A DNA stretch of 64,000 bases from Peptoniphilaceae bacterium (GTDB lineage: Bacteria; Bacillota; Clostridia; Tissierellales; Peptoniphilaceae): positions 1 through 64,000 of the forward strand of contig JALEKO010000012.1 of assembly GCA_022769085.1 (NCBI GenBank), written 5' to 3'. The number at the start of each line of letters is the position of its first letter. The stretch's first letter is position 1. The position numbers were made by a program, and so were the translations under genes. Of the stretch, positions 1-64,000 are shown piece by piece. The notes under the pieces are model-generated. The model worked only from the letters and a program-made list of their open reading frames with translations, made no database searches and had not been told where the DNA came from.

Positions 1-125
1 CCCGTTCGCCACTAATCCATTAATATTCCTTCCGAAGAATTCATACTAACTTCATCGTTCGACTTGCATGTGTTATGCACGCCGCCAGCGTTAATCCTGA
101 GCCAGGATCAAACTCTCAATTTTAG
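1..125 (-). rRNA. 16S ribosomal RNA, 5' end (partial)
   Basis: Read on the minus strand this is the conserved start of bacterial 16S rRNA, including the universal 27F-type segment (complement of 97-118) and the following GGCGGCGTGC and ACACATGCAAGTCGAACG blocks. Only about the first 125 nt lie in the window and the gene continues past position 1. It is transcribed away from the origin, behind three tandem promoters. The variable stretch after GTCGAACG could identify the species, but I cannot search it. Confidence 0.96.
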
Positions 126-270
126 TTTGTTTGATTCTGACTTTCTTCATTTAATCTACCTGACCGAAAATCATAAAATCAGATAGATGGTTTTCTCAAA
201 GTAATTCACTTTGGTTATTATTTATATAATTTTTGAGGTTCTTTGCAGTTCTTTCGAACTGACTTTTAAT

Positions 271-299
271 AGTGTACTACTTAATTTTTAGCTTGTCAA
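271..299 (-). promoter_or_regulatory. rRNA operon promoter, proximal
   Basis: On the minus strand a consensus -35 TTGACA (294-299) is followed after exactly 17 nt by TACACT (271-276). The start of 16S lies about 145 nt downstream, a normal leader length. Confidence 0.7.
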
Positions 300-365
300 A
301 TTTTTTTATCAATTTTTTTGATTTTTTTTATTTTTACGCTTTTTTTCTTCAGTAGTAACTTTTGT

Positions 366-394
366 ATAATACTCTGTAAATTTTATTATGTCAA
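366..394 (-). promoter_or_regulatory. rRNA operon promoter, middle
   Basis: On the minus strand TTGACA (389-394) and TATTAT (366-371) are separated by 17 nt. This is the second of three near-consensus promoters in tandem ahead of 16S. Confidence 0.75.
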
Positions 395-425
395 ATATGA
401 TTTTTAAAATTTACAATGCTTTTTA

Positions 426-454
426 ATAATACGTTCTATTTTTAGTTTTGTCAA
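426..454 (-). promoter_or_regulatory. rRNA operon promoter, distal
   Basis: On the minus strand TTGACA (449-454) and TATTAT (426-431) are separated by 17 nt. It begins a few bases after the hairpin at 467-508, which would insulate it from upstream transcription. Confidence 0.75.
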
Positions 455-463
455 ATTTTATTT

Positions 464-508
464 TTAAAAAAATGATGTATTCAGTTTTACTTATATACAT
501 CATTTTTT
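464..508 (-). terminator. Intrinsic terminator just upstream of the rRNA promoters
   Basis: Arms 467-480 and 495-508 are perfectly complementary (14 bp, ATGATGTAT core), with a T-run on the minus strand. The stretch 509-674 beyond it holds no gene that I can support. Confidence 0.7.
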
Positions 509-674
509 ACTTGTTAATTAAAATTATATTCTGTAACTTTTTTATTTTTTTGTCTGATATTAAATTATTCCATAAAGAATTACCAAAAGTGCGATAGAAA
601 TTAATACTGATTTTGTAAGTTAGCAATAATATTTTTTATTAATTATTTTTATTTTATATAAATCTCATAATTAT

Positions 675-712
675 AAAAAAAGATGTGATCTTTTATTTTC
701 ACATCTTTTTTT
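675..712 (-). terminator. Intrinsic terminator of the sialic-acid operon
   Basis: A 14-bp stem (675-688 with 699-712, core AGATGTGA) ends in seven T on the minus strand. It sits 10 nt past the stop of the ROK kinase and closes the nan operon. Confidence 0.85.
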
Positions 713-721
713 CTTTAAATT

Positions 722-1585
722 TTAAAATTTTTTATTTATTTTTAATTTTTTTATCATAAGATATGTTGCACCTATTCTTTGTGCATCATTTCCTAATTTT
801 GCAGGTAATACATCTGGCATAAAAAGTTTTGAATACATCTTTTTTTCTAATTCTTTTTTTATTTTAGGAATTAGTATCTCACTTCTTGCCATTATTCCTC
901 CACCTATTACTATTGTATTAGGATTTAAAATATATGATACATAAGTAAGTCCACTTGCAAAATCTTCTGCAAACTCATCTATTATTTTTATTGCTTCTTT
1001 TTCTTTTTTTTCATAATTTTCAAATAATATTTTTCCATCTGCATATTCTAGATTTTTTTCTTTTTTATATTTTTTTGAAAGAGCATCTGCACTTGCTAAG
1101 TGTTGCCAGTCTTTACCATTTACTTTTATATATCCTATTTCTCCTGCAGAGAAATTTTTACCATGTAGTATTTCTCCATTTGTTATAACTGCACCACCAA
1201 TTCCCGTTCCAACTGTTAATACAAATGAGTTTTCAGTTGCATTTCCTTTTGCAAGTTCTCCATAAGCTGCTGCATTTACATCATTTTCAAGTATGCAAGG
1301 TTTATTTATAGCATTATAAAAATTTGTTCCTATATAACCAGGTATTGTATCACCTGAATATATTATCTCTCCTTTTTCACTATCGCATACTCCTGCAGAT
1401 GCAATTGCAACTGCATCGATATTTTCTTTCTCATCTATAAGTTTTACAACTGTTTCAAGTATTAGATTTTCTTTTTCATTAGCAATAGTTTTTAATTCTT
1501 TAAACTCATTATATGATTTTAAGTTTTCATCATATACATCACTTTTTATTGTAGTTCCGCCTATATCAATTGCCAGAATTCTCAT
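722..1585 (-). CDS. nanK: ROK-family sugar kinase, probable N-acetylmannosamine kinase
   Basis: The 287-residue protein has the ROK/actin-fold phosphate loop DIGGTT near its N-terminus, the ENDVNAA sugar-binding motif near residue 100 and GTGIGG near 125. In a cluster with NanA and NanE it most likely phosphorylates ManNAc to ManNAc-6-phosphate in the cytosol. The zinc-binding CxCGxxGC motif of most ROK proteins is absent: the stretch after AGEIGY has no cysteines. It overlaps the end of the upstream regulator gene by 20 nt and is the last gene of the operon. The ROK family is certain; the ManNAc substrate comes from context. Confidence 0.85.
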   Translation of the reverse strand: MRILAIDIGGTTIKSDVYDENLKSYNEFKELKTIANEKENLILETVVKLIDEKENIDAVAIASAGVCDSEKGEIIYSGDTIPGYIGTNFYNAINKPCILENDVNAAAYGELAKGNATENSFVLTVGTGIGGAVITNGEILHGKNFSAGEIGYIKVNGKDWQHLASADALSKKYKKEKNLEYADGKILFENYEKKEKEAIKIIDEFAEDFASGLTYVSYILNPNTIVIGGGIMARSEILIPKIKKELEKKMYSKLFMPDVLPAKLGNDAQRIGATYLMIKKLKINKKF

Positions 1586-2384
1586 TTCTTATCTCCAACT
1601 CATAAAGTGTGTCGTTAAATATTCTTTTTCTCATTTCATTTGATTTCAGTAAGTATGCATAAAATATATCCACCATTACCAAAACTGGAAATTGTGGAGA
1701 TATTATATTTCCATTACTTAAATTTTCTTTAACCGCTATATTTATTACTTCATCGCAAAATTCCAAAAAGTAAGGATCTTGATTTGCGGTTATTAGTATG
1801 GTTTTAGAATTTCTTTCTTTTGCTCTTTTTAATGAATTTACAGTTGCTTTTTTCTTTCCAGATACACTTATTCCTATTACAAGTGTAGTTTCATTAAGAA
1901 GAGCATTATTCATTTTCATTATGTCTTCATCACTTATTGAATCACAGTTTATTCCAAGCCTCATAAATCTTAATTTCATTTCGTCGGCTACAAGCCCACT
2001 TGAGCCTTTTCCATAAATATATATTATTTTTGATGTATTTAATAATTGCGTTGCATGTTTTAATTTCTTTTCATCTACAAGAGAATATGTTTTATTAAGA
2101 AGTTCTTCATAATCATTTAAAACTCTTTTTGTTATTTCACCTGAAACAGACTTTATTTTCTTATGTGTCATTTCATATTCATATATAAATTCTCTGTATC
2201 CTGAAAATCCACATTTTTTTGCAAATCTTGTTAGAGCTGAAACTGAAACATGTATTTTATTTGAAACTTCCTTTGCTGAAAAGTCAATATCTGTATTTGA
2301 TATAAAATAATTAGCTATCTCTTTTTCGGTATCTGTTAAATTGGAATAATTTCCTTCTATAAGCGGTATTACATTTTTTTGCAT
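1566..2384 (-). CDS. RpiR/MurR-type transcriptional regulator with SIS domain
   Basis: The 272-residue protein has an N-terminal RpiR-type helix-turn-helix (about residues 1-75, with VSVSALTRFAKKCGFSGYREF) and a C-terminal SIS sugar-phosphate-binding domain (about 105-245, with YGKGSSG and the ISVSGKK loop). Regulators of this family sense sugar phosphates, and RpiR-type NanR proteins control sialic-acid genes in other Firmicutes. Its place inside the nan operon makes it the likely local regulator, responding to ManNAc-6-P or a related ligand. Ligand and operator are inferred. Confidence 0.88.
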   Translation of the reverse strand: MQKNVIPLIEGNYSNLTDTEKEIANYFISNTDIDFSAKEVSNKIHVSVSALTRFAKKCGFSGYREFIYEYEMTHKKIKSVSGEITKRVLNDYEELLNKTYSLVDEKKLKHATQLLNTSKIIYIYGKGSSGLVADEMKLRFMRLGINCDSISDEDIMKMNNALLNETTLVIGISVSGKKKATVNSLKRAKERNSKTILITANQDPYFLEFCDEVINIAVKENLSNGNIISPQFPVLVMVDIFYAYLLKSNEMRKRIFNDTLYELEIRNENSGN

Positions 2385-2403
2385 CTTTTTACCCGATGTT
2401 TTT

Positions 2404-3369
2404 TTATAATAATTCTATTGTTGATCCTGTAAGTTTATTAAACATAAAATCTTCAACATAAACATTCATAGTTTCATGACCATACTCTGGAAGGTGATAT
2501 ATTTCTTTTTCACATTCAAGTCTATTATATATTGCATATTGGGTTGATGGAAAACAAACTATATCTTCAAGACCTGTTATCATAGTAACATCAGATTTTA
2601 TTAAATGTGAAAAGTTTTTTACATCAATATAAGCCAATGTTTTCATTACTTTTTCTTCTGTAATGTGGAATGGATCTTTATATTTAAAATATCTATATAA
2701 CTCGTCATAAGGTTCTTCATGGCTTTGCCATAAAAGTAGACGTTTTAAATCTCCAAGCCATGGATATTGAACAACTGTTTTTTTTATTTTTTTATTAAGA
2801 GCACTTCCAACAAGTGCAAGTGCTCCTCCCTGACTTCCACCTTGAGTAAAAAGCATATTTTCATCTACAAATTCAAGTTTTGAAACTATTTCTATTAATC
2901 TAAAGACGTCTTTATATATTTTTGTATAAAATAAATTTTCTCTTCCATCTTCAAGTCCTCTTATTACATGACCTTTAGCTGTTATTCCTGAATATTTTCC
3001 CATATCAGTCGATTTTCCACATTGACCTCTTACATCCATCATAACTATCCCAAAGTCATTCATAGGATATTTCATTGCATAAGTCCGTGCAGGAGACTGA
3101 TTCTGATAACCATGAAAATAGAAAACTGTTGCCGACTTCTTCTTATTTTTTGGAAACATACATTTTGAATATATTTCAGAACCATCATCATCTCTAAAAA
3201 TTAGTTCATAACAGTCTGCATTTTTTATATTGTAATCTTTTTTTATTAACTTATATTCATTGGTGTTACAATTTTTAATTTCATCTTCCCGAAATTTATC
3301 AAAATCTTCAGGTATCGGATCTGCACCTTTGTAGGTTTTCATCTCCTGCAAGCTCATTTGATCATACAT
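2404..3369 (-). CDS. Acetyl xylan esterase-family (AXE1) deacetylase, probably acting on O-acetylated sialic acid
   Basis: This alpha/beta hydrolase shows the nucleophile elbow GGSQGG (Ser near residue 180), an aspartate in the segment TGLEDIVCF and a C-terminal histidine in YGHET, which together form a catalytic triad. It belongs to the acetyl xylan esterase/cephalosporin-C deacetylase family. Next to nanA it plausibly removes O-acetyl groups from sialic acids before cleavage. The ATG at 3369 is chosen because GGGGGTGAT stands just ahead of it; an in-frame TTG at 3384 lies within that ribosome site. The family is well supported, the substrate is inferred. Confidence 0.85.
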   Translation of the reverse strand: MYDQMSLQEMKTYKGADPIPEDFDKFREDEIKNCNTNEYKLIKKDYNIKNADCYELIFRDDDGSEIYSKCMFPKNKKKSATVFYFHGYQNQSPARTYAMKYPMNDFGIVMMDVRGQCGKSTDMGKYSGITAKGHVIRGLEDGRENLFYTKIYKDVFRLIEIVSKLEFVDENMLFTQGGSQGGALALVGSALNKKIKKTVVQYPWLGDLKRLLLWQSHEEPYDELYRYFKYKDPFHITEEKVMKTLAYIDVKNFSHLIKSDVTMITGLEDIVCFPSTQYAIYNRLECEKEIYHLPEYGHETMNVYVEDFMFNKLTGSTIELL

Positions 3370-3400
3370 TTTTATCACCCCCAATATTTACAAAATTAAA

Positions 3401-4321
3401 TTATAAATATTTGTTTATTGTATTTTGAATAAATTCTGCAACTTCTTTTACTTTTTCTTTTTCTTCGCCTTTTAAAGCTGTAAGTGGGCTTCTTACGGAG
3501 CCAACATCTATTCCTTCATTTATTCTTAATACTTCTTTTATTACAGCATACATATTTGCATGGAATCCTAAAAGTTTTGCGATACATCTGTTTATATCAA
3601 ATTGAAGAGCTTTTGCATCTTCAAGTCTATTTTCTTTAATTAGTTCGTTTAATTTAAGATAAAGCTCAACCATTGCACCATATGTTCCACCTATTCCAGC
3701 ACCAGCACCCATAAGTCTTCCTGCTAAAAACTGTTCATCAGGACCATTAAATACTATTCTTCCATCTCCTCCCATTTCTGAGAAAATTTGTATATCATAT
3801 ACTGTCATAGAAGAATTTTTTATCCCTATAACATTTGGATTTTTCATCATTTCTTTATAAATTTCAGGGGTTAAAGCAACTCCTGCAAGTTGTGGAATAT
3901 TATAAATAACAAATGGCGTATCATTTGCAGCTTTACTAATATCATTCCAATAGTCAACTATTCCCCATACAGGAAGTTTAAAATAAATAGGTGGTATTGC
4001 AGCTATAGCATCGACTCCAAGGCTTTGTGCATGTGCAGCAAGTTCCATACTTTCTCTTGTACTATTACATGCTACATGACAAATTACCGTAAGTTTTCCC
4101 CTTGCAACTTCCATTACGTTTTCTAAAACAAGTTTTCTTTCTTGAACATTTAAATATATACACTCACCGCTTGATCCATTTACATAAAGACCTTTTACTT
4201 TCTTTTTTATGTAATAGTTTGTAAGATCTTTTATTCTCTGTGGGCTTATATTTCCATCTTCATCATAACAAGCATAAAAAGCAGGGATTACTCCTTCAAA
4301 TTTTTCTAATGATGTATTCAT
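3401..4321 (-). CDS. nanA: N-acetylneuraminate lyase
   Basis: This 306-residue TIM-barrel protein belongs to the DHDPS/NAL class I aldolases. It cleaves Neu5Ac to ManNAc and pyruvate through a Schiff base. The GSSGE carboxylate-binding motif (about residue 49), the catalytic tyrosine in VIYNIPQ and the Schiff-base lysine in IGIKNSS are all present. Length is normal for the family. It lies between the transporter ATPase gene and the esterase gene and supplies substrate to the downstream kinase. Confidence 0.93.
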   Translation of the reverse strand: MNTSLEKFEGVIPAFYACYDEDGNISPQRIKDLTNYYIKKKVKGLYVNGSSGECIYLNVQERKLVLENVMEVARGKLTVICHVACNSTRESMELAAHAQSLGVDAIAAIPPIYFKLPVWGIVDYWNDISKAANDTPFVIYNIPQLAGVALTPEIYKEMMKNPNVIGIKNSSMTVYDIQIFSEMGGDGRIVFNGPDEQFLAGRLMGAGAGIGGTYGAMVELYLKLNELIKENRLEDAKALQFDINRCIAKLLGFHANMYAVIKEVLRINEGIDVGSVRSPLTALKGEEKEKVKEVAEFIQNTINKYL

Positions 4322-4365
4322 TTAATTCTCCTTATATAAATAAATTACAAATTTTTAAACAATAT

Positions 4366-5352
4366 TTATTTGTTATTTAGCCAGCATGCTACACTATGGC
4401 TATCTTCAATTTCTAAAAGTTGTGGTTTTTCTTTTTTACATTTTTCCATGCAATATTTACATCTTGTATGGAAAGGACAACCACTAGGCTTATTTATAGG
4501 ACTTGGAACGTCTCCTTCTAGTATAATCCTTTTGCTCTTTTTTTCTACTGTAGGGAGTGGAATTGCAGATACTAAAGCCTGAGTATATGGATGAACTGGA
4601 TTTTTATATAAATCTGTGGCTTTTGCTATTTCCATAATTTGACCTAAATACATTACTATAATTTTATCAGAAACATATTCAACTATGGAAAGATCATGTG
4701 CTATAAAAAGGTAAGTTAAACTCATTTTTTTCTGAATTTCAAGAAGAATATTTAAAACCTGAGCCTGAATTGAAACATCAAGTGCTGAAACTGGTTCATC
4801 TAAAACAAGCACTTCAGGTTTTACTAAAAGAGCTCTTGCAATACAAATCCTCTGTCTTTGACCTCCAGAAAACTCATTTGGATATCTATAAAGGTATTCT
4901 GGCTGAAGATTTACAAGTTTCATCATATCTTCCATTATATTCAATCTTCCTTCTTCATCACTTATTCCATGAAGTTTTAAAGGCTCGTTAAATGAATCTA
5001 TTATTTTTTTCATTGGATTTAAAGCTGAATAAGGGTCCTGAAATACCATTTGAACTTGTCTTCTAAAATCAAATAATTCTTTTTTAGAAAATTTGGTTAT
5101 ATCTTTCATTCCATCTTCTGTTTGAAATTCAACAACTCCACCTGTTGGTTTTTGAATCATCATGAGGTTTTTTGCAAGTGTAGATTTACCACATCCACTT
5201 TCACCTACAATTCCAATTGTTTCACCTCTTTTTACATTGAAAGAAACATCGTCAACAGCTTTAACATCGTTTACTTTTCTTTTTTTTATGAAACCTTCCA
5301 TTATAGGGAAATATTTTTTTATATTTTTTACTTCATATATATACTCACTCAT
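4366..5352 (-). CDS. Peptide-type ABC transporter ATP-binding protein (OppF-like)
   Basis: It has Walker A GESGCGKS, the signature SGGQRQR, Walker B VLDEPVSALD and the oligopeptide C-terminal domain with a cysteine-rich segment (CPFHTRCKYCMEKCKKEKP). That segment is typical of Opp/Dpp ATPases. I chose the ATG at 5352 over one 18 nt upstream because GGGG stands at the right distance. It overlaps the OppD-like stop by 8 nt, so the two ATPases are translationally coupled. Together they would drive the transporter of the nan operon. Confidence 0.92.
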   Translation of the reverse strand: MSEYIYEVKNIKKYFPIMEGFIKKRKVNDVKAVDDVSFNVKRGETIGIVGESGCGKSTLAKNLMMIQKPTGGVVEFQTEDGMKDITKFSKKELFDFRRQVQMVFQDPYSALNPMKKIIDSFNEPLKLHGISDEEGRLNIMEDMMKLVNLQPEYLYRYPNEFSGGQRQRICIARALLVKPEVLVLDEPVSALDVSIQAQVLNILLEIQKKMSLTYLFIAHDLSIVEYVSDKIIVMYLGQIMEIAKATDLYKNPVHPYTQALVSAIPLPTVEKKSKRIILEGDVPSPINKPSGCPFHTRCKYCMEKCKKEKPQLLEIEDSHSVACWLNNK

Positions 5353-6358
5353 GAACAACCCCTTTCGCACGATCTTCTACAAGTACGCATCTTACTTTAT
5401 GATTATTTCCCATATCGTAATAAGGTATATCATCTTTACATTTTTCTTTGTGATAAGGACATCTGTCAAAAAATTCGCATCCCTTTACATAATCTTTTGG
5501 ATCTGGAGTAGAACCTGGTATTGTTTCAAGTTTTTTATCTTTACTCATTCCAGGAACTGGTACAGAACGAAGAAGTGCTTCTGTATAAGGATGTAGAGGA
5601 TGCTCAAATATATTTTTTATTGGAGCATATTCCATAATTCTTCCCATGTACATTACACATACATCATCGGCATTTTCAGCTACAAGACCCATATTATGAG
5701 TAATTAAAATTATAGACTTATTGTCTCTATCTCTTATTTCTTTCATTAAGTCCATTATCTGAGCTTGTATTGTAACATCCAAAGCTGTTGTAGCTTCATC
5801 TGAAATAAGAAGATTTGGATCATTTACCATTGCAATTGCAATCATTACTCTCTGCTTCATTCCACCTGAAAATTCATGTGGATATTCATCAATACGCTTT
5901 TCAGGAGATGGAATTGCAAGTTTTTTTAAAATTTCAATAGCTCTTTCTTTTGCTTCTTTTTTAGAAACTTTATTATGTTCTCTAATATTTTCTATAATTT
6001 GATCACCTATTGTATAAACTGGATTTAATGAGCTCATAGGATCCTGAAATATCATTCCTATTTCTTTTCCCCTGATTTTTCTCATCTCTTTCCCAAAAGG
6101 TTTCATTTTTATTAAATCAAATTCTCCATTTTCTGTTTTTAAAATTGCACTTCCTTCAGTTACTTTTCCATTATTTGGAAGTAAGTTCACTGCAGAATTT
6201 ACAGTTACAGATTTTCCACTTCCGCTTTCTCCAACTATTGCAAGTATATGACCTTTATAAACATCAAAGCTTACACCTTTTATTATTTTATTTTCATAAG
6301 ATCCAACTTTAAAATTTGTGTGTAAATTTCTTACTTTAAATACTATATCTTTTTCCAC
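5345..6358 (-). CDS. Peptide-type ABC transporter ATP-binding protein (OppD-like)
   Basis: The 337-residue ATPase has Walker A GESGSGKS, signature FSGGMKQR, Walker B LLISDEATTALDV and the C-terminal oligopeptide/dipeptide extension with CEFFDRCPYHKEKC. The start codon is GTG at 6358, preceded by AGGTGA. It lies 8 nt after the permease stop and overlaps the second ATPase gene. It pairs with the OppF-like protein as a heterodimeric motor. Confidence 0.92.
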   Translation of the reverse strand: MEKDIVFKVRNLHTNFKVGSYENKIIKGVSFDVYKGHILAIVGESGSGKSVTVNSAVNLLPNNGKVTEGSAILKTENGEFDLIKMKPFGKEMRKIRGKEIGMIFQDPMSSLNPVYTIGDQIIENIREHNKVSKKEAKERAIEILKKLAIPSPEKRIDEYPHEFSGGMKQRVMIAIAMVNDPNLLISDEATTALDVTIQAQIMDLMKEIRDRDNKSIILITHNMGLVAENADDVCVMYMGRIMEYAPIKNIFEHPLHPYTEALLRSVPVPGMSKDKKLETIPGSTPDPKDYVKGCEFFDRCPYHKEKCKDDIPYYDMGNNHKVRCVLVEDRAKGVVHE

Positions 6359-6366
6359 AAAATCAC

Positions 6367-7230
6367 CTACACTCTCGGATCCAAAACATCTCTAAGACCA
6401 TCTCCCAGAAAGTTTATGCTCATAACAAAAATTGAAATACATGCTCCAGGAATTACCCATAACCACCACTGATTTTGTATTACAGTAATACTTTTAGCTG
6501 CATTTATAATAGTTCCCCATGTTGCAACATTTGTCGGAACTCCTAATCCTAAAAATGAAAGAACTGTCTCTTGAAGAATAAAGAAAGCTACATTTATTGT
6601 TGTTGCAACTATTATAGGTGATAATGTATTTGGAAGTATATCCTTAAACATTATGCTTGCTGATGGTGCTCCAAATGCTTTTGAAACATCTACATATGTT
6701 TCTTCTCTTATTCTCATTACTTCATTTCTAACTATACGAAAAACTGTCATCCAACCTACAAAACAAAATATTAATATAAGGTTTTTTACTCCTGCACCTA
6801 CAATTGTTGCAAGAAGCATTACCAAAATTGTCATTGGAAAAGCCATTAATATTTCTGATATTCTTACAAGTAATGAATCTATTTTACCTCCAAAATATCC
6901 TGCAATTAGTCCTAAACATGTACCTATTACAGATGTTAAAATTGCAGAAAATATTCCTATCATTATAGAAATTCTTCCACCATATACAAGTCTTGTAAAC
7001 AAATCTCTTCCAAGAGAATCAGTACCTAAAATATGTTCACCACCAGGAAGTTTATTCATGGATGAAAGGTCTGTTAAATTAGGATCATAGCTTGTTATAA
7101 ACGGCGCAAAAATGCTTAAGAAAATATATATAACAACTACAATAAGTCCAAACATAGCAAGCTTATTTGCAGTAAATTTTTTTAAGCTTCTTTTTGCCAT
7201 TGAAGATTTTTTTATTTTATTTTCACTCAT
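6367..7230 (-). CDS. Peptide-type ABC transporter permease (OppC-like)
   Basis: This permease has a basic cytoplasmic N-terminus, a first membrane helix, the OppC loop motif GTDSLGRDLF and five further helices, with an EAA-type coupling segment around SKAFGAPSAS. The start at 7230 (MSENKIKK) follows GGAGTGA; an upstream in-frame ATG at 7278 would lie inside the OppB gene and add a non-family extension. Its external loop is of ordinary length, unlike that of the second OppC-like protein at the window end. Confidence 0.92.
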   Translation of the reverse strand: MSENKIKKSSMAKRSLKKFTANKLAMFGLIVVVIYIFLSIFAPFITSYDPNLTDLSSMNKLPGGEHILGTDSLGRDLFTRLVYGGRISIMIGIFSAILTSVIGTCLGLIAGYFGGKIDSLLVRISEILMAFPMTILVMLLATIVGAGVKNLILIFCFVGWMTVFRIVRNEVMRIREETYVDVSKAFGAPSASIMFKDILPNTLSPIIVATTINVAFFILQETVLSFLGLGVPTNVATWGTIINAAKSITVIQNQWWLWVIPGACISIFVMSINFLGDGLRDVLDPRV

Positions 7231-7234
7231 AAAA

Positions 7235-8185
7235 TCACTCCAATCTAATTCTTGGATCAAGAAGTGCTGAAATAACATCTATAAGGAATGATGCTACAAG
7301 AAGCACTGTTGCAAGAACAAGTGTAATCATCATTATTACAGGGTAATCTGAGCTTGAAACACCACTCATTAACTGGCTACCAATTCCTGGCCAATTGAAA
7401 ATAGTTTCAATTACTACAGATCCTCCAATTAAAGCTGGTATTCTAAGCATTATCGTTACAAGTACAGGCCCAAGTGCATTTCTGAAAGCATGTTTTAAAT
7501 ACACTTTCCATTCTGCAATTCCCTTACTTCTTGCTGTTTTTATGTACTCTTTTCCCATTACATCAAGCATTGAATTTCTTGTGTACCTGAAGACTGTAGA
7601 TATAAGTCCAATCGATAGTGCAAAAGCCGGAAGAATTATAGGCTTTATGTTTGCCATTGCTCCATTTCCAAATGGTGCTCTTCCACCAGGAGGAAACCAC
7701 GCTAATTTGAATACAAAAATAACCATAAGAACCATAGCAAAAACAAATTCTGGTATTGACTGACCTACAACCGCAATAATTCTTGTAATATAATCAACTA
7801 TTCCATTTTGATGAACTGCAGCAATTATTCCAAGAACAATTCCCAAAACAGATGAAATTACTAAAGATACAAGTGCAAGTTGAATTGTAGCTGGAAATCT
7901 TTGAGCTAATATATTTGAGATTGCCTCACCAGAAAGAATGCTATATCCGAAATCTCCATGTAAAATTCCAGAAATCCAGTCAATATATTGAATTGGAATA
8001 GGTTTATCAAGACCTAAATCATGTCTTAACGCTTCAATATTTGCTGTATTATTCATAGCATCAGGAGAGATCATGTAATTTATAGGATCAACTGGCATTA
8101 ATTGTAATGCTGAGAATATAAGTATCGATATTACTAATAACATCGGTATCATCATTAGTAATTTTCTCATTATGTATTTAAACAT
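7235..8185 (-). CDS. Peptide-type ABC transporter permease (OppB-like)
   Basis: This is a standard 316-residue OppB/DppB permease: N-terminal helix, a long external segment with the GLDKPIPIQYIDWISGILHGDFG pattern, then five helices with the coupling motif ARSKGIAEWKVYLKHAFRNA. GAAAGGAAG precedes the ATG. It is separated from the binding-protein gene by a 34-bp perfect palindrome. Its stop shares bases with the ribosome site of the OppC gene. Confidence 0.93.
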   Translation of the reverse strand: MFKYIMRKLLMMIPMLLVISILIFSALQLMPVDPINYMISPDAMNNTANIEALRHDLGLDKPIPIQYIDWISGILHGDFGYSILSGEAISNILAQRFPATIQLALVSLVISSVLGIVLGIIAAVHQNGIVDYITRIIAVVGQSIPEFVFAMVLMVIFVFKLAWFPPGGRAPFGNGAMANIKPIILPAFALSIGLISTVFRYTRNSMLDVMGKEYIKTARSKGIAEWKVYLKHAFRNALGPVLVTIMLRIPALIGGSVVIETIFNWPGIGSQLMSGVSSSDYPVIMMITLVLATVLLVASFLIDVISALLDPRIRLE

Positions 8186-8219
8186 ACATCTTCCTTTCTC
8201 TACTTTTTAATTTATATAT

Positions 8220-8253
8220 CAAGATATCCTCGAAATATTTCGAGGATATCTTG
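8220..8253. repeat. 34-bp perfect palindrome between binding-protein and permease genes
   Basis: All 17 base pairs match around a centre at 8236.5 (arm AAGATATCCTCGAAA). In the transcript it forms a very stable stem with almost no loop. No T-run follows on the minus strand, so it is not a typical intrinsic terminator. It more likely protects the upstream mRNA or lowers downstream expression, giving more binding protein than permease. Confidence 0.9.
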
Positions 8254-8259
8254 TATTTA

Positions 8260-9954
8260 TTATTTATTCAAAGTCCAATCCTCAAAATGCAGGTCATATG
8301 CATACCGTGGATTTCCGAACTGAGCATCTTTTCCAACATTTATATTCTTTGTATTTACAAAGATTACATTTTTAAGTGTGAATAAAGGAAGTTTTAAAAG
8401 TTGTTCTTGCTCTGTTTTTTGCAAGCTCTTTAATATTTCACTTCTCTTTTCAACATCAGATTCTTTTAGAAGTTTGTCATAATCATCTGCAAAAGCTTCA
8501 CCCTGGTTTCCGATTATATTAGGGAATGTTGCATTTGAAGTTGAATATTCTCCGTACCATTCTTCATAACCAAAGGCTGAAAGTCCTTTAAGTACAAAAT
8601 CATAATCTCTTATTTGAGAAATTTCACTTGTTGCATCTCCGCTGAATGCTTGTACTTCAACCTGAACTCCAATTTGTCCAAGTTGTGCTGCTATTGCATT
8701 GTATAAATCTACAGATGTTTGATCTGCCATGTAATATCTGAATTTATAAGTTTTTGAAAAATCAAATTTTGCTTCTTCAAGAAGTTTTTTAGCTTTATCA
8801 GGATTAAATTCATATGTTTCATTTTCTGAATTGTAATTTTTCTCATCACTTTCAGGAACACCAGAATTAATAACATTTGCAAGACCTGGATATAAACTTT
8901 CAGCTAAAGATTTTCTATCAATTGCATACATGAAAGCTTCTCTTACTTTAGGATCTTCAAAAGTATGGTTTTCATTTACGTTACCATCAACACCTTCTAT
9001 ATTCATTATTAAATAATAATAGAATAATGTGTCTACTGGATATCCGCTCCATCCATCTTGACCGTTCATTTCATCAATTTGAGGAGGTACTTTTGTATTG
9101 AAATAATCAATTTGTCCTCCCTTAGCAGCTGTTAAGAAATCTGAAACCATAACAACATCCATATTTTTGATTTGTGGTTCTTTTCCATCATAATTTTCAT
9201 TATATGATAATTTTATGCTTTGATCAGTTTTTACTTCATCAACTTTGAAAACTCCATTTGTAACTGGTGCTTTCCAAAATTCAGCTGTATTTAATTTTAA
9301 AGGATCTTGATCTTTTAAACTATGCTCAGGTAAAATTGCAAACTGGCTTAAAATTCCAATAAGATTTCCTACTGGTTGTGTAAGTTTTAACTTGATTGTA
9401 TTTCCATCAACAGTTACACCTGTTAATTCGTCAGCTTTTCCGTCTTTTACTTCATCAGCTCCTTCTATTTTAGAAAAAGATGTTACATATATTCCGTTAA
9501 TTAAAGAAGTTTTAAGAGCTGTATTAAGTGAAAATTTTACATCTTCAGCTGTTAAAGGTTCTCCATCAGACCATTTAAGGCCATCTTTCATTTTAAAAGT
9601 ATATTCAAGACCATCTTCACTCATTTCGTAACTTTCAGCTAAATCTGGCTCAAATTCAGTTAAAGCAGGATTTGCTTTAAAAAGTCCTCTAAATGTCAAA
9701 ACTTGATAGATATTTCCTCTATTCCACCATACATAATCAAAATTATGTCCTGTTGTTCCCTGTAAATCAAAAGCTACTCTTATTGAATCTCCCGCAGGAG
9801 CAGTTGCAACAGAGCTTACTTCTTCTGCAGGTTTGTTGCTTGCTGCATTGCTTGTTGCATCGTTATTATTTTGTGTTTGAGAACCGCATGCGGTCAAAAC
9901 GAATGCAAAAGCTAAAGACATCATTAAAGTTAATGTCCCTTTTAGTTTTTTCAT
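8260..9954 (-). CDS. Family 5 extracellular solute-binding lipoprotein, probable sialic-acid binding protein
   Basis: The protein of 564 residues starts with a lipoprotein signal peptide (MKKLKG, hydrophobic core, lipobox LTAC) and a Ser/Asn/Ala-rich linker. The SBP_bac_5 fold follows, with the usual YTFKMKDGLKWSDGEPLTAEDV segment near residue 110. I chose the ATG at 9954 because GGGAGG precedes it and the signal peptide begins there; an upstream in-frame ATG at 10014 adds 20 unlikely residues. It would be anchored outside the membrane and feed the two permeases. The nan neighbours suggest sialic acid or a sialoconjugate rather than peptides, as for the SatABCD system of Haemophilus ducreyi. 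Confidence 0.9.
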   Translation of the reverse strand: MKKLKGTLTLMMSLAFAFVLTACGSQTQNNNDATSNAASNKPAEEVSSVATAPAGDSIRVAFDLQGTTGHNFDYVWWNRGNIYQVLTFRGLFKANPALTEFEPDLAESYEMSEDGLEYTFKMKDGLKWSDGEPLTAEDVKFSLNTALKTSLINGIYVTSFSKIEGADEVKDGKADELTGVTVDGNTIKLKLTQPVGNLIGILSQFAILPEHSLKDQDPLKLNTAEFWKAPVTNGVFKVDEVKTDQSIKLSYNENYDGKEPQIKNMDVVMVSDFLTAAKGGQIDYFNTKVPPQIDEMNGQDGWSGYPVDTLFYYYLIMNIEGVDGNVNENHTFEDPKVREAFMYAIDRKSLAESLYPGLANVINSGVPESDEKNYNSENETYEFNPDKAKKLLEEAKFDFSKTYKFRYYMADQTSVDLYNAIAAQLGQIGVQVEVQAFSGDATSEISQIRDYDFVLKGLSAFGYEEWYGEYSTSNATFPNIIGNQGEAFADDYDKLLKESDVEKRSEILKSLQKTEQEQLLKLPLFTLKNVIFVNTKNINVGKDAQFGNPRYAYDLHFEDWTLNK

Positions 9955-10009
9955 ACTAACCTCCCAATTATTTTTCGTCAAATTACTTTGACCTTTGTTA
10001 AATACATTA

Positions 10010-10069
10010 CCCAAACGTTTGCAAATATAAACAGAATATTTAATAACGTAGGTTGAAACAATTCTTCAA
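10010..10069. promoter_or_regulatory. Candidate operator region: cre-like site and TTGAA...TTCAA inverted repeat
   Basis: On the minus strand TGCAAACGTTTGG (10011-10023) resembles a CcpA cre site, matching its core but not its outer half. At 10053-10069 TTGAA and TTCAA flank 7 nt as an inverted repeat, a plausible RpiR-type operator. Both lie between nanE and the binding-protein gene. These are pattern matches only. Confidence 0.3.
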
Positions 10070-10086
10070 ACAATTTTATAAAAAAT

Positions 10087-10764
10087 TTATTTTTTTATTT
10101 CATCTACAAATCTTTTTGTAATTAGTTGAGGTCTTGTTATAATACTTCCTACAACTACTGAAAAACACCCTAAATCCAAAACTCTTCTTGCTTTTTTTGG
10201 AGTGTCAATATTTCCTTCAGCAATCATTGGATATTTTATTTTCGAAAGTGCATTTCTTATAAGTTCAAAATCATTATCTTCAATTTTTAAATTTTTACTT
10301 TGAGTAGTATATCCTACAAGCGTTGTCCCGATAAAATCAAAGCCAATTTCATCAGCATGAATCATCTCTTGAAGAGTTGAACAGTCTGCCATTAATTTCT
10401 GCTCTGGATATTTTTCTCTTATTTTTTTAACAAAATCATCTAAACTTTCTCCGCCTGGTCTTTTAGATGTTGTAGCATCTAAAGCTATAATTTCAGGTTT
10501 TACCTGCATTAATTCATCAACTTCCTTCATTGTAGGAGTTATATAAATTTCAGCATCATCATAATTTCTTTTTATTATTCCAATAATAGGTAAAGAAACT
10601 TCTTCTCTTATAGCTTTAATATCTTCTACAGAATTAGATCTAATTCCTTTTGCTCCCCCAACTTTTGCTGCAAGAGCCATTTTAGACATTATGTATGAAG
10701 AATGCAATGGTTCATCATCTAAAGCCTGACAGGATACTATTAAATTACCTTTTAAGCTTTCCAT
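10087..10764 (-). CDS. nanE: N-acetylmannosamine-6-phosphate 2-epimerase
   Basis: This 225-residue TIM-barrel protein of the NanE family converts ManNAc-6-P to GlcNAc-6-P. It carries the phosphate and substrate motifs ALAAKVGGAKGIRSNS (from about residue 31), GIIKRNY with the catalytic lysine, ALDATTSKRP and the C-terminal IAEGNI and VVVGSII segments. AGAGGTG precedes the ATG. It is the first gene of the nan operon, behind a good promoter. The enzymes that would take GlcNAc-6-P onward (NagA, NagB) are not in the window. Confidence 0.94.
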   Translation of the reverse strand: MESLKGNLIVSCQALDDEPLHSSYIMSKMALAAKVGGAKGIRSNSVEDIKAIREEVSLPIIGIIKRNYDDAEIYITPTMKEVDELMQVKPEIIALDATTSKRPGGESLDDFVKKIREKYPEQKLMADCSTLQEMIHADEIGFDFIGTTLVGYTTQSKNLKIEDNDFELIRNALSKIKYPMIAEGNIDTPKKARRVLDLGCFSVVVGSIITRPQLITKRFVDEIKK

Positions 10765-10787
10765 TTTTCACCTCTTTGTTAATTTTG

Positions 10788-10816
10788 ATTATATAAAATT
10801 ATAAAAATAATTTCAA
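10788..10816 (-). promoter_or_regulatory. Promoter of the sialic-acid operon
   Basis: On the minus strand TTGAAA (10811-10816) is followed after 17 nt by a perfect TATAAT (10788-10793), 24 nt from the nanE start codon. Confidence 0.7.
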
Positions 10817-10914
10817 ATTTTTTTTATAATTAGAAAGTACTTTTAAACGAAACGACAAAACAAATCATTTTTTATTTTTTTATAAAACTATTTTTGAAAC
10901 AAGTAAATTCACTG

Positions 10915-10953
10915 TAAAAAACCTGCACAAGTGTAAATTACTTTATGCAGGTT
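10915..10953 (-). terminator. Intrinsic terminator after the amidohydrolase gene
   Basis: An 8-bp stem AACCTGCA/TGCAGGTT (10920-10927 with 10946-10953) is followed on the minus strand by a T-run. It separates the amidohydrolase operon from the nan promoter. Confidence 0.8.
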
Positions 10954-11001
10954 ATTTTAATTTATAAAATTTTAATTAAAAAGCTAAATATTTTTATATT
11001 T

Positions 11002-12180
11002 TTAAATATCACTATTTAAAAAATTAATTGCATATTTTGCATATACCAAACTTGCTGCAGATAAAACATCATCATCCATATTAAATCTTTCATTATGATG
11101 AGGATATTGTTTAAATTTATTTTCATTCTTTATTCCAACAAATGCAAAACAACCAGGTTTATTTTGCATATAATATGCAAAATCCTCTCCACCAGTAGTT
11201 CTTGTATATTTTGTTAAATGTTCCTCTCCAAGAGTTTCTTTTACAGTATCTTCAGCAAGTTTTGAGGATTTACTTTCATTTATTGTAGGTGGAACTATTT
11301 TTTCATATTTTAGTTTTGCATCCGCACCAAATGCTTTTGCTGTATTTACAATAACTTCATTCATTCTTTCTTCAATTGTATCTCCAATTTTTTTACTAAA
11401 ATATCTTACCGTTCCTTCCATGTGTGCACTTCCAGAAATTATATTAAATCTGTTGCCTGATTTAAGTTCTCCAACAGTAACTACCAAATCATCGTATGGG
11501 CTGTACTTTCTTGATACAAGAGTTTGAAGATTCATTACAATTGCACTTGCAACAACCGTTGCATCTATTGATTCATCTGGTTTTGCACCATGACCACTTT
11601 TTCCTATAACATCAATTGTAAATTTATCTCCTGCAGCCATTCTAGGACCTTCTTCAACAGAAATTTTTCCTGCATCAAGTTCTCCCCAAACATGTCCTCC
11701 AAATACATTATCTACTTTTTCATACCAATCTTTAAAACGAATCATGTATTTTGCACCTTCTCCGATTTCTTCAGCAGGTTGAAAAACTAAATAGACTGTT
11801 CCATTTATTAGATCTTTGTGTTCAGATAAGATTTTAGCTGCTCCAAGAAGTATTGCGATGTGCCCATCATGACCGCATGCATGCATTGCACCTTCATTTT
11901 GTGATTTAAAATCAAAATCATTCATTTCTTTTACATTAAGCCCGTCAATATCAGCTCTTAGCATTACTCTTTTTCCATTTGGATTTGTACTTATTGTCGC
12001 TAAAATTCCACTGTTCCACTCAGGGGCTATTTCATAATCTATTCCAAATTTTTCAAGCTCTTTTGCAATTCTTTTTGTTGTATTAACTTCATGAGCTGAA
12101 AGCTCAGGATGCATATGAAATTCTCTTCTTAAATTTTTTACATATTCTTTATTTTCTTCAACAATTTTTTCAAAATCCAT
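11002..12180 (-). CDS. M20-family amidohydrolase (N-acyl-L-amino acid or indole-acetyl type)
   Basis: The 392-residue cytosolic metal-dependent hydrolase of peptidase family M20D has HPELSAHE, the metal ligands in MHACGHDGH (about 104-112), the acidic PAEEIGEGA motif, GGHVWGEL, the dimerisation domain and a C-terminal TGGEDFAYY. It would deacylate N-acyl or N-acetyl amino acids or small peptides. AAGGGGGAG precedes the ATG, 10 nt after the stop of the membrane-protein gene, so the two form an operon. Confidence 0.9.
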   Translation of the reverse strand: MDFEKIVEENKEYVKNLRREFHMHPELSAHEVNTTKRIAKELEKFGIDYEIAPEWNSGILATISTNPNGKRVMLRADIDGLNVKEMNDFDFKSQNEGAMHACGHDGHIAILLGAAKILSEHKDLINGTVYLVFQPAEEIGEGAKYMIRFKDWYEKVDNVFGGHVWGELDAGKISVEEGPRMAAGDKFTIDVIGKSGHGAKPDESIDATVVASAIVMNLQTLVSRKYSPYDDLVVTVGELKSGNRFNIISGSAHMEGTVRYFSKKIGDTIEERMNEVIVNTAKAFGADAKLKYEKIVPPTINESKSSKLAEDTVKETLGEEHLTKYTRTTGGEDFAYYMQNKPGCFAFVGIKNENKFKQYPHHNERFNMDDDVLSAASLVYAKYAINFLNSDI

Positions 12181-12190
12181 ATTCTCCCCC

Positions 12191-13378
12191 TTACAGTGTC
12201 GATGCTAAAATTCCAGCAAGTACAACTGATGCTATTGATACGGTTATAAAGCCTGAAACAAGCATTTTCGGCATTATTTTTGATAAAATAAATTGTTTTT
12301 CTTCTTTGTTTTTTGCAAGAGCACTTGCAACTTCATTTGAAATTATTAATGTTCCAGGAAAACCAAATAGTGCAGAAATTCCTATTGCAACACTCATAAA
12401 TTTCGATTCTTTTAAAAATTTTCCAGCTATTATTGAAAATACAAAAACCCCAATAGTTCCAAATAAAAGAGCTATTATTAGAGAAGGCAAAATATTTAAA
12501 AGAAGAGAAGGTGTATCTTTTGAAAGGCTTGAATATATTACAGTCATAAGACATGCTATGGCAAGTCCATAAGAATTTGCTTTACTTAAAATTCCAACTT
12601 CCAAAAATCCAATAGCTGCAAAAACAACGCCAAGAATTAACGATAATACATTCTGATCAATCAAATTAAATCCTAATGCATTTTTTACAGAAGTCGAAAT
12701 AACAACAGCTATAGATGCAACTATTGCTGCTTTTGCAAGATATAAATTATCTCCAAGATACTTTTCTGGAAGTTTTGGAATTAATTTTCTCTTTTCACTC
12801 TCTTCTTTTGTTTCTTCTTCAACAATCTTAATATCAGGATTTTTCCTATATTCTTCAATAACTCTAAGTCCTTCTTTTTTTAAACAAAAAGATGCTATAG
12901 GATATCCTACAAAACCTTGAGCAACAACAAGTAACGTTGCAAATGTGGCAAGATCATTTCTTCCAATTGATTTTGCAGCCTCTCCCATTTGAATTCCTGC
13001 TATAACTCCTCCAGCAACTGGCGGAGCTGCAATTATTGCCGCTTCTCTTCCAATGAATATTTTTGCAAAAACTAAAATAAAAAAAGCTATTCCTAAAACA
13101 GAACTTAATGCAATAATAACAGTTTTCCATTGAGCTTTTAGTTGTGCAATGTTCATCATACTTCCCATATGAACAAGCAAAATCGGAATTATTACAGCAC
13201 CAATTGAAAGCATTGTGGATGATGCAAAAAGATCCTGTGGTACTCCTATAGAAAAACCAATTAAAAATAAAATTGCCGCTACAAATAATGACGAAATAAT
13301 AGATTTGGTTTTTACAGAAACTGCATCACCTATGGCAAAAACCACTAATATGAATGTCATAGCTAAAATTGCCTGCAT
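12191..13378 (-). CDS. Multi-pass membrane protein, probable DUF3100-type transporter
   Basis: This 395-residue protein has about ten hydrophobic segments. It begins with the pattern KTKSIISSLFVAAILFLIGF, which I associate with DUF3100 proteins; that assignment is from memory. A charged cytoplasmic stretch near residues 180-205 (EEETKEESEKRK) splits it into halves, as in many secondary transporters. Co-transcription with an M20 amidohydrolase suggests it imports the N-acyl amino acid or peptide that the enzyme cleaves. GGAGG precedes the ATG. The membrane character is certain; the substrate is not known. Confidence 0.7.
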   Translation of the reverse strand: MQAILAMTFILVVFAIGDAVSVKTKSIISSLFVAAILFLIGFSIGVPQDLFASSTMLSIGAVIIPILLVHMGSMMNIAQLKAQWKTVIIALSSVLGIAFFILVFAKIFIGREAAIIAAPPVAGGVIAGIQMGEAAKSIGRNDLATFATLLVVAQGFVGYPIASFCLKKEGLRVIEEYRKNPDIKIVEEETKEESEKRKLIPKLPEKYLGDNLYLAKAAIVASIAVVISTSVKNALGFNLIDQNVLSLILGVVFAAIGFLEVGILSKANSYGLAIACLMTVIYSSLSKDTPSLLLNILPSLIIALLFGTIGVFVFSIIAGKFLKESKFMSVAIGISALFGFPGTLIISNEVASALAKNKEEKQFILSKIMPKMLVSGFITVSIASVVLAGILASTL

Positions 13379-13509
13379 AATATACCTCCTTATTAATTAT
13401 AAATATTAAAATAAATAAATATTTTTATTAGTATATTTTGTTTTTTGAAAATGTCAAATTATAGCAATTTATTTTTAAAATTTAATACGTTTATTTGATA
13501 TAAAAATGT

Positions 13510-13534
13510 AAAAAAAGAGGTCATATGACCTCTT
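13510..13534 (-). terminator. Intrinsic terminator of the peroxiredoxin gene
   Basis: A perfect palindrome AAGAGGTCATATGACCTCTT is followed by a run of T on the minus strand, 16 nt after the peroxiredoxin stop. Confidence 0.85.
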
Positions 13535-13549
13535 CAGTAAAATTTATTT

Positions 13550-14011
13550 CTATTTTTCAGATACTATTTTTTTGATTTCTTCAATGTCAGGTCTTTGAGC
13601 AGGTTCATATTGTTTTGCCCATAAAACTTCTCCATCTTCAGAAACTAAAACTGCAGCTCTTCCACTTGCTCCAGATTCTTCATTAAATTCTCCATAAGCT
13701 TTACTCATATTTCCAATCGGATTAAAATCAGATAATATTCTTAATTTTGAAAGTCCAATTGAGCTTGCCCATACTTTTTTTGCAGGATATGCATCAACTG
13801 AAATTCCTAAAGCAACTGTATTATGTTCTTCAAAGAAATCATAGTTATTTTCCAAATCTCTCATCTGATCTGTACAAACTGATGTAAATGCTAAAGGATG
13901 CCAAGCTAACAAAACTTTTTTTCCTTTAAAATCTGATAATGATACATGATTTGCATCTTGATCTACAAGTCTAAAATCAGGTGCTTTTTCTCCAACTTTA
14001 ATTAAATCCAT
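13550..14011 (-). CDS. Peroxiredoxin (AhpC/TSA family, single cysteine)
   Basis: The 153-residue thioredoxin-fold protein carries the peroxidatic motif PLAFTSVCT near residue 38-46. It reduces peroxides in the cytosol. It has only one cysteine, so it cannot form an intramolecular resolving disulfide and must be recycled by an external thiol, as AhpE-like and other 1-Cys enzymes are. It is a monocistronic unit with its own terminator. The thioredoxin pair at 44.8 kb is a possible partner by inference only. Confidence 0.9.
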   Translation of the reverse strand: MDLIKVGEKAPDFRLVDQDANHVSLSDFKGKKVLLAWHPLAFTSVCTDQMRDLENNYDFFEEHNTVALGISVDAYPAKKVWASSIGLSKLRILSDFNPIGNMSKAYGEFNEESGASGRAAVLVSEDGEVLWAKQYEPAQRPDIEEIKKIVSEK

Positions 14012-14147
14012 AATATCTCCTTATTTTTAATTCTAATGTCTTTTCGTTTTTACAAATATATATATACCCTAAATATATAAAAAATACCAATCAAAAATTT
14101 ATTTTTAAATTTATTTTTTTATAGCATAATCTATTTAAGGAGAATTT

Positions 14148-14456
14148 ATGTTTTATTTAGATCAAAACAAACATATTGAGAAATTTTTTAAAGAAAATTC
14201 AATTTCAAAAAAAGATTTTTTAAAAGAGGTGGAAAGAAAATATAATGAGATAATTTTAATTCCTGGAAAAATAAAACTTATTAAAGATATTTTTTTTGAC
14301 AATGAAAAAGCTAAGGAATTTAAAATATCTTTTAATAATAAATTTTATAGAATTGCATTTATTTCAAAAAATAAAAATGTAATAGTTTTTTATGTTACAG
14401 ATAAAATTTTAAAATCTGAATTCATAAAGAAAATAAATTCAATTAAATTTAAATGA
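14148..14456 (+). CDS. Hypothetical protein, 102 residues
   Basis: I do not recognise the family. The protein is lysine- and isoleucine-rich, with a predicted helical N-terminal third and a beta-rich C-terminal half (FKISFNNKFYRIAFISK). It has no signal peptide or membrane helix. A strong AAGGAG stands 8 nt before the ATG and an intrinsic terminator follows, so it looks like a real single gene. It is one of the few plus-strand genes left of the origin, against the replication direction, divergent from peroxiredoxin. Confidence 0.7.
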   Translation: MFYLDQNKHIEKFFKENSISKKDFLKEVERKYNEIILIPGKIKLIKDIFFDNEKAKEFKISFNNKFYRIAFISKNKNVIVFYVTDKILKSEFIKKINSIKFK

Positions 14457-14463
14457 AATAATT

Positions 14464-14510
14464 AATCCCATAGATAAAATATTAAAAATATAAGATCTAT
14501 GGGATTTTTA
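14464..14510 (+). terminator. Intrinsic terminator after the 102-residue hypothetical gene
   Basis: A 12-bp stem AATCCCATAGAT/ATCTATGGGATT (14464-14475 with 14495-14506) is followed by TTTTT on the plus strand. It may also slow transcription arriving from the symporter gene on the other strand. Confidence 0.8.
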
Positions 14511-14546
14511 TGTTTTTATTTAAACTATGTATTTAATAAATATATT

Positions 14547-16022
14547 TTAACTATATGCTTTTTCATCTATTTTAGAATTTTCTTTTGAATTTTCACATTC
14601 TTCAATCTCATAATCATTTTTTTCAAACTCATAATCATAATGAAGTTCTTCACCTTTTGCTTTCTGCTTGTCATAATCATTTAAAATTTCTTTAACCTGT
14701 TTTGACAATAAAAATAATGCAATTATATTTGGAAGTGCCATAAGCCCCATTGCACAGTCAGCAAGTTGCCATACAAAACCAGCTTTTAAGAAAGAACCGT
14801 AGAATAATGCAAATATTACAATAACTTTGAAAATAGAAATTACTTTCTTATCTCCATTAAATAGCATTTTTATGTTTCCTTCTGCAAAGAAATACCAACC
14901 AACTATTGTTGTGAGTGAAAAGAATGACAAAGAAACTGATAAAAATTTCTCTCCAAAAGATCCATATGTTAAAAAGAAACCTTTTTGTGTCATAAGTGCA
15001 GCGGTTTTACTCATGACTTCAGCACTTACACTTGGATCGTATGAATGTGAACTTAATGATACCATTACAGTTGACATGCAAATTAAGAAAGTTGAAATAA
15101 ATACCCCAATCATTGCTATAAATCCCTGTTCTGCAGGATGATCTGTACTTGCAACTGCATGTGAATGAGGTGTAGATCCCATACCAGCTTCATTTGAAAA
15201 AAGGCCTCTTGCAACTCCAAAACGCATTGCCTGCTGAACTCCTATTCCTAAAGCTCCTCCTGCAATTGCTTGTGGTTTAAAAGCTCCTATAAAAATAAGT
15301 GAAATTGCACTAACAAAATTTTGTCTGAATATTATAATCAGTACTATTGATGCTATTATGTACGCAAATGCCATGAAAGGAACTACAATTTCTGTAAATT
15401 TAGCTATTCTTTTCATTCCTCCTGTTAAAATTAAAGCAACAATAATTGCAAGTCCAATTGCTACTGCAAGCTTAGATATACTAAAAGATTCACTTACAGA
15501 TACTGAAACAGAATTTGACTGCACCATTATTCCTACAAAACCTAAAGCTATAACACAAAAAATTGCGAAAATGTTTGCCATAAATTTCGATTTAAGTCCA
15601 TTTTTTATGTAATATGCAGGTCCTCCTACAAGTTGTCCATCATGATATTCTCTATATTTCTGTGCTAAAACAGCTTCAGCAAAAATTGTGGACATTCCAA
15701 AAAATGCGCTTACAATCATCCAAAATGCAGCCCCTGGACCTCCTGCAGCAATTGCTGTTGCAACTCCTATAATATTTCCTGTTCCAACTTGAGCTGCAAT
15801 TGCTGTTGATAACGATTGGAAAGGTGTCATTCTTCCTTCTGGAACTTCTTCTTTTTTAATTATACCTTTTATTAAATTTTTAAATGCAATAAAAACTCTC
15901 TTAAATTGTGGGAATTTTAATTTTATACTTAGATAAACACCTAGAAATACAAGGCCAAAAAGCAATACATAATCCCATAAAACAGTATTTATCATTTTTA
16001 CAGCACTTTCGATTATATTCAT
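14547..16022 (-). CDS. Sodium:alanine/glycine symporter (AGCS family)
   Basis: This 491-residue, roughly ten-helix membrane protein carries AGCS hallmarks: the early TPFQSLSTAIAAQVGTGNIIGVATAIAAGGPGAAFWM segment (about residues 66-102), GPAYYI and the FSNEAGMGSTPHSHA motif. It would import alanine or glycine with sodium. The C-terminus is an acidic cytoplasmic tail. AGGAGG stands before the ATG. It appears monocistronic. Confidence 0.93.
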   Translation of the reverse strand: MNIIESAVKMINTVLWDYVLLFGLVFLGVYLSIKLKFPQFKRVFIAFKNLIKGIIKKEEVPEGRMTPFQSLSTAIAAQVGTGNIIGVATAIAAGGPGAAFWMIVSAFFGMSTIFAEAVLAQKYREYHDGQLVGGPAYYIKNGLKSKFMANIFAIFCVIALGFVGIMVQSNSVSVSVSESFSISKLAVAIGLAIIVALILTGGMKRIAKFTEIVVPFMAFAYIIASIVLIIIFRQNFVSAISLIFIGAFKPQAIAGGALGIGVQQAMRFGVARGLFSNEAGMGSTPHSHAVASTDHPAEQGFIAMIGVFISTFLICMSTVMVSLSSHSYDPSVSAEVMSKTAALMTQKGFFLTYGSFGEKFLSVSLSFFSLTTIVGWYFFAEGNIKMLFNGDKKVISIFKVIVIFALFYGSFLKAGFVWQLADCAMGLMALPNIIALFLLSKQVKEILNDYDKQKAKGEELHYDYEFEKNDYEIEECENSKENSKIDEKAYS

Positions 16023-16351
16023 CTATTTTCCTCCTTTTAAATATATTTAGATTTTTTTAGGAAATCTAAAACCTTAATCATTATAAAATAATGATATCAT
16101 AAAAATAACGTTTTCTATATGCATAATAAAATGCACATATGTGAAATCACTTTCCCATTATATCGTTTTTTTCATAAATTTAAATAGTTTTTTTGCTTTT
16201 TTTTTAAAAAAACTTTTGCTTATTTAAATTTAATTACTATTTTATGTTTATATAAAAAAATGATATCATAAAAATATAAGTTATTTTATAATGATTACTA
16301 AATTAAAATTTAAAAAGATGTATAAAGAATATAAGGATAATTAAAAAATTT
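16023..16351. other. Intergenic region with repeated ATGATATCAT palindromes
   Basis: This 329-base stretch lacks a gene. It holds two copies of the palindrome ATGATATCAT in a shared context (AATGATATCATAAAAATA) at 16091-16100 and 16260-16269. Between them lie two further dyads near 16117-16148, TGCATAATAAAATGCA and GTGAAATCAC. These could be operators for the AGCS gene and the opposing small gene. I see no known riboswitch. Confidence 0.45.
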
Positions 16352-16609
16352 ATGATTTCATTAAATAATAAAATTATTTCAAAGATAAAAAATGATTTAG
16401 ACAAAAATAAAAAAATTTCAATAAGAACATATAAAAATGATAGAGGTTTTACTATATATTTTACAAATTCAGAATATGTTATAAAAGAAGATGGATTTTT
16501 TAATAAAGAATATAAATTAAAAGATTGGCAAAGTTCAAAAAAGATTTTGAAAAAAATATTTAAAACTGAATTTCCAAGATCGAATAATATAAGATATAAC
16601 ATCTCATAA
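16352..16609 (+). CDS. Hypothetical protein, 85 residues
   Basis: Family not recognised. The small basic protein has a lysine-rich N-terminal helix and a probable beta hairpin (ISIRTYKNDRGFTIYFTNSEYVI). No signal peptide or membrane segment is seen. An AAGGAT-like ribosome site lies about 13 nt upstream, rather far. I prefer it to the overlapping minus-strand reading frame (16303-16602), which has a Phe/Leu composition typical of an antisense shadow. Confidence 0.5.
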   Translation: MISLNNKIISKIKNDLDKNKKISIRTYKNDRGFTIYFTNSEYVIKEDGFFNKEYKLKDWQSSKKILKKIFKTEFPRSNNIRYNIS

Positions 16610-16642
16610 TAATTTTTAATTTATAAAAAAATTATTATGTAT

Positions 16643-16687
16643 GTAAAAAATTCCATCATTACTAATATATTAGTAATGACGGAATTT
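16643..16687 (-). terminator. Intrinsic terminator of nrdA
   Basis: A near-perfect 18-bp stem with one mismatch (16649-16686, core TCATTACTAAT) is followed by six T on the minus strand, just after the nrdA stop. Confidence 0.85.
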
Positions 16688-16697
16688 AAATTTGTTT

Positions 16698-19226
16698 TTA
16701 TGCTTCACAAAATTCACAGTTTTCAACTTCAAGTGACTTACTTCTTACATAGTAAATTGATTTAACTCCATTTTCATATGCTTTTATATAAAGATTTAAA
16801 ATCTGCCTCATTGTGTAGTCATTTGTAATATATAAATTCATGGACTGAGCTTGATCAATGTGCCTTTGTCTTACTCCTGCAGCTTTTATTGTTATTTCTT
16901 GGTCAATTTCATGTGCATTTTCATAAAGCCAAAATGTTTTTGTATCAAGACCAGGCGCAACTCTAGGCTCTATTGCTCCCTTTTTTTCTTCTATAAAGTA
17001 TCTATTCATTATAGGATCAACTCCTGGGCTTGTTCCTGCTATTATTGATGTAGATCCTGTAGGAGCTATTGCTATTAAATATCCATTTCTTAGTCCGTTT
17101 TCTTTTACTTCTCTTCTAAGATTTTGCCATCTGTTAGAATTATAATTTCTTATTTCAAAATAATTTCCATTTTGCCAGTCAGAGCCTTCAAAATATTTGT
17201 AAGCTCCTTTTTCTTTTGAAATATTTACACTAGCTTTTATTGCATAGTAGTTTATATCTTCAAAAACTTTATCTGCAAATTTACAATGTTCATCTTCATC
17301 TGTCCATTTAATTCCATGTTTTACAAGCATGTGATGGTAACCTGAAACACCAAGTCCTATTGCTCTATATTTTTTATTTGTTACAAATGCATATGGCGTT
17401 GGATAATAATTTAAATCTATTACATTATCTAAAGCTCTTACTGTTGTACTTACAACTTTTTCGAGTTCTTCTTTATCATCTACATCAACATTTCCAAGAA
17501 CTATACTTGCAAGATTACATTCAACAAAATCTCCTGGTTTTGTTTTATTTACTATTATTTCATCTCCATCTTCAGTTTGAACTTTTACAGAAATCGTCTC
17601 AGATGCACTCATATTTTGTGCAATTTCCGTACATAAATTTGATGAATATATAATACCTTTGTGTTTATTCGGATTTTGTTCATTTACTATATCTCTATTA
17701 AATACAAATGGTGTTCCTGTTTCTGTCCGTGATTTTATTATAAGTCTAACCATATCTTTCATTGGAATTACTCTTTTTGAAATCTCGGGATCTTCTATTA
17801 AATCATAATAATGTTTTTCAAATTCTTCAGAAAAAGTATCTTCAAGTGCATAACCTTTTTTAACTAAAATTTCATGGGGATCAAACATATACCAGTCACC
17901 ATCAAGATTGTCTCTGCACATTTTCCAAAAAAGATTTGGAACGCAAATTGCAGGAAATACATCATGTGCTTTCATTCTGTCATCTCCGTTATTTGTTCTT
18001 AGTGCTAAAAATTCTGGCATGTCTTTATGCCACATATCAAGATATACCGCAACAGAACCTTGTCTTACTCCTAGTTGGTCGACTGCAACTGCTGTGTCAT
18101 TTGCAAGTTTTATCCATCTAATGACTCCACCTGCAACGCCTTTAAATCCTCTTATATCAGATCCATTTGCTCTTACTTTTCCAAAATATAGACCCATTCC
18201 ACCACCATGTTTTGAGACTTCAGCAAAATTTGTTATTGATCTATATATTCCTTTTAATGTATCCGCAACTGTATCTATAAAACAACTTGATAACTGATTA
18301 TATGGTTTTCTTGCATTACTCATTGTAGGTGTTGCCATTGTGACTTTAAGTGTACTTAATAAGTCATATAAATCTTTTGCAAAGGAAATTTTATTTTTTT
18401 CAGGTATTGCAAGATGCATTGCTATTCCCATATACATCTCTTGGATTCTTTCTAAAGGCTCTCCGTCATGAGTTCTTATAATGTACCTTTTAATAAGAAG
18501 ATCAAGCCCTGAATAATTCATCAATTTGTCACGATCATAATCAATATATTTTTCAAGCTCATCTATTTCTTCATCAGAATAATTTTCAAGCATATATTGA
18601 CCATATAAATTTTTATCGGTTAAAAATTTTATTTTTGATTTAAAATCAGATATCTGATATTTATTTTCGCAAAGATCTATTTTTTTATTTAATCCATAAT
18701 CCATAAATCTTGCAGCAATAAATTCCCATTTTGGACTTTCTTTATTTGTAAGTTCGCTTGCAGCTTTTGTCAATGAAATAAGTATTTCTTCATCAGTCAT
18801 ATTTGGTTTTAAAAATGATTCAAATTTTAAAAACAAATCTTCTATAGAATATCTCTGGCTGTCAAATTCTTTATTTAATTCAGATATTATGGATATTAAT
18901 TTTGCATCTTTTACATATTCTTTAAAATCATCAACGGTTTTTCTATCCATTGTATGTTTTGCTCTATAAAGAATATACGATTTTACTTCTTTATAATATC
19001 TTTCATCTATTAATTTAAGTTCAACAAGATCTTGAATTTCTTCAACTGTAGGAATATGTGTTTGGGGAAATTTTTCCTTCACAGTTTCTTTAATATCATT
19101 TGCTATTTTTGATAGTTTTTCTTTGTTAATTGAAGATCCTACCGAATTAAATGATTTTCTTATAGCATTTTCTATTTTTGTAATTTCAAATTCAACAATC
19201 TTTCCATCTCTTTTTTTTATCTGCAT
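16698..19226 (-). CDS. nrdA: Ribonucleoside-diphosphate reductase alpha subunit (class I)
   Basis: The 842-residue large subunit reduces ribonucleotides to deoxyribonucleotides. It has an N-terminal ATP-cone (about 1-90, MQIKKRDGKIVEFEITKIENAIRK-type start), the first active-site cysteine in LSSCFID (~315), NLCTE with the thiyl cysteine (~530), the second redox cysteine in ECNLASI and the PTGSTS substrate motif. The C-terminus ends CEFCEA, giving the shuttle CxxC. The ATP-cone suggests dATP feedback inhibition. The gene stands alone, and its beta-subunit gene is on the other arm of the origin at 57.8 kb. Two NrdR boxes cover its promoter. Confidence 0.96.
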   Translation of the reverse strand: MQIKKRDGKIVEFEITKIENAIRKSFNSVGSSINKEKLSKIANDIKETVKEKFPQTHIPTVEEIQDLVELKLIDERYYKEVKSYILYRAKHTMDRKTVDDFKEYVKDAKLISIISELNKEFDSQRYSIEDLFLKFESFLKPNMTDEEILISLTKAASELTNKESPKWEFIAARFMDYGLNKKIDLCENKYQISDFKSKIKFLTDKNLYGQYMLENYSDEEIDELEKYIDYDRDKLMNYSGLDLLIKRYIIRTHDGEPLERIQEMYMGIAMHLAIPEKNKISFAKDLYDLLSTLKVTMATPTMSNARKPYNQLSSCFIDTVADTLKGIYRSITNFAEVSKHGGGMGLYFGKVRANGSDIRGFKGVAGGVIRWIKLANDTAVAVDQLGVRQGSVAVYLDMWHKDMPEFLALRTNNGDDRMKAHDVFPAICVPNLFWKMCRDNLDGDWYMFDPHEILVKKGYALEDTFSEEFEKHYYDLIEDPEISKRVIPMKDMVRLIIKSRTETGTPFVFNRDIVNEQNPNKHKGIIYSSNLCTEIAQNMSASETISVKVQTEDGDEIIVNKTKPGDFVECNLASIVLGNVDVDDKEELEKVVSTTVRALDNVIDLNYYPTPYAFVTNKKYRAIGLGVSGYHHMLVKHGIKWTDEDEHCKFADKVFEDINYYAIKASVNISKEKGAYKYFEGSDWQNGNYFEIRNYNSNRWQNLRREVKENGLRNGYLIAIAPTGSTSIIAGTSPGVDPIMNRYFIEEKKGAIEPRVAPGLDTKTFWLYENAHEIDQEITIKAAGVRQRHIDQAQSMNLYITNDYTMRQILNLYIKAYENGVKSIYYVRSKSLEVENCEFCEA

Positions 19227-19243
19227 TATTTTCTCCTAAAACT

Positions 19244-19288
19244 ATACAATATATAGAATTTATTTTTTAAAACATCAATATATTGTAT
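19244..19288 (-). promoter_or_regulatory. Promoter of nrdA with two overlapping NrdR boxes
   Basis: CAATATATAG (19247-19256) and CAATATATTG (19276-19285) both fit the NrdR core CWATATATWG. Their centres are 29 bp apart, close to the three helical turns normal for NrdR pairs. On the minus strand they overlap a promoter TTGATG (19273-19278), 17 nt, TATATA (19250-19255). The repressor NrdR itself is not in the window. Confidence 0.75.
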
Positions 19289-19387
19289 AAAGTGACTATA
19301 TAATAGTACCATTTTATTTTTAAATTTCCTTACGAAATTATTTTAAAAAATGCTAAATAATTCAATTATTATTAGTTTTAAAATATA

Positions 19388-19421
19388 AAAAATCGACAAA
19401 AAATTAATATTTTTTGTCGAT
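19388..19421 (-). terminator. Intrinsic terminator of the pcp operon
   Basis: A long stem AAATCGACAAAAAAT/ATTTTTTGTCGATTT is followed by a T-run on the minus strand, 24 nt after the pcp stop. Confidence 0.85.
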
Positions 19422-19444
19422 TTAATAATTAAAATTTTTCATTT

Positions 19445-20083
19445 TTAAGAAATTGCTCCACCTGAAACTTTTATATCTTCATTGTAATTTACAATTGTTT
19501 TTACTGCAATATTTAATGCTTTTACTATATTTTCTAAAGACATCGATGAAGTATTTGGTTTATCTACAACCTGTTCAGGTAAAAATGGAACATGTATAAA
19601 ACCTGCTTCTTTGATATTATATTTTTCAGAAAGATATAATGCTTGATACATAATATGATTACATACAAATGTTCCTGCTGAATTTGAAACTGATGCAGGT
19701 ATGTTTTCTTTTTTTATTTCTTCTACAATCCTTTTTATTGGAATTGTTGCAAAATAAGCATTTTTACCATCTTTTCTAATAGGTATATCAATTGGCTTAT
19801 TTCCTTCATTATCTTCTATTCTTGCATCATCCTGATTTATTGCAACTCTTTCAACTGTAATATCATATCTTCCACCAGCTTGACCTACACATAAAATTGC
19901 ATCTGGTTTAAAATCTTTTATTGCTTCTTCCAAAACTTGTGCACTTTTATGAAATACAGTTGGTATTTCTAATTTTTTAATTTCAGCATTTTCTATATCT
20001 TCACTTATTCTTTTTACAGATTCTATAGCAGGATTTGTTTTTTCTCCACCAAATGGATCAAACCCTGTAATTAATATTTTCAT
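19445..20083 (-). CDS. pcp: Pyroglutamyl peptidase I (pyrrolidone-carboxylate peptidase)
   Basis: The 212-residue C15 cysteine peptidase removes N-terminal pyroglutamate from peptides. It starts with the family motif [15 protein letters not shown]. The catalytic glutamate lies in the [16 protein letters not shown] region, the nucleophile cysteine in [12 protein letters not shown] (~140) and the histidine in [11 protein letters not shown] (~165). It is the last gene of a three-gene operon behind two membrane proteins. Confidence 0.94.
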
Positions 20084-20125
20084 TTTTCATCTCCTTATAT
20101 AATTTTACCTTAAAAAATATTTAAT

Positions 20126-21049
20126 TTAAAATGCAAGAAAATACATGAGAAGAATATGTATTACTATCATTATTAAAGCTATAGGAAGTTGTGCTTTTAT
20201 AACTCCATTTTCATCTTTCATTTCTAAAAGAACTGCAGGCAACATATTGAAATTTCCAGCCATTGGAGTCATAAGTGTTCCACAATATCCAGCAGTCATA
20301 GCTAAAGCAGATGCTATTGCAGGATTTGCTCCTTGTACAAAAACAAAAGGAACTCCAATTCCTGCTGTTATAACTGTAAATGCTGCAAAAGCATTTCCCA
20401 TTATCATTGTAAAGATAACCATTCCTAAACAATAAGCAATACATCCTGCAAGTATATTTGTTTCAGGTATAAATCCTCCAATCATATTTGATATAACATC
20501 TCCAACTCCTGCTAATGTAAAAATTGCTCCAAGAGATGCTAAAAGCTGTGGAAGTATTCCCAAAGGTCCAACCTGTTGTACCATTCTGTCAGACTGAGTA
20601 AGTACTTCTTTAGGATTTGATTTTGTAATTAAAAGTGCAATAAGAATAGATACAGCAGCAGAAATTCCAAGTGCTATTTTACTTGAACCTTCAACTAAAT
20701 TTGCAATTAAAAGTGCTATAAGTGCCATTAATATAACTGGTAAAAAAATTAAATTTCCATATTTTTTTGATTTTTCTTTTTCTTCAATTTCATTTTCAAC
20801 AGTTTTATTTTTATTAATTACACTATTTCCTAAATTAAGTACTCCTAAAACTACAACACCTACCCCACTAAGTAAAGGTGGTAAATAAGAGCCGAAAATA
20901 AATAATGCTGAAAGTAAAAACCAAAAAATAGAGGTTGTAATTTTTTTATTTGAATCATCTGATCTTAAAACTTTATATCCAGTATAAAAAAATTGAAGTC
21001 CTATAACTATATAAATTATCTCCAAAATTTTTGAAAAAATCGCATCCAT
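20126..21049 (-). CDS. DUF979 family membrane protein
   Basis: This 307-residue protein has about nine hydrophobic helices and a TMAGYCGTLMTPMAGNFNMLPA motif near the C-terminus that marks DUF979. DUF979 and DUF969 genes are commonly found together and often next to pcp. The pair looks like a secondary transporter split in two, probably for 5-oxoproline or pyroglutamyl peptides; that role is inferred from the neighbour. It overlaps the DUF969 gene by 1 nt. Confidence 0.85.
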   Translation of the reverse strand: MDAIFSKILEIIYIVIGLQFFYTGYKVLRSDDSNKKITTSIFWFLLSALFIFGSYLPPLLSGVGVVVLGVLNLGNSVINKNKTVENEIEEKEKSKKYGNLIFLPVILMALIALLIANLVEGSSKIALGISAAVSILIALLITKSNPKEVLTQSDRMVQQVGPLGILPQLLASLGAIFTLAGVGDVISNMIGGFIPETNILAGCIAYCLGMVIFTMIMGNAFAAFTVITAGIGVPFVFVQGANPAIASALAMTAGYCGTLMTPMAGNFNMLPAVLLEMKDENGVIKAQLPIALIMIVIHILLMYFLAF

Positions 21050-21723
21050 TATTCCCCTCCATTAATTCTTTTTAATTTTTTATCATCTAAAATATTTTTA
21101 ACAACTCCAAGTACAAATGCAATAATTGCTATGGGTATTGAATATTTTGCAACATCAGCATTACTTACACTATATCCTAGTGAATCAAGAGTTCCTGCTA
21201 TAAGCAAAACTCCACTTGCTCCCATAAATGTATTTTGTGCAAAGAAATTTCCTATATTTTCCATTGATGCAGATCTTGCTTTTATTTTTTCTTTAACTTC
21301 TTGATTGCTTTCTTTTTCATTTGCCTCAAAAGATGCCTGTGCCATAGGTTCAACAATTGGTCTTACAAGTTCTGGATGTCCTCCAAGTTTTATTGAGAAA
21401 AATCCTGCAATTTCTTTTATTAATAAATAGATACTTAAAAATTTACTTGTTGTTAAATTTTTTCTGCTATTTATCATTTCAACTGCTCTTTGTTTTAAAC
21501 CATTTATTTCGCTTAAACCTATTACAGGAAGAGTTATAATAAATAATGTTACTATTCTATTATCTACAAAACTTTGACCTAAAGTTGATAAAAAATCAAA
21601 AATAGATATTCCTGAAACAAGTGCTGTAACAAACCCTGCAAGAATAACTACAAACATTGTATTCATTTTAAGCATGAATCCTAAAACTATTATTAATATT
21701 CCAATAAGTTTCAAATATTCCAT
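21049..21723 (-). CDS. DUF969 family membrane protein
   Basis: The 224-residue membrane protein has five or six helices and the DUF969 pattern of a GLSEINGLKQRA loop near residue 75, GGHPELVRPIVEPMA and FFAQNTFMGASGVLLI. It is the first gene of the DUF969-DUF979-pcp operon, with AAGGAGG ahead of the ATG. It likely forms a two-component permease with the DUF979 protein. Confidence 0.85.
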   Translation of the reverse strand: MEYLKLIGILIIVLGFMLKMNTMFVVILAGFVTALVSGISIFDFLSTLGQSFVDNRIVTLFIITLPVIGLSEINGLKQRAVEMINSRKNLTTSKFLSIYLLIKEIAGFFSIKLGGHPELVRPIVEPMAQASFEANEKESNQEVKEKIKARSASMENIGNFFAQNTFMGASGVLLIAGTLDSLGYSVSNADVAKYSIPIAIIAFVLGVVKNILDDKKLKRINGGE

Positions 21724-21826
21724 TATATCCTCCTTGTATATTTATAAAATATTATATATTATTTTTTTATTTACTTCAATGATTTTTTTTACAAAACAAT
21801 ATCAATTTTTAAACATCAATTAAAAA

Positions 21827-21861
21827 AATCAAAGCATAATTATTTTTTGTTGCTTTGATTT
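21827..21861 (-). terminator. Intrinsic terminator after the sigma-factor gene
   Basis: An 11-bp stem AAATCAAAGCA/TGCTTTGATTT is followed by seven T on the minus strand. It ends the transcript that runs from dnaA or gyrB through the sigma factor. Confidence 0.85.
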
Positions 21862-21871
21862 TTACTATTTT

Positions 21872-22645
21872 TTATTTGATTTTATTAAATTCTATTGAAA
21901 ATTTTTGATTGATTTTTTTCTCAATTCTTGAAACTGTCATTTGGCTTATATCAAGTTTTTGTGCAATTGCTACCTGAGTCCAACCTTCATAGTACCTTAA
22001 ATTTAAAATATCTTTTTCTAAATCATTTAGTCTATCTATTGACTTTGTTATCATATCATTTAAATCGATGGATTCAAAATTTTTATCTTCTTCGCCAACT
22101 ATATCTGATAAATTAAGTTTATTTTCCCCTCTTTGAATTTCAAATTCACTATCTAAGCTTTGCGGAGAATATACTTTACTTGCTTCAATTGTTTCAAGTA
22201 TTGTTTCTTCATCTTCTCCTAAATAATCAGAAATATCTTTAATTGTAGGTGTTCTTTGTAATATTTGAGGAAGTGTCTTTTTGGCATTATTTATTTTTTT
22301 ATAAAGATTTTGTATTCTTCTTGGTACTCTTATTACCCAACCTTTATCTCTAAAATATCTTTTTAATTCTCCCATTATTGTAGGAGTTGCAAATGATGAA
22401 AAAGCATATCCTTTTTCAGGATTAAATCTATCAACTGCATAAATTAAACCCACTGATGCTACTTGATATAAATCATCTTTTTCTATTCCCTTATTTACGT
22501 ATTTATTTGATAAAATATCAACAAGATACATATGTTCTTCAATAAGCTTTTCTCTTAGCTTTGGATCTTTTGTTTTGTAATATTCTTCAAACTGTTTATT
22601 TATTTCATCCTTATCAGGTTTTATATATCTACTTTTATCAGACAT
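21872..22645 (-). CDS. RNA polymerase sigma factor of the SigB/SigF/SigG group
   Basis: The 257-residue sigma-70-family protein lacks region 1. Region 2 includes DLYQVASVGLIYAVDRFNPEKGYAFSSFATPTIMGELKRYFRD (about 62-104), region 3 follows with VRVPRRIQ-like VIRVPRRIQNLYK, and region 4 ends in the helix-turn-helix WTQVAIAQKLDISQMTVSRIEKK. That pattern is shared by general-stress SigB and the sporulation sigmas F and G. It stands 1 nt downstream of an anti-sigma gene. Whether it controls stress or is a relic of sporulation control cannot be decided from sequence alone. Confidence 0.9.
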   Translation of the reverse strand: MSDKSRYIKPDKDEINKQFEEYYKTKDPKLREKLIEEHMYLVDILSNKYVNKGIEKDDLYQVASVGLIYAVDRFNPEKGYAFSSFATPTIMGELKRYFRDKGWVIRVPRRIQNLYKKINNAKKTLPQILQRTPTIKDISDYLGEDEETILETIEASKVYSPQSLDSEFEIQRGENKLNLSDIVGEEDKNFESIDLNDMITKSIDRLNDLEKDILNLRYYEGWTQVAIAQKLDISQMTVSRIEKKINQKFSIEFNKIK

Positions 22646-22646
22646 T

Positions 22647-22979
22647 TCACACCTTTTTAACCAGCTTTATTTCAGAATCTCCTATTTCTACAAAATCAAC
22701 AAGTTCAGACAGAATAACATTTCTTATCGAAAGAATTTTTTCATCCATTTTTCTATCTTTTCCAAACACTTCAATAGTAAGCTTATTTTCTTCTATTATA
22801 TATTTTATAAGAACATCTTCTCCAGATATTTTATAATTAACCGCTTCTGAAACTACAACTCTTATATCTTCAACACTTTCAACGTCAAAACCCATTGATG
22901 ATGCTACAGAAGATGAAAATAATCTTACAGATTGCAGATACTTTGTATCAGATGGGATTTTTACAATTATTTCTTCCAT
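22647..22979 (-). CDS. Short RsbW/SpoIIAB-like anti-sigma protein, ATP site apparently lost
   Basis: At 110 residues it is shorter than RsbW or SpoIIAB (about 145-160). The N-terminal half matches the family (SVRLFSSSVASSMGFDVESVEDIRVVVSEAVN). The N-box is shifted and the G1 (DxGxG) and G2 glycine boxes of the Bergerat ATP pocket are missing: the segment VFGKDRKMDEKIL leads straight to the C-terminal strand. It may bind sigma without kinase activity. It lies between a STAS gene and the sigma gene with 1-nt junctions, so partner-switching is the expected role. Confidence 0.75.
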   Translation of the reverse strand: MEEIIVKIPSDTKYLQSVRLFSSSVASSMGFDVESVEDIRVVVSEAVNYKISGEDVLIKYIIEENKLTIEVFGKDRKMDEKILSIRNVILSELVDFVEIGDSEIKLVKKV

Positions 22980-23287
22980 TATTCATCCATCCCAAAAAGT
23001 TTTAATAAATCTGTTATCTCAAATATTTTCTTTATATTTCTTTTCGCATTTATTATCTTTACATTTTTATTTTTTTCATTTTGAATTTTATAAATATTAA
23101 TAAATTGACCAATTCCTGTTGAATCTATATAGTTTAGATCATTAAAATCAAATAATATATTTTTTTTGGTATTTTTTATATTATCATTTATAAAGTCTTT
23201 AAATGAATCTATAGAATAAACATCAAGATCACCTTTTATTATAACTTCTAATGTATCATCTTTTTCAATTAGTGTTTTTTCAAACAT
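22979..23287 (-). CDS. Anti-sigma factor antagonist (STAS domain, RsbV/SpoIIAA-like)
   Basis: This 102-residue STAS protein has the classic FNDLNYIDSTGIGQF motif (about residues 47-61), with the serine that partner kinases phosphorylate. It would bind the neighbouring anti-sigma protein and release sigma. It starts 1 nt after the gyrA stop and overlaps the anti-sigma gene by 1 nt. No separate promoter fits in the gap, so it is read with gyrA or from a promoter within gyrA. Confidence 0.9.
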   Translation of the reverse strand: MFEKTLIEKDDTLEVIIKGDLDVYSIDSFKDFINDNIKNTKKNILFDFNDLNYIDSTGIGQFINIYKIQNEKNKNVKIINAKRNIKKIFEITDLLKLFGMDE

Positions 23288-23288
23288 T

Positions 23289-25721
23289 TTAGTCCTCTTC
23301 CAAGTATTTTGTTACCGAAACAATTTTATCTTCATCTGAAACTATATCTTTTAATTTTACACCTTTAGTATTTCTTCCTTGAGTTGAAACATCTCTTACT
23401 GAAATTCTTATTATATCACCACTAAGTGAAACAAGCATGATATCTTCATCAATATTTACTGCAATTGATGCAACAATTTTTCCAGATTTTTCGCTAACTT
23501 TATGTGCTCTAATTCCAAGTCCGCCTCTTTTTTGTACTTTAAAATTGTTCAAACTTGTTTTTTTACCATTTCCATTTTCAGTTACCAAAAGTAAGTATAC
23601 GTTATTGTCAACTGAAACCATAGATATAACTTTATCGTCATCTTTTAATTTGATTGATTTTACACCACTTGCTTGTCTTCCCATTGTTCTTACATCTGAT
23701 GATGAGAATCTTATTGCCATACCATTTTGTGTTGTAATTATAAGATCAGTTTCTTTGCTTATCTGTTTTACAGATATTAACTTGTCATTATCTTTAAGTG
23801 CTATCGCAATTATTCCATTTGTTCTGATTTTTTTGAAATTTTCTGCGTTAGTTTTCTTTATTGTACCGTTGGCAGTTGCCATAACAAACTGATCTTCATC
23901 AGAAACTTTTGATAATGATACTATTTCAGCGACGTGTTCATCTTTTGAAAGATTTAATATATTTACAATAGCTTGTCCTCTGGCAGTTCTTGAAGCTTGT
24001 GGAATCTCATAAGCCTTTATTTTGTAAACTTTTCCAAGATCTGTGAAGAATAAAAGTTCTCCATGTGTATCGCTTGTTATTAATGATTCTACATAGTCTT
24101 CTTTTCCTGATGCAATTGCAGAAACTCCTTTTCCGCCTCTTTTTTGTACTTTATAATTTTCAATAGGAGATCTTTTAATATATCCTGAATGCGTAAAAGT
24201 TATTAATACATCTTCTCTTTCAACAAGTTCTTCAATATCAAATTCACCAGGATCTGCAACAATTTGTGTTCTTCTTTTATCTGAATAATTTTCTTTTATT
24301 TCATTTAATTCATCTTTTATTAAATTTAAAAGGTTATTTTCGCTAGATAATATTGAGTTGTAATATTCAATTTTTGCAATCAAATCTTTTTCTTCATCTT
24401 TAAGTTTATCTTCTTCAAGACCAGAAAGTCTTTTTAATTGCATGTCAAGAATTGCTTGACTTTGAACATCTGTTAAACCAAATTTTTCGTAGAATACTTT
24501 TTTTGTCTCTTCAATACTGTAATTTGATCTTATTATTTTTATTATTTCATCGATATTATCTATTGCAATAAGAAGGCCTTCAACAATGTGTTTTCTTGCT
24601 TTTGCTTTTTCTAAATCATATTTTGTTCTTCTTGTTACAACTTCTTTTTGGTGCTCTACATAAAAATGAATAAGATCTTTTAAATTTAAAATCTTTGGGA
24701 CACCATCTACCAGTGCAAGGTTAATTATTCCAAAAGAAGATTCCAAAGGAGTATGTTTGTATAAATTATTAAGAACTATCTCAGAATTAGCATCTCTTTT
24801 AAGTTCAACTACAATTCTAAGCCCATTTCTATCAGACTCATCTCTTACATCACTTATTCCTTCTATTCTCTTATCTTTTACAAGATCAGCAATTCTTATT
24901 ATAATTTTTGCCTTATTCTGCATATAAGGTATATCTGTAAAAACAATTCTTTCTCTATTCTTTTTGAAAGGCTCAATTTTTGAAGTAGCTCTTAATTTTA
25001 TAATTCCCCTTCCACTTTCATATGCTCTTTTAATCCCAGACTTTCCTAAAATATTTGCACCCGTTGGAAAATCAGGTCCTTTTATAATTTTATTTAATTT
25101 ATCAATAGTTATTTCAGGATTATCTATGTATTCAATAACTCCATCAATTACTTCTGATAAATTATGTGGAGGCATATTCGTGCTCATACCTACTGCGATA
25201 CCATTTGAACCATTTACAAGCAAATTAGGAAATCTTGAAGGAAGTATAACAGGTTCTTTTTCACTTTCGTCAAAATTAGGAATAAAATCAACAGTATCTT
25301 TATTTATATCTCTCATCATTTCAAGTGCAAGATCTGTAAGCTTAACCTCAGTATAACGCATAGCAGCTGCACCATCTCCATCAAGAGAACCAAAGTTTCC
25401 CTGACCATGTACTAATGGGTATCTTGTTGAAAAATCCTGTGCAAGTCTTACAACTGCATCGTAAATTGCAGAATCTCCATGAGGATGATATTTTCCCATT
25501 ACTTCTCCTACAACTCTTGCTGATTTTCTTGTAGCTTTATCAGGTGTAAGTCCTAAACCATACATTCCATACAAAATTCTTCTATGAACGGGTTTAAGTC
25601 CATCTCTTACATCTGGAAGAGCTCTTGACATTATTACCGACATAGAATAATCCAGGTATGAAGTTTTCATTTCATGTTCTATATCTACATTGTATATATT
25701 ATCATTTTGTATCTCTGTCAT
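23289..25721 (-). CDS. gyrA: DNA gyrase subunit A
   Basis: The 810-residue topoisomerase II subunit has the quinolone-resistance region [50 protein letters not shown], including the catalytic tyrosine, then the coiled-coil and C-terminal beta-pinwheel with the GyrA box QRGGKGV. With GyrB it introduces negative supercoils. At the first classical resistance position it has a serine-to-glycine-like context ([10 protein letters not shown] keeps Ser), so it looks wild type. It lies 9 nt after gyrB. Confidence 0.98.
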
Positions 25722-25730
25722 TTAAACCTC

Positions 25731-27668
25731 TTATACATCTAAATTCTCAACATTTTTAGCATTTACCTGAATAAATTCTCTTCTTGGTGCAACTTTATTT
25801 CCCATTAGCATAGAAAATGTCTGATCAATACTTACATCATCCTCTGAAGGAGCAACTTTAAGCAAAATTCTATGTTCTGGATTCATTGTAGTTTCCCACA
25901 ATTGATCCGCATTCATTTCTCCAAGTCCTTTGTATCTTGAAACTTTATATCTTTTATTTTCTTCTTGAAGTTGTTTTGTGACTTTTTCCATTTCTTTATC
26001 ATCATATACATATCTTTCATTTTTTCCTATTGCAAGCCTGTATAATGGAGGCTGTGCAATGTATACATGTCCTTGGTCAACCAAAGGTCTCATATATCTG
26101 TAAAAGAATGTAAGTAGAAGTGTTCTTATATGAGCTCCATCTACATCAGCATCTGTCATTATTATTATTTTTCCATAACGAAGTTTTTTAATATCAAAAT
26201 CTTCTCCAATTCCTGTTCCAAATGCTGTAATCATAGCCTGAATTTCTTCATAACCAAGAATTCTGTCAAGTGTTGCCTTTTCAACATTCATAATTTTTCC
26301 ACGAAGTGGAAGAATAGCTTGTGTTTTGTTATCTCGTCCTAGTTTTGCAGAACCTCCAGCTGAATTACCCTCTACAAGAAAAATTTCATTTTCATTTATA
26401 TCAGTACTTTGAGAATCAGCAAGTTTTCCAGGAAGTGTTGTATTATCAAGAATTGATCTTTTTCTCGTTATATCTCTTGCTCTTCTTGCAGCTTCTCTTG
26501 CTTTCCTACTTCTTAATGATTTTTCAATTATTATTTTCGAAGTTGAAGGATTTTCTTCTAAAAAATCTCCTACTTTTTCATATACAAATGTATCGACAGC
26601 TCCTCTTACTTCGCTATTTCCTAGTTTTGCTTTTGTTTGTCCTTCAAACTGCGGATTTTTTATTTTTACAGAAAGAATTAATGTAAGACCTTCTCTTATA
26701 TCATCTCCTGTTAAATTTTCTTCTTTTTCTTTTAAAAATGAATATTTTCTTGCATAATCATTTACAGCTCTTGTTAAAGCTGATTTAAAACCAGATAAAT
26801 GCGTTCCACCTTCGCTTGTAAAAATATTATTGCAATATGAGTGTATATTTTCAGAATATGAATCTGTATACTGCATTGCTATTTCAACTTGAGTGTCTTC
26901 CTGAATTCCATTAAAATAAATAACTTCAGGAAAAAGAGATTCTCTATTTTGATTTAAATATTCTACAAATTCTTTAATTCCACCTTCATAATAAAAAATA
27001 TTATCATATGGTATAAAATTTTCTTCATTTTCTAGATTTCTTCTATCTATAAAATGTATTTTGACTTCTTTATTTAAAAAAGCCATCTCTCTAAATCTCT
27101 TTATAAGGATTTCTCTTTTAAATTCAACTGTGTCAAATATTTCACCATCTGGTTTAAATGTTATTTTTGTACCAGTATCATCTTTATTAATATCTGAAAG
27201 TACTTTTAAATCTGAAACTGTAGTTCCTCTTTCAAATTTCATTTGATATACATGACCATTTCTTTTTACTTCTGCAATCATGTATTCACTTAATGCATTT
27301 ACTACAGATACCCCTACTCCATGAAGTCCTCCAGAAATTTGATAAGCATCATTGTCAAATTTTCCTCCTGCATGAAGTACTGTTAAAACTGTTTCCAAAG
27401 TTGATTTATGTGTCTGTGGATGCTCTTCTACAGGTATTCCAGAACCATCATCTGTTACTGTACATATATTCCCTTCATCAAGTTCTACAAGTATTTTTGA
27501 TGCCCTATTTGCAAGTGCTTCATCTATTGAATTGTCAACCACTTCATAAACAAGCTGATGAAGACCATGTTCTGATGTCGATCCTATGTACATTCCAGGT
27601 CTCATTCGTACTGCTTCAAGCCCTTTTAATACTCTTATATTTTTTGCAGTATAATTGTTCTCACTCAT
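25731..27668 (-). CDS. gyrB: DNA gyrase subunit B
   Basis: The 645-residue ATPase subunit has the GHKL ATP-binding motifs (VDNSIDEALA, DDGSGIPV, GGLHGVG), the TOPRIM domain with EGNSAGGSA and the DADVDG metal site, and the C-terminal GLGEM segment that binds GyrA. It forms A2B2 gyrase. It lies between recF and gyrA in the conserved origin operon, with a GAAAGGAAA ribosome site. Confidence 0.98.
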   Translation of the reverse strand: MSENNYTAKNIRVLKGLEAVRMRPGMYIGSTSEHGLHQLVYEVVDNSIDEALANRASKILVELDEGNICTVTDDGSGIPVEEHPQTHKSTLETVLTVLHAGGKFDNDAYQISGGLHGVGVSVVNALSEYMIAEVKRNGHVYQMKFERGTTVSDLKVLSDINKDDTGTKITFKPDGEIFDTVEFKREILIKRFREMAFLNKEVKIHFIDRRNLENEENFIPYDNIFYYEGGIKEFVEYLNQNRESLFPEVIYFNGIQEDTQVEIAMQYTDSYSENIHSYCNNIFTSEGGTHLSGFKSALTRAVNDYARKYSFLKEKEENLTGDDIREGLTLILSVKIKNPQFEGQTKAKLGNSEVRGAVDTFVYEKVGDFLEENPSTSKIIIEKSLRSRKAREAARRARDITRKRSILDNTTLPGKLADSQSTDINENEIFLVEGNSAGGSAKLGRDNKTQAILPLRGKIMNVEKATLDRILGYEEIQAMITAFGTGIGEDFDIKKLRYGKIIIMTDADVDGAHIRTLLLTFFYRYMRPLVDQGHVYIAQPPLYRLAIGKNERYVYDDKEMEKVTKQLQEENKRYKVSRYKGLGEMNADQLWETTMNPEHRILLKVAPSEDDVSIDQTFSMLMGNKVAPRREFIQVNAKNVENLDV

Positions 27669-27682
27669 ATATTTCCTTTCTC

Positions 27683-28756
27683 CTAAACAAGGTGACCTTT
27701 CACTATTCTTCTTACTTTAGTATTTTTCATTTTTTCTATATTAGTAAAATCCGTTGAAGTTATTATTGTTTGAAATCCTTTCAAATTTTTAAGCAGAAAT
27801 TTTGATCTTTTTTCATCAAGTTCAGAAAATACATCATCGAGTAATACTATAGCTTTTTCATTTTTTAATTCAAAAAGCATTTTTACACTTGCAAGTTTTA
27901 TAACTAATACCACTGAACGTTGTTGACCCTGACTTGCAAAATTTCTTATGTCTTTTCCGTTAATATATATTTTTATATCATCTCTGTGAACTCCAGATGA
28001 TGTTGTTAATTTTTCAAAATCTACTTTTCTATTTGAAAAAAGCATTTTTTTATATTCTTCAAAACTATCTACATTTAAATCAGGTATATACTTAATTTCT
28101 AATATCTCATTATTATTGGTTAATTCTTTTTGAATATTAGATGCATATTTTTCGACAATTTTTACATATTTTTTTCTATATTTTTCTATTTCAAATCCTA
28201 CTTTTGAAATTTGCTCATCATTTGCTAAAAGTTCTTCATTGAAATACTTATCTCTTCTTTTCTTGAGTAATTTATTTCTATTATCTAATATTCTTAAATA
28301 ACTAGATTTTAATTTCTTATATATAGGGTTAATTTGAATTATTATATCATCAAATAAGTCCCTTCTTAAAGAGGGACCTTCTTTTGCAATTTTCAAATCT
28401 TCTGGAGTAAAAGTTACTATATTGAAAATATTTTGTAAATCTCTATTTTTGGTATATTTTATTTTGTTTACACATATTTCTTTCTTATTATTTACAAGCT
28501 TTATCTCAACATCTTTAAATCTATTTTTTTTTTGAATTAGACCTTTTAATCTCATTTCATTTTCACCAAATGTAATAAGATCTACATCTTTTATTTTTTT
28601 AAAGCTTTTTGCATTCGCCAAAAAATATATACTTTCTATTAAATTAGTTTTACCCTGTGCATTATCTCCTATAAATATATTAATATCTTTATCAAAATTT
28701 ATACTTTCATAAAAATAATTCCTAAATTTTATTAAATTTATATTTTTAATCCACAT
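27683..28756 (-). CDS. recF: DNA replication and repair protein RecF
   Basis: The 357-residue SMC-like ATPase has Walker A GDNAQGKTN (about 30-38), signature FASQGQQRS and Walker B VLLDDVFSELD. With RecO and RecR it loads RecA at gapped DNA. It overlaps the upstream S4-domain gene by 11 nt and precedes gyrB by 14 nt. Confidence 0.96.
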   Translation of the reverse strand: MWIKNINLIKFRNYFYESINFDKDINIFIGDNAQGKTNLIESIYFLANAKSFKKIKDVDLITFGENEMRLKGLIQKKNRFKDVEIKLVNNKKEICVNKIKYTKNRDLQNIFNIVTFTPEDLKIAKEGPSLRRDLFDDIIIQINPIYKKLKSSYLRILDNRNKLLKKRRDKYFNEELLANDEQISKVGFEIEKYRKKYVKIVEKYASNIQKELTNNNEILEIKYIPDLNVDSFEEYKKMLFSNRKVDFEKLTTSSGVHRDDIKIYINGKDIRNFASQGQQRSVVLVIKLASVKMLFELKNEKAIVLLDDVFSELDEKRSKFLLKNLKGFQTIITSTDFTNIEKMKNTKVRRIVKGHLV

Positions 28757-28955
28757 TTATTTTTATTATTTCTTCTCCATATTCGACTATGTCATTATTA
28801 TAAAGTTTTTTACCAGGAGATATGCAAATTTTAGAATTTAACTTTACTTCTCCATTTTTTATAATATTTTTTGCTTCTCCTCCAGATGATGTTAAATTAC
28901 AAACTTTAAGTAGATCTTTAAGTTTTATAAAACCATCGGCTTTAAAATTTATCAT
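28746..28955 (-). CDS. yaaA: S4-domain RNA-binding protein (YaaA/RlbA-like)
   Basis: This 69-residue protein consists of a single S4 domain (FIKLKDLLKVCNLTSSGGEAKNIIKNGEVKLN). It is always found between dnaN and recF in Firmicute origin operons, where it is called YaaA. It overlaps recF by 11 nt. Its exact role in RNA or ribosome biology is not settled. Confidence 0.92.
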   Translation of the reverse strand: MINFKADGFIKLKDLLKVCNLTSSGGEAKNIIKNGEVKLNSKICISPGKKLYNNDIVEYGEEIIKINVD

Positions 28956-28964
28956 TTTACTCTC

Positions 28965-30086
28965 CTATTCATTTGCAAGTCTAACAGGTAATGCAAGATA
29001 GATGTATTCATCACTTTCTTTTTTTGTTTCTTCATTAAATGAATACATAAGACATGGTGTATATGAACTTTGAAAATTAAGCTTTATATATTTAGTGTTT
29101 ATCGCTTTTACTCCGTCTAATAGATATCTTGCATTAAAAGCAATCTTTAAATCATGACCGCTCTTTTTAGCTTCAACTTCTTCAAAAACATCACCAAGTT
29201 CAGAATTACTTTTTATACTTATTTGACCATCTTTTATTTCTAACTTTATAAGATTAGCTTTTGTATTATCCGCAAGTAAAGATGCTCTTTCAATAGAATT
29301 TGCTAAATTAGACCTGTTACAAATTACTGAAAGTTTAGAATTGTCTTCCATAAGATTTGAGTATTCTATATATTTTTTATCTATTAATCTACAATAAATT
29401 ATTGTACTTTCTGATTTAAAAACTATATCATTATTAAATTTATATATTTCACATATTGAACTATCTTCAATTATCCTAGAAACTTCCAAAAGACATCTTT
29501 TAGGAATTACTGCTTTCATATCTTCAAAATTTTTAGGATATAAAGACTTTATTTTCTTTTTAGCAACTCTAAAACCATCTACAGCTACAAAATTTATGTT
29601 ATTATCTTTACATTCCATAAGTATTCCAGTTAATGCTAATCTTGTTTCATCTATTGAAGTTGCAAATTCAGTTTGTGTTACAGCTTGTTTTAAATTAAAA
29701 TTTTCAATATTTATATGTTCTCCTTTTAATTCTGGAAGTTTTTCTTTTTCATAATATGAATATGCTACTAAATTAAATCTTGATTTTTGACAAACTATTT
29801 CAACCTGATTATTTTCAGTTTTTATATTTATTTCATCATTTGGAAATTTTCTTATTATATTTGAAATTATATTTGCATTTAATGCCATGAATCCTTCTTC
29901 AAGAACACTACAAATGCATGATGTTACTATAGAAATTTGTCCATCAGTACTATATAAAGTTAATTTATCATCTTTTGCTTCAAAATATATAAGTTCATGA
30001 ATTTCTATATTTGTTTTTGAACTAACTGCTTTTTGTGAAATACTTATGCTATTTAAAAGATCTTTTTGTTTGATTTTTATTTTCAT
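28965..30086 (-). CDS. dnaN: DNA polymerase III sliding clamp (beta subunit)
   Basis: This 373-residue protein has the three-fold repeated clamp domains and ends in the clamp signature YLALPVRLANE (cf. LPVR). It encircles DNA and tethers the replicative polymerase. Its length is normal. It follows dnaA after a 234-nt gap that contains DnaA boxes. Confidence 0.97.
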   Translation of the reverse strand: MKIKIKQKDLLNSISISQKAVSSKTNIEIHELIYFEAKDDKLTLYSTDGQISIVTSCICSVLEEGFMALNANIISNIIRKFPNDEINIKTENNQVEIVCQKSRFNLVAYSYYEKEKLPELKGEHINIENFNLKQAVTQTEFATSIDETRLALTGILMECKDNNINFVAVDGFRVAKKKIKSLYPKNFEDMKAVIPKRCLLEVSRIIEDSSICEIYKFNNDIVFKSESTIIYCRLIDKKYIEYSNLMEDNSKLSVICNRSNLANSIERASLLADNTKANLIKLEIKDGQISIKSNSELGDVFEEVEAKKSGHDLKIAFNARYLLDGVKAINTKYIKLNFQSSYTPCLMYSFNEETKKESDEYIYLALPVRLANE

Positions 30087-30252
30087 TTTTTCCCCTTAAT
30101 AATAAATATATACTTAGTAGTATTAGTAGTAGGTATTGTATAAAAGTTTATAAATCTATTATTTATTAAAATTTCAACAATTATTTTTGTTAAAAAGATG
30201 TTAAAAAACTTAAAAGTTATTATTTACTTATAAACATGTTTAAACAAAACTT

Positions 30253-30320
30253 TATCAACACTTATGTTAATAACTTTATTAACATTGTTATACACATATT
30301 TTTCCACAATTTGTGAATAA
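30253..30320. promoter_or_regulatory. DnaA-box cluster between dnaA and dnaN
   Basis: Boxes of the TTATNCACA type or one base off lie at 30253-30261 (TTATCAACA), 30288-30296 (TTATACACA), 30300-30308 (TTTTCCACA) and, on the minus strand, 30312-30320 (TTATTCACA). They form a second cluster flanking dnaA, as in bipartite Firmicute origins. The rest of 30087-30320 is AT-rich and holds the dnaN ribosome site. Confidence 0.75.
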
Positions 30321-31703
30321 CTAGCCTTTGATTTTTTGTATTAAATTTTCTATTTCTCTTTTAAATTCAGGATCTTCATTTATTTGAGTTTCAATTTTAT
30401 CATAGCTGTGCATTATTGTTGTATGATCTCTATTAAATTGATCGGCTACTTTTACTAAAGAGTCATTTGTTAGTCTTCTTGAAATATACATTGCAATTTG
30501 TCTTGGATTAACTATTTCTTTTCTTCTGCTTTTTCCTTCAAGATCTGATACTGTAATATCATAATTTTCTGCTACTGTTTTCTTTATAAGTTCTGTTGTA
30601 ATTTCAATGTTTTTTTCTGTAATTATTGATTTCAAAGCTTCCTTTGCATCTGAAAGTTCAGCAATTTTTTTCCCTCTTATATTTGCCTGTGCTAATACAT
30701 TTAAAAGAGCACCTTCAAGTTCTCTTATATTTCTATCTACATTGGTTGCAATATAATCTATTACTTCATCTGTTACATTTGCATTTTCATTTTGAAGTTT
30801 TTTTTGTAAAATTGCCACTCTTGTTTCAAAATCAGGTTTTTGTATATCTACAATTAATCCCCGACCAAATCGGCTTACAAGCCTATCTTCTAATTTATTT
30901 ATTTCTTTTGGTGGTTTATCTGATGAAATAATTATTTGCTTTCCAGAATTATATAAGTCTTCAAAAGTATGGAAAAATTCCTCCTGAGTACCTGTTTTAT
31001 TTGCTATAAACTGGATATCATCTACAAGTAAAAGATCAACTGATCTATATTTTTGTCTGAATTCTTCATTTTTATTATTTCTAACGGATGTAATCATTTC
31101 ATTTGTAAATTTTTCGCTTGAAATATATAAAACACATGTATCAGGGTTATTATCATATACTCTATGTCCTATTGCATGCATCAGATGGGTTTTTCCAAGA
31201 CCGCTTGCTCCATATATAAATAGAGGGTTATAGTCTTTTCCTCTAGTTTCTTCATTTGATGCTGACTTTGCTACAGCTTCACATGCAGCAACTGCAAGTT
31301 CATTTGATTTTCCTTTTACAAAATTTTCAAATGTATAGGTTTTATTTAAACTAGGTCTTTGATTTTGTGATTGTATATCAAATTTTTCTTGACCACTTTT
31401 TTCAATTGTTTTTCCTATCATCATTATATCATGATAATCTTCTTTTTTAGGATATGTAAGAACAATTTTTGAGTTTTTATTTTCATTATCAATAATAATA
31501 TCAAGACTCATTTTAAGAAGGTCAAGATAATCTCTTGTAACTGCATCATATAAAAATTTAAATTGTGCATCAATGTATAAAGTTTTATCTTTAATAGCAA
31601 TTACAACTAAAGGATTTATCCGCATATTATAAGCAAGATCATCTGATATATATGTTTTCATAATGTTTTTTAATTCATTTTCAATTTTTTTTAAATTGTA
31701 CAT
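30321..31703 (-). CDS. dnaA: Chromosomal replication initiator DnaA
   Basis: The 460-residue AAA+ initiator has an N-terminal interaction domain, Walker A GASGLGKTH (near residue 164), Walker B LLVDDIQFI and the C-terminal DnaA-box-binding signature RDHTTIMHSYDKIE. It opens oriC and loads helicase. Transcription runs away from oriC into dnaN. DnaA boxes both upstream and downstream suggest autoregulation. Confidence 0.98.
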   Translation of the reverse strand: MYNLKKIENELKNIMKTYISDDLAYNMRINPLVVIAIKDKTLYIDAQFKFLYDAVTRDYLDLLKMSLDIIIDNENKNSKIVLTYPKKEDYHDIMMIGKTIEKSGQEKFDIQSQNQRPSLNKTYTFENFVKGKSNELAVAACEAVAKSASNEETRGKDYNPLFIYGASGLGKTHLMHAIGHRVYDNNPDTCVLYISSEKFTNEMITSVRNNKNEEFRQKYRSVDLLLVDDIQFIANKTGTQEEFFHTFEDLYNSGKQIIISSDKPPKEINKLEDRLVSRFGRGLIVDIQKPDFETRVAILQKKLQNENANVTDEVIDYIATNVDRNIRELEGALLNVLAQANIRGKKIAELSDAKEALKSIITEKNIEITTELIKKTVAENYDITVSDLEGKSRRKEIVNPRQIAMYISRRLTNDSLVKVADQFNRDHTTIMHSYDKIETQINEDPEFKREIENLIQKIKG

Positions 31704-32290
31704 AATCTCCCTCTACATTTTCAGTTATTAACATTAAAAAGCATTTAGAAATATTTATATTAACTATTTAAATTGATTTTTCCACAAAATCTTAATAAAA
31801 TGTGCAAAACAATTATGTTTATAAAATAAATGCTTATATAATCGTAAAATTTTAAGAAAAACTTATTTAATAATATAGTTTTCCACATCTAAAAATTAAT
31901 TTTTTGTGGAAAATAAAAAAATTATTTTTAAAATAAATTTTAATACACAACTAACAATACCTTTATTTAAACGATTTATCAACTTTTCCACATTATCAAT
32001 GTTTAAAACTTTTTAGTTTTTTATTTATAAAAAAATCAATTTTAAAATTGTGGATAATGTGGAAAAGTGCTGGCGAAAAATAATATTTTTTAATTTTAAA
32101 AATATAAAATTGAGTTTTAAGCAAATTTCAAAAAAAATTAATCATTAATTTGAATAAAAATAATAATGAAAAAATCAAAAATAATTAACATTTTATTTTC
32201 ATTTATAATTTTATCAACAATTAAATATAATTACATTTTATTTTTTTATTATAAATTATTATTTTTAAATTCATAAAAATTGTTTTAAAT
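31704..32290. other. Chromosomal replication origin (oriC)
   Basis: This region between dnaA (minus) and rpmH (plus) has no gene and extreme AT content. DnaA boxes lie at 31778-31786, 31879-31887 and 31984-31992 on the plus strand (TTTTCCACA), at 31905-31913 and 32058-32066 on the minus strand, and a perfect TTATCCACA on the minus strand at 32049-32057. A short GC-richer patch (GTGCTGGCG, 32066-32074) is followed by about 200 nt of nearly pure A/T, a good candidate unwinding element. Gene orientation switches here. Confidence 0.92.
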
Positions 32291-32291
32291 C

Positions 32292-32320
32292 TTGACAATA
32301 TGGTATTTTCAACCTATAAT
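32292..32320 (+). promoter_or_regulatory. Consensus promoter of rpmH
   Basis: TTGACA (32292-32297), exactly 17 nt, then TATAAT (32315-32320): a perfect sigma-A promoter, 37 nt before the rpmH start. Confidence 0.92.
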
Positions 32321-32357
32321 TATAAATAGTCTTATTAGAAAACGAGGGGGTGTTATA

Positions 32358-32492
32358 ATGAAAAGAACTTACCAACCAAACAGAAGAAAAAGAAAAAATG
32401 ATCATGGTTTTATGAAAAGAATGTCTACACCTGGCGGAAGACGTGTTCTTAAAGCTAGAAGAAAAAGAGGAAGAAAAGTACTTTCAGCTTAG
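32358..32492 (+). CDS. rpmH: 50S ribosomal protein L34
   Basis: The 44-residue basic protein begins [14 protein letters not shown] and has the L34 motifs [12 protein letters not shown] and [10 protein letters not shown]. The ATG at 32358 follows GAGGGGGTG; an earlier in-frame start would lie inside the promoter. It is the first gene of the right-hand operon. Confidence 0.97.
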
Positions 32493-32501
32493 GTGTATAT
32501 G

Positions 32502-32534
32502 AAGAGGGCATGAGCTAATCTAAGTCCTCTTTTT
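32502..32534 (+). terminator. Weak terminator or attenuator after rpmH
   Basis: An 8-bp stem AAGAGGGC/GTCCTCTT (32502-32509 with 32524-32531) is followed by a T-run. It probably lets rpmH be transcribed more than rnpA and the genes beyond. Confidence 0.65.
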
Positions 32535-32562
32535 ACTAAAAATTAAAGAGAAAGAAAATAAT

Positions 32563-32913
32563 ATGCAAAAAAAAATCAGGCTTAGAGACAATAGAGATTT
32601 TAAATCTGTCTACAAAAAGCCTTTTGCTTTTTATAACAAAGATTTTACTATACTTATAAAGAAGAATAATAAATATTCTCCAAGATTTGGATTTTCCATT
32701 TCAAAAAAAGTTGGTAAAGCAGTAATCAGAAATAAGCTTAAAAGAAGACTTAAAGAAATTGTAAGAATTAATTACTCAAATATAAATAATGTTGATGTAG
32801 TTATAATTCCCAAAAATCATACCAAAGATTTTGATTTTTCAAAATTAAAAAGAAGCTTTGATGATTGCTTTGGAAAAGCTTTTAAAAAGAAGAAAGTTTT
32901 TTATGTTAAATAA
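32563..32913 (+). CDS. rnpA: Ribonuclease P protein component
   Basis: The 116-residue basic protein has the RnpA signature RFGFSISKKVGKAVIRNKLKRRLKE (about residues 43-67). It binds RNase P RNA and helps trim tRNA 5' ends. Its end overlaps the yidD start by 11 nt. Confidence 0.96.
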   Translation: MQKKIRLRDNRDFKSVYKKPFAFYNKDFTILIKKNNKYSPRFGFSISKKVGKAVIRNKLKRRLKEIVRINYSNINNVDVVIIPKNHTKDFDFSKLKRSFDDCFGKAFKKKKVFYVK

Positions 32914-33118
32914 AATTTTTTTAAAAATTATTAAATTCTATCAATTATATATTTCTCCGCAACTTGGAAGAGGAAAGTGCAAATATATACCTACATGTAG
33001 TGAATATTCAAGACAGGCATTTATGAAATATGGTTTTTTAAAAGCACTTAGACTTAGTTTGTGGAGAATTTTAAGATGTAATCCATTTTCAAAGGGTGGA
33101 TACGACCCTTTAAAATAG
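32903..33118 (+). CDS. yidD: Membrane protein insertion efficiency factor YidD
   Basis: The 71-residue protein has the family motif YQLYISPQLGRGKCKYIPTCSEYSRQA and CNPFSKGGYDP. It supports YidC-dependent membrane insertion at the inner face. I chose the ATG at 32903 (MLNKIF) because the family starts there; an ATG at 32858 would add 15 residues inside rnpA. Confidence 0.93.
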   Translation: MLNKIFLKIIKFYQLYISPQLGRGKCKYIPTCSEYSRQAFMKYGFLKALRLSLWRILRCNPFSKGGYDPLK

Positions 33119-33134
33119 ACGGAGGAAATAAAAA

Positions 33135-33866
33135 TTGAATTTTTTAGCTAATATTTTGGGAACTATAATGAGATTTATGTATGAAGGACTTGCTAATTTG
33201 ACAAGTGAACCTGAAAGTATATCTTTTTATGCAATATCAATTATTTTAATGACTATTTTGACAAAAGCTATTACTATACCTTTAACAGTTAAAAGTCAAA
33301 AAACACAAAGACAAATGCAGGAATTGCAGCCTGAAGTAGAGAAACTGCAAAAAAAATATGGATATGATCAATTAATTTTACAGCAGAAAACTCAAGAAAT
33401 GTATAAAGAAAAAGGAGTAAGTCAAATTGGATTTTCATCATGTATTACAATGATAATTCCTTTTATAATTCTTATTGCACTTTTTAGAGTTATTAATGAT
33501 TCTGGTAGATTTGTTTTTAATAGTAATGTAAGTATGGAAAATATAAGTACAAATTTCTTTTGGGTTCCTACTCTTATGAAATCAGATCCATTATGGTTTG
33601 GTCTTCCACTAGCTACAAGTTTAAGTCAGTTTGCAGTTTCACTTTTTAATATGAAGACGAACCCTGCTATGAATAATAACCCACAAATGGGTTCAATGAA
33701 TACAATGTTTTTGATTTTGCCTTTGGTTTATTTCTTCTTTTTCAGATCTCTTCCAGCAGGTCTTCCTCTTTATTATACGGCATCATCTTTAATAGAACTT
33801 ATTTTTAGGGTTGTTATGTATTTCTTTTTTGAAAATAAAAATGTACCATTAGAGGATAAAAAATAA
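33135..33866 (+). CDS. yidC: Membrane protein insertase YidC (Oxa1 family)
   Basis: The 243-residue Gram-positive-type insertase has about five helices and the cytoplasmic hairpin QMQELQPEVEKLQKKYG. The start codon is TTG at 33135, 9 nt after GGAGG. No lipobox cysteine is seen near the N-terminus, unlike B. subtilis SpoIIIJ. It lies 16 nt after yidD and its stop overlaps jag. Confidence 0.94.
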   Translation: MNFLANILGTIMRFMYEGLANLTSEPESISFYAISIILMTILTKAITIPLTVKSQKTQRQMQELQPEVEKLQKKYGYDQLILQQKTQEMYKEKGVSQIGFSSCITMIIPFIILIALFRVINDSGRFVFNSNVSMENISTNFFWVPTLMKSDPLWFGLPLATSLSQFAVSLFNMKTNPAMNNNPQMGSMNTMFLILPLVYFFFFRSLPAGLPLYYTASSLIELIFRVVMYFFFENKNVPLEDKK

Positions 33867-34822
33867 TGAAAAAATCAATTATAAAAACAGCAGATAATGT
33901 TGAAAAAGCAATAGATTTAGGTCTTAAAGAGCTTTCAAAATCACGTGATGAAGTTGAAGTTGAAATAATGGAAGAAGGAAAAACTGGAGTTCTTGGTATT
34001 TTTGGAAAAAAGGAAGCCGTAGTAAAAATTAGTTATGAAGATGAATTTATTGAAAGAGAGATAGATGGAGATATAGATAATATCCAAGAAGATCTTTCAA
34101 TAGATGATTCAGAAGTAATTCATGATGATTTAGATACAACTTTTATTGAAGAAACAAAAGATGAAGATTTTTCTATATTAGCTTCAGATGATGAAATTGT
34201 TTTTGAAGATGATAAAGATTTGGAAAATGAAATTGATTTAAAAAATAATAAGAATGAAAATTTAGAACAAATAGAATCTGATAATGAAAATATTGAAGAT
34301 ACATCAGAAGAAAAAGTTTCTCTTGAAGATGAAGAACTTTTGGATGAAGAAAATATAAGTGAAGTTGAAAAATTTTATAGAGCAAAAGAATTTTTAACAA
34401 ATATTTTTGAAGACATGCATGTAGATGCAAAAATCTATGGAAATATGGATGAAGAAAATCACATAAAATTTGATGTTAAGGTAAATAAAAAAGATGTTGG
34501 AATTGTTATAGGCAAAAAAGGGCAGACATTAAATGCACTTGAAATTCTTCTTAGAAAAGCTATAAATAAATCATCACATTTTCCTAGGATAACGCTTGAT
34601 ATAAATAACTATAAAAAAAGAAATGATGAAAAAATAATTTCATTTGCTTCAATTTGTGCGAAAAAAGTTTTGAAAAGTAAAAGAAGTTTTTCATTTAAAC
34701 CTATGAATGCATATTCTAGAAAACTTATTCATTCAGAAGTTTCGAAATATCAAAATCTAACTACTCATAGTGAAGGAAATGAACCAAAAAGATATGTAGT
34801 AATTGAATATAAAGAAGACTAG
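33866..34822 (+). CDS. jag: RNA-binding protein Jag (KhpB) with long acidic linker
   Basis: The 318-residue protein has an N-terminal Jag_N domain (1-60, GKTGVLGIFGKKEA), an acidic, low-complexity linker (about 60-165, mostly E/D/N/S), then a type II KH domain (VGIVIGKKGQTLNALEILLRKA) and a C-terminal R3H domain. It binds RNA and affects cell-wall growth in Firmicutes. The linker is longer than in the usual protein of about 210-250 residues. Confidence 0.93.
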   Translation: MKKSIIKTADNVEKAIDLGLKELSKSRDEVEVEIMEEGKTGVLGIFGKKEAVVKISYEDEFIEREIDGDIDNIQEDLSIDDSEVIHDDLDTTFIEETKDEDFSILASDDEIVFEDDKDLENEIDLKNNKNENLEQIESDNENIEDTSEEKVSLEDEELLDEENISEVEKFYRAKEFLTNIFEDMHVDAKIYGNMDEENHIKFDVKVNKKDVGIVIGKKGQTLNALEILLRKAINKSSHFPRITLDINNYKKRNDEKIISFASICAKKVLKSKRSFSFKPMNAYSRKLIHSEVSKYQNLTTHSEGNEPKRYVVIEYKED

Positions 34823-34877
34823 AGCGTCAAAGGCTGTAAGTTTTCCTTTAACAAGGGATTCTTCAGTCTTTTTTTAT
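34815..34877 (+). terminator. Possible terminator between jag and mnmE
   Basis: AAGACT (34815-34820) can pair with AGTCTT (34865-34870) ahead of a T-run. The loop is long with smaller internal pairing, so strength is uncertain. Confidence 0.35.
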
Positions 34878-34888
34878 GAGGAGGATAA

Positions 34889-36253
34889 ATGAAGTACGAT
34901 ACAATCGCCGCGATTTCAACTCCAATAGGAATTGGAGGAATTTCTATCATTAGAATGAGTGGAGAAAAAAGCTTGGAAATTATAAATAAAATTTTTAAGC
35001 CTTCAAGAAATAGACCGATTGATAAAAATATTGACAATAAAAAAATGATTTATGGTGTAATTGAATATGAAAATGAAGAATATGATGAAGTTATGGTTAA
35101 TTTTTCAAAAGCACCTTCGACTTATACTAGAGAAGATGTTTGCGAAATAAATTGTCACGGTTCAATGATTTCAACGAAAAATATTCTTAATTTACTTTTG
35201 GACTTAGGTTGTAGAATTGCAGATCCTGGTGAATTTACAAAAAGAGCTTTTTTAAATGGACGAATTGATCTTTCTCAGGCAGAAGCTGTAATAGATATAA
35301 TTAATTCAACTAATGATCTTTCTCAAAAGAATGCTTTAAATCAACTTAAAGGCTCTATTGGGAAAGCTATTAGCGATATTAGAGAAGATATATTAAATGC
35401 ACTTTCAAGAATAGAATATTCAATTAATTTTACAGAAGACGGAGAAGATATTTCACAAGATGAAATAATAAAATATATTAAAAAAGCAGATTTTAAAATT
35501 AAAAAACTTGTAAAAACTGCAAATAAAGGAAAAATTTTAAAAAACGGTGTAAATACAACAATAATAGGAAAACCAAATGTTGGTAAAAGTTCTCTGTTAA
35601 ATAAACTTTTAAGAGAAAATAGGGCAATAGTTACAGATATTCCTGGAACAACAAGGGATTCCATTACAGAATATTTAAATATTGGAGGAATTACATTAAA
35701 AATAAATGACACTGCAGGAATTAGAGAATCTGAAGATGAAGTTGAAAAAATAGGTGTTAAAAAATCTCAGGAACTTTTATTAAATTCGGATTTAGTAATT
35801 GCAGTTTTTGACACATCAAGAAAATTTGATCAAGAAGATGATAAAATTTTAAAATTAATTGAAGAAAAACCAAAAATAATTATTTTAAATAAAATAGATC
35901 TTGAAAGCAATTTTAATGAAGAAAAATTTAAAAAATACGATTATGTTATAAAAACATCTATGAAAGAAAATATTGGAATAGAAACATTAGAAAATTTCAT
36001 AGTTAAAATATTTGATGCAGAAGAAATAATGACTGAAGATGTTGTAATTAATAATGTAAGACACGAAAGGCTACTTAATGAATCTTTAAATGAAATATCA
36101 TCTTCATTAAATGATATTTTATCTGGAATTAGTATTGATGCTGTTGAAGTAGATTTAAGAAGTGCATATAATCACTTAGGAGAAATAACAGGCCAAACAG
36201 TTGGTGATGAAATATTAGATAAAGTATTTAAGGAGTTTTGCGTTGGAAAATAA
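34889..36253 (+). CDS. mnmE: tRNA modification GTPase MnmE
   Basis: The 454-residue protein has an N-terminal folate-binding domain ([22 protein letters not shown]), a helical domain and a G domain with [16 protein letters not shown] and NKID. The C-terminal FCVGK contains the conserved CxGK cysteine. With MnmG it adds carboxymethylaminomethyl to wobble uridine. Its stop overlaps the mnmG start by 11 nt. Confidence 0.97.
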
Positions 36254-38141
36254 AAATTATTTATATGAAGATGATTTATATGATGTAATTGTTGTGGGAG
36301 CAGGACATGCAGGATGTGAAGCATCACTAGCATCATCAAGACTTGGCAAAAAAACTTTGCTACTTACAACTACGATGGAATCAATCGCTGATATGCCTTG
36401 TAATCCTAATGTTGGAGGAACTGGTAAGGGACATATTGTAAGAGAAATTGATGCACTTGGTGGTGAAATGGCAATTAATATTGATAAAACATTTATTCAA
36501 TCAAGAATGCTAAATACATCAAAAGGGCCTGCTGTACATTCTCTTAGAGTTCAAGCTGATAAAAGAAGATATCATGAAGAAATGAAAAAAACTCTTGAAA
36601 ATCAGGATAATTTAGACATCTTTGAACAGGAAGTAACAAAATTAAATGTAAAAGATGGAAAAATTGTTTCATGTGAAACAAAACAAGGAGCTATTTTTAA
36701 TGCAAAAGCAATAATAATTGCAACAGGAACTTACCTTAATGGAAAAATTTTAATGGGTGAAGTTTCTTATACTTCAGGTCCTCATGGACTTTCTGCCGCA
36801 ACTTATCTTTCAGAATCTTTAAAAGAATTAGGATTTGAAATTAGAAGATTTAAAACAGGAACACCAGCTAGAGTAGACGGAAAAACAATTCATTATGAAA
36901 AAACTACAGCCCAAAAAGGTGACGAAGAAATAATACCTTTTTCTTTTTTAAATGAAGATAAAGATTTTTCAAATTTAAAGCAAGCACAATGCTATTTAAC
37001 ATATACAACTGATGAAACAAAAAAAATAATAATGGATAATTTAGATAGAAGTCCAATATACAGCGGAAAAGTAAAAGGAATAGGACCAAGATACTGTCCA
37101 TCACTTGAAGATAAAATGGTAAGATTTCCAGATCATGATAGACAACAGGTTTTTATTGAGCCTGAAGGATTAAGTACTAATGAGATGTATATTCAGGGTT
37201 GTTCATCTACTCTTCCTCAAGAAATTCAAAAGAAATTTTATAAAACAATAATTGGTCTTGAAGATGCTAAATTTATTCGACCAGCTTATGGAATAGAATA
37301 TGACTTAATAGATTCAACAGAATTAAAAAGAACATTAGAATCTAAAAGAATTTCTGGACTTTATTTTGCAGGGCAGATTAATGGAACAAGCGGTTATGAA
37401 GAGGCAGCAGGTCAAGGCCTTGTTGCAGGAATAAATGCATCATTAAAAATAGATGAAAAAGATGAATTTATAATGGATAGGTCAGATTCTTATATAGGAG
37501 TTTTAATAGATGACATTGTAACTAAGGGTACAAATGAACCATATAGAATGATGACATCAAGATGTGAGTACAGACTAACAATGAGACAAGACAATGCTGA
37601 TTTTAGATTAACACAAAAAGGATATGAAATAGGTCTTGTATCTAAAGAAAGATATGAAAGAATGTTAAAAAGAAAAAAAATAATATTTGATGAAATTGAA
37701 AGATTAAAAAATATTGTACTAACTCCAACAGATGAAACTAATGAGAAGCTGTTAAGCATTAATTCATCTGAGATAAATAAAGCATACTCTCTTTATGATT
37801 TATTAAAAAGACCAGAAATAACATATAATGATTTAAAAATATTTGATGAAAATATAGGAAATTTAAAAAAACAACATTCTCTTTCAGTTCAAACTTTTAT
37901 AAAATATGAAGGATATATTAATAAACAGATGGCTGATATTGATAGATTTAAAAAGATGGAAAATAAAAAGTTAGACATTGAAGACTATAGTAATATAAAT
38001 GGGCTAAAAGCTGAAGCTGTTGAAAAATTAAATAAAATTAAACCAGATTCGTTAGGTCAAGCATCTAGAATTTCAGGGGTTTCTCCAGCAGATATTAATG
38101 TAATATTAATTTATTTAAAAACAAAGGAAAATAATGAATAA
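36243..38141 (+). CDS. mnmG: tRNA uridine 5-carboxymethylaminomethyl modification enzyme MnmG
   Basis: The 632-residue FAD protein has [11 protein letters not shown] (about 17-27), the PCNPNVGG and GTGKGH motifs, and the C-terminal helical domain that binds MnmE. The start is a TTG at 36243, 8 nt after AAGGAG; no ATG fits. Pairing with mnmE is the standard order. Confidence 0.96.
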
Positions 38142-38775
38142 GTTTGATATTTTTTGTGATTTTTTAATTGATGAAAATAAAAAAATAAATTTGACGGCAA
38201 TAACAAATCCAGAAGAAATAAAAATAAAACATATATATGATAGCCTTAGTGTTAGTGAATATATTAAAGATGACTCAAAAGTTTTAGATATAGGTTCAGG
38301 AGCGGGATTTCCTGGAATAGTTGTTAAAATTGAAAATCCTTCACTTGATATGACGCTTATAGATTCAGTAAATAAAAAAGTGATTTTTATGAACAAAGCA
38401 ATTTCGTTATTAAAACTTGAAAATATAAGAGCTATTCATACAAGAGCTGAAGATTTTGCAATAGAAAACAAAGAAAAATTTGATTATGTATTAACTCGAG
38501 CTGTTTCAAATCTTTCTACTTTAGCTGAAATTTCTATACCATTTTTAAAAATTAATGGAATTTTTATTGCGATGAAAGGTCCAAACATTAAAGAGGAGAT
38601 GGAAGAAGCAAAATTTTCAATAAATAAGATGGGAGGGAAAATAGAAAAAATAGTCAGTAAAAATATTTATGGAAATAGTAGAAACTTAGTTTTTGTAAAA
38701 AAAATCAAAGAGTCTCCAAAAGGATTTCCAAGAAGTGGAAATAAAGCATTTAAAAATCCATTAAAAAAAATTTAA
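38134..38775 (+). CDS. rsmG: 16S rRNA (guanine-N7) methyltransferase RsmG
   Basis: This 213-residue SAM-dependent methyltransferase has [12 protein letters not shown] (about 49-60) and the AEDF and TRAVSNL motifs. It methylates G527 of 16S rRNA. It overlaps mnmG by 8 nt and is closed by a terminator. Confidence 0.95.
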
Positions 38776-38800
38776 AGAGAGGAAAGTACCTCTCTTTTTT
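38774..38800 (+). terminator. Intrinsic terminator after rsmG
   Basis: AAAGAGAGG/CCTCTCTTT with a 6-nt loop and a T-run. The parS site starts within the last base of this run. Confidence 0.88.
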
Positions 38801-38815
38801 GTTTCACGTGAAACA
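38800..38815. promoter_or_regulatory. parS centromere site (perfect)
   Basis: TGTTTCACGTGAAACA matches the 16-bp Firmicute parS consensus at all positions. It is intergenic, about 6.5 kb from oriC and 1.6 kb from parB. Confidence 0.95.
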
Positions 38816-38832
38816 AGAAGTATATTAAATAT

Positions 38833-39501
38833 ATGGAGAAAAAAGAATTTTTAAATAAAAAATTTATTCAACAAGATATAAATATTTTTGATATAATGAG
38901 AAATTATATTCCAAAAGAAAACACAAATTTATTTTTAAAAGAAAATGATGTTTTTTTAAAAATAAATTCAAAAGATAAATTTGAATTTATTTTAAGTACT
39001 AAAAAAGAAGTTGAAGACTTTTTTAAATTATTAACATATTATTTAGATAGAGATAATAAGGAATATAAACTAATTAAAAAATTAAAAGAAAGAAATGAAA
39101 AAATTTCAACAGCAGAATCTATAACAGGAGGTCTAATAGCATCTAGCATAATAAATATATCTGGTGCAAGTGAAGTTATTGAAGAATCTTATGTAACATA
39201 TTCAGATGGAATAAAAGAAAAAATTTTAAATGTTTCACATGAAACAATTTCTAAATATTCTGCAGTCAGTAAAAATACATGTAGTGAGATGTTAGATGGA
39301 CTTTTTAAACTTACAAACTCAAATTTATGTATTTCAACTACAGGATATGCTCATATTGGTAAATCATATATAGGAATTTTATATAATGGTAAAAAGAATA
39401 TTTATTTTGAAAATTTATCAGGGAGTAGAAATGAAGTGAGGTTTAAAATTAAAGAAAAAGCATTGGATTATGCTTTGTTAATGATGAAAGGAAAACCATG
39501 A
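38833..39501 (+). CDS. CinA C-terminal/PncC-like nicotinamide-nucleotide amidohydrolase with extra N-terminal domain
   Basis: The C-terminal part (about 85-222) is a CinA_C/PncC domain (STAESITGGLIASSIINISGASEVIEESYVTYSDGIK), which deamidates NMN to NaMN in pyridine-nucleotide salvage. The first 80 residues are lysine-rich, not recognised, and could be a relic of the middle domain of full-length CinA; the CinA N-terminal MoCF domain is absent. There is no clear Shine-Dalgarno site. It overlaps parA by 4 nt, so it joins the parAB operon. A near-parS sequence lies inside it. Confidence 0.85.
   Translation: MEKKEFLNKKFIQQDINIFDIMRNYIPKENTNLFLKENDVFLKINSKDKFEFILSTKKEVEDFFKLLTYYLDRDNKEYKLIKKLKERNEKISTAESITGGLIASSIINISGASEVIEESYVTYSDGIKEKILNVSHETISKYSAVSKNTCSEMLDGLFKLTNSNLCISTTGYAHIGKSYIGILYNGKKNIYFENLSGSRNEVRFKIKEKALDYALLMMKGKP
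39231..39246. promoter_or_regulatory. parS-like site (one mismatch)
   Basis: TGTTTCACATGAAACA differs from consensus parS only at the central CpG. It lies within the PncC-like gene, where it encodes VSHET. Confidence 0.65.
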
Positions 39502-40391
39502 TGAAGACAATATGTGTTTTTAACCAAAAAGGTGGAGTTGGAAAGACAACTACAACGGTAAATTTATCTACAGCTTTATCTGATAAAGAAAAAAAAGTTC
39601 TTATGGTAGATATGGATCCTCAAGCAAACGCAACAACAGGTGTTGGAATAGAAAAAAATGATTTAGAAAAAACCATTTATGATCTATTTTTTTATGAAAA
39701 AGAAGATGAATTTAAAAATGGAGATTTTTTAATAAAAAGTGAGGAACATAATAACCTTGATATTCTACCTTCAAATTCACTTTTATCAGGCCTTGAAGTT
39801 GAACTTGTTGGCTTTGAAAATAGGGAATTAATTCTTAAAGAAATTTTAGAAAGATTTGAAAAAGATTATGATTTTATTATAATTGATTGTCCACCTTCTT
39901 TAGGACTTTTAAGTATAAATTCTCTCGTTGCCTCAGATTCTGTTTTAATTCCAATTCAAAGTGAATATTATGCTTTAGAAGGCGTTGGCCAGCTTATAAA
40001 AACTTATGATATGGTTAAAGATAATCTAAATAAAAATCTTGAAATTGAAGGGGTTCTTCTTACTATGACTGATATGAGAAATAACCTTTCGATTGAGGTT
40101 ATAGAAGAAGTTAAAGCGTATTTTAAATCTAAAGTTTTTTCAACAATGATTCCGCGAAATATTAAATTAGCTGAGGCTCCAGGATTTGGCAAATCAATTT
40201 TAGATTATGAAAAAAAAGCAAAGGGTTCTATTGCATATAAAAGGCTAGCAGATGAAATAATTGAAAATAATAAAAATTTTAAAAGAAAAGTTGATATAAA
40301 AAACGAAGAAGATGAGTTAGATTTAAACTTTTTTGATAAAGATGAAAATTTAAAAGAAGATGATAAAATGGAGATAGATAATGAGAAATAA
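39498..40391 (+). CDS. parA: Chromosome partitioning ATPase ParA (Soj)
   Basis: The 297-residue deviant-Walker ATPase has NQKGGVGKTTTT (about 8-19) and DMDPQANATTG. It works with ParB at parS to segregate origins and modulate DnaA. The C-terminal ~35 residues are an acidic, lysine-rich extension beyond the usual length of about 255. It overlaps parB by 11 nt. Confidence 0.95.
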   Translation: MMKTICVFNQKGGVGKTTTTVNLSTALSDKEKKVLMVDMDPQANATTGVGIEKNDLEKTIYDLFFYEKEDEFKNGDFLIKSEEHNNLDILPSNSLLSGLEVELVGFENRELILKEILERFEKDYDFIIIDCPPSLGLLSINSLVASDSVLIPIQSEYYALEGVGQLIKTYDMVKDNLNKNLEIEGVLLTMTDMRNNLSIEVIEEVKAYFKSKVFSTMIPRNIKLAEAPGFGKSILDYEKKAKGSIAYKRLADEIIENNKNFKRKVDIKNEEDELDLNFFDKDENLKEDDKMEIDNEK

Positions 40392-41229
40392 GAGTCTTGG
40401 GAAAGGTCTTAATGCATTAATTCCACAAAGCTACGAAAAAACCAACGATAAAAATAGCATTGTTTTTGAAAAATTAGAAAATATTAAACCAAGAATTGAT
40501 CAGCCAAGAAAAGAATTTGATGAAGAATCTTTAAAAGGACTTTCTGAATCTATAAAAAAATATGGCCTTCTTCAACCTATTGTGATAACAAAAAAAGGTG
40601 AAGAAAATATAATTGTAGCTGGAGAAAGAAGATATAGAGCATCAATTCTTGCGGGTATAAAAGAAGTTCCTGTCATAGTCAAAAATGTAACAGATAAAGA
40701 GCTTGACATACTTTCTTTAATCGAAAATGTTCAAAGAGAAAATCTTTCTGCATTGGAAGAAGCAAACGCATATGAAAGTTTATCTGGAAAATATAAAATC
40801 ACACAGGAAGAAATTGCAAAAGCTGTTGGGAAAAGTAGATCTTATATTGCTAATTCATTAAGACTTTTAAAACTTGATGAGAATTCAAAAAAAGAGCTTG
40901 AATCAGGAAGAATAACTTCATCTCAAGCAAGATCACTTCTATCAGTTGATGAAGATAAAAGGAAAGAAATTGTAGAAAATCTTGTAAATAAAAAGATGAA
41001 TGTAAGAGATGTTGAAGAAAATGCTAGAAAAATTAAAAATAGTAAAAAAAATGAAGATGATAATATAAATCTTGAAAAAATTTTACTAGAAGATGTTGAA
41101 GAAAGATATACACAGGCTGTTGGCTCGAAAGTTGACATTATAAAAAATAAGAACAAATATAAAATACAAATAGAAATGTATTCAAAGGAAGATGTAGAAA
41201 ATTTATTAGAGAGGTTAGAAAATGCTTAG
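40381..41229 (+). CDS. parB: Chromosome partitioning protein ParB (Spo0J)
   Basis: The 282-residue CTP-dependent clamp has IVAGERRYRAS (the GERRxR CTPase motif, about 79-89), IENVQRENLS and the helix-turn-helix TQEEIAKAVGKSRSYIANSLRLL. It loads at the parS sites seen here. It overlaps the next gene by 8 nt. Confidence 0.95.
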   Translation: MRNKSLGKGLNALIPQSYEKTNDKNSIVFEKLENIKPRIDQPRKEFDEESLKGLSESIKKYGLLQPIVITKKGEENIIVAGERRYRASILAGIKEVPVIVKNVTDKELDILSLIENVQRENLSALEEANAYESLSGKYKITQEEIAKAVGKSRSYIANSLRLLKLDENSKKELESGRITSSQARSLLSVDEDKRKEIVENLVNKKMNVRDVEENARKIKNSKKNEDDNINLEKILLEDVEERYTQAVGSKVDIIKNKNKYKIQIEMYSKEDVENLLERLENA

Positions 41230-41782
41230 AAATTTAACTGTACAGGAACTAATTAACAAGACAAAAGCAAGAGAAGCAAATCCTGGTGGAGGTTCAATTG
41301 TTACACTTACAGGTATTTTAGGAATAAATCTTGTATTAATGTTAGGAGAGTTATCAAAACTTGATGATGTTGCAAAAGAGAGAAGTAAAAAATTAAACGA
41401 TATTTCAATTAAACTTGAAAAAGTAATGGAAGATGATGTGTATGCCTTTGATAGTGTTTTAAAAGCCCTAAAACTTCCAAAAGGAGATGAAAGAAAAGAA
41501 AAAATTCAGCTTGGATATAAAGAGGCTACAAAGCCTCCTCTTGATACAATTAATTATCTTTTAGAAGCACTTGATTTATGTGATGAAATTTTAAAACAAG
41601 GAACAAAAAATGCTATAAGCGATGGCAAAATTGGAAATGATTTAATATACAATGCTATAATTTTAAGCTTTAATAATGTTGAAATTAATGCAAAATATAT
41701 AAAGGATTTTGATGTGGATTTGGATGAAATAAGGAAAAAAGCTGAAGATTTATATAAAAGAAATAAAAATATATTTGTTTAA
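41222..41782 (+). CDS. Cyclodeaminase/cyclohydrolase family protein (FTCD_C-like)
   Basis: This 186-residue all-helical protein has the family opening ELINKTKAREANPGGGSIVTLTG. Relatives act as formimino-tetrahydrofolate cyclodeaminase or methenyl-tetrahydrofolate cyclohydrolase (FchA). No other folate genes are nearby, so the exact reaction is open. It is translationally coupled to parB. Confidence 0.8.
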   Translation: MLRNLTVQELINKTKAREANPGGGSIVTLTGILGINLVLMLGELSKLDDVAKERSKKLNDISIKLEKVMEDDVYAFDSVLKALKLPKGDERKEKIQLGYKEATKPPLDTINYLLEALDLCDEILKQGTKNAISDGKIGNDLIYNAIILSFNNVEINAKYIKDFDVDLDEIRKKAEDLYKRNKNIFV

Positions 41783-41796
41783 AAAAAGAGGTGATT

Positions 41797-42276
41797 ATGA
41801 AAGATAACATAATTTATATTATTTTAGCTTTTTTATTTTTAATCAATATTATTGAATTTATTCAATTAATAGCACTAAGAAATAAACAAAAAAGGCAGAA
41901 AAAAAGATATGACAGACTTTTGAGAGGAATGAGTCCAGATTTAGATTTAGAAGAAGTTCTTTTAAATTTAAACAAATCTATTTCAAATGTAGATAAAAAG
42001 ATATCAGAAGTTGAAGAAGACTTTAATACAAATAACGCAAAATCAATTTCAGCATTTGTAAAAACTGGTGTCGTTCATTATAATGCCTATGAAGATCAGC
42101 ATAATGAATTATCTTTCTCTTTGTGCCTTTTGGATAAAACAAATACAGGTATAGTACTAACGAGTATATATGGAAGGGATTTTTCAAATGTATATTTGAA
42201 AGATGTAAAAAACGGAGAGATTGAAAATGCTTCTCCAGAAGAAATAAAAAGCCTTAAAATAGCTTTAGATGAATAG
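41797..42276 (+). CDS. DUF4446 family membrane-anchored protein
   Basis: One N-terminal membrane helix (about 5-25) is followed by a coiled-coil segment (EVLLNLNKSISNVDKKISEVEEDF) and a C-terminal domain with FVKTGVVHYNAYEDQHNELSFSLCLLD, the DUF4446 signature. This family is often encoded near parB in Firmicutes; its function is unknown. The ATG at 41797 follows AGAGGTG; a GTG two codons earlier lies in the ribosome site. Confidence 0.85.
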   Translation: MKDNIIYIILAFLFLINIIEFIQLIALRNKQKRQKKRYDRLLRGMSPDLDLEEVLLNLNKSISNVDKKISEVEEDFNTNNAKSISAFVKTGVVHYNAYEDQHNELSFSLCLLDKTNTGIVLTSIYGRDFSNVYLKDVKNGEIENASPEEIKSLKIALDE

Positions 42277-42285
42277 GAGGAATTA

Positions 42286-43272
42286 ATGATAGAAGAACAT
42301 CAGATTATTAAAGATATTAAAAAAAATATTTCAGGTAAAAATTTAAGAATAGTTTTTCCTGAAGGGGAAGACCCAAGAGTTTTAAGAGCTGCATTAAGAC
42401 ATAAAGAAGATGGATATATAATACCTATACTTCTTGGTGATATGGGAAAAATTCAAAAAGTTGCCGATAAAGAAGGAGTAAAACTAGGTGATATTGAAAT
42501 AATTGATGTTGAATATGCAGAAGATTTTGATGAATTGGTTGATGCATTTGTAGAAAGAAGAAAAGGCAAAAACACTAAAAGAGATGGACAATATTTATTA
42601 AAAGACCCAAATTATTATGGAACTATGATGGTTTACACAGGTAAAGCAGACGGAATGGTTTCTGGTGCAATACATCCTACGGGAGATACTGTAAGACCTG
42701 CTCTTCAAATAATAAAAACAAAACCAGGAATAAAAAGAGTAAGTGGAGCAATGTTGATGTTAGGTCCAAATGGTGAAAAATATCTTTTTGCCGATACTGC
42801 AATAAATATGACATTGCAATCTCATGAAATGGCTGAAATTGCAATTGAATCTGCGCAGACTGCACAGCAATTTGGAATTGAACCAATTATTGCAATGCTT
42901 TCATTTTCTACAAAAGGTTCTGCAAATAGTGAAGATACACATAAAGTTGCAGAAGCTACAGAAATAGCTAAAGAAAAAAGACCAGATTTAAAAATTGATG
43001 GAGAAATGCAATTTGATGCTGCACTTGTACCTGAAGTTGGAAAACAAAAAGCACCAAATAGTGATGTTGCAGGAAAAGCAAAAGTATTTATTTTCCCATC
43101 TCTTGAAGCTGCAAATATTGGTTATAAAATAGGTCAGAGATTTGGGCATTATGAAGCCTTAGGACCTATTTTACAGGGACTTAACGCACCTGTAAATGAC
43201 CTTTCAAGGGGATGCGTTGAAGAAGATGTTTATAAATTAGCAATATTAACAGCTAATCAAGTAGAAAAGTAA
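42286..43272 (+). CDS. pta: Phosphate acetyltransferase
   Basis: This 328-residue short-form Pta converts acetyl-CoA and phosphate to acetyl-phosphate for acetate formation and ATP gain. Family motifs include IVFPEGEDPRVLRAA at the N-terminus, DGMVSGAIHPTGDTVRPALQ and the C-terminal FIFPSLEAANIGYKIGQRFG. AGGAGG precedes it. No acetate kinase gene is adjacent. A weak hairpin (AAGATGCTC/GGGCATCTT, 43289-43333) follows and may end the operon. Confidence 0.94.
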   Translation: MIEEHQIIKDIKKNISGKNLRIVFPEGEDPRVLRAALRHKEDGYIIPILLGDMGKIQKVADKEGVKLGDIEIIDVEYAEDFDELVDAFVERRKGKNTKRDGQYLLKDPNYYGTMMVYTGKADGMVSGAIHPTGDTVRPALQIIKTKPGIKRVSGAMLMLGPNGEKYLFADTAINMTLQSHEMAEIAIESAQTAQQFGIEPIIAMLSFSTKGSANSEDTHKVAEATEIAKEKRPDLKIDGEMQFDAALVPEVGKQKAPNSDVAGKAKVFIFPSLEAANIGYKIGQRFGHYEALGPILQGLNAPVNDLSRGCVEEDVYKLAILTANQVEK

Positions 43273-43452
43273 TATTTATTTAAGATATAAAAGATGCTCT
43301 GATTCATATTTATTATGGTGAAAGGGCATCTTAATTTATATAATAAAATATTAATAGAAATAAAAAATAGTTTTACAGGAGGTAAAAAGTATTTTTAAAG
43401 AAGAAATAAAACAGAATACAAAAGCAGAGTAGCTCCTATAGCTATTTTTGTT

Positions 43453-44544
43453 TTGATTTTAAATTTTTTAAAACCTTTTGATACTAGTTTACTTATAAAT
43501 TTTCTAGTAGCTTGTTTAGGAGTAATTTTAGGTCTTTCGATTTTTTTATCAGGAGTGGATTTATCAATATCTAAAATTGGTTTAATGATGGGAGATTTTG
43601 TAGGTGAGCTAAATAAATTACATCAGATAGTTTTTTTTGGAGTTTTTATTGGGTTTATAATATCTATGACAACGCCATTTATAATTGCAATATGCTTAGG
43701 CATTTCGAAATTAATGGCTAGTCACAATGAAGAAGATTCTTTTGCTCTTGTAGGAATAGCTTTAACAGGACCTGTAAACTTTGGTTTAATGATGACTTTA
43801 TATGCAAATTTTTCAAAAATAGCTATTGAAGATGGAAATTATATAGATCTAATTTTAAGTGTAATTATATCTTCAACTTTTGCAATGCTACCAATAGTTT
43901 TAATTTTTTTTATAATGAATCATTTTGTTTTTAAGAAGAAAAATTTAAAATCTTTAATATTAGTATTAATGTATACTCTAATTGGTTTAATAATTTTTAT
44001 TGCATCGGTAGAGGGTGGATTTATGGACTTAGCAAGGCAGATGGGAGAAAATTATTCAGACTTTAAACTTTTACATTTAGTAGGATTTATTCTAGGTATA
44101 CTTGTTGTTTTAGTTAAGCCTATGGTGTATGCATTAAGTGATCAAGTAGAAGAAGTTACTGGTGGTTCTATTCATCAAAAAACTATATTAATAATCCTAT
44201 CAATTGGAGTAGCATTATCTGTTAGCCTATCTATGTTAAAATTAAATATAGGTGGCTTTAAATTGTGGATGGTAGTCATACTAGCTTTAATAATAAGCTT
44301 ATTACTATCAAGGAAAATATCACAAAATGTTGCTATAATAGCTTTTGATTTGGGTGGTGTTACATCAGAACCTATTATAGCAACATTTATCTTAGCTTTT
44401 TGTCAAGGAGTTTCAGGGAGTAATTCTTATGGTTTTGAAGTAATAGCTTTTGTAGCCATGATGTCTATAGTTACTATAATGACACTAGTATATATAATAG
44501 GAGTAGATAATGAAGCTTTTAACAACAATATTAGCAAAAAATAA
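43453..44544 (+). CDS. DUF1538 family membrane protein, 5' end probably frameshifted
   Basis: The 363-residue reading frame has about ten helices and the DUF1538 signature FDLGGVTSEPIIATFILAFCQGVSG near its C-terminus. The only in-frame start is a TTG at 43453 without a ribosome site. A strong AGGAGG at 43377-43382 instead points to ATT at 43391, whose frame (IFKEEIKQNTKAE) stops at 43430. The main frame continues upstream of the TTG with plausible family sequence (KSRVAPIAIFV) back to a stop at 43396. Loss of a start codon plus a frameshift is the simplest reading, so the gene may be dead or recently damaged. Confidence 0.7.
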   Translation: MILNFLKPFDTSLLINFLVACLGVILGLSIFLSGVDLSISKIGLMMGDFVGELNKLHQIVFFGVFIGFIISMTTPFIIAICLGISKLMASHNEEDSFALVGIALTGPVNFGLMMTLYANFSKIAIEDGNYIDLILSVIISSTFAMLPIVLIFFIMNHFVFKKKNLKSLILVLMYTLIGLIIFIASVEGGFMDLARQMGENYSDFKLLHLVGFILGILVVLVKPMVYALSDQVEEVTGGSIHQKTILIILSIGVALSVSLSMLKLNIGGFKLWMVVILALIISLLLSRKISQNVAIIAFDLGGVTSEPIIATFILAFCQGVSGSNSYGFEVIAFVAMMSIVTIMTLVYIIGVDNEAFNNNISKK

Positions 44545-44733
44545 GAAAATACAGCAGTTTTCTTTACTGTAAATATAGAAGATAATGATAATAATAGAGT
44601 AAGAAAAAGATATAGTTATTAATGCTAGTAAAAAGCTATCAAAAAATAAAAGATGTTATCTATTAACAAATGAATCTAGATAAAGAGTTAAAATGAATAA
44701 TATTTAGCATTATAGTTTCAAATTTTAGTGGTC
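44545..44733. other. Gap with possible gene remnant
   Basis: No intact gene is seen. Short coding-like fragments occur, such as an ATG at 44510 giving MKLLTTILAKNKK before a stop and a DIVINASKKLSKN stretch near 44610. They might be remains of a P-II-like gene, which often follows DUF1538, but the match is weak. Confidence 0.3.
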
Positions 44734-44761
44734 TTGTTGATAAAAATTAAAAAAGTATAAT
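44734..44761 (+). promoter_or_regulatory. Probable promoter of the thioredoxin operon
   Basis: TTGTTG (44734-44739), 16 nt, TATAAT (44756-44761), 46 nt before the thioredoxin start. Confidence 0.5.
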
Positions 44762-44807
44762 ACAAAAATATAGATCAAGAAAATTTTAGAAATAATTGGA
44801 GGAAAAT

Positions 44808-45116
44808 ATGAAAGAAATAAATTCACAAGAGTTTAAAGATAAAGTAGTAAATGGAAAGGGTTTGTCACTTGTTGATTTTAATGCAACATGGTGTGGACCA
44901 TGCCAAATGCAAAAACCAGTTTTGGAAGATTTAGATAAAGAAAGCGAATTTGAAATATACGGAATTGATATAGATCAAAATCCAAATGTTGCAGCAGCCT
45001 ATAATGTTCAGGCAGTTCCTACACTCATGATATTTAAAGATGGAACTTTAAAAGAAACAATGGTGGGATTTCAAGCAGCTTCTGTATTAAAAGAAACTCT
45101 TGAAAGATATAAATAA
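44808..45116 (+). CDS. trxA: Thioredoxin
   Basis: The 102-residue thioredoxin has the redox motif WCGPC (about residues 27-31) and the cis-proline segment AVPTLMIF. The ATG at 44808 follows TTGGAGG; an upstream TTG falls in that region. It overlaps the reductase-like gene by 1 nt, so the pair is one redox system. Confidence 0.93.
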   Translation: MKEINSQEFKDKVVNGKGLSLVDFNATWCGPCQMQKPVLEDLDKESEFEIYGIDIDQNPNVAAAYNVQAVPTLMIFKDGTLKETMVGFQAASVLKETLERYK

Positions 45117-45982
45117 TGAGATATGATATGGCAATAATCGGCAGAGGGCCTGCAGGGCTTTCTGCCGCTTTAAATGCAAGTATTAGAAATAAAAATATTA
45201 TTGTATTTGGAAATAGTCCATTAGATTTAACAAAAAGCAAAAGAATTGATAACTATTTGGGAATTCCAGATATTAATGGAAAAGATTTGTATAATCTCTT
45301 TTTAAAACATACAGAAAAATATAATATAAATTTTTCAAAACATAGAGTTAGAGAAGTCTATGCTATGGGTGATTATTTTGCTTTAACATTTGACGATAAA
45401 TCTATAATAGAAGCAGTAACTGTAATAGTAGCTTGTGGAACACAGCTTAAAAAAGATATAAAAAATGAAGAAAAATTTGTTGGAAAAGGAATAGGATATT
45501 GTGCCACTTGTGATGCTGCTTTATATAAAGGAAAAAAAGTTGTAATAATTGGTTATAATGAAGAATCGGTATCTGAAGCAAACTTTATAAATGAAATTGT
45601 AAGAGAAACAATTTATGTAAATATGTATAAAAAAGATATAGATTTAAATAAAGATATAAAAGTAATAAATGATATACCTGTTGAATTTTCAGGAAACAAT
45701 CGTGCAGAAAAATTAATATTAAAGCAAAATGAAATAGAAGCTGATGGATTTTTTGTTATAAAAGAAAGTTCAAAACCAGAAAGATTAGTCCCAAGTTTAA
45801 AAACAGAAGGATCTTACATAATTACCAATCATAAAGACATGTCAACATCAATACCAGGATTATTTGCTGCAGGAGATATTACTGGATTACCATACCAAAT
45901 AATGAAAGCAGTTGGCGAAGGACAAGTTGCTGCACTATCTGCAGCTAGATATATTTCAGGAAAAAATAGAATTAAGAAATAA
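45116..45982 (+). CDS. Thioredoxin reductase-like flavoprotein lacking NADPH motifs
   Basis: This 288-residue two-domain flavoprotein has the FAD motif GRGPAGLSAA near residue 9, the redox pair CATC (~128) and the C-terminal FAD motif GLFAAGDITG. In ordinary TrxB the middle domain has GGGDSA and HRRxxxR for NADPH. Here those positions read GYNEES and VNMYKK, so NADPH binding is unlikely. It resembles the pyridine-nucleotide-independent, ferredoxin-linked reductases described in clostridia (FFTR). Linked to thioredoxin, it likely reduces it with ferredoxin or flavodoxin electrons. Confidence 0.85.
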   Translation: MRYDMAIIGRGPAGLSAALNASIRNKNIIVFGNSPLDLTKSKRIDNYLGIPDINGKDLYNLFLKHTEKYNINFSKHRVREVYAMGDYFALTFDDKSIIEAVTVIVACGTQLKKDIKNEEKFVGKGIGYCATCDAALYKGKKVVIIGYNEESVSEANFINEIVRETIYVNMYKKDIDLNKDIKVINDIPVEFSGNNRAEKLILKQNEIEADGFFVIKESSKPERLVPSLKTEGSYIITNHKDMSTSIPGLFAAGDITGLPYQIMKAVGEGQVAALSAARYISGKNRIKK

Positions 45983-46009
45983 AAAGCAAAGCTTATCTTT
46001 GCTTTTTTT
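45983..46009 (+). terminator. Intrinsic terminator of the thioredoxin operon
   Basis: AAAGCAAAG/CTTTGCTTT with a 5-nt loop and seven T, directly after the stop codon. Confidence 0.9.
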
Positions 46010-46343
46010 AATTAAAGATAATAATATTAAAGCTAATAAATTTGATGAAGAATTATATTTAATTTTTAAAAAGATATATAATCTTTATTAAAGATTAATA
46101 TTATCAAATATGTTTTTGAAAAATAAAAAATATTAAATTTCAATAAACAAATATAGATTATTAATTTTTATATTTAAATCTTTAATAAAAATAATTACAT
46201 ATAAAAATTAATAATCTATATTATATATAATAATATAGATTTAAATATAAAAAAATATTATATATAATATAAGTAAAAAACATAAAAGTTTTATATTTAT
46301 AAAAATGATAATATTTATGATAATGTTTATCATTGCAAAATTA
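46010..46343. repeat. AT-rich region of nested inverted repeats upstream of asrA
   Basis: This long gene-free stretch holds a perfect 22-bp inverted repeat (46152-46173 with 46199-46220, arm TATAGATTATTAATTTTTATAT, 25-nt loop). An overlapping 12-bp pair (46169-46180 with 46238-46249) and a dyad AATCTTTATTAAAGATT near 46080 also occur. The overlapping pairs could form alternative cruciforms or RNA folds. Function unknown. Confidence 0.7.
46305..46332. promoter_or_regulatory. Tandem Fur/PerR-like boxes upstream of asrA
   Basis: TGATAATGTTTATCA (46318-46332) matches the 7-1-7 Fur-family consensus TGATAATnATTATCA at 13 of 14 positions. A weaker overlapping copy, TGATAATATTTATGA, lies at 46305-46319. 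They stand 12 nt upstream of the asr -35. Confidence 0.55.
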
Positions 46344-46372
46344 TTGACAAATTAAATTCCTTAAACTAAAAT
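46344..46372 (+). promoter_or_regulatory. Promoter of the asr operon
   Basis: TTGACA (46344-46349), 17 nt, TAAAAT (46367-46372), leaving a 5' leader of about 95 nt before asrA. Confidence 0.75.
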
Positions 46373-46474
46373 GAAATCATAAAAGTTTACTAAAAGTGTT
46401 GAAATTGAGACTTTTTATCAACTGATATGATTTTTGCACTTTTTGTCTGCTTAACAAGGAAGGGAGGAATTTAA

Positions 46475-47521
46475 ATGTTCAACAAAATGAAAGAACTGCC
46501 AAATGATAATATTAGATCGTGGTTTGATAAACTTACTGAAAAATATAATGTTTATGCACCTGTAAATATTCCAGCAGGCGGTCGTTATCAAGGTATTGAT
46601 GCAGTTCAATACAAGAATGTCGATTCTTTTGAGAAAATCGTTTTCGACAAGAGATCTGATTATCCTATGAAAGAAGTCATAACCCCAATCACCCAAACTT
46701 TATATACTTTTATGGGTGATGATTATAGAGAAGTTCCACTCGAAAATCAAAAAGATTATTTAATCTTTGCCAGAGCATGTGATATAAATTCTGTAAAAAT
46801 TCAAGATCAAATATATCTTGAAAATGGTAATTTTGAGGATCTTTTTTATAGCAGAGTAAGAGAAAAAATTCATTTTGCTCTTATTGAATGTACAAATGAA
46901 TTTGACGGATGTTTTTGTGTGAGCACAAATACAAATAAAGTTGATGATAAAGACATAGCTTTTAAAATTGCAATAAGAGATGGAAAAGTATTTATTAATG
47001 CAAATGAAGATTTTTCACAAGATTTAGAACAGCTTAATGACAGTAGCATTGAATTTACATATCCTGAAGAAAACGAACTAAAAGTTAATTTTCCTGAGTT
47101 TAAAGGAATTGAAGAAGTTAATGAATTAAAAAATCATCCAATGTGGGATGAATATCAATCAAGATGTATTCACTGCGGATCATGTACAACAGCATGTTCA
47201 ACATGTACATGTTTTGATACAAGAGATATGGTATATAATATAAATCATCATGTTGGAGAAAGAAGAAGAACAGAAGCAAGTTGCATGATTGCAAGTTTTG
47301 ATGAAGTTGCAGGTGGAGCTCATTTTAGAAAATCTACAAAAGACAGATATAGATATAAAATTTTACATAAAATTTATGCTCATAATGCAAGATTTAAAAC
47401 TGGTGCAATGTGTGTAGGATGCGGAAGATGTTCAGCTCATTGTCCTCAACTTATATCGTATCCAGAAACTATAAACAAAGTTTCAAAAGCTTTGGAAGAA
47501 ATTAGAGACAGAGAGGTGTAG
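46475..47521 (+). CDS. asrA: Anaerobic sulfite reductase subunit A
   Basis: This 348-residue iron-sulfur protein passes electrons to the catalytic subunit. Two [4Fe-4S] cluster motifs are visible near the C-terminus (CIHCGSCTTACSTC and CVGCGRCSAHCP). The N-terminal two thirds match the AsrA/hydrogenase-beta-like domain. GGGAGG precedes the ATG. It is the first gene of asrABC. Confidence 0.94.
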   Translation: MFNKMKELPNDNIRSWFDKLTEKYNVYAPVNIPAGGRYQGIDAVQYKNVDSFEKIVFDKRSDYPMKEVITPITQTLYTFMGDDYREVPLENQKDYLIFARACDINSVKIQDQIYLENGNFEDLFYSRVREKIHFALIECTNEFDGCFCVSTNTNKVDDKDIAFKIAIRDGKVFINANEDFSQDLEQLNDSSIEFTYPEENELKVNFPEFKGIEEVNELKNHPMWDEYQSRCIHCGSCTTACSTCTCFDTRDMVYNINHHVGERRRTEASCMIASFDEVAGGAHFRKSTKDRYRYKILHKIYAHNARFKTGAMCVGCGRCSAHCPQLISYPETINKVSKALEEIRDREV

Positions 47522-47523
47522 GT

Positions 47524-48324
47524 ATGACATTAAATATTGTAACGCCTAAAGCACATAAAGTTTTGGATGTAATAAAATATACAGAAACTGAACGGACTTT
47601 TAGAGTAGAATTTGATGGTGAAATAAATCATGGTCAATTTATGGAACTTTCTATTCCAAAAGTAGGAGAAGCACCAATATCAATATCAGGTTACGGAGAA
47701 GGGTATCTTGATTTTACAATTAGAGCTGTTGGAAGAGTAACTGATGAAATATTTAATTTAAAAGCAGGAGATACAATTTATTTAAGAGGACCATATGGAA
47801 ATGGTTGGCCTAAAGATAAATTTAAAGGGAAACATATAGTTGTAATAGCAGGTGGAACAGGAGTTTCTCCAGTAAAAAGTTTAGTTAACAGTTTTAATGA
47901 TGATAAAGATTTTACAAAATCAGTTCACCTTGTCATGGGATATAAAAATCATCAGTCAATTCTTTTTAGAGACGAGCTAGAAAAACGGAAAGAAAATGAA
48001 AAATTCCAATGTATTTATTGTCTTGATACAGAAGATTATGATTATTTTAGAAAAGGAATGGTAACAGCGTTTTTTGACGAAATACCTTTTGAAGAATTTG
48101 GAGATGATTATGAATGTATAATTGTAGGACCTCCTATAATGATGAGATTTGCTGCTTTAGGACTTCAAAAGAAAAATGTACCTGATGAAAAAATTTGGGT
48201 TTCATTTGAAAGAAAAATGAGTTGTGCAGTAGGAAAATGCGGACATTGTAGAATTGATGAGACATATGTATGTCTTGATGGCCCTGTGTTTAATTACACC
48301 AAGGCTAAAAATCTTTTAGATTAG
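47524..48324 (+). CDS. asrB: Anaerobic sulfite reductase subunit B
   Basis: The 266-residue ferredoxin-NADP reductase-type flavoprotein has an FAD domain, an NAD(P) domain with GGTGVSPVKS (about 117) and a C-terminal [2Fe-2S] motif CAVGKCGHCR. It takes electrons from NAD(P)H for sulfite reduction. It follows asrA after 2 nt. Confidence 0.94.
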   Translation: MTLNIVTPKAHKVLDVIKYTETERTFRVEFDGEINHGQFMELSIPKVGEAPISISGYGEGYLDFTIRAVGRVTDEIFNLKAGDTIYLRGPYGNGWPKDKFKGKHIVVIAGGTGVSPVKSLVNSFNDDKDFTKSVHLVMGYKNHQSILFRDELEKRKENEKFQCIYCLDTEDYDYFRKGMVTAFFDEIPFEEFGDDYECIIVGPPIMMRFAALGLQKKNVPDEKIWVSFERKMSCAVGKCGHCRIDETYVCLDGPVFNYTKAKNLLD

Positions 48325-48333
48325 AGGTGGATT

Positions 48334-49371
48334 ATGCAAGATATTAATATAGGAAAATTAAGAGAAATGTGTTTCCGTCAATCTAAAATTCCGGGAGAAT
48401 TTATGCTTCAACTTAGAACTCCTGGTGGAACTTTTAGAGCTGATTTGGCAGATATTGTTCAAGAAGTTGCAAATAAATATGGAGACGGAAGAATACATTT
48501 AGGAACAAGACAAACCCTTGATATAACAGGAATAAAATACGAATATGTAGATGAAGTTTTAAAACTTATTGAACCTTTTATTCATGAAATAGAAAATGAA
48601 GTAAGTGGAGTTGAAATGGAAACTAAAAATGGTTATCCATATATAGGTCCTAGAAATGTAATGGCATGTATTGGTGGAGACCATTGTATAAAAGCGGCTC
48701 AAAAATCTCAAGAAATGGCAAGAAAAATTGAAAAAATAATTTATCCTGCACCATACCATGTTAAAATAGCTGTTTCAGGTTGCCCAAATGACTGCACTAA
48801 GGGACAATTTTCTGACTTTGGTATAATTGGTGTAACAAAACCTGTTTATGACCAAGATAGATGCATAGGTTGTGAAGGATGTGTTGAAAAATGTGAACAA
48901 GCTGCAACAAGAGTTTTATCACTAAATGAAGAAACTCATAAAATAGATAAAGATCCTTGCTGCTGTGTTGGCTGTGGTGAATGTGTTTCAAGGTGCCCGA
49001 CAGGAGCATGGAGAAGGCCTGACGTTCAAATGTGGAATATAGTTTTAGGTGGAAGATCTGGTAAACAATATCCTAGAATGGGACAGATGTTTGCTAAATG
49101 GCTTACAACAGATTCTGTTTTACAAATTTTTTCAAATTGGCATAAGTTTAGTGAATGGGTAATGGGTGGTGAACCTAAATACCTTCATGGAGGACATTTA
49201 ATAGATATAGCAGGTTATCAAGCATTTAAAGAACATATTTTAGATGGAGTAAAACTTAATCCAGAAGCATTGATATCTGAAAATGTACTTTGGACTGAAA
49301 AAGAATATCGTTCAAATATACATTTGAAACCTCTTTCAAAGCATAAAAAAGTTAAGACACCTAAGGAGTAA
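48334..49371 (+). CDS. asrC: Anaerobic sulfite reductase subunit C (siroheme catalytic subunit)
   Basis: The 345-residue siroheme and [4Fe-4S] enzyme reduces sulfite to sulfide. The siroheme-cluster ligands appear as CIGGDHC (C-x5-C) and GCPNDC (C-x3-C) around residues 112-155, followed by a ferredoxin domain with CIGCEGCVEKC and CVGCGECVSRCP. Its siroheme would come from the genes that follow. Confidence 0.95.
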   Translation: MQDINIGKLREMCFRQSKIPGEFMLQLRTPGGTFRADLADIVQEVANKYGDGRIHLGTRQTLDITGIKYEYVDEVLKLIEPFIHEIENEVSGVEMETKNGYPYIGPRNVMACIGGDHCIKAAQKSQEMARKIEKIIYPAPYHVKIAVSGCPNDCTKGQFSDFGIIGVTKPVYDQDRCIGCEGCVEKCEQAATRVLSLNEETHKIDKDPCCCVGCGECVSRCPTGAWRRPDVQMWNIVLGGRSGKQYPRMGQMFAKWLTTDSVLQIFSNWHKFSEWVMGGEPKYLHGGHLIDIAGYQAFKEHILDGVKLNPEALISENVLWTEKEYRSNIHLKPLSKHKKVKTPKE

Positions 49372-49374
49372 TAT

Positions 49375-49845
49375 ATGGCAGAACAATTTAAAGTTGTAGA
49401 TTTAATAGAATCTTTAGTAAGACTTGAACAGTTTGGAAAAAGATTTTATATAAAATGTGCTAAAAAAACTAAAGAACTTGAAAATAAGAAATTTTTTAAC
49501 TTTCTAGCAAATCAAGAATCAAGACATGAAGATATTTATAAAGATTTAGCATCTAAATACAAAGGCCAGCAAGGAATTGATAATAAATATGACGAAGATT
49601 ATTCAGCTTATTTGAGTGCTCTTGTTGACCAATCATTTGATTTTGATGAAGATATTGATGTAAATAATTTTAAGGTAGCAATGAAAAGAGCATTGGAACT
49701 TGAAAAAGATACAATAATTTTTATTTCAGAAGTTGAAAATATCTTAAATAGCAAAGACGAAGTTATTGAAAAGATAAAAGAAGAAGAGAGAGGACATATT
49801 CGTCTTATAAACGATTATTGGAATACTCACAAAGATAGAGTATAG
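49375..49845 (+). CDS. Ferritin-like diiron protein (rubrerythrin-type domain)
   Basis: This 156-residue four-helix bundle has the diiron pattern of a glutamate in LEQFGKRFY, ESRHEDIY (ExxH), ELEKD and EERGHIRL (ExxH). It has no rubredoxin domain. It lies 4 nt after asrC and is the last gene of the asr operon. It may handle peroxide or iron to protect the iron-sulfur and siroheme centres; that role is inferred. Confidence 0.85.
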   Translation: MAEQFKVVDLIESLVRLEQFGKRFYIKCAKKTKELENKKFFNFLANQESRHEDIYKDLASKYKGQQGIDNKYDEDYSAYLSALVDQSFDFDEDIDVNNFKVAMKRALELEKDTIIFISEVENILNSKDEVIEKIKEEERGHIRLINDYWNTHKDRV

Positions 49846-49856
49846 TTTTAAAATTC

Positions 49857-49882
49857 AAGAGCTCATTTATGAGCTCTTTTCT
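49857..49882 (+). terminator. Hairpin between the asr and hem operons
   Basis: A 10-bp stem AAGAGCTCAT/ATGAGCTCTT is followed by TT-C-TTTT. Only 27 nt separate it from hemA, too little for a full promoter, so partial read-through into hemA is likely. Confidence 0.75.
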
Positions 49883-49909
49883 TTTGTAATTTTAAATGAA
49901 AGGAAATTT

Positions 49910-51136
49910 ATGAAATTTGCATCTGTAGGTATAAATCAGCATGAAACACCAATAGAAATAAGAGAAAAAGTTCATTTTAAAGATTCACAAATTATAAAAG
50001 CAAGTGAAGAAATATTAAATTCTACAAGTATAAAAGAAATGGTAATACTAAATACTTGTAATAGAAGTGAAATTTATTTTGTTTTTCAAAATGAAAGTGA
50101 AATAAATTTTATAAAAAACTATATAAGAAAATTTTTCAAAGTTGATATAAAAGATGATAAATTTATAAGTTATATTGGTGATGATGCCATAAAGCACTTA
50201 TTTAAAGTTGCAATAGGACTTGATTCTGCAATAATTGGTGAAGATCAAATTCTTGGACAAATTAAAGAAGCATGGGAAAGTGCAATGGAAATAGGTACAA
50301 GTGGAAAGTACATAAATAAAATATTTAGAGAAGCAATAACTTTTTCAAAAAAGATAAAAACCGAAACTGAAATTTCAAAAAAGCCATTAAGTTTATCATA
50401 TGTAGGAATTAAGCTAATAAGTGAAAAAATAGATTTAAAAGATAAGAAATGTATAATTATAGGAATTGGGAAAATAGGAAAACTTGCACTTTTAGATTTG
50501 ATTTCAAAAAAAGCAAATGTCTTTGTATCAAATCATAATTTAAATAATTCATTAAAATTAAAAAAAGAATTTAAACAAATTAATATAATAGAATTTTCAA
50601 ATATAAAAGAAGAACTTAAAGATAGTGATTTATTGGTATGTGCAACATCTTCTCCTCACGTATTAATAAAAAAAGAAATGATAGAAGATAGAAAAAAGAA
50701 TCTTTACATTCTTGATTTTGCACTTCCAAGAGATGTGGATTCAAAAGTACAAGATAAGGATAAAGTTTATCTTTATAATATAGATAAAATTGAATTACTT
50801 TCAAAAAGTAATCTTGAAGATAGAAAAAAAATACTTTCTTCATATGAGAAAAAAATTGATGAAGAAGTTTTAAATATAAATAAGTGGATTAAAAATAGTA
50901 AAATTGATCCACTAATAGAAAAAATTTCACAAAGAAATAAAAAAATATCATCTGATACGCTTGATTATATTTTTAGAAAAACAGACCTAACTCATGGCCA
51001 AAAGAAAAAAGTTGAAACAATTGTAAATTCAGCCATTAAAAAAGTTATGCTTGAACCTTTAAAAAATTTAAAAGAAATAAAAGATGAAGAAAAACGCGAT
51101 AAAATAATAGAAGTTTTGGGAGAAATTATTAAATAA
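49910..51136 (+). CDS. hemA: Glutamyl-tRNA reductase
   Basis: The 408-residue NADPH enzyme makes glutamate-1-semialdehyde from Glu-tRNA, the first step of tetrapyrrole synthesis. The catalytic cysteine lies in LNTCNRSEIY (about 47-56), followed by GEDQILGQIKEAW and the NADPH motif GIGKIGKLAL. The C-terminal dimerisation helices are present. It overlaps the next gene by 1 nt. Confidence 0.95.
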   Translation: MKFASVGINQHETPIEIREKVHFKDSQIIKASEEILNSTSIKEMVILNTCNRSEIYFVFQNESEINFIKNYIRKFFKVDIKDDKFISYIGDDAIKHLFKVAIGLDSAIIGEDQILGQIKEAWESAMEIGTSGKYINKIFREAITFSKKIKTETEISKKPLSLSYVGIKLISEKIDLKDKKCIIIGIGKIGKLALLDLISKKANVFVSNHNLNNSLKLKKEFKQINIIEFSNIKEELKDSDLLVCATSSPHVLIKKEMIEDRKKNLYILDFALPRDVDSKVQDKDKVYLYNIDKIELLSKSNLEDRKKILSSYEKKIDEEVLNINKWIKNSKIDPLIEKISQRNKKISSDTLDYIFRKTDLTHGQKKKVETIVNSAIKKVMLEPLKNLKEIKDEEKRDKIIEVLGEIIK

Positions 51137-51714
51137 TGAGATACTTTCCTATTTCAATAGATACAAAAAATAAAAAAATGGCATTTTTAGGTGGAGGAAA
51201 AATAGCAGAAAGAATTATTAATAATTTTTTAAAAAGTGAAATTAAAATTTATGTATTTTCGAATGACTTCACTAAAAAAATAAAGTCTTTAAAGAATATA
51301 AAATTAATAAAAAGAGAAATTGATGAAAATTTCAACTTTGATTTATTTGATTATGTAGTAATTTCATTAAGTAATAAAGAATTAGCATTTAAATTAGAAA
51401 AGAAACTTAAAAAAGAAAAAAAGATGTATATGATTGCAGATGAAAGATCAGAATCAACTTTTATAACTGGAAAAGTAATTGAAAAAAATGCTATAACAGT
51501 ATCAGTAAATACTGATGGAAAAAATCCTTTTATTTCTAAATTAATAGGAGAAAAAATAGAAAATCTTTTAGGTAAATTAAGCATAGAGAAAATAAATTTA
51601 TTAAATGAAATTAGAATTGAACTTATCAAAAAAAATTACGATGTTTCACGTGAAACAAAAAAACTTATTAATAAAGATATAGATTATTTAAAGAAATATT
51701 TGGAGAATTTATGA
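51136..51714 (+). CDS. Precorrin-2 dehydrogenase/sirohydrochlorin ferrochelatase (CysG N-terminal-like)
   Basis: The 192-residue NAD-binding protein has the opening YFPISIDTKNKKMAFLGGGKIAERI typical of Met8/CysG-B proteins. It oxidises precorrin-2 and may insert iron to form siroheme. It stands alone rather than fused to a methyltransferase. A perfect parS site near its 3' end encodes VSRET. It overlaps hemC by 4 nt. Confidence 0.9.
   Translation: MRYFPISIDTKNKKMAFLGGGKIAERIINNFLKSEIKIYVFSNDFTKKIKSLKNIKLIKREIDENFNFDLFDYVVISLSNKELAFKLEKKLKKEKKMYMIADERSESTFITGKVIEKNAITVSVNTDGKNPFISKLIGEKIENLLGKLSIEKINLLNEIRIELIKKNYDVSRETKKLINKDIDYLKKYLENL
51642..51657. promoter_or_regulatory. parS centromere site (perfect, intragenic)
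   Basis: TGTTTCACGTGAAACA matches the consensus fully, inside the precorrin-2 dehydrogenase gene, about 19.5 kb from oriC. Confidence 0.93.
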
Positions 51715-52622
51715 AATTAATCATAGGAACAAGAGGGTCAAAACTTGCACTTATTCAAACAGAATATATAAAAAATTTAATAAAATCAAAATATGAAAAT
51801 ATAGATATAGAAATAAAAATAATAAAAACAAAGGGCGATATTTTATTAAATAAAAAAATCAAAGATATTGGTGGGAAGGGAATTTTTGTAGAAGAAATAG
51901 AGAAAAATCTTTTAGAAAAAAATATAGATATAGCAGTTCATTCTATGAAAGATATTCCTTCACAAAAAAATTCTAATCTTGAATTTGCACCACCTCCTGT
52001 TGCAGAAGATCCCAGAGATGTACTCGTTTCTAATAAAAAAATAAGTTCTTTAAATGATATTAGGGGTTTAAAAATAGGAAGTGGTTCTTTAAGAAGAGTT
52101 ACACAAATAAAAAAGTTAATCGACGTAAATACAGTAGATATAAGAGGAAATATTGATACAAGAATTTCAAAAGTTGATAATAATGAAGTAGATGGCGTTA
52201 TTTTAGCTTATTCAGGTTTAAAACGAGCTAATTTAACAGAAAAAATTTCATATATATTTGACCCTTTAGAAATTATTCCGGCTCCATGTCAAGGAATTCT
52301 TGCAATTGAATATAGAAAAGATGATTTAAAAATAAAAAAAATACTTGAAAATATATCTGATAAAAAAACAACCTTCAGAGCAAATTTGGAAAGAAAGTTT
52401 CAATGTGAAATTGATTCTGATTGTAAAAAGCCAGTAGGAATATACATAAATTTAGAAAATAACTTAGAAGAAAAAATAAAAGTAACAGCATTTTACGGCA
52501 AAGAAGATGGTTCATTTACAATACGAAAAACAATTGAAACGGACAAAAAAAATGCATTTAAAGATATTGAAAAACTTGCAAAATATTTAAAGGAGAAAGT
52601 AAATGAAAAAGGGAATTGTTAA
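51711..52622 (+). CDS. hemC: Hydroxymethylbilane synthase (porphobilinogen deaminase)
   Basis: The 303-residue enzyme polymerises four porphobilinogens. It has the start IGTRGSKLALIQTEYI, VHSMKDIPS, the arginine-rich GSGSLRRVTQI and the dipyrromethane-binding cysteine in DCKKPVG. It overlaps the next gene by 20 nt. Confidence 0.95.
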   Translation: MKLIIGTRGSKLALIQTEYIKNLIKSKYENIDIEIKIIKTKGDILLNKKIKDIGGKGIFVEEIEKNLLEKNIDIAVHSMKDIPSQKNSNLEFAPPPVAEDPRDVLVSNKKISSLNDIRGLKIGSGSLRRVTQIKKLIDVNTVDIRGNIDTRISKVDNNEVDGVILAYSGLKRANLTEKISYIFDPLEIIPAPCQGILAIEYRKDDLKIKKILENISDKKTTFRANLERKFQCEIDSDCKKPVGIYINLENNLEEKIKVTAFYGKEDGSFTIRKTIETDKKNAFKDIEKLAKYLKEKVNEKGNC

Positions 52623-54078
52623 ATTAGTAGGGGCAGGGATTGGTCCAAAAGATAATTTAACTATAAAAGCATATAATGCCATCAATGAATGCGATGTTTT
52701 AATCTATGATAGACTTTTAAACAGTGAAATTTATGAAAATTTGCTTGATAGGAAAGAATGCTATTATGTTGGAAAAACTATGGGGAATCATTCAATGGAT
52801 CAAAAAAAAATTGAAAAACTCATGGTAGAAAAAGCAAAAGAAGGGAAAAATGTAGTTAGACTTAAAGGTGGAGATCCATATGTTTTTGCAAGGGGAGGTG
52901 AAGAGGCAAAATTTTTATACGAAAATAATGTGGATTTTGAAGTTGTCCCAGGAATAACATCTGGAATTGCTGCATTGACTTATGCAGGAATTCCTGCAAC
53001 AATAAGAAAAAAGGTTGAGTCATTAACATTTATTACAGGGCATAAAGAAAAAGATAAAGAAAGTGATTTTAGTAAATATGCAAAATTAAAAGGTACACTT
53101 GTTTTTTATATGGCTCTTAAAAATATAAAAAAAATATTTCAAGATCTACTTAAAGGTGGAATTGATGAAAATATGCCGTGTGCAGTAATTTATAATGGTG
53201 GATACCCTAATCAGGAAGTTTTAATTTCAACTGTAAAAGAACTAAGTTATAAAGATATTGAATATAAATCCCCTGCAATACTAGTTGTTGGAGAAGTTGT
53301 AAAATATAGAAATAAATTTAATTTTTATGAAAAATTACCTCTATTTAATAAAAAAATAGCAGTAACAAGATCAAAAGAACAGACAAAAGATTTAAGCTAT
53401 ATTTTAGAAAATAAAGGAGCATCTGTAATTGAACTTCCTTCAATAGAGATAAAACCTGTAAATGAAAATATTCTTAAAAAATTAATTTTAAATAACAATT
53501 ATACTCATATAATTTTTCATTCTGCAAATACAGTTAAAATTTTTATAAATGAATTATTTAAATTCGCAGATATCAGAAAACTTAATGGAGTTAAAATTTG
53601 CTGTGTTGGGAAAAAAACAGCAAAAGTTTTTAAACAATATGGAATCATTGCAGACATCGTTCCAGATAAATATCTTGGTGAAGAACTTTATGATTTAATA
53701 AAAAATGATAAAGAAACTAAAACAAAAAAAATACTTTTTCCACATTCATCATTAAGTGATGAAACTTTAGTAGATAAATATAAAGAAAATTTTGATGTAG
53801 ATGAATTTGTAATTTATGAAAATAATAGACCTAAGAAAATGAATGAATTTGAGGATTTTGACTATATAACATTTACATCATCATCAACAGTTATAAATTT
53901 TATAAAATACTATGGGATTTGTAAATTAAAAGATAAAATTTGTGTAAGCATTGGGCCTACAACAACAAAAACATTACAAAATTATGGAATAAGAAAAATA
54001 ATAGAAGCTAAAAAATCTACAATTGAGGATATTGTGGATGTTATTGAGGAGAATGTATATGAGAATGAGAAGAATTAG
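52603..54078 (+). CDS. Fused uroporphyrinogen-III C-methyltransferase and uroporphyrinogen-III synthase
   Basis: The 491-residue protein has a CobA/SUMT domain (about 1-245, with LVGAGIGPKDNLTIKA, RLKGGDPYVFARGGEEA and PGITSG) and a HemD domain (about 250-491, with FTSSSTV). One chain therefore closes the ring and methylates it to precorrin-2. CobA-HemD fusions are known in Firmicutes. AAGGAG precedes the ATG. Confidence 0.93.
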   Translation: MKKGIVKLVGAGIGPKDNLTIKAYNAINECDVLIYDRLLNSEIYENLLDRKECYYVGKTMGNHSMDQKKIEKLMVEKAKEGKNVVRLKGGDPYVFARGGEEAKFLYENNVDFEVVPGITSGIAALTYAGIPATIRKKVESLTFITGHKEKDKESDFSKYAKLKGTLVFYMALKNIKKIFQDLLKGGIDENMPCAVIYNGGYPNQEVLISTVKELSYKDIEYKSPAILVVGEVVKYRNKFNFYEKLPLFNKKIAVTRSKEQTKDLSYILENKGASVIELPSIEIKPVNENILKKLILNNNYTHIIFHSANTVKIFINELFKFADIRKLNGVKICCVGKKTAKVFKQYGIIADIVPDKYLGEELYDLIKNDKETKTKKILFPHSSLSDETLVDKYKENFDVDEFVIYENNRPKKMNEFEDFDYITFTSSSTVINFIKYYGICKLKDKICVSIGPTTTKTLQNYGIRKIIEAKKSTIEDIVDVIEENVYENEKN

Positions 54079-55027
54079 AAATAATAAAGTAATGAGAGAT
54101 ATGGTTAAAGAAACAACTTTAAGCATAAGTGATTTAATATATCCACTTTTTGTGGTTGAAGGTGAAAATATAAAAGAAGAAATAAAATCAATGCCTAATA
54201 CATTTCATTTTTCAGTTGATATGCTTAAAGATGAAATAGAAGAAATTTCAAAACTAAATATTCCTGCTGTAATACTATTTGGAATACCTTCACATAAAGA
54301 TTCTAAAGGTAGTGAGGCATACAAAGAAGATGGGATAATTCAAAAAGCAATAAAAAAAATAAAAGAAATAAATAAAGATTTAATAGTAATTACAGATGTA
54401 TGTATGTGTGAATATACAGAAAGCGGGCATTGTGGAATAATTGATAATTTTGGAAATGTAGATAATGACACATCTATTAAATATATTGCAAAAATTGCAC
54501 TCTCTCATGCAAAAGCAGGATGTGATATTGTAGCGCCTTCTGATATGATGGATTTTAGAGTTGGTGAAATAAGAAAAACACTTGATGAAAATGGATTTAA
54601 AAATGTTCCGATAATGAGTTATGCTGCAAAATATGCATCAAATTTTTATGGACCTTTTAGAGAAGCTGCAGATTCAAAACCAAAATTTGGAGATAGGAAA
54701 TCTTATCAAATGGATTATCATAACAGTGATGAGGCATTAAAAGAAGTAAAACTAGATTTAGAAGAAGATAGTGATTTTATAATTGTAAAACCTGCAATGA
54801 GTTATCTTGATATAGTAAGAAGAGTAAAAGAAAATTTTAATACAAATATTGTAGCATATCAAGTTAGCGGAGAATACTCAATGATATTAAATGCAGTAAA
54901 AAATAATCTTGTATCAGAAGAAATAATATATGAAACATTAATTTCTATAAAAAGAGCAGGAGCAAAAAATATAATAACATATTTTGCAAAAGATATTGCA
55001 AGAAAAATAAAAGAAGGACAAATATGA
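54059..55027 (+). CDS. hemB: Porphobilinogen synthase (delta-aminolevulinate dehydratase)
   Basis: This 322-residue enzyme condenses two aminolevulinates. It has the zinc motif DVCMCEYTESGHCG (CxCx7C), the lysine in YAAKYASNFYGPFR and the Schiff-base lysine in IIVKPAMSYLDI. The ATG at 54059 (MRMRRIRNN) follows GAGGAG with 7 nt spacing and fits the family start; earlier in-frame ATGs lie deep in the previous gene. It overlaps that gene by 20 nt. Confidence 0.94.
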   Translation: MRMRRIRNNKVMRDMVKETTLSISDLIYPLFVVEGENIKEEIKSMPNTFHFSVDMLKDEIEEISKLNIPAVILFGIPSHKDSKGSEAYKEDGIIQKAIKKIKEINKDLIVITDVCMCEYTESGHCGIIDNFGNVDNDTSIKYIAKIALSHAKAGCDIVAPSDMMDFRVGEIRKTLDENGFKNVPIMSYAAKYASNFYGPFREAADSKPKFGDRKSYQMDYHNSDEALKEVKLDLEEDSDFIIVKPAMSYLDIVRRVKENFNTNIVAYQVSGEYSMILNAVKNNLVSEEIIYETLISIKRAGAKNIITYFAKDIARKIKEGQI

Positions 55028-56295
55028 ATTTATTTACAAGGGCAAAAAAAGTAATCCCTGGTGGGGTTAATTCACCTGTTAGAGCATTTGGTTCTGTTAA
55101 TATGGATCCAATTTTTATAAAAAAAGCAAAAGGACCATTTCTATATGATGTAAACTCAAATAAATATATAGATTATATAAATTCATGGGGGCCTGTTATA
55201 CTAGGTCATGGTAAAAAAGATTTAATTGAAAAAGCAAAAAAATATTTAGAAGACGGAATAACCTTTGGTCTTGCAACAGAAGAAGAAGTAAAACTTGCAC
55301 AATTAATTACAAATGCAACAAATACAGATATGATAAGATTTGTAAATTCTGGAACAGAAGCTACAATGAGTGCTATAAGACTTGCCAGAGGATTTACAAA
55401 AAGAAATAAAATTCTTAAATTTGAAGGTTGCTATCATGGCCATTCTGATTCACTTTTAGTAAAAAGTGGTTCTGGAGCACTTACATTTAATAGTCCTACA
55501 TCTGAAGGGGTTTCACGTGAAACAATTATGCATACAATTGTAGCAAGATATAATGATATAAATGATGTAAAAGAAAAAATAGAAGAATATAAAAATGATA
55601 TAGCTTGTGTAATAATAGAACCTGTTGCTGCAAATATGGGAGTTGTCGTTCCAGATGAAAGCTTTATAAAAGATTTAAGAAAAATTACCGAAGAAAATAA
55701 AATACTTTTAATATTTGATGAAGTTATTACAGGATTTAGAATTAGATTTGGTTCTGTTGATAAACTTTTTAATGTAAAAGCTGATTTATATTGCTTTGGA
55801 AAAATAATTGGAGGGGGCTTGCCAGTTGGGGCATTTGCTGGAAGAAGAGAAATAATGCAAAAACTTACACCTCTTGGTGGAGTATATCAAGCAGGTACAT
55901 TATCTGGAAATCCGCTTGCAATGAAAATGGGTTATGATGTTTTAACATATTTAAAAGACCATCAAGAAATTTATGATAAATTAGATAAAAATGCAGAAAA
56001 ATTAGCTTTGGGATTTGAAAAAAATATAAAAGAACTTGGTATAAATGCAAAGGTGTCAAAATTCCATTCAATATTAAGTTTATTTTTTGGAATTGATTCT
56101 GAAATAAAATCTTATGATGATGTAAAAAATGCAGATAACAATATGTTTGAAAAATATTTTAAATCAATGTTAAAATCAGGATTTATGTTTGCACCATCAC
56201 AATATGAGGCAATTTTTCTTTCAGATGCAATAGATGATTCTATAATAGAAGAAACAATTAGAAAAAATAGAGAAGCTTTAAAAAGTATTAATTAA
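55024..56295 (+). CDS. hemL: Glutamate-1-semialdehyde 2,1-aminomutase
   Basis: The 423-residue PLP enzyme makes aminolevulinate. It has VIPGGVNSPVRAFG at the N-terminus, GCYHGHSDSLL and the PLP lysine in YCFGKIIGGGLPVGAF. It overlaps hemB by 4 nt and ends the siroheme block. A near-perfect parS lies inside it. Confidence 0.95.
   Translation: MNLFTRAKKVIPGGVNSPVRAFGSVNMDPIFIKKAKGPFLYDVNSNKYIDYINSWGPVILGHGKKDLIEKAKKYLEDGITFGLATEEEVKLAQLITNATNTDMIRFVNSGTEATMSAIRLARGFTKRNKILKFEGCYHGHSDSLLVKSGSGALTFNSPTSEGVSRETIMHTIVARYNDINDVKEKIEEYKNDIACVIIEPVAANMGVVVPDESFIKDLRKITEENKILLIFDEVITGFRIRFGSVDKLFNVKADLYCFGKIIGGGLPVGAFAGRREIMQKLTPLGGVYQAGTLSGNPLAMKMGYDVLTYLKDHQEIYDKLDKNAEKLALGFEKNIKELGINAKVSKFHSILSLFFGIDSEIKSYDDVKNADNNMFEKYFKSMLKSGFMFAPSQYEAIFLSDAIDDSIIEETIRKNREALKSIN
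55509..55524. promoter_or_regulatory. parS-like site (one end mismatch, intragenic)
   Basis: GGTTTCACGTGAAACA differs from parS only at the first base and keeps the full core. It is inside hemL, encoding VSRET. Confidence 0.8.
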
Positions 56296-56469
56296 AAAAT
56301 ATAGAATACATTTAATTAAAAAACTTATTTAAAATTTTCGCTTTTAAAACTAGCAATTATAACACTTGTAAAAACTTTTATACTTTATATATTAAATAAA
56401 TTAATGATGGAGTTAATATTAAAAATAATTTATAGAACGTTTTACAACAAGCTTATTGAAAGGATGATT

Positions 56470-57702
56470 ATGAGATTTGCAATTATAGGTGCAGGAAACA
56501 GAGGAAGAGAAACATATGCAAAACTTTTAAAAGAAAAAGGATTTGAATTAACAGCAGCAGTAGATACAAATGCAGATAAAATAGAAACGGTAAAAAATGA
56601 ATTTAATTTACCAGATAGTAGACTTTACGATGATGTAGATAAATTTTTTAACGATTTAAAAAAAGAAAAATTTACAGATATTTTGGTAATAGCTACACCT
56701 GATAGAAAGCATTACGATATTACATTAAAAGCACTTGATTTTCCAGTACATATACTTTTAGAAAAACCAATTTCTCCAAATGAAAAAGAAGTAAGAGAAA
56801 TAGCAAAAAAAGCACAAAATAGAGATTATGTTTTTATGATATGTCACGTATTAAGATATGCACCTTTTTATAGAAAAATAAAAAGATTACTTGATGATGG
56901 AGAAATAGGAAAAATAATGACTATAAATCACAACGAAAATATAGGATATTACCATTTTGCCCATTCTTTTGTAAGAGGAAATTGGAATAATGAAGAAAAA
57001 TCTTCACCTTTAATACTTCAAAAATCATGTCATGATATGGATATTTTACTTTTCCTTACAGGCAAAAAACCAAAATCAATAAATTCTTATGGGAATTTAA
57101 GCTATTTTAAAAAAGAAAATCAGCCAGAAGGTGCATCAGAAAGATGTATTGATTGTAAATATGAAAAAACATGTGTATTTTCAGCAGTAGAATTTTACAG
57201 GTCACTTCCTGAAAGAGGATGGAGAAAAGTTGTAAGTGAAAAATCAGGATATGAAGCTTTAATTAAAGCATTAAAAACAAATTCTTATGGAAAATGTGTA
57301 TGGCAAAGTGATAATGATGTGTGTGATCATCAGTCAGTTTCAATAGAATTTGAAGATGAAATTTCAGCGGTATTTAATCTATCAGCTTTTTCAAATGAGA
57401 TACATAGAAATATAAAAATACAAGGTACGAAAGGTGAAATAATAGGAGATGATCTTAAAGAAGAAATTATGCTTAGACATTTTGGGGAAGATGAAATTAA
57501 AGTTTTTAAAATTTTAGATACTTCATCTGGTCATGGAGGAGGAGATGAAGCTTTAATAGATGCATTTGTCGATGCGGTAAATGGGGATATTACAAAGGTT
57601 AAAACAGGAGCAAAAGAATCTGTTATGTCACATATAATGTGTTTTGCATCTGAAAAATCAAGAAAAGAAAATATAAGAGTTAATATTGATGATTATATAT
57701 AA
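56470..57702 (+). CDS. Gfo/Idh/MocA-family oxidoreductase
   Basis: The protein of 410 residues has an N-terminal Rossmann fold (FAIIGAGNRGRETYA), the EKPIS motif with the family lysine (near residue 100) and a C-terminal alpha/beta domain. A cysteine group CIDCKYEKTC (about 222-231) and GHGGGD near the end place it in a sugar-oxidoreductase subgroup. The substrate is unknown. The ATG at 56470 follows GAAAGGATG; an upstream frame extension from 56404 has no family character. It is monocistronic, with a terminator. Confidence 0.85.
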   Translation: MRFAIIGAGNRGRETYAKLLKEKGFELTAAVDTNADKIETVKNEFNLPDSRLYDDVDKFFNDLKKEKFTDILVIATPDRKHYDITLKALDFPVHILLEKPISPNEKEVREIAKKAQNRDYVFMICHVLRYAPFYRKIKRLLDDGEIGKIMTINHNENIGYYHFAHSFVRGNWNNEEKSSPLILQKSCHDMDILLFLTGKKPKSINSYGNLSYFKKENQPEGASERCIDCKYEKTCVFSAVEFYRSLPERGWRKVVSEKSGYEALIKALKTNSYGKCVWQSDNDVCDHQSVSIEFEDEISAVFNLSAFSNEIHRNIKIQGTKGEIIGDDLKEEIMLRHFGEDEIKVFKILDTSSGHGGGDEALIDAFVDAVNGDITKVKTGAKESVMSHIMCFASEKSRKENIRVNIDDYI

Positions 57703-57712
57703 AATTATTTTT

Positions 57713-57746
57713 AAAAGCGGAAATTTTTAATTTCCGCTTTTTGCAT
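57713..57746 (+). terminator. Intrinsic terminator after the Gfo/Idh/MocA gene
   Basis: AAAAGCGGAAATT/AATTTCCGCTTTT with a 3-nt loop and a T-run. Confidence 0.9.
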
Positions 57747-57766
57747 ATAAAAATAAAAAATTAATT

Positions 57767-57795
57767 TTGTCTAAAAAAGAAATATATCTTATAAT
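57767..57795 (+). promoter_or_regulatory. Promoter of nrdB
   Basis: TTGTCT (57767-57772), 17 nt, TATAAT (57790-57795). No NrdR-type CWATATATWG pair is seen here, in contrast to nrdA. Confidence 0.7.
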
Positions 57796-57827
57796 TAATA
57801 TAAGTAATTATTTAGAAAGGAGAAAAA

Positions 57828-58874
57828 ATGGCTGATAAATTAAAAAAAAGAGGAATATTTAACCCTGATGGTGATGTTGACTTAACAAAAAGAAAAATAA
57901 TCGGTGGTAATACAACAAATTTAAACGATTATAACAATTTAAAATATGAACGGACTTATGATTGGTATAGACAAGCCATGAATAATTTTTGGATACCAGA
58001 AGAAATTAATTTAAATCAAGATATAAAAGATTATAGAAATTTAGATGAATATGAAAAAAGAGCATATGATATGATACTTTCTTTTTTAATATACCTAGAT
58101 TCAATTCAAACTGCACAACTTCCAAATCTTGAAATGTACATAACTGCAAATGAAATAGACTGGTGTCTTGCAATACAAACTTTTCAAGAGGCTATTCATT
58201 CACAGAGCTATTCATATATATTAGATACAATAGCAAACCCTTCAGAAAGAGATAGTATAATATACCTTTGGAAAGATGACAAAACACTTCTTGACAGAAA
58301 TCAGTTTATAGGAAGTCAATATAATGATTTCTTAATGGAAGGAACAGATGTTGCTTTCATGAAATCACTTATTGCAAATTATATCCTTGAAGGAATTTAT
58401 TTCTATTCTGGATTTTCATTTTTCTATAATTTAGGAAGAAATGGAAAAATGCCAGGTACAGTGCAAGAAATAAGATATATAAATAGAGATGAAAATACAC
58501 ATCTTTGGCTTTTTAGGTCAATGATAACAGATTTAAAAAAAGAAAGAGAAGACCTTTTTACAGATGAAAAGGTAGAATATTACAAATCCCTAATAAAAAG
58601 AGGAGTTGAAGAAGAAATAAAATGGGGCTCATATGCAATAGGAAATGACATACAGGGCTTAAACACAAAAATGATTGAAGATTATATAAAATATCTTGGA
58701 AATCTTCGTTCATCTGGACTTGGTTTTGGAAATATTTACGAAGGATACAGACACATTCCTGAAAGCATGAAATGGGTTGATGAATATTCAGATCCTAATA
58801 CTGTAAAAACAGATTTCTTTGAAGGAAAAGTTTCTGCATATTCAAAATCTTCAATAATAAAAGATGACCTTTAA
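57828..58874 (+). CDS. nrdB: Ribonucleoside-diphosphate reductase beta subunit (class I)
   Basis: The 348-residue ferritin-like radical subunit shows all metal ligands: the aspartate in LIYLDSIQ, E and H in FQEAIHSQSY, the glutamate in ILEGIYFY, and E and H in NRDENTHLW. The tyrosine four residues after the first histidine (HSQSY) marks a tyrosyl-radical enzyme. It pairs with NrdA, encoded 39 kb away across the origin. GAAAGGAG precedes the ATG, and it is monocistronic. Confidence 0.95.
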   Translation: MADKLKKRGIFNPDGDVDLTKRKIIGGNTTNLNDYNNLKYERTYDWYRQAMNNFWIPEEINLNQDIKDYRNLDEYEKRAYDMILSFLIYLDSIQTAQLPNLEMYITANEIDWCLAIQTFQEAIHSQSYSYILDTIANPSERDSIIYLWKDDKTLLDRNQFIGSQYNDFLMEGTDVAFMKSLIANYILEGIYFYSGFSFFYNLGRNGKMPGTVQEIRYINRDENTHLWLFRSMITDLKKEREDLFTDEKVEYYKSLIKRGVEEEIKWGSYAIGNDIQGLNTKMIEDYIKYLGNLRSSGLGFGNIYEGYRHIPESMKWVDEYSDPNTVKTDFFEGKVSAYSKSSIIKDDL

Positions 58875-59178
58875 ATTTAATTTTTATAAAGTAATTCATA
58901 TAAACTGAATATTTTATAAAAATTAATAAAAACGTTTTTACAAAAAATATGAAATAAGCCTATTATTAACTGAAAATCTTATGTTTTTAAATTATATAGA
59001 AGAAAAATTTAAGTCTAAGAATTTTCACAAAACGAATAAATATTCAATAAATAGTTAATATAGAATCTTAAACTACATAACTAAGCAATAATTTATCAAA
59101 AAAATATAAAAAATATTGACAATTATGTAATTGGAATGTAGAATGTTTTACAAGTATTTTAAAAAGGAGAAGGTATAG
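58875..59178. other. Intergenic region nrdB-oppA with hairpin and promoter
   Basis: An imperfect inverted repeat AATTTTTATAAA/TTTATAAAAATT with inner ATTCA/TGAAT (58878-58923) may end the nrdB message. A palindrome AAAAACGTTTTT lies near 58928. A promoter TTGACA (59116-59121), 17 nt, TAGAAT (59139-59144) stands 35 nt before oppA. No gene is seen. Confidence 0.65.
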
Positions 59179-61320
59179 ATGAAAAGAAAACTAACTGTCG
59201 CACTAGCAACACTTGCGATGAGTTTTACGCTTGTAGCATGTGGTCAGTCAAATGACACAGCGACAAACTCAAATGCAAAAGTTGCAAGTAATGCTAATAG
59301 TGCAAGTAACGTTGCAGTAACAGAAAACGCAACAAGTAATGTTGAGGACTTTCAAGCTCAAACAGATGACAAAACACTAGTTGTTGGTCTTGATAGTATT
59401 GGTGGAGATTTTATTGGTGGATTTACAAACACTGTAAATGATAATTATGTAAGATATATGTTAGGAACTTATGGTTTTTCTGGATATAATACTGTTTATC
59501 AGGATAAAGACGGAGAATATAAGTTTAACATGAATATTCTTACAGAAGAGCCTGAAATAAAAGAAAATGACGATAAATCAAAAACATATACTTTTAAACT
59601 AAATCCAGATATGAAATGGTCAGATGGAGAACCTATTACTTCAAAAGACTATATATTTGGCTCAATTTTAGTAACAGATTCAAAATATATTCCAATTACA
59701 GGTTCAAGTGATATTGGATCTGAAAGTATAAAAGGATATGAAGCATTCCATAAAGGTGAAACAAATGTATTACAAGGAATAAAATATATCGATGACAATA
59801 CATTTTCATTTACAATTGATTCAAGTTTCCTTCCATATTATTATGAAATAACACTTGCAGGATGGGGACCAACACCAATGCATGCACTTGCACCAAATAT
59901 GGATTTAACACCAGAAGGAAATGGTCTTGTTGCAAAAGAAGGGTACAAACTTTCAGATGATGATAAGGCAAGTTTAACAAAACTTTTAGATTCAAGACTT
60001 GATGATGTTAAAAAAGAACTTGAAGAAGCAAAAGCAAGTGAAGATTTTGCAAGTTCAGATCAAAAAGAATATGACACACAAATAGCAGATATTGAAAAAC
60101 AAAAAGCTGATGTAGAATCTGGAAATGCAGATGCAACAGATATTTTATATCAAGAAGCAGCTTTAAAATATACACAAGATTATAGATTAAAACCACAGCC
60201 AACAGCTGGACAATATAAATTTGTAAGTTATGAAAATAACATGGTTAAACTTGAGCTTGATGAAAACTTCTTAGGAAATCAAGATGGCAAGAAAGCAACT
60301 ATTCCTAATGTAATTTTCCAAAGAATAAATCCAGCAATAGCTACAGATTTAATTGAAAACGGCGATATAGACGTTTATGAACAAGAAATGGACGGAGCCA
60401 AAATTGAAAAAATGACTCAAAAAGCCGATAAAGGAAAATTACAAACATACACATTTAACAGAAATGGATATGGAAAACTTGTATTTATTACAGATAGAAG
60501 TGCTACACAATACAAAGAAGTAAGACAAGCCGTAGCATTCTTACTTGATAGAGATTCATTCGTACAGGATTTTGCAGGAGGATATGCAACTGTAACTGAT
60601 GGAGAATATGGTTTAAGTCAGTGGATGTATGAAGAAAGAGGAGCAGACATCGAAGGAAAACTTGTTCATTATACATTAAATTTAGATGAAGCAAACAAGA
60701 GACTTGATGAAAGCCCATATAAATTTGAAAAAGATGGAAAAACTCCTTGGAACTATGACAAAGCACAAGAATTATATAACAAAGATAGCAAAGGCTTTGA
60801 TTATTACAGATATAACGATAAAGGCGAAAAACTTCAGGTAAATCAACAGGGATCACCTGATAGTGAAATTACAACTTTAATTAATAACCAATTACCTGAA
60901 AATGCTAAACAAGTTGGAATGGAATACAACGTAAAAGCTGTAGATTTCTCAACTATGATGCAGAATTTGTATTTCCCAAAAGATGATGCTGAATATACAG
61001 CATTTAACATGGGTTCAACTTTTGGAGATCCATATGATCCATGGGGACAATACAATACAAAAGGTAACGACAACACTACAAAAACAAACGACCCAGCTGA
61101 AGATGAACTTACAGAGAAATTTAGACATGTTGATCCTTCAGATAAAGAAAAATATTTGGATTATTGGGAAGAACATCAATTATGGTTTAACGATTATCTT
61201 CCAGAAATCCCACTATATTCAAATATTATCTATTCTGAAACTTCAAACAGAGTTGAAGGATTCGAGACAAGCCCTTATTGGGGAGTTGACGATGCAATCT
61301 TTACGATGACTCTAAAATAA
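59179..61320 (+). CDS. oppA: Oligopeptide-binding lipoprotein (OppA-like) with coiled-coil insertion
   Basis: The 713-residue SBP_bac_5 lipoprotein starts with a signal peptide and lipobox (LVAC, Cys ~21) and a Ser/Asn-rich linker. The usual MKWSDGEPITSKDY segment follows. At about residues 258-322 a Lys/Glu/Asp-rich, probably coiled-coil segment (DSRLDDVKKELEEAKASED) interrupts the fold, explaining the length above the usual 540-600. AAGGAGAAGG precedes the ATG. It heads the oppABC genes at the window end. Confidence 0.92.
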   Translation: MKRKLTVALATLAMSFTLVACGQSNDTATNSNAKVASNANSASNVAVTENATSNVEDFQAQTDDKTLVVGLDSIGGDFIGGFTNTVNDNYVRYMLGTYGFSGYNTVYQDKDGEYKFNMNILTEEPEIKENDDKSKTYTFKLNPDMKWSDGEPITSKDYIFGSILVTDSKYIPITGSSDIGSESIKGYEAFHKGETNVLQGIKYIDDNTFSFTIDSSFLPYYYEITLAGWGPTPMHALAPNMDLTPEGNGLVAKEGYKLSDDDKASLTKLLDSRLDDVKKELEEAKASEDFASSDQKEYDTQIADIEKQKADVESGNADATDILYQEAALKYTQDYRLKPQPTAGQYKFVSYENNMVKLELDENFLGNQDGKKATIPNVIFQRINPAIATDLIENGDIDVYEQEMDGAKIEKMTQKADKGKLQTYTFNRNGYGKLVFITDRSATQYKEVRQAVAFLLDRDSFVQDFAGGYATVTDGEYGLSQWMYEERGADIEGKLVHYTLNLDEANKRLDESPYKFEKDGKTPWNYDKAQELYNKDSKGFDYYRYNDKGEKLQVNQQGSPDSEITTLINNQLPENAKQVGMEYNVKAVDFSTMMQNLYFPKDDAEYTAFNMGSTFGDPYDPWGQYNTKGNDNTTKTNDPAEDELTEKFRHVDPSDKEKYLDYWEEHQLWFNDYLPEIPLYSNIIYSETSNRVEGFETSPYWGVDDAIFTMTLK

Positions 61321-61330
61321 TATTATTTGC

Positions 61331-61359
61331 AAGGGTCCCTTTAGGGACCTTTGTTTTTT
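61331..61359 (+). terminator. Hairpin between oppA and oppB
   Basis: AAGGGTCCC/GGGACCTTT with a 4-nt loop followed by TTGTTTTTT. As a partial terminator it would give more binding protein than permease. Confidence 0.8.
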
Positions 61360-61385
61360 GTCATAAAATTTAAAGAGGGAAAAAA

Positions 61386-62354
61386 ATGTTAAAATATACA
61401 TTAAAAAGAATCGTAAATTTAATACCTGTTCTTTTCATAATCTCAGTTTTGGTATTTTTTCTAATGAAAGCAATGCCAGGAGACCCTGTAGTACTTATGA
61501 TGCCAAGAGGTGGGGGAAAACAGATGACACAGGAAGAGTTTGATAAACTTTACGATACACTTTCTGAAAAATATGGTTTTGATAAATCAATTCCTGAACA
61601 ATATGTAAGATGGCTTGGAAAGACTTTGAAAGGTGATTTTGGAGATAGTATGCAAACTAGAACACCTGTAAGAAAGTTTTTGTCTGAACCGTTAAAAAAT
61701 ACAATTATTTTAAATTTAGGAGCTACGGTAATTTCGTTTGTTCTTTCTATTTTGATAGGGATAAGGTCTGCGGTGAAAAAGGGAGGATTTTTTGATAAAT
61801 TCTTCCAAGTATTTACACTTGTGGGAATTTCTCTTCCTACATTTTTTATCGGACTTTTATTAATTTATATAGTAGCTTTTAAATTGAAATGGTTGCCTGC
61901 AAATGGAATGCCAAGAGATAATAGTTTTTTGCAATGGATTAGATATTTAATACTTCCTACAATAACTTTAACTGTAGGCTCTCTTGCATCACTTTCAAGA
62001 TATGTAAGAAGTTCAATGCTTGATGCACTTAATGAAGACTATATAAGAACTGCACGTGCAAAGGGATTAAAAGAAAAAACTGTAATTTACTCACATGCAT
62101 TTAGAAATGCACTTATTCCAGTTGTCACGGCAATGGCATGGTCTATAATTGGAATGTTTTCAGGTTCTGCTATAACAGAAAGGGTATTTGCATATAAAGG
62201 AATAGGAAACGAACTTATTACAGCCGTTATTGCAACAGATTATAACGTCGTTTTGGCTCTATCTATGTTTTATGCACTTTTAACTTTACTAGGAAATCTT
62301 CTTATGGATATAACATATGCACTTGTTGATCCTAGGGTAAAGCTGGAGGCTTAA
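61386..62354 (+). CDS. oppB: Oligopeptide ABC transporter permease (OppB-like)
   Basis: The 322-residue six-helix permease has an external region with GFDKSIPEQYVRWLGKTLKGDFGDS and the coupling motif ARAKGLKEKTVIYSHAFRNA. GAGGGAAAAAA precedes the ATG. It lies 1 nt before the OppC-like gene. It would form the channel with that protein and receive peptides from OppA. Confidence 0.94.
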   Translation: MLKYTLKRIVNLIPVLFIISVLVFFLMKAMPGDPVVLMMPRGGGKQMTQEEFDKLYDTLSEKYGFDKSIPEQYVRWLGKTLKGDFGDSMQTRTPVRKFLSEPLKNTIILNLGATVISFVLSILIGIRSAVKKGGFFDKFFQVFTLVGISLPTFFIGLLLIYIVAFKLKWLPANGMPRDNSFLQWIRYLILPTITLTVGSLASLSRYVRSSMLDALNEDYIRTARAKGLKEKTVIYSHAFRNALIPVVTAMAWSIIGMFSGSAITERVFAYKGIGNELITAVIATDYNVVLALSMFYALLTLLGNLLMDITYALVDPRVKLEA

Positions 62355-62355
62355 T

Positions 62356-64000
62356 ATGAAAAAACACAATTTAATACATTATTTAAAATTGTATTTCAAA
62401 AGAATACTTCAAGGGTTTACTTTTGGTGCATCTAGTGGTGAGGAAATTAATTTAAATAATGAAGAGGTTATTGAAAAAGAAGAAGCCATTGAGTCTCCAG
62501 GAAAAGTTGCATTAAAAAATTTCTTTAGCAATCCTTTGGGTGTAATAGGTCTTGTTTTGTTTTTGTCTATAATTATAACTATTTTTATAGGATCAAGATT
62601 ATTTAAATTTGATAGCAATTATTCTCAAGGAACTATGAAAAATATTTCACCTGGATATGGTTATATGAATTATCCAAAAGCACTTAAAGATGAAGGCGTA
62701 TCTGAAATTTCTGTCGGAATTACATACTCTATAGGTCTTTCAAATGAAGGGAATTTATATCTATGGGGAAAAAATACCGAAGATGATATTTTGGATATAC
62801 CAAAAGATATACAAGAAAAAATAAAAGATAAGAAAATTTCTCATGTTGCATCTGGTGATAGACATGTAATTATTACAACAGAAGATAATGAATTTTATGG
62901 CTGGGGTGATAAAGCATTCCAACAGACATCTTTAACTGGTGACAAACAACAAATAATAAAAAATGAAAAAGTAAAAAAACTTGGTGCTGGAACACAGTAT
63001 TCTGTAATTTTAACAGAAAAGGGAAATCTTATCATTTGGGGTTCTACTTTAAATACAAAATTAAATATGATACCAAAAGAAATTGAAGGTAAAGTAGTAG
63101 ATTTTGTAGCATCAAATACAAATGTAATAGTAGTTCTTGATGATGGTTCAATTAGACTGTTAGGTGCAAGAGGAACTGAACTAGACACACAAATGCCAAG
63201 TGAACTTAAAGATGGTTCTATAAAAGTTAAAAAAGTAGCCATGACTCAGACATCTGCAATAGCATTAGATGAAAATGGAAAAATATATACATGGGGTCCA
63301 AAAAGAGAAGCTCTTACAGGAGAAAGTGTGCCTGAAATAAATTCAAAAATTGTTGATGTTGCAGGTGGAAATAGCCATTTTGTTGTAGTAGATGAAAATG
63401 GAAAACTTTATGCTTGGGGAAAAGATAAATATAAAGAAACTAACACACCAAAGAGTGATGCAAAATACGAAAAAGTCTTTGCAGGATACTATAACAACTA
63501 TGCAATAGAAAAAGAAGGAGAAATTGATACTTGGGGATTAAACGGATTTTTATTTGGCTCTGATGAACAAGGACGTGATTTATTTACTAGACTTGTTTAC
63601 GGTGGACAAATGACTATGATAATCTCTTTGGTTTCAACTTTACTTAGCATAGTTTTAGGTGTTGTAATAGGAATGATATCAGGTTTTTCAGGTGGAAAAA
63701 TTGATAATCTTCTTATGAGATTTTCTGAAATTATAGCATCTTTCCCATTTTATCCTCTTATAATAACTCTTTCAGGGTTACTTCCTGTAAATGTAAGCCA
63801 AAATACAAGGCTTATGATGATAATGGTTATTTTGGGAGTTTTAGGATGGACTGGAATAGCAAGACTTGTAAGAGGTCAAATATTAGCTGAAAGAGAAAGA
63901 GATTATGTAACGGCAGCACGTGCTTTGGGAATTTCTACAAATTCAATACTTAAAAATCACATTTTCCCAAGTGTGCTTTCACTTGTAATAGTTGAAGCAA
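62356..64000 (+). CDS. OppC-like permease with inserted seven-unit RCC1/BLIP-II-type beta-propeller (partial, runs off the window)
   Basis: About 548 residues are in the window. After a charged cytoplasmic N-terminus comes a first helix (about 62-82). Residues ~106-395 (62671-63540) then form seven repeats of about 40 residues, each with a P...V..V..G lead, a short strand and a G.LY.WG-like end (NLYLWG, EFYGWG, NLIIWG, SIRLLG, KIYTWG, KLYAWG, EIDTWG). The chain then resumes the OppC loop motif FGSDEQGRDLFTRLVYGG and the remaining helices with the coupling motif TAARALGISTNSILKNH. The insert faces outward. Function is unknown; the permease role is clear. Confidence 0.92.
   Translation, partial: MKKHNLIHYLKLYFKRILQGFTFGASSGEEINLNNEEVIEKEEAIESPGKVALKNFFSNPLGVIGLVLFLSIIITIFIGSRLFKFDSNYSQGTMKNISPGYGYMNYPKALKDEGVSEISVGITYSIGLSNEGNLYLWGKNTEDDILDIPKDIQEKIKDKKISHVASGDRHVIITTEDNEFYGWGDKAFQQTSLTGDKQQIIKNEKVKKLGAGTQYSVILTEKGNLIIWGSTLNTKLNMIPKEIEGKVVDFVASNTNVIVVLDDGSIRLLGARGTELDTQMPSELKDGSIKVKKVAMTQTSAIALDENGKIYTWGPKREALTGESVPEINSKIVDVAGGNSHFVVVDENGKLYAWGKDKYKETNTPKSDAKYEKVFAGYYNNYAIEKEGEIDTWGLNGFLFGSDEQGRDLFTRLVYGGQMTMIISLVSTLLSIVLGVVIGMISGFSGGKIDNLLMRFSEIIASFPFYPLIITLSGLLPVNVSQNTRLMMIMVILGVLGWTGIARLVRGQILAERERDYVTAARALGISTNSILKNHIFPSVLSLVIVEA

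Follow-up and report, generated by a model that had tools for sequence, protein, structure and literature searches.

A gyrA-linked RsbW-like protein lacking the ATP site and a separate HATPase suggest a divided sigma-B switch in Clostridia

In the textbook partner switch, RsbW both inhibits the sigma factor and phosphorylates the antagonist RsbV, so that the cell's ATP state bears directly on the inhibitor. In the crystal structure of the B. subtilis RsbW-RsbV complex, Arg23, Asp42 and Glu49 of RsbW touch RsbV, and Ser56 of RsbV is in direct contact with Glu49 (PMC7340262). The C. difficile RsbV orthologue is phosphorylated in vivo at the serine of the same motif (PMC8730811; PMC9674922). In the SigF switch of M. 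smegmatis, experiments have assigned the two jobs to different proteins: RsbW1 is an anti-sigma factor without kinase activity, and RsbW2 is the only kinase of RsfB (Ser63) (PMC7693655).

We analyzed a 64,000-nt stretch of Peptoniphilaceae DNA, referred to here as the window, in which the minus strand reads dnaA, dnaN, recF, gyrB and gyrA, followed by genes for an RsbV-like STAS protein, an RsbW-like protein and a sigma factor (Table 1). The earlier note on this DNA had described 1-nt gaps after gyrA; the gyrA-STAS and RsbW-sigma gaps are indeed 1 nt each, but the STAS and RsbW-like genes overlap by 1 nt (TAATG). On the basis of this spacing, the module is likely to be co-transcribed with gyrA. 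A promoter scan of the gyrB-sigB region returned 48 matches (46.5 expected), and a search for SigB-type promoters (GTTT-N13-16-GGGWAW) returned 1 match (2.2 expected). The hairpin after sigB was absent from the output of a G+C-based terminator scan. Chance, assembly error and a pseudogene were ruled out as explanations, because the gene order and the loss of the ATP site recur in all 37 genomes of the window's family. At 20126-21723 of the window, two neighboring ORFs with the look of membrane proteins lie beside a pyroglutamyl-peptidase gene, with no NCBIfam match.

Table 1. Features of the switch module and its surroundings in the window, and candidate partners encoded elsewhere in the same genome
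Feature	Location	Strand	Evidence and remarks
dnaA	30321..31703	-	TIGR00362 above cut-off; first gene of the dnaA-dnaN-recF-gyrB-gyrA cluster housing the switch module
gyrB	25731..27668	-	TIGR01059 above cut-off
gyrA	23289..25721	-	TIGR01063 above cut-off
RsbV-like STAS anti-anti-sigma, 102 aa	22979..23287	-	PF01740 and TIGR00377 above cut-off; D-S-[TS]-G-x-G serine present as DSTGIG (Ser56)
Putative RsbW-like pseudokinase anti-sigma (P0002), 110 aa	22647..22979	-	Alignments; predicted fold similar to RsbW and SpoIIAB
SigB/SigF/SigG-family sigma factor, 257 aa	21872..22645	-	TIGR02980 (SigB/F/G) above cut-off (246.9 against 234.35 bits); regions 2, 3 and 4 all present
A+T-rich hairpin with U-run, possible terminator 3' of sigB	21790..21871	-	12-bp stem, -14.1 kcal/mol, z -2.0
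Stand-alone HATPase (P0004)	G000:C17:13920-14324 (L147:4921-5325)		Window's genome; unlinked to the gyrA-sigB module
PAS-PP2C phosphatase (P0005)	G000:C30		Window's genome; in trans to the module

The module had been described as fused to the gyrase operon. The adjacency is real, but it is no special fusion. RsbW homologues were detected in 60 of the 61 genomes searched from the window's family and order, and the remaining genome (G014) carries a divergent RsbW homologue behind a STAS gene and a gyrA-sized gene. With mechanically chosen start codons, the gyrA-STAS spacing ranged from -32 to 75 nt in the window's family and from 11 to 1077 nt in other members of the order. C. difficile and Romboutsia have the order gyrB-gyrA-~100-aa gene-rsbV-rsbW-sigB. 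Because the same arrangement of gyrA and the module is found across the order and in C. difficile and Romboutsia, the linkage is old, inherited and order-wide, with only its compression particular to the window's family. The novelty here is the pattern of ATP-site loss, not the link to gyrA.

Besides the synteny, the module shares with C. difficile RsbV-RsbW-SigB the sigma family, the serine motif (IDSTGLG in C. difficile) and a trans-encoded PP2C, whereas in C. difficile gyrA lies farther from rsbV, with the ~100-aa gene in between. The orthology with the C. difficile sigma-B module agrees with the stress switch proposed earlier; the alternative proposal, a reworked sporulation switch, does not hold, since SpoIIAA and SpoIIAB are separate genes in sporulating relatives.

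The RsbW-like protein scored below all family cut-offs (PF13581, 18.7 against 27.4; RsbW equivalog, 40.8 against 145 bits), and its sole PDB match was B. subtilis RsbW (E 4.9e-6). Despite the sub-cut-off scores, its relationship to RsbW is plain. The alignment confirmed the absence of the G1 and G2 boxes from the 110-residue protein, and the N-box Asn is gone as well, with E-A-V-N-Y placing Tyr49 at the Asn position. We scored the ATP site by five residues in B. subtilis RsbW numbering (N53, D84, G86, G114 and G116): aligned to B. subtilis RsbW, the window's protein has none of them, and all 36 aligned RsbW-like proteins of its family have two at most. The RsbV-docking residues are retained in the window's protein as Arg19, Asp38 and Glu45; the positions equivalent to B. 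subtilis Arg23, Asp42 and Glu49 are conserved in 36, 35 and 36 of the 36 family members, respectively, and in every member of the other groups aligned.

A Foldseek search with the predicted model of the RsbW-like protein, which was built from a four-sequence alignment and is of moderate confidence (pLDDT 66), gave 6m36 and 6m37 (RsbW/RsbV complexes) as the top matches, followed by SpoIIAB. With moderate confidence, the protein would thus belong to the RsbW/SpoIIAB family by fold, whereas its ATP site and the curated cut-offs appear to place it outside the kinases of that family. The module resembles B. subtilis RsbV/RsbW/SigB and SpoIIAA/SpoIIAB/SigF in fold, docking residues, serine target and gene order, and differs in that a single B. 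subtilis protein serves as both anti-sigma factor and kinase.

As noted before, the STAS protein keeps its DSTGIG serine. The RsbV serine was invariant in all 121 aligned homologues; in RsbV, Asp23 was likewise invariant and Tyr53 almost so. The conservation of Ser56 is by itself no proof of phosphorylation, because Ser56 touches Glu49 and binding could partly explain it. Each genome in the window's family has one STAS protein above the cut-off, which is therefore the only such substrate seen for an RsbV kinase.

Every genome of the family encodes a stand-alone HATPase away from the switch module, ~130 aa long in most. Its N, G1 and G2 boxes are intact in the window's genome (P0004) and in all 37 family genomes, and the residues of these boxes are invariant in 61 of 61 genomes of the order. 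The nearest solved structures are SpoIIAB and RsbW. One and the same genome therefore encodes a motif-negative putative anti-sigma factor (P0002) and a separate HATPase with N, G1 and G2 (P0004), the combination that would characterize a split switch. In the window's order, the HATPase gene is unlinked to the module and occupies a conserved site in most loci examined, which from gene lengths we take to be lon-engB-HATPase-typA; the site is rearranged in the window's genome.

In a class-wide sample, the HATPase profile found matches ~0.9 kb behind RsbW, and 32 other genomes of the class carry a four-gene operon, rsbV-rsbW-sigB-HATPase, in three of which the HATPase gene overlaps sigB by 14 nt. 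The second glycine box reads GRG in 30/32 linked and 61/61 unlinked HATPases, as compared with 0/25 intact RsbWs and 1/15 SpoIIABs. Five genomes of the class also encode small A1-like HATPases for which no surrounding sigma-B operon was detected (L268, L270-L273). The N, G1 and G2 boxes are all intact in C. difficile RsbW, and no stand-alone HATPase was found in this species or in Romboutsia when its absence was checked directly; a HATPase-like C. difficile match in a 105-aa frame was not matched by the HATPase profile, and only 364-aa and 60-aa ORFs are listed at that locus.

We then compared HATPase presence with the state of RsbW among about 110 relatives. RsbW was degenerate, with at most two of the five ATP-site residues, in all 32 genomes with the HATPase in the operon, whereas all five residues were present in 21/21 rsbV-rsbW-sigB genomes that lack the HATPase (C. 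difficile and Romboutsia among them), a set taken from the best-scoring RsbW matches and loci. Genome G087 was excluded from the operon counts, its fourth position being masked; at this locus (L274) RsbW is degenerate, and the remaining sigma gene and downstream sequence are masked as N. These perfect counts are not independent events, because all 32 genomes with the four-gene operon group together on the sigma tree. HATPase presence changed ~3 times and RsbW state ~6 times on this tree, and a paired test of the two had too few independent pairs to reach significance. The pattern breaks in three genomes, all from one family (G063, G102 and G156; L320, L319 and L318), in which the RsbW ATP site is atypical; neither the stand-alone HATPase nor an adjacent STAS gene was detected in them.

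Within the window's order, 4 of the 24 genomes outside the family have the HATPase alongside a fully intact RsbW, and the others grade to fully eroded. This range fits a takeover followed by decay, but it also shows that loss does not necessarily follow when the HATPase is present. The comparison of HATPase presence with RsbW state lends good support to the earlier suggestion that another kinase acts.

The genome also encodes other candidate enzymes of the kinds that the earlier note had thought worth seeking, namely, the HATPase, a Pkinase protein and the PAS-PP2C phosphatase. A SpoIIE/PP2C match was found in every family genome and was strong in 36 of 37, the exception being an 81%-complete genome; the frame is ~360-390 aa in nearly all. 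The catalytic Asp residues are invariant, and the N-terminus of the PP2C in the window's genome is PAS-like, whereas the C. difficile phosphatase RsbZ has tandem GAF domains (PMC12143880). In most genomes of the order examined, the PAS-PP2C gene (L168, L172, L181) follows an RlmL-like methyltransferase gene and precedes a phosphoglucose isomerase gene; in the window's genome it is preceded by ribosomal-protein genes. A link of the PP2C to a sensory hydrogenase was considered and rejected, the conserved neighbors being the phosphoglucose isomerase and the RlmL-like methyltransferase.

Taken together, we consider it probable that the two jobs of RsbW are divided in these bacteria among a pseudokinase adaptor RsbW, a HATPase acting as the RsbV kinase and a PAS-PP2C that reverses the reaction. 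We infer that the gyrA-linked RsbW no longer uses ATP and still binds both sigma and RsbV. The stand-alone HATPase would phosphorylate Ser56 of RsbV, leaving RsbW free to hold sigma; under stress, the PAS-PP2C would strip the phosphate from RsbV, and the unphosphorylated RsbV would capture RsbW, so that sigma is released.

RsbW and SpoIIAB are dimers, and the HATPase could instead form a mixed dimer with the pseudokinase, providing ATP while RsbW provides the sigma-binding face. The RsbW1-RsbW3 pair of M. smegmatis favors such an arrangement, but the M. smegmatis kinase RsbW2 did not co-purify with RsbW1 (PMC7693655), and we regard a mixed dimer as unlikely. It is quite improbable that the switch operates without phosphorylation, as the earlier note had proposed; RsbV and a kinase-dead RsbW would then be balanced by their relative synthesis, and Ser56 would serve only as a contact residue. 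The lack of an ATP site in RsbW, a tight translational spacing that would set the stoichiometry and the Ser56-Glu49 contact in the B. subtilis complex (PMC7340262) are consistent with this proposal. The invariant RsbV serine, the retention of an RsbV-type PP2C across the family and an intact HATPase in every genome, which elsewhere sits in the operon of the module, argue against it.

RsbT is likewise a small HATPase kinase and activates a PP2C (B. subtilis RsbU), and the HATPase might accordingly activate the phosphatase, or have another target, rather than phosphorylate RsbV. We find this very unlikely: RsbT acts together with RsbR/RsbS STAS proteins, whereas only one STAS protein was found here; the best solved relatives of the HATPase are SpoIIAB and RsbW; and the intact RsbW kinase site in every sampled genome without the HATPase would be left unexplained. 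A Hanks-type (PrkC-like) RsbV kinase is very improbable even though a 660-aa Pkinase protein adjoins a PP2C in the window's genome (G000:C35), since its gene showed no linkage to the module, the loss in RsbW goes along with the HATPase and the experimentally known RsbV kinases are, to our knowledge, GHKL proteins.

In the open-licence literature searched, the divided switch with the HATPase as the RsbV kinase has its only experimental precedent in M. smegmatis, and no description of such a division in Clostridia was found. In M. smegmatis, too, the anti-sigma factor and the antagonist kinase are separate HATPase-family proteins, and RsbW2 retains N, G1 and G2 (PMC7693655). However, M. smegmatis belongs to another phylum and its sigma factor to another lineage, and its kinase gene pairs with rsfB, whereas here the HATPase gene pairs with rsbV-rsbW-sigB or stands alone. 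Since the RsbWs of Clostridia span states from intact to wholly eroded, the two splits look independent.

On balance, we favor the broader view that, in a large part of Clostridia, RsbW is not a kinase and a small, hitherto unassigned HATPase family, encoded as the fourth gene of the operon or unlinked, may be the dedicated RsbV kinase, RsbW having decayed to a pseudokinase adaptor in most of the takeover lineages. Should the division hold for many Clostridia, the serine-kinase annotation of these RsbWs would be wrong, and the energy-sensing logic of the switch would move to another protein. The graded series from intact to eroded RsbW would then be a natural record of the change from kinase to pseudokinase, and the small HATPase family, with an ATP site that does not vary anywhere in the order, would gain a function.
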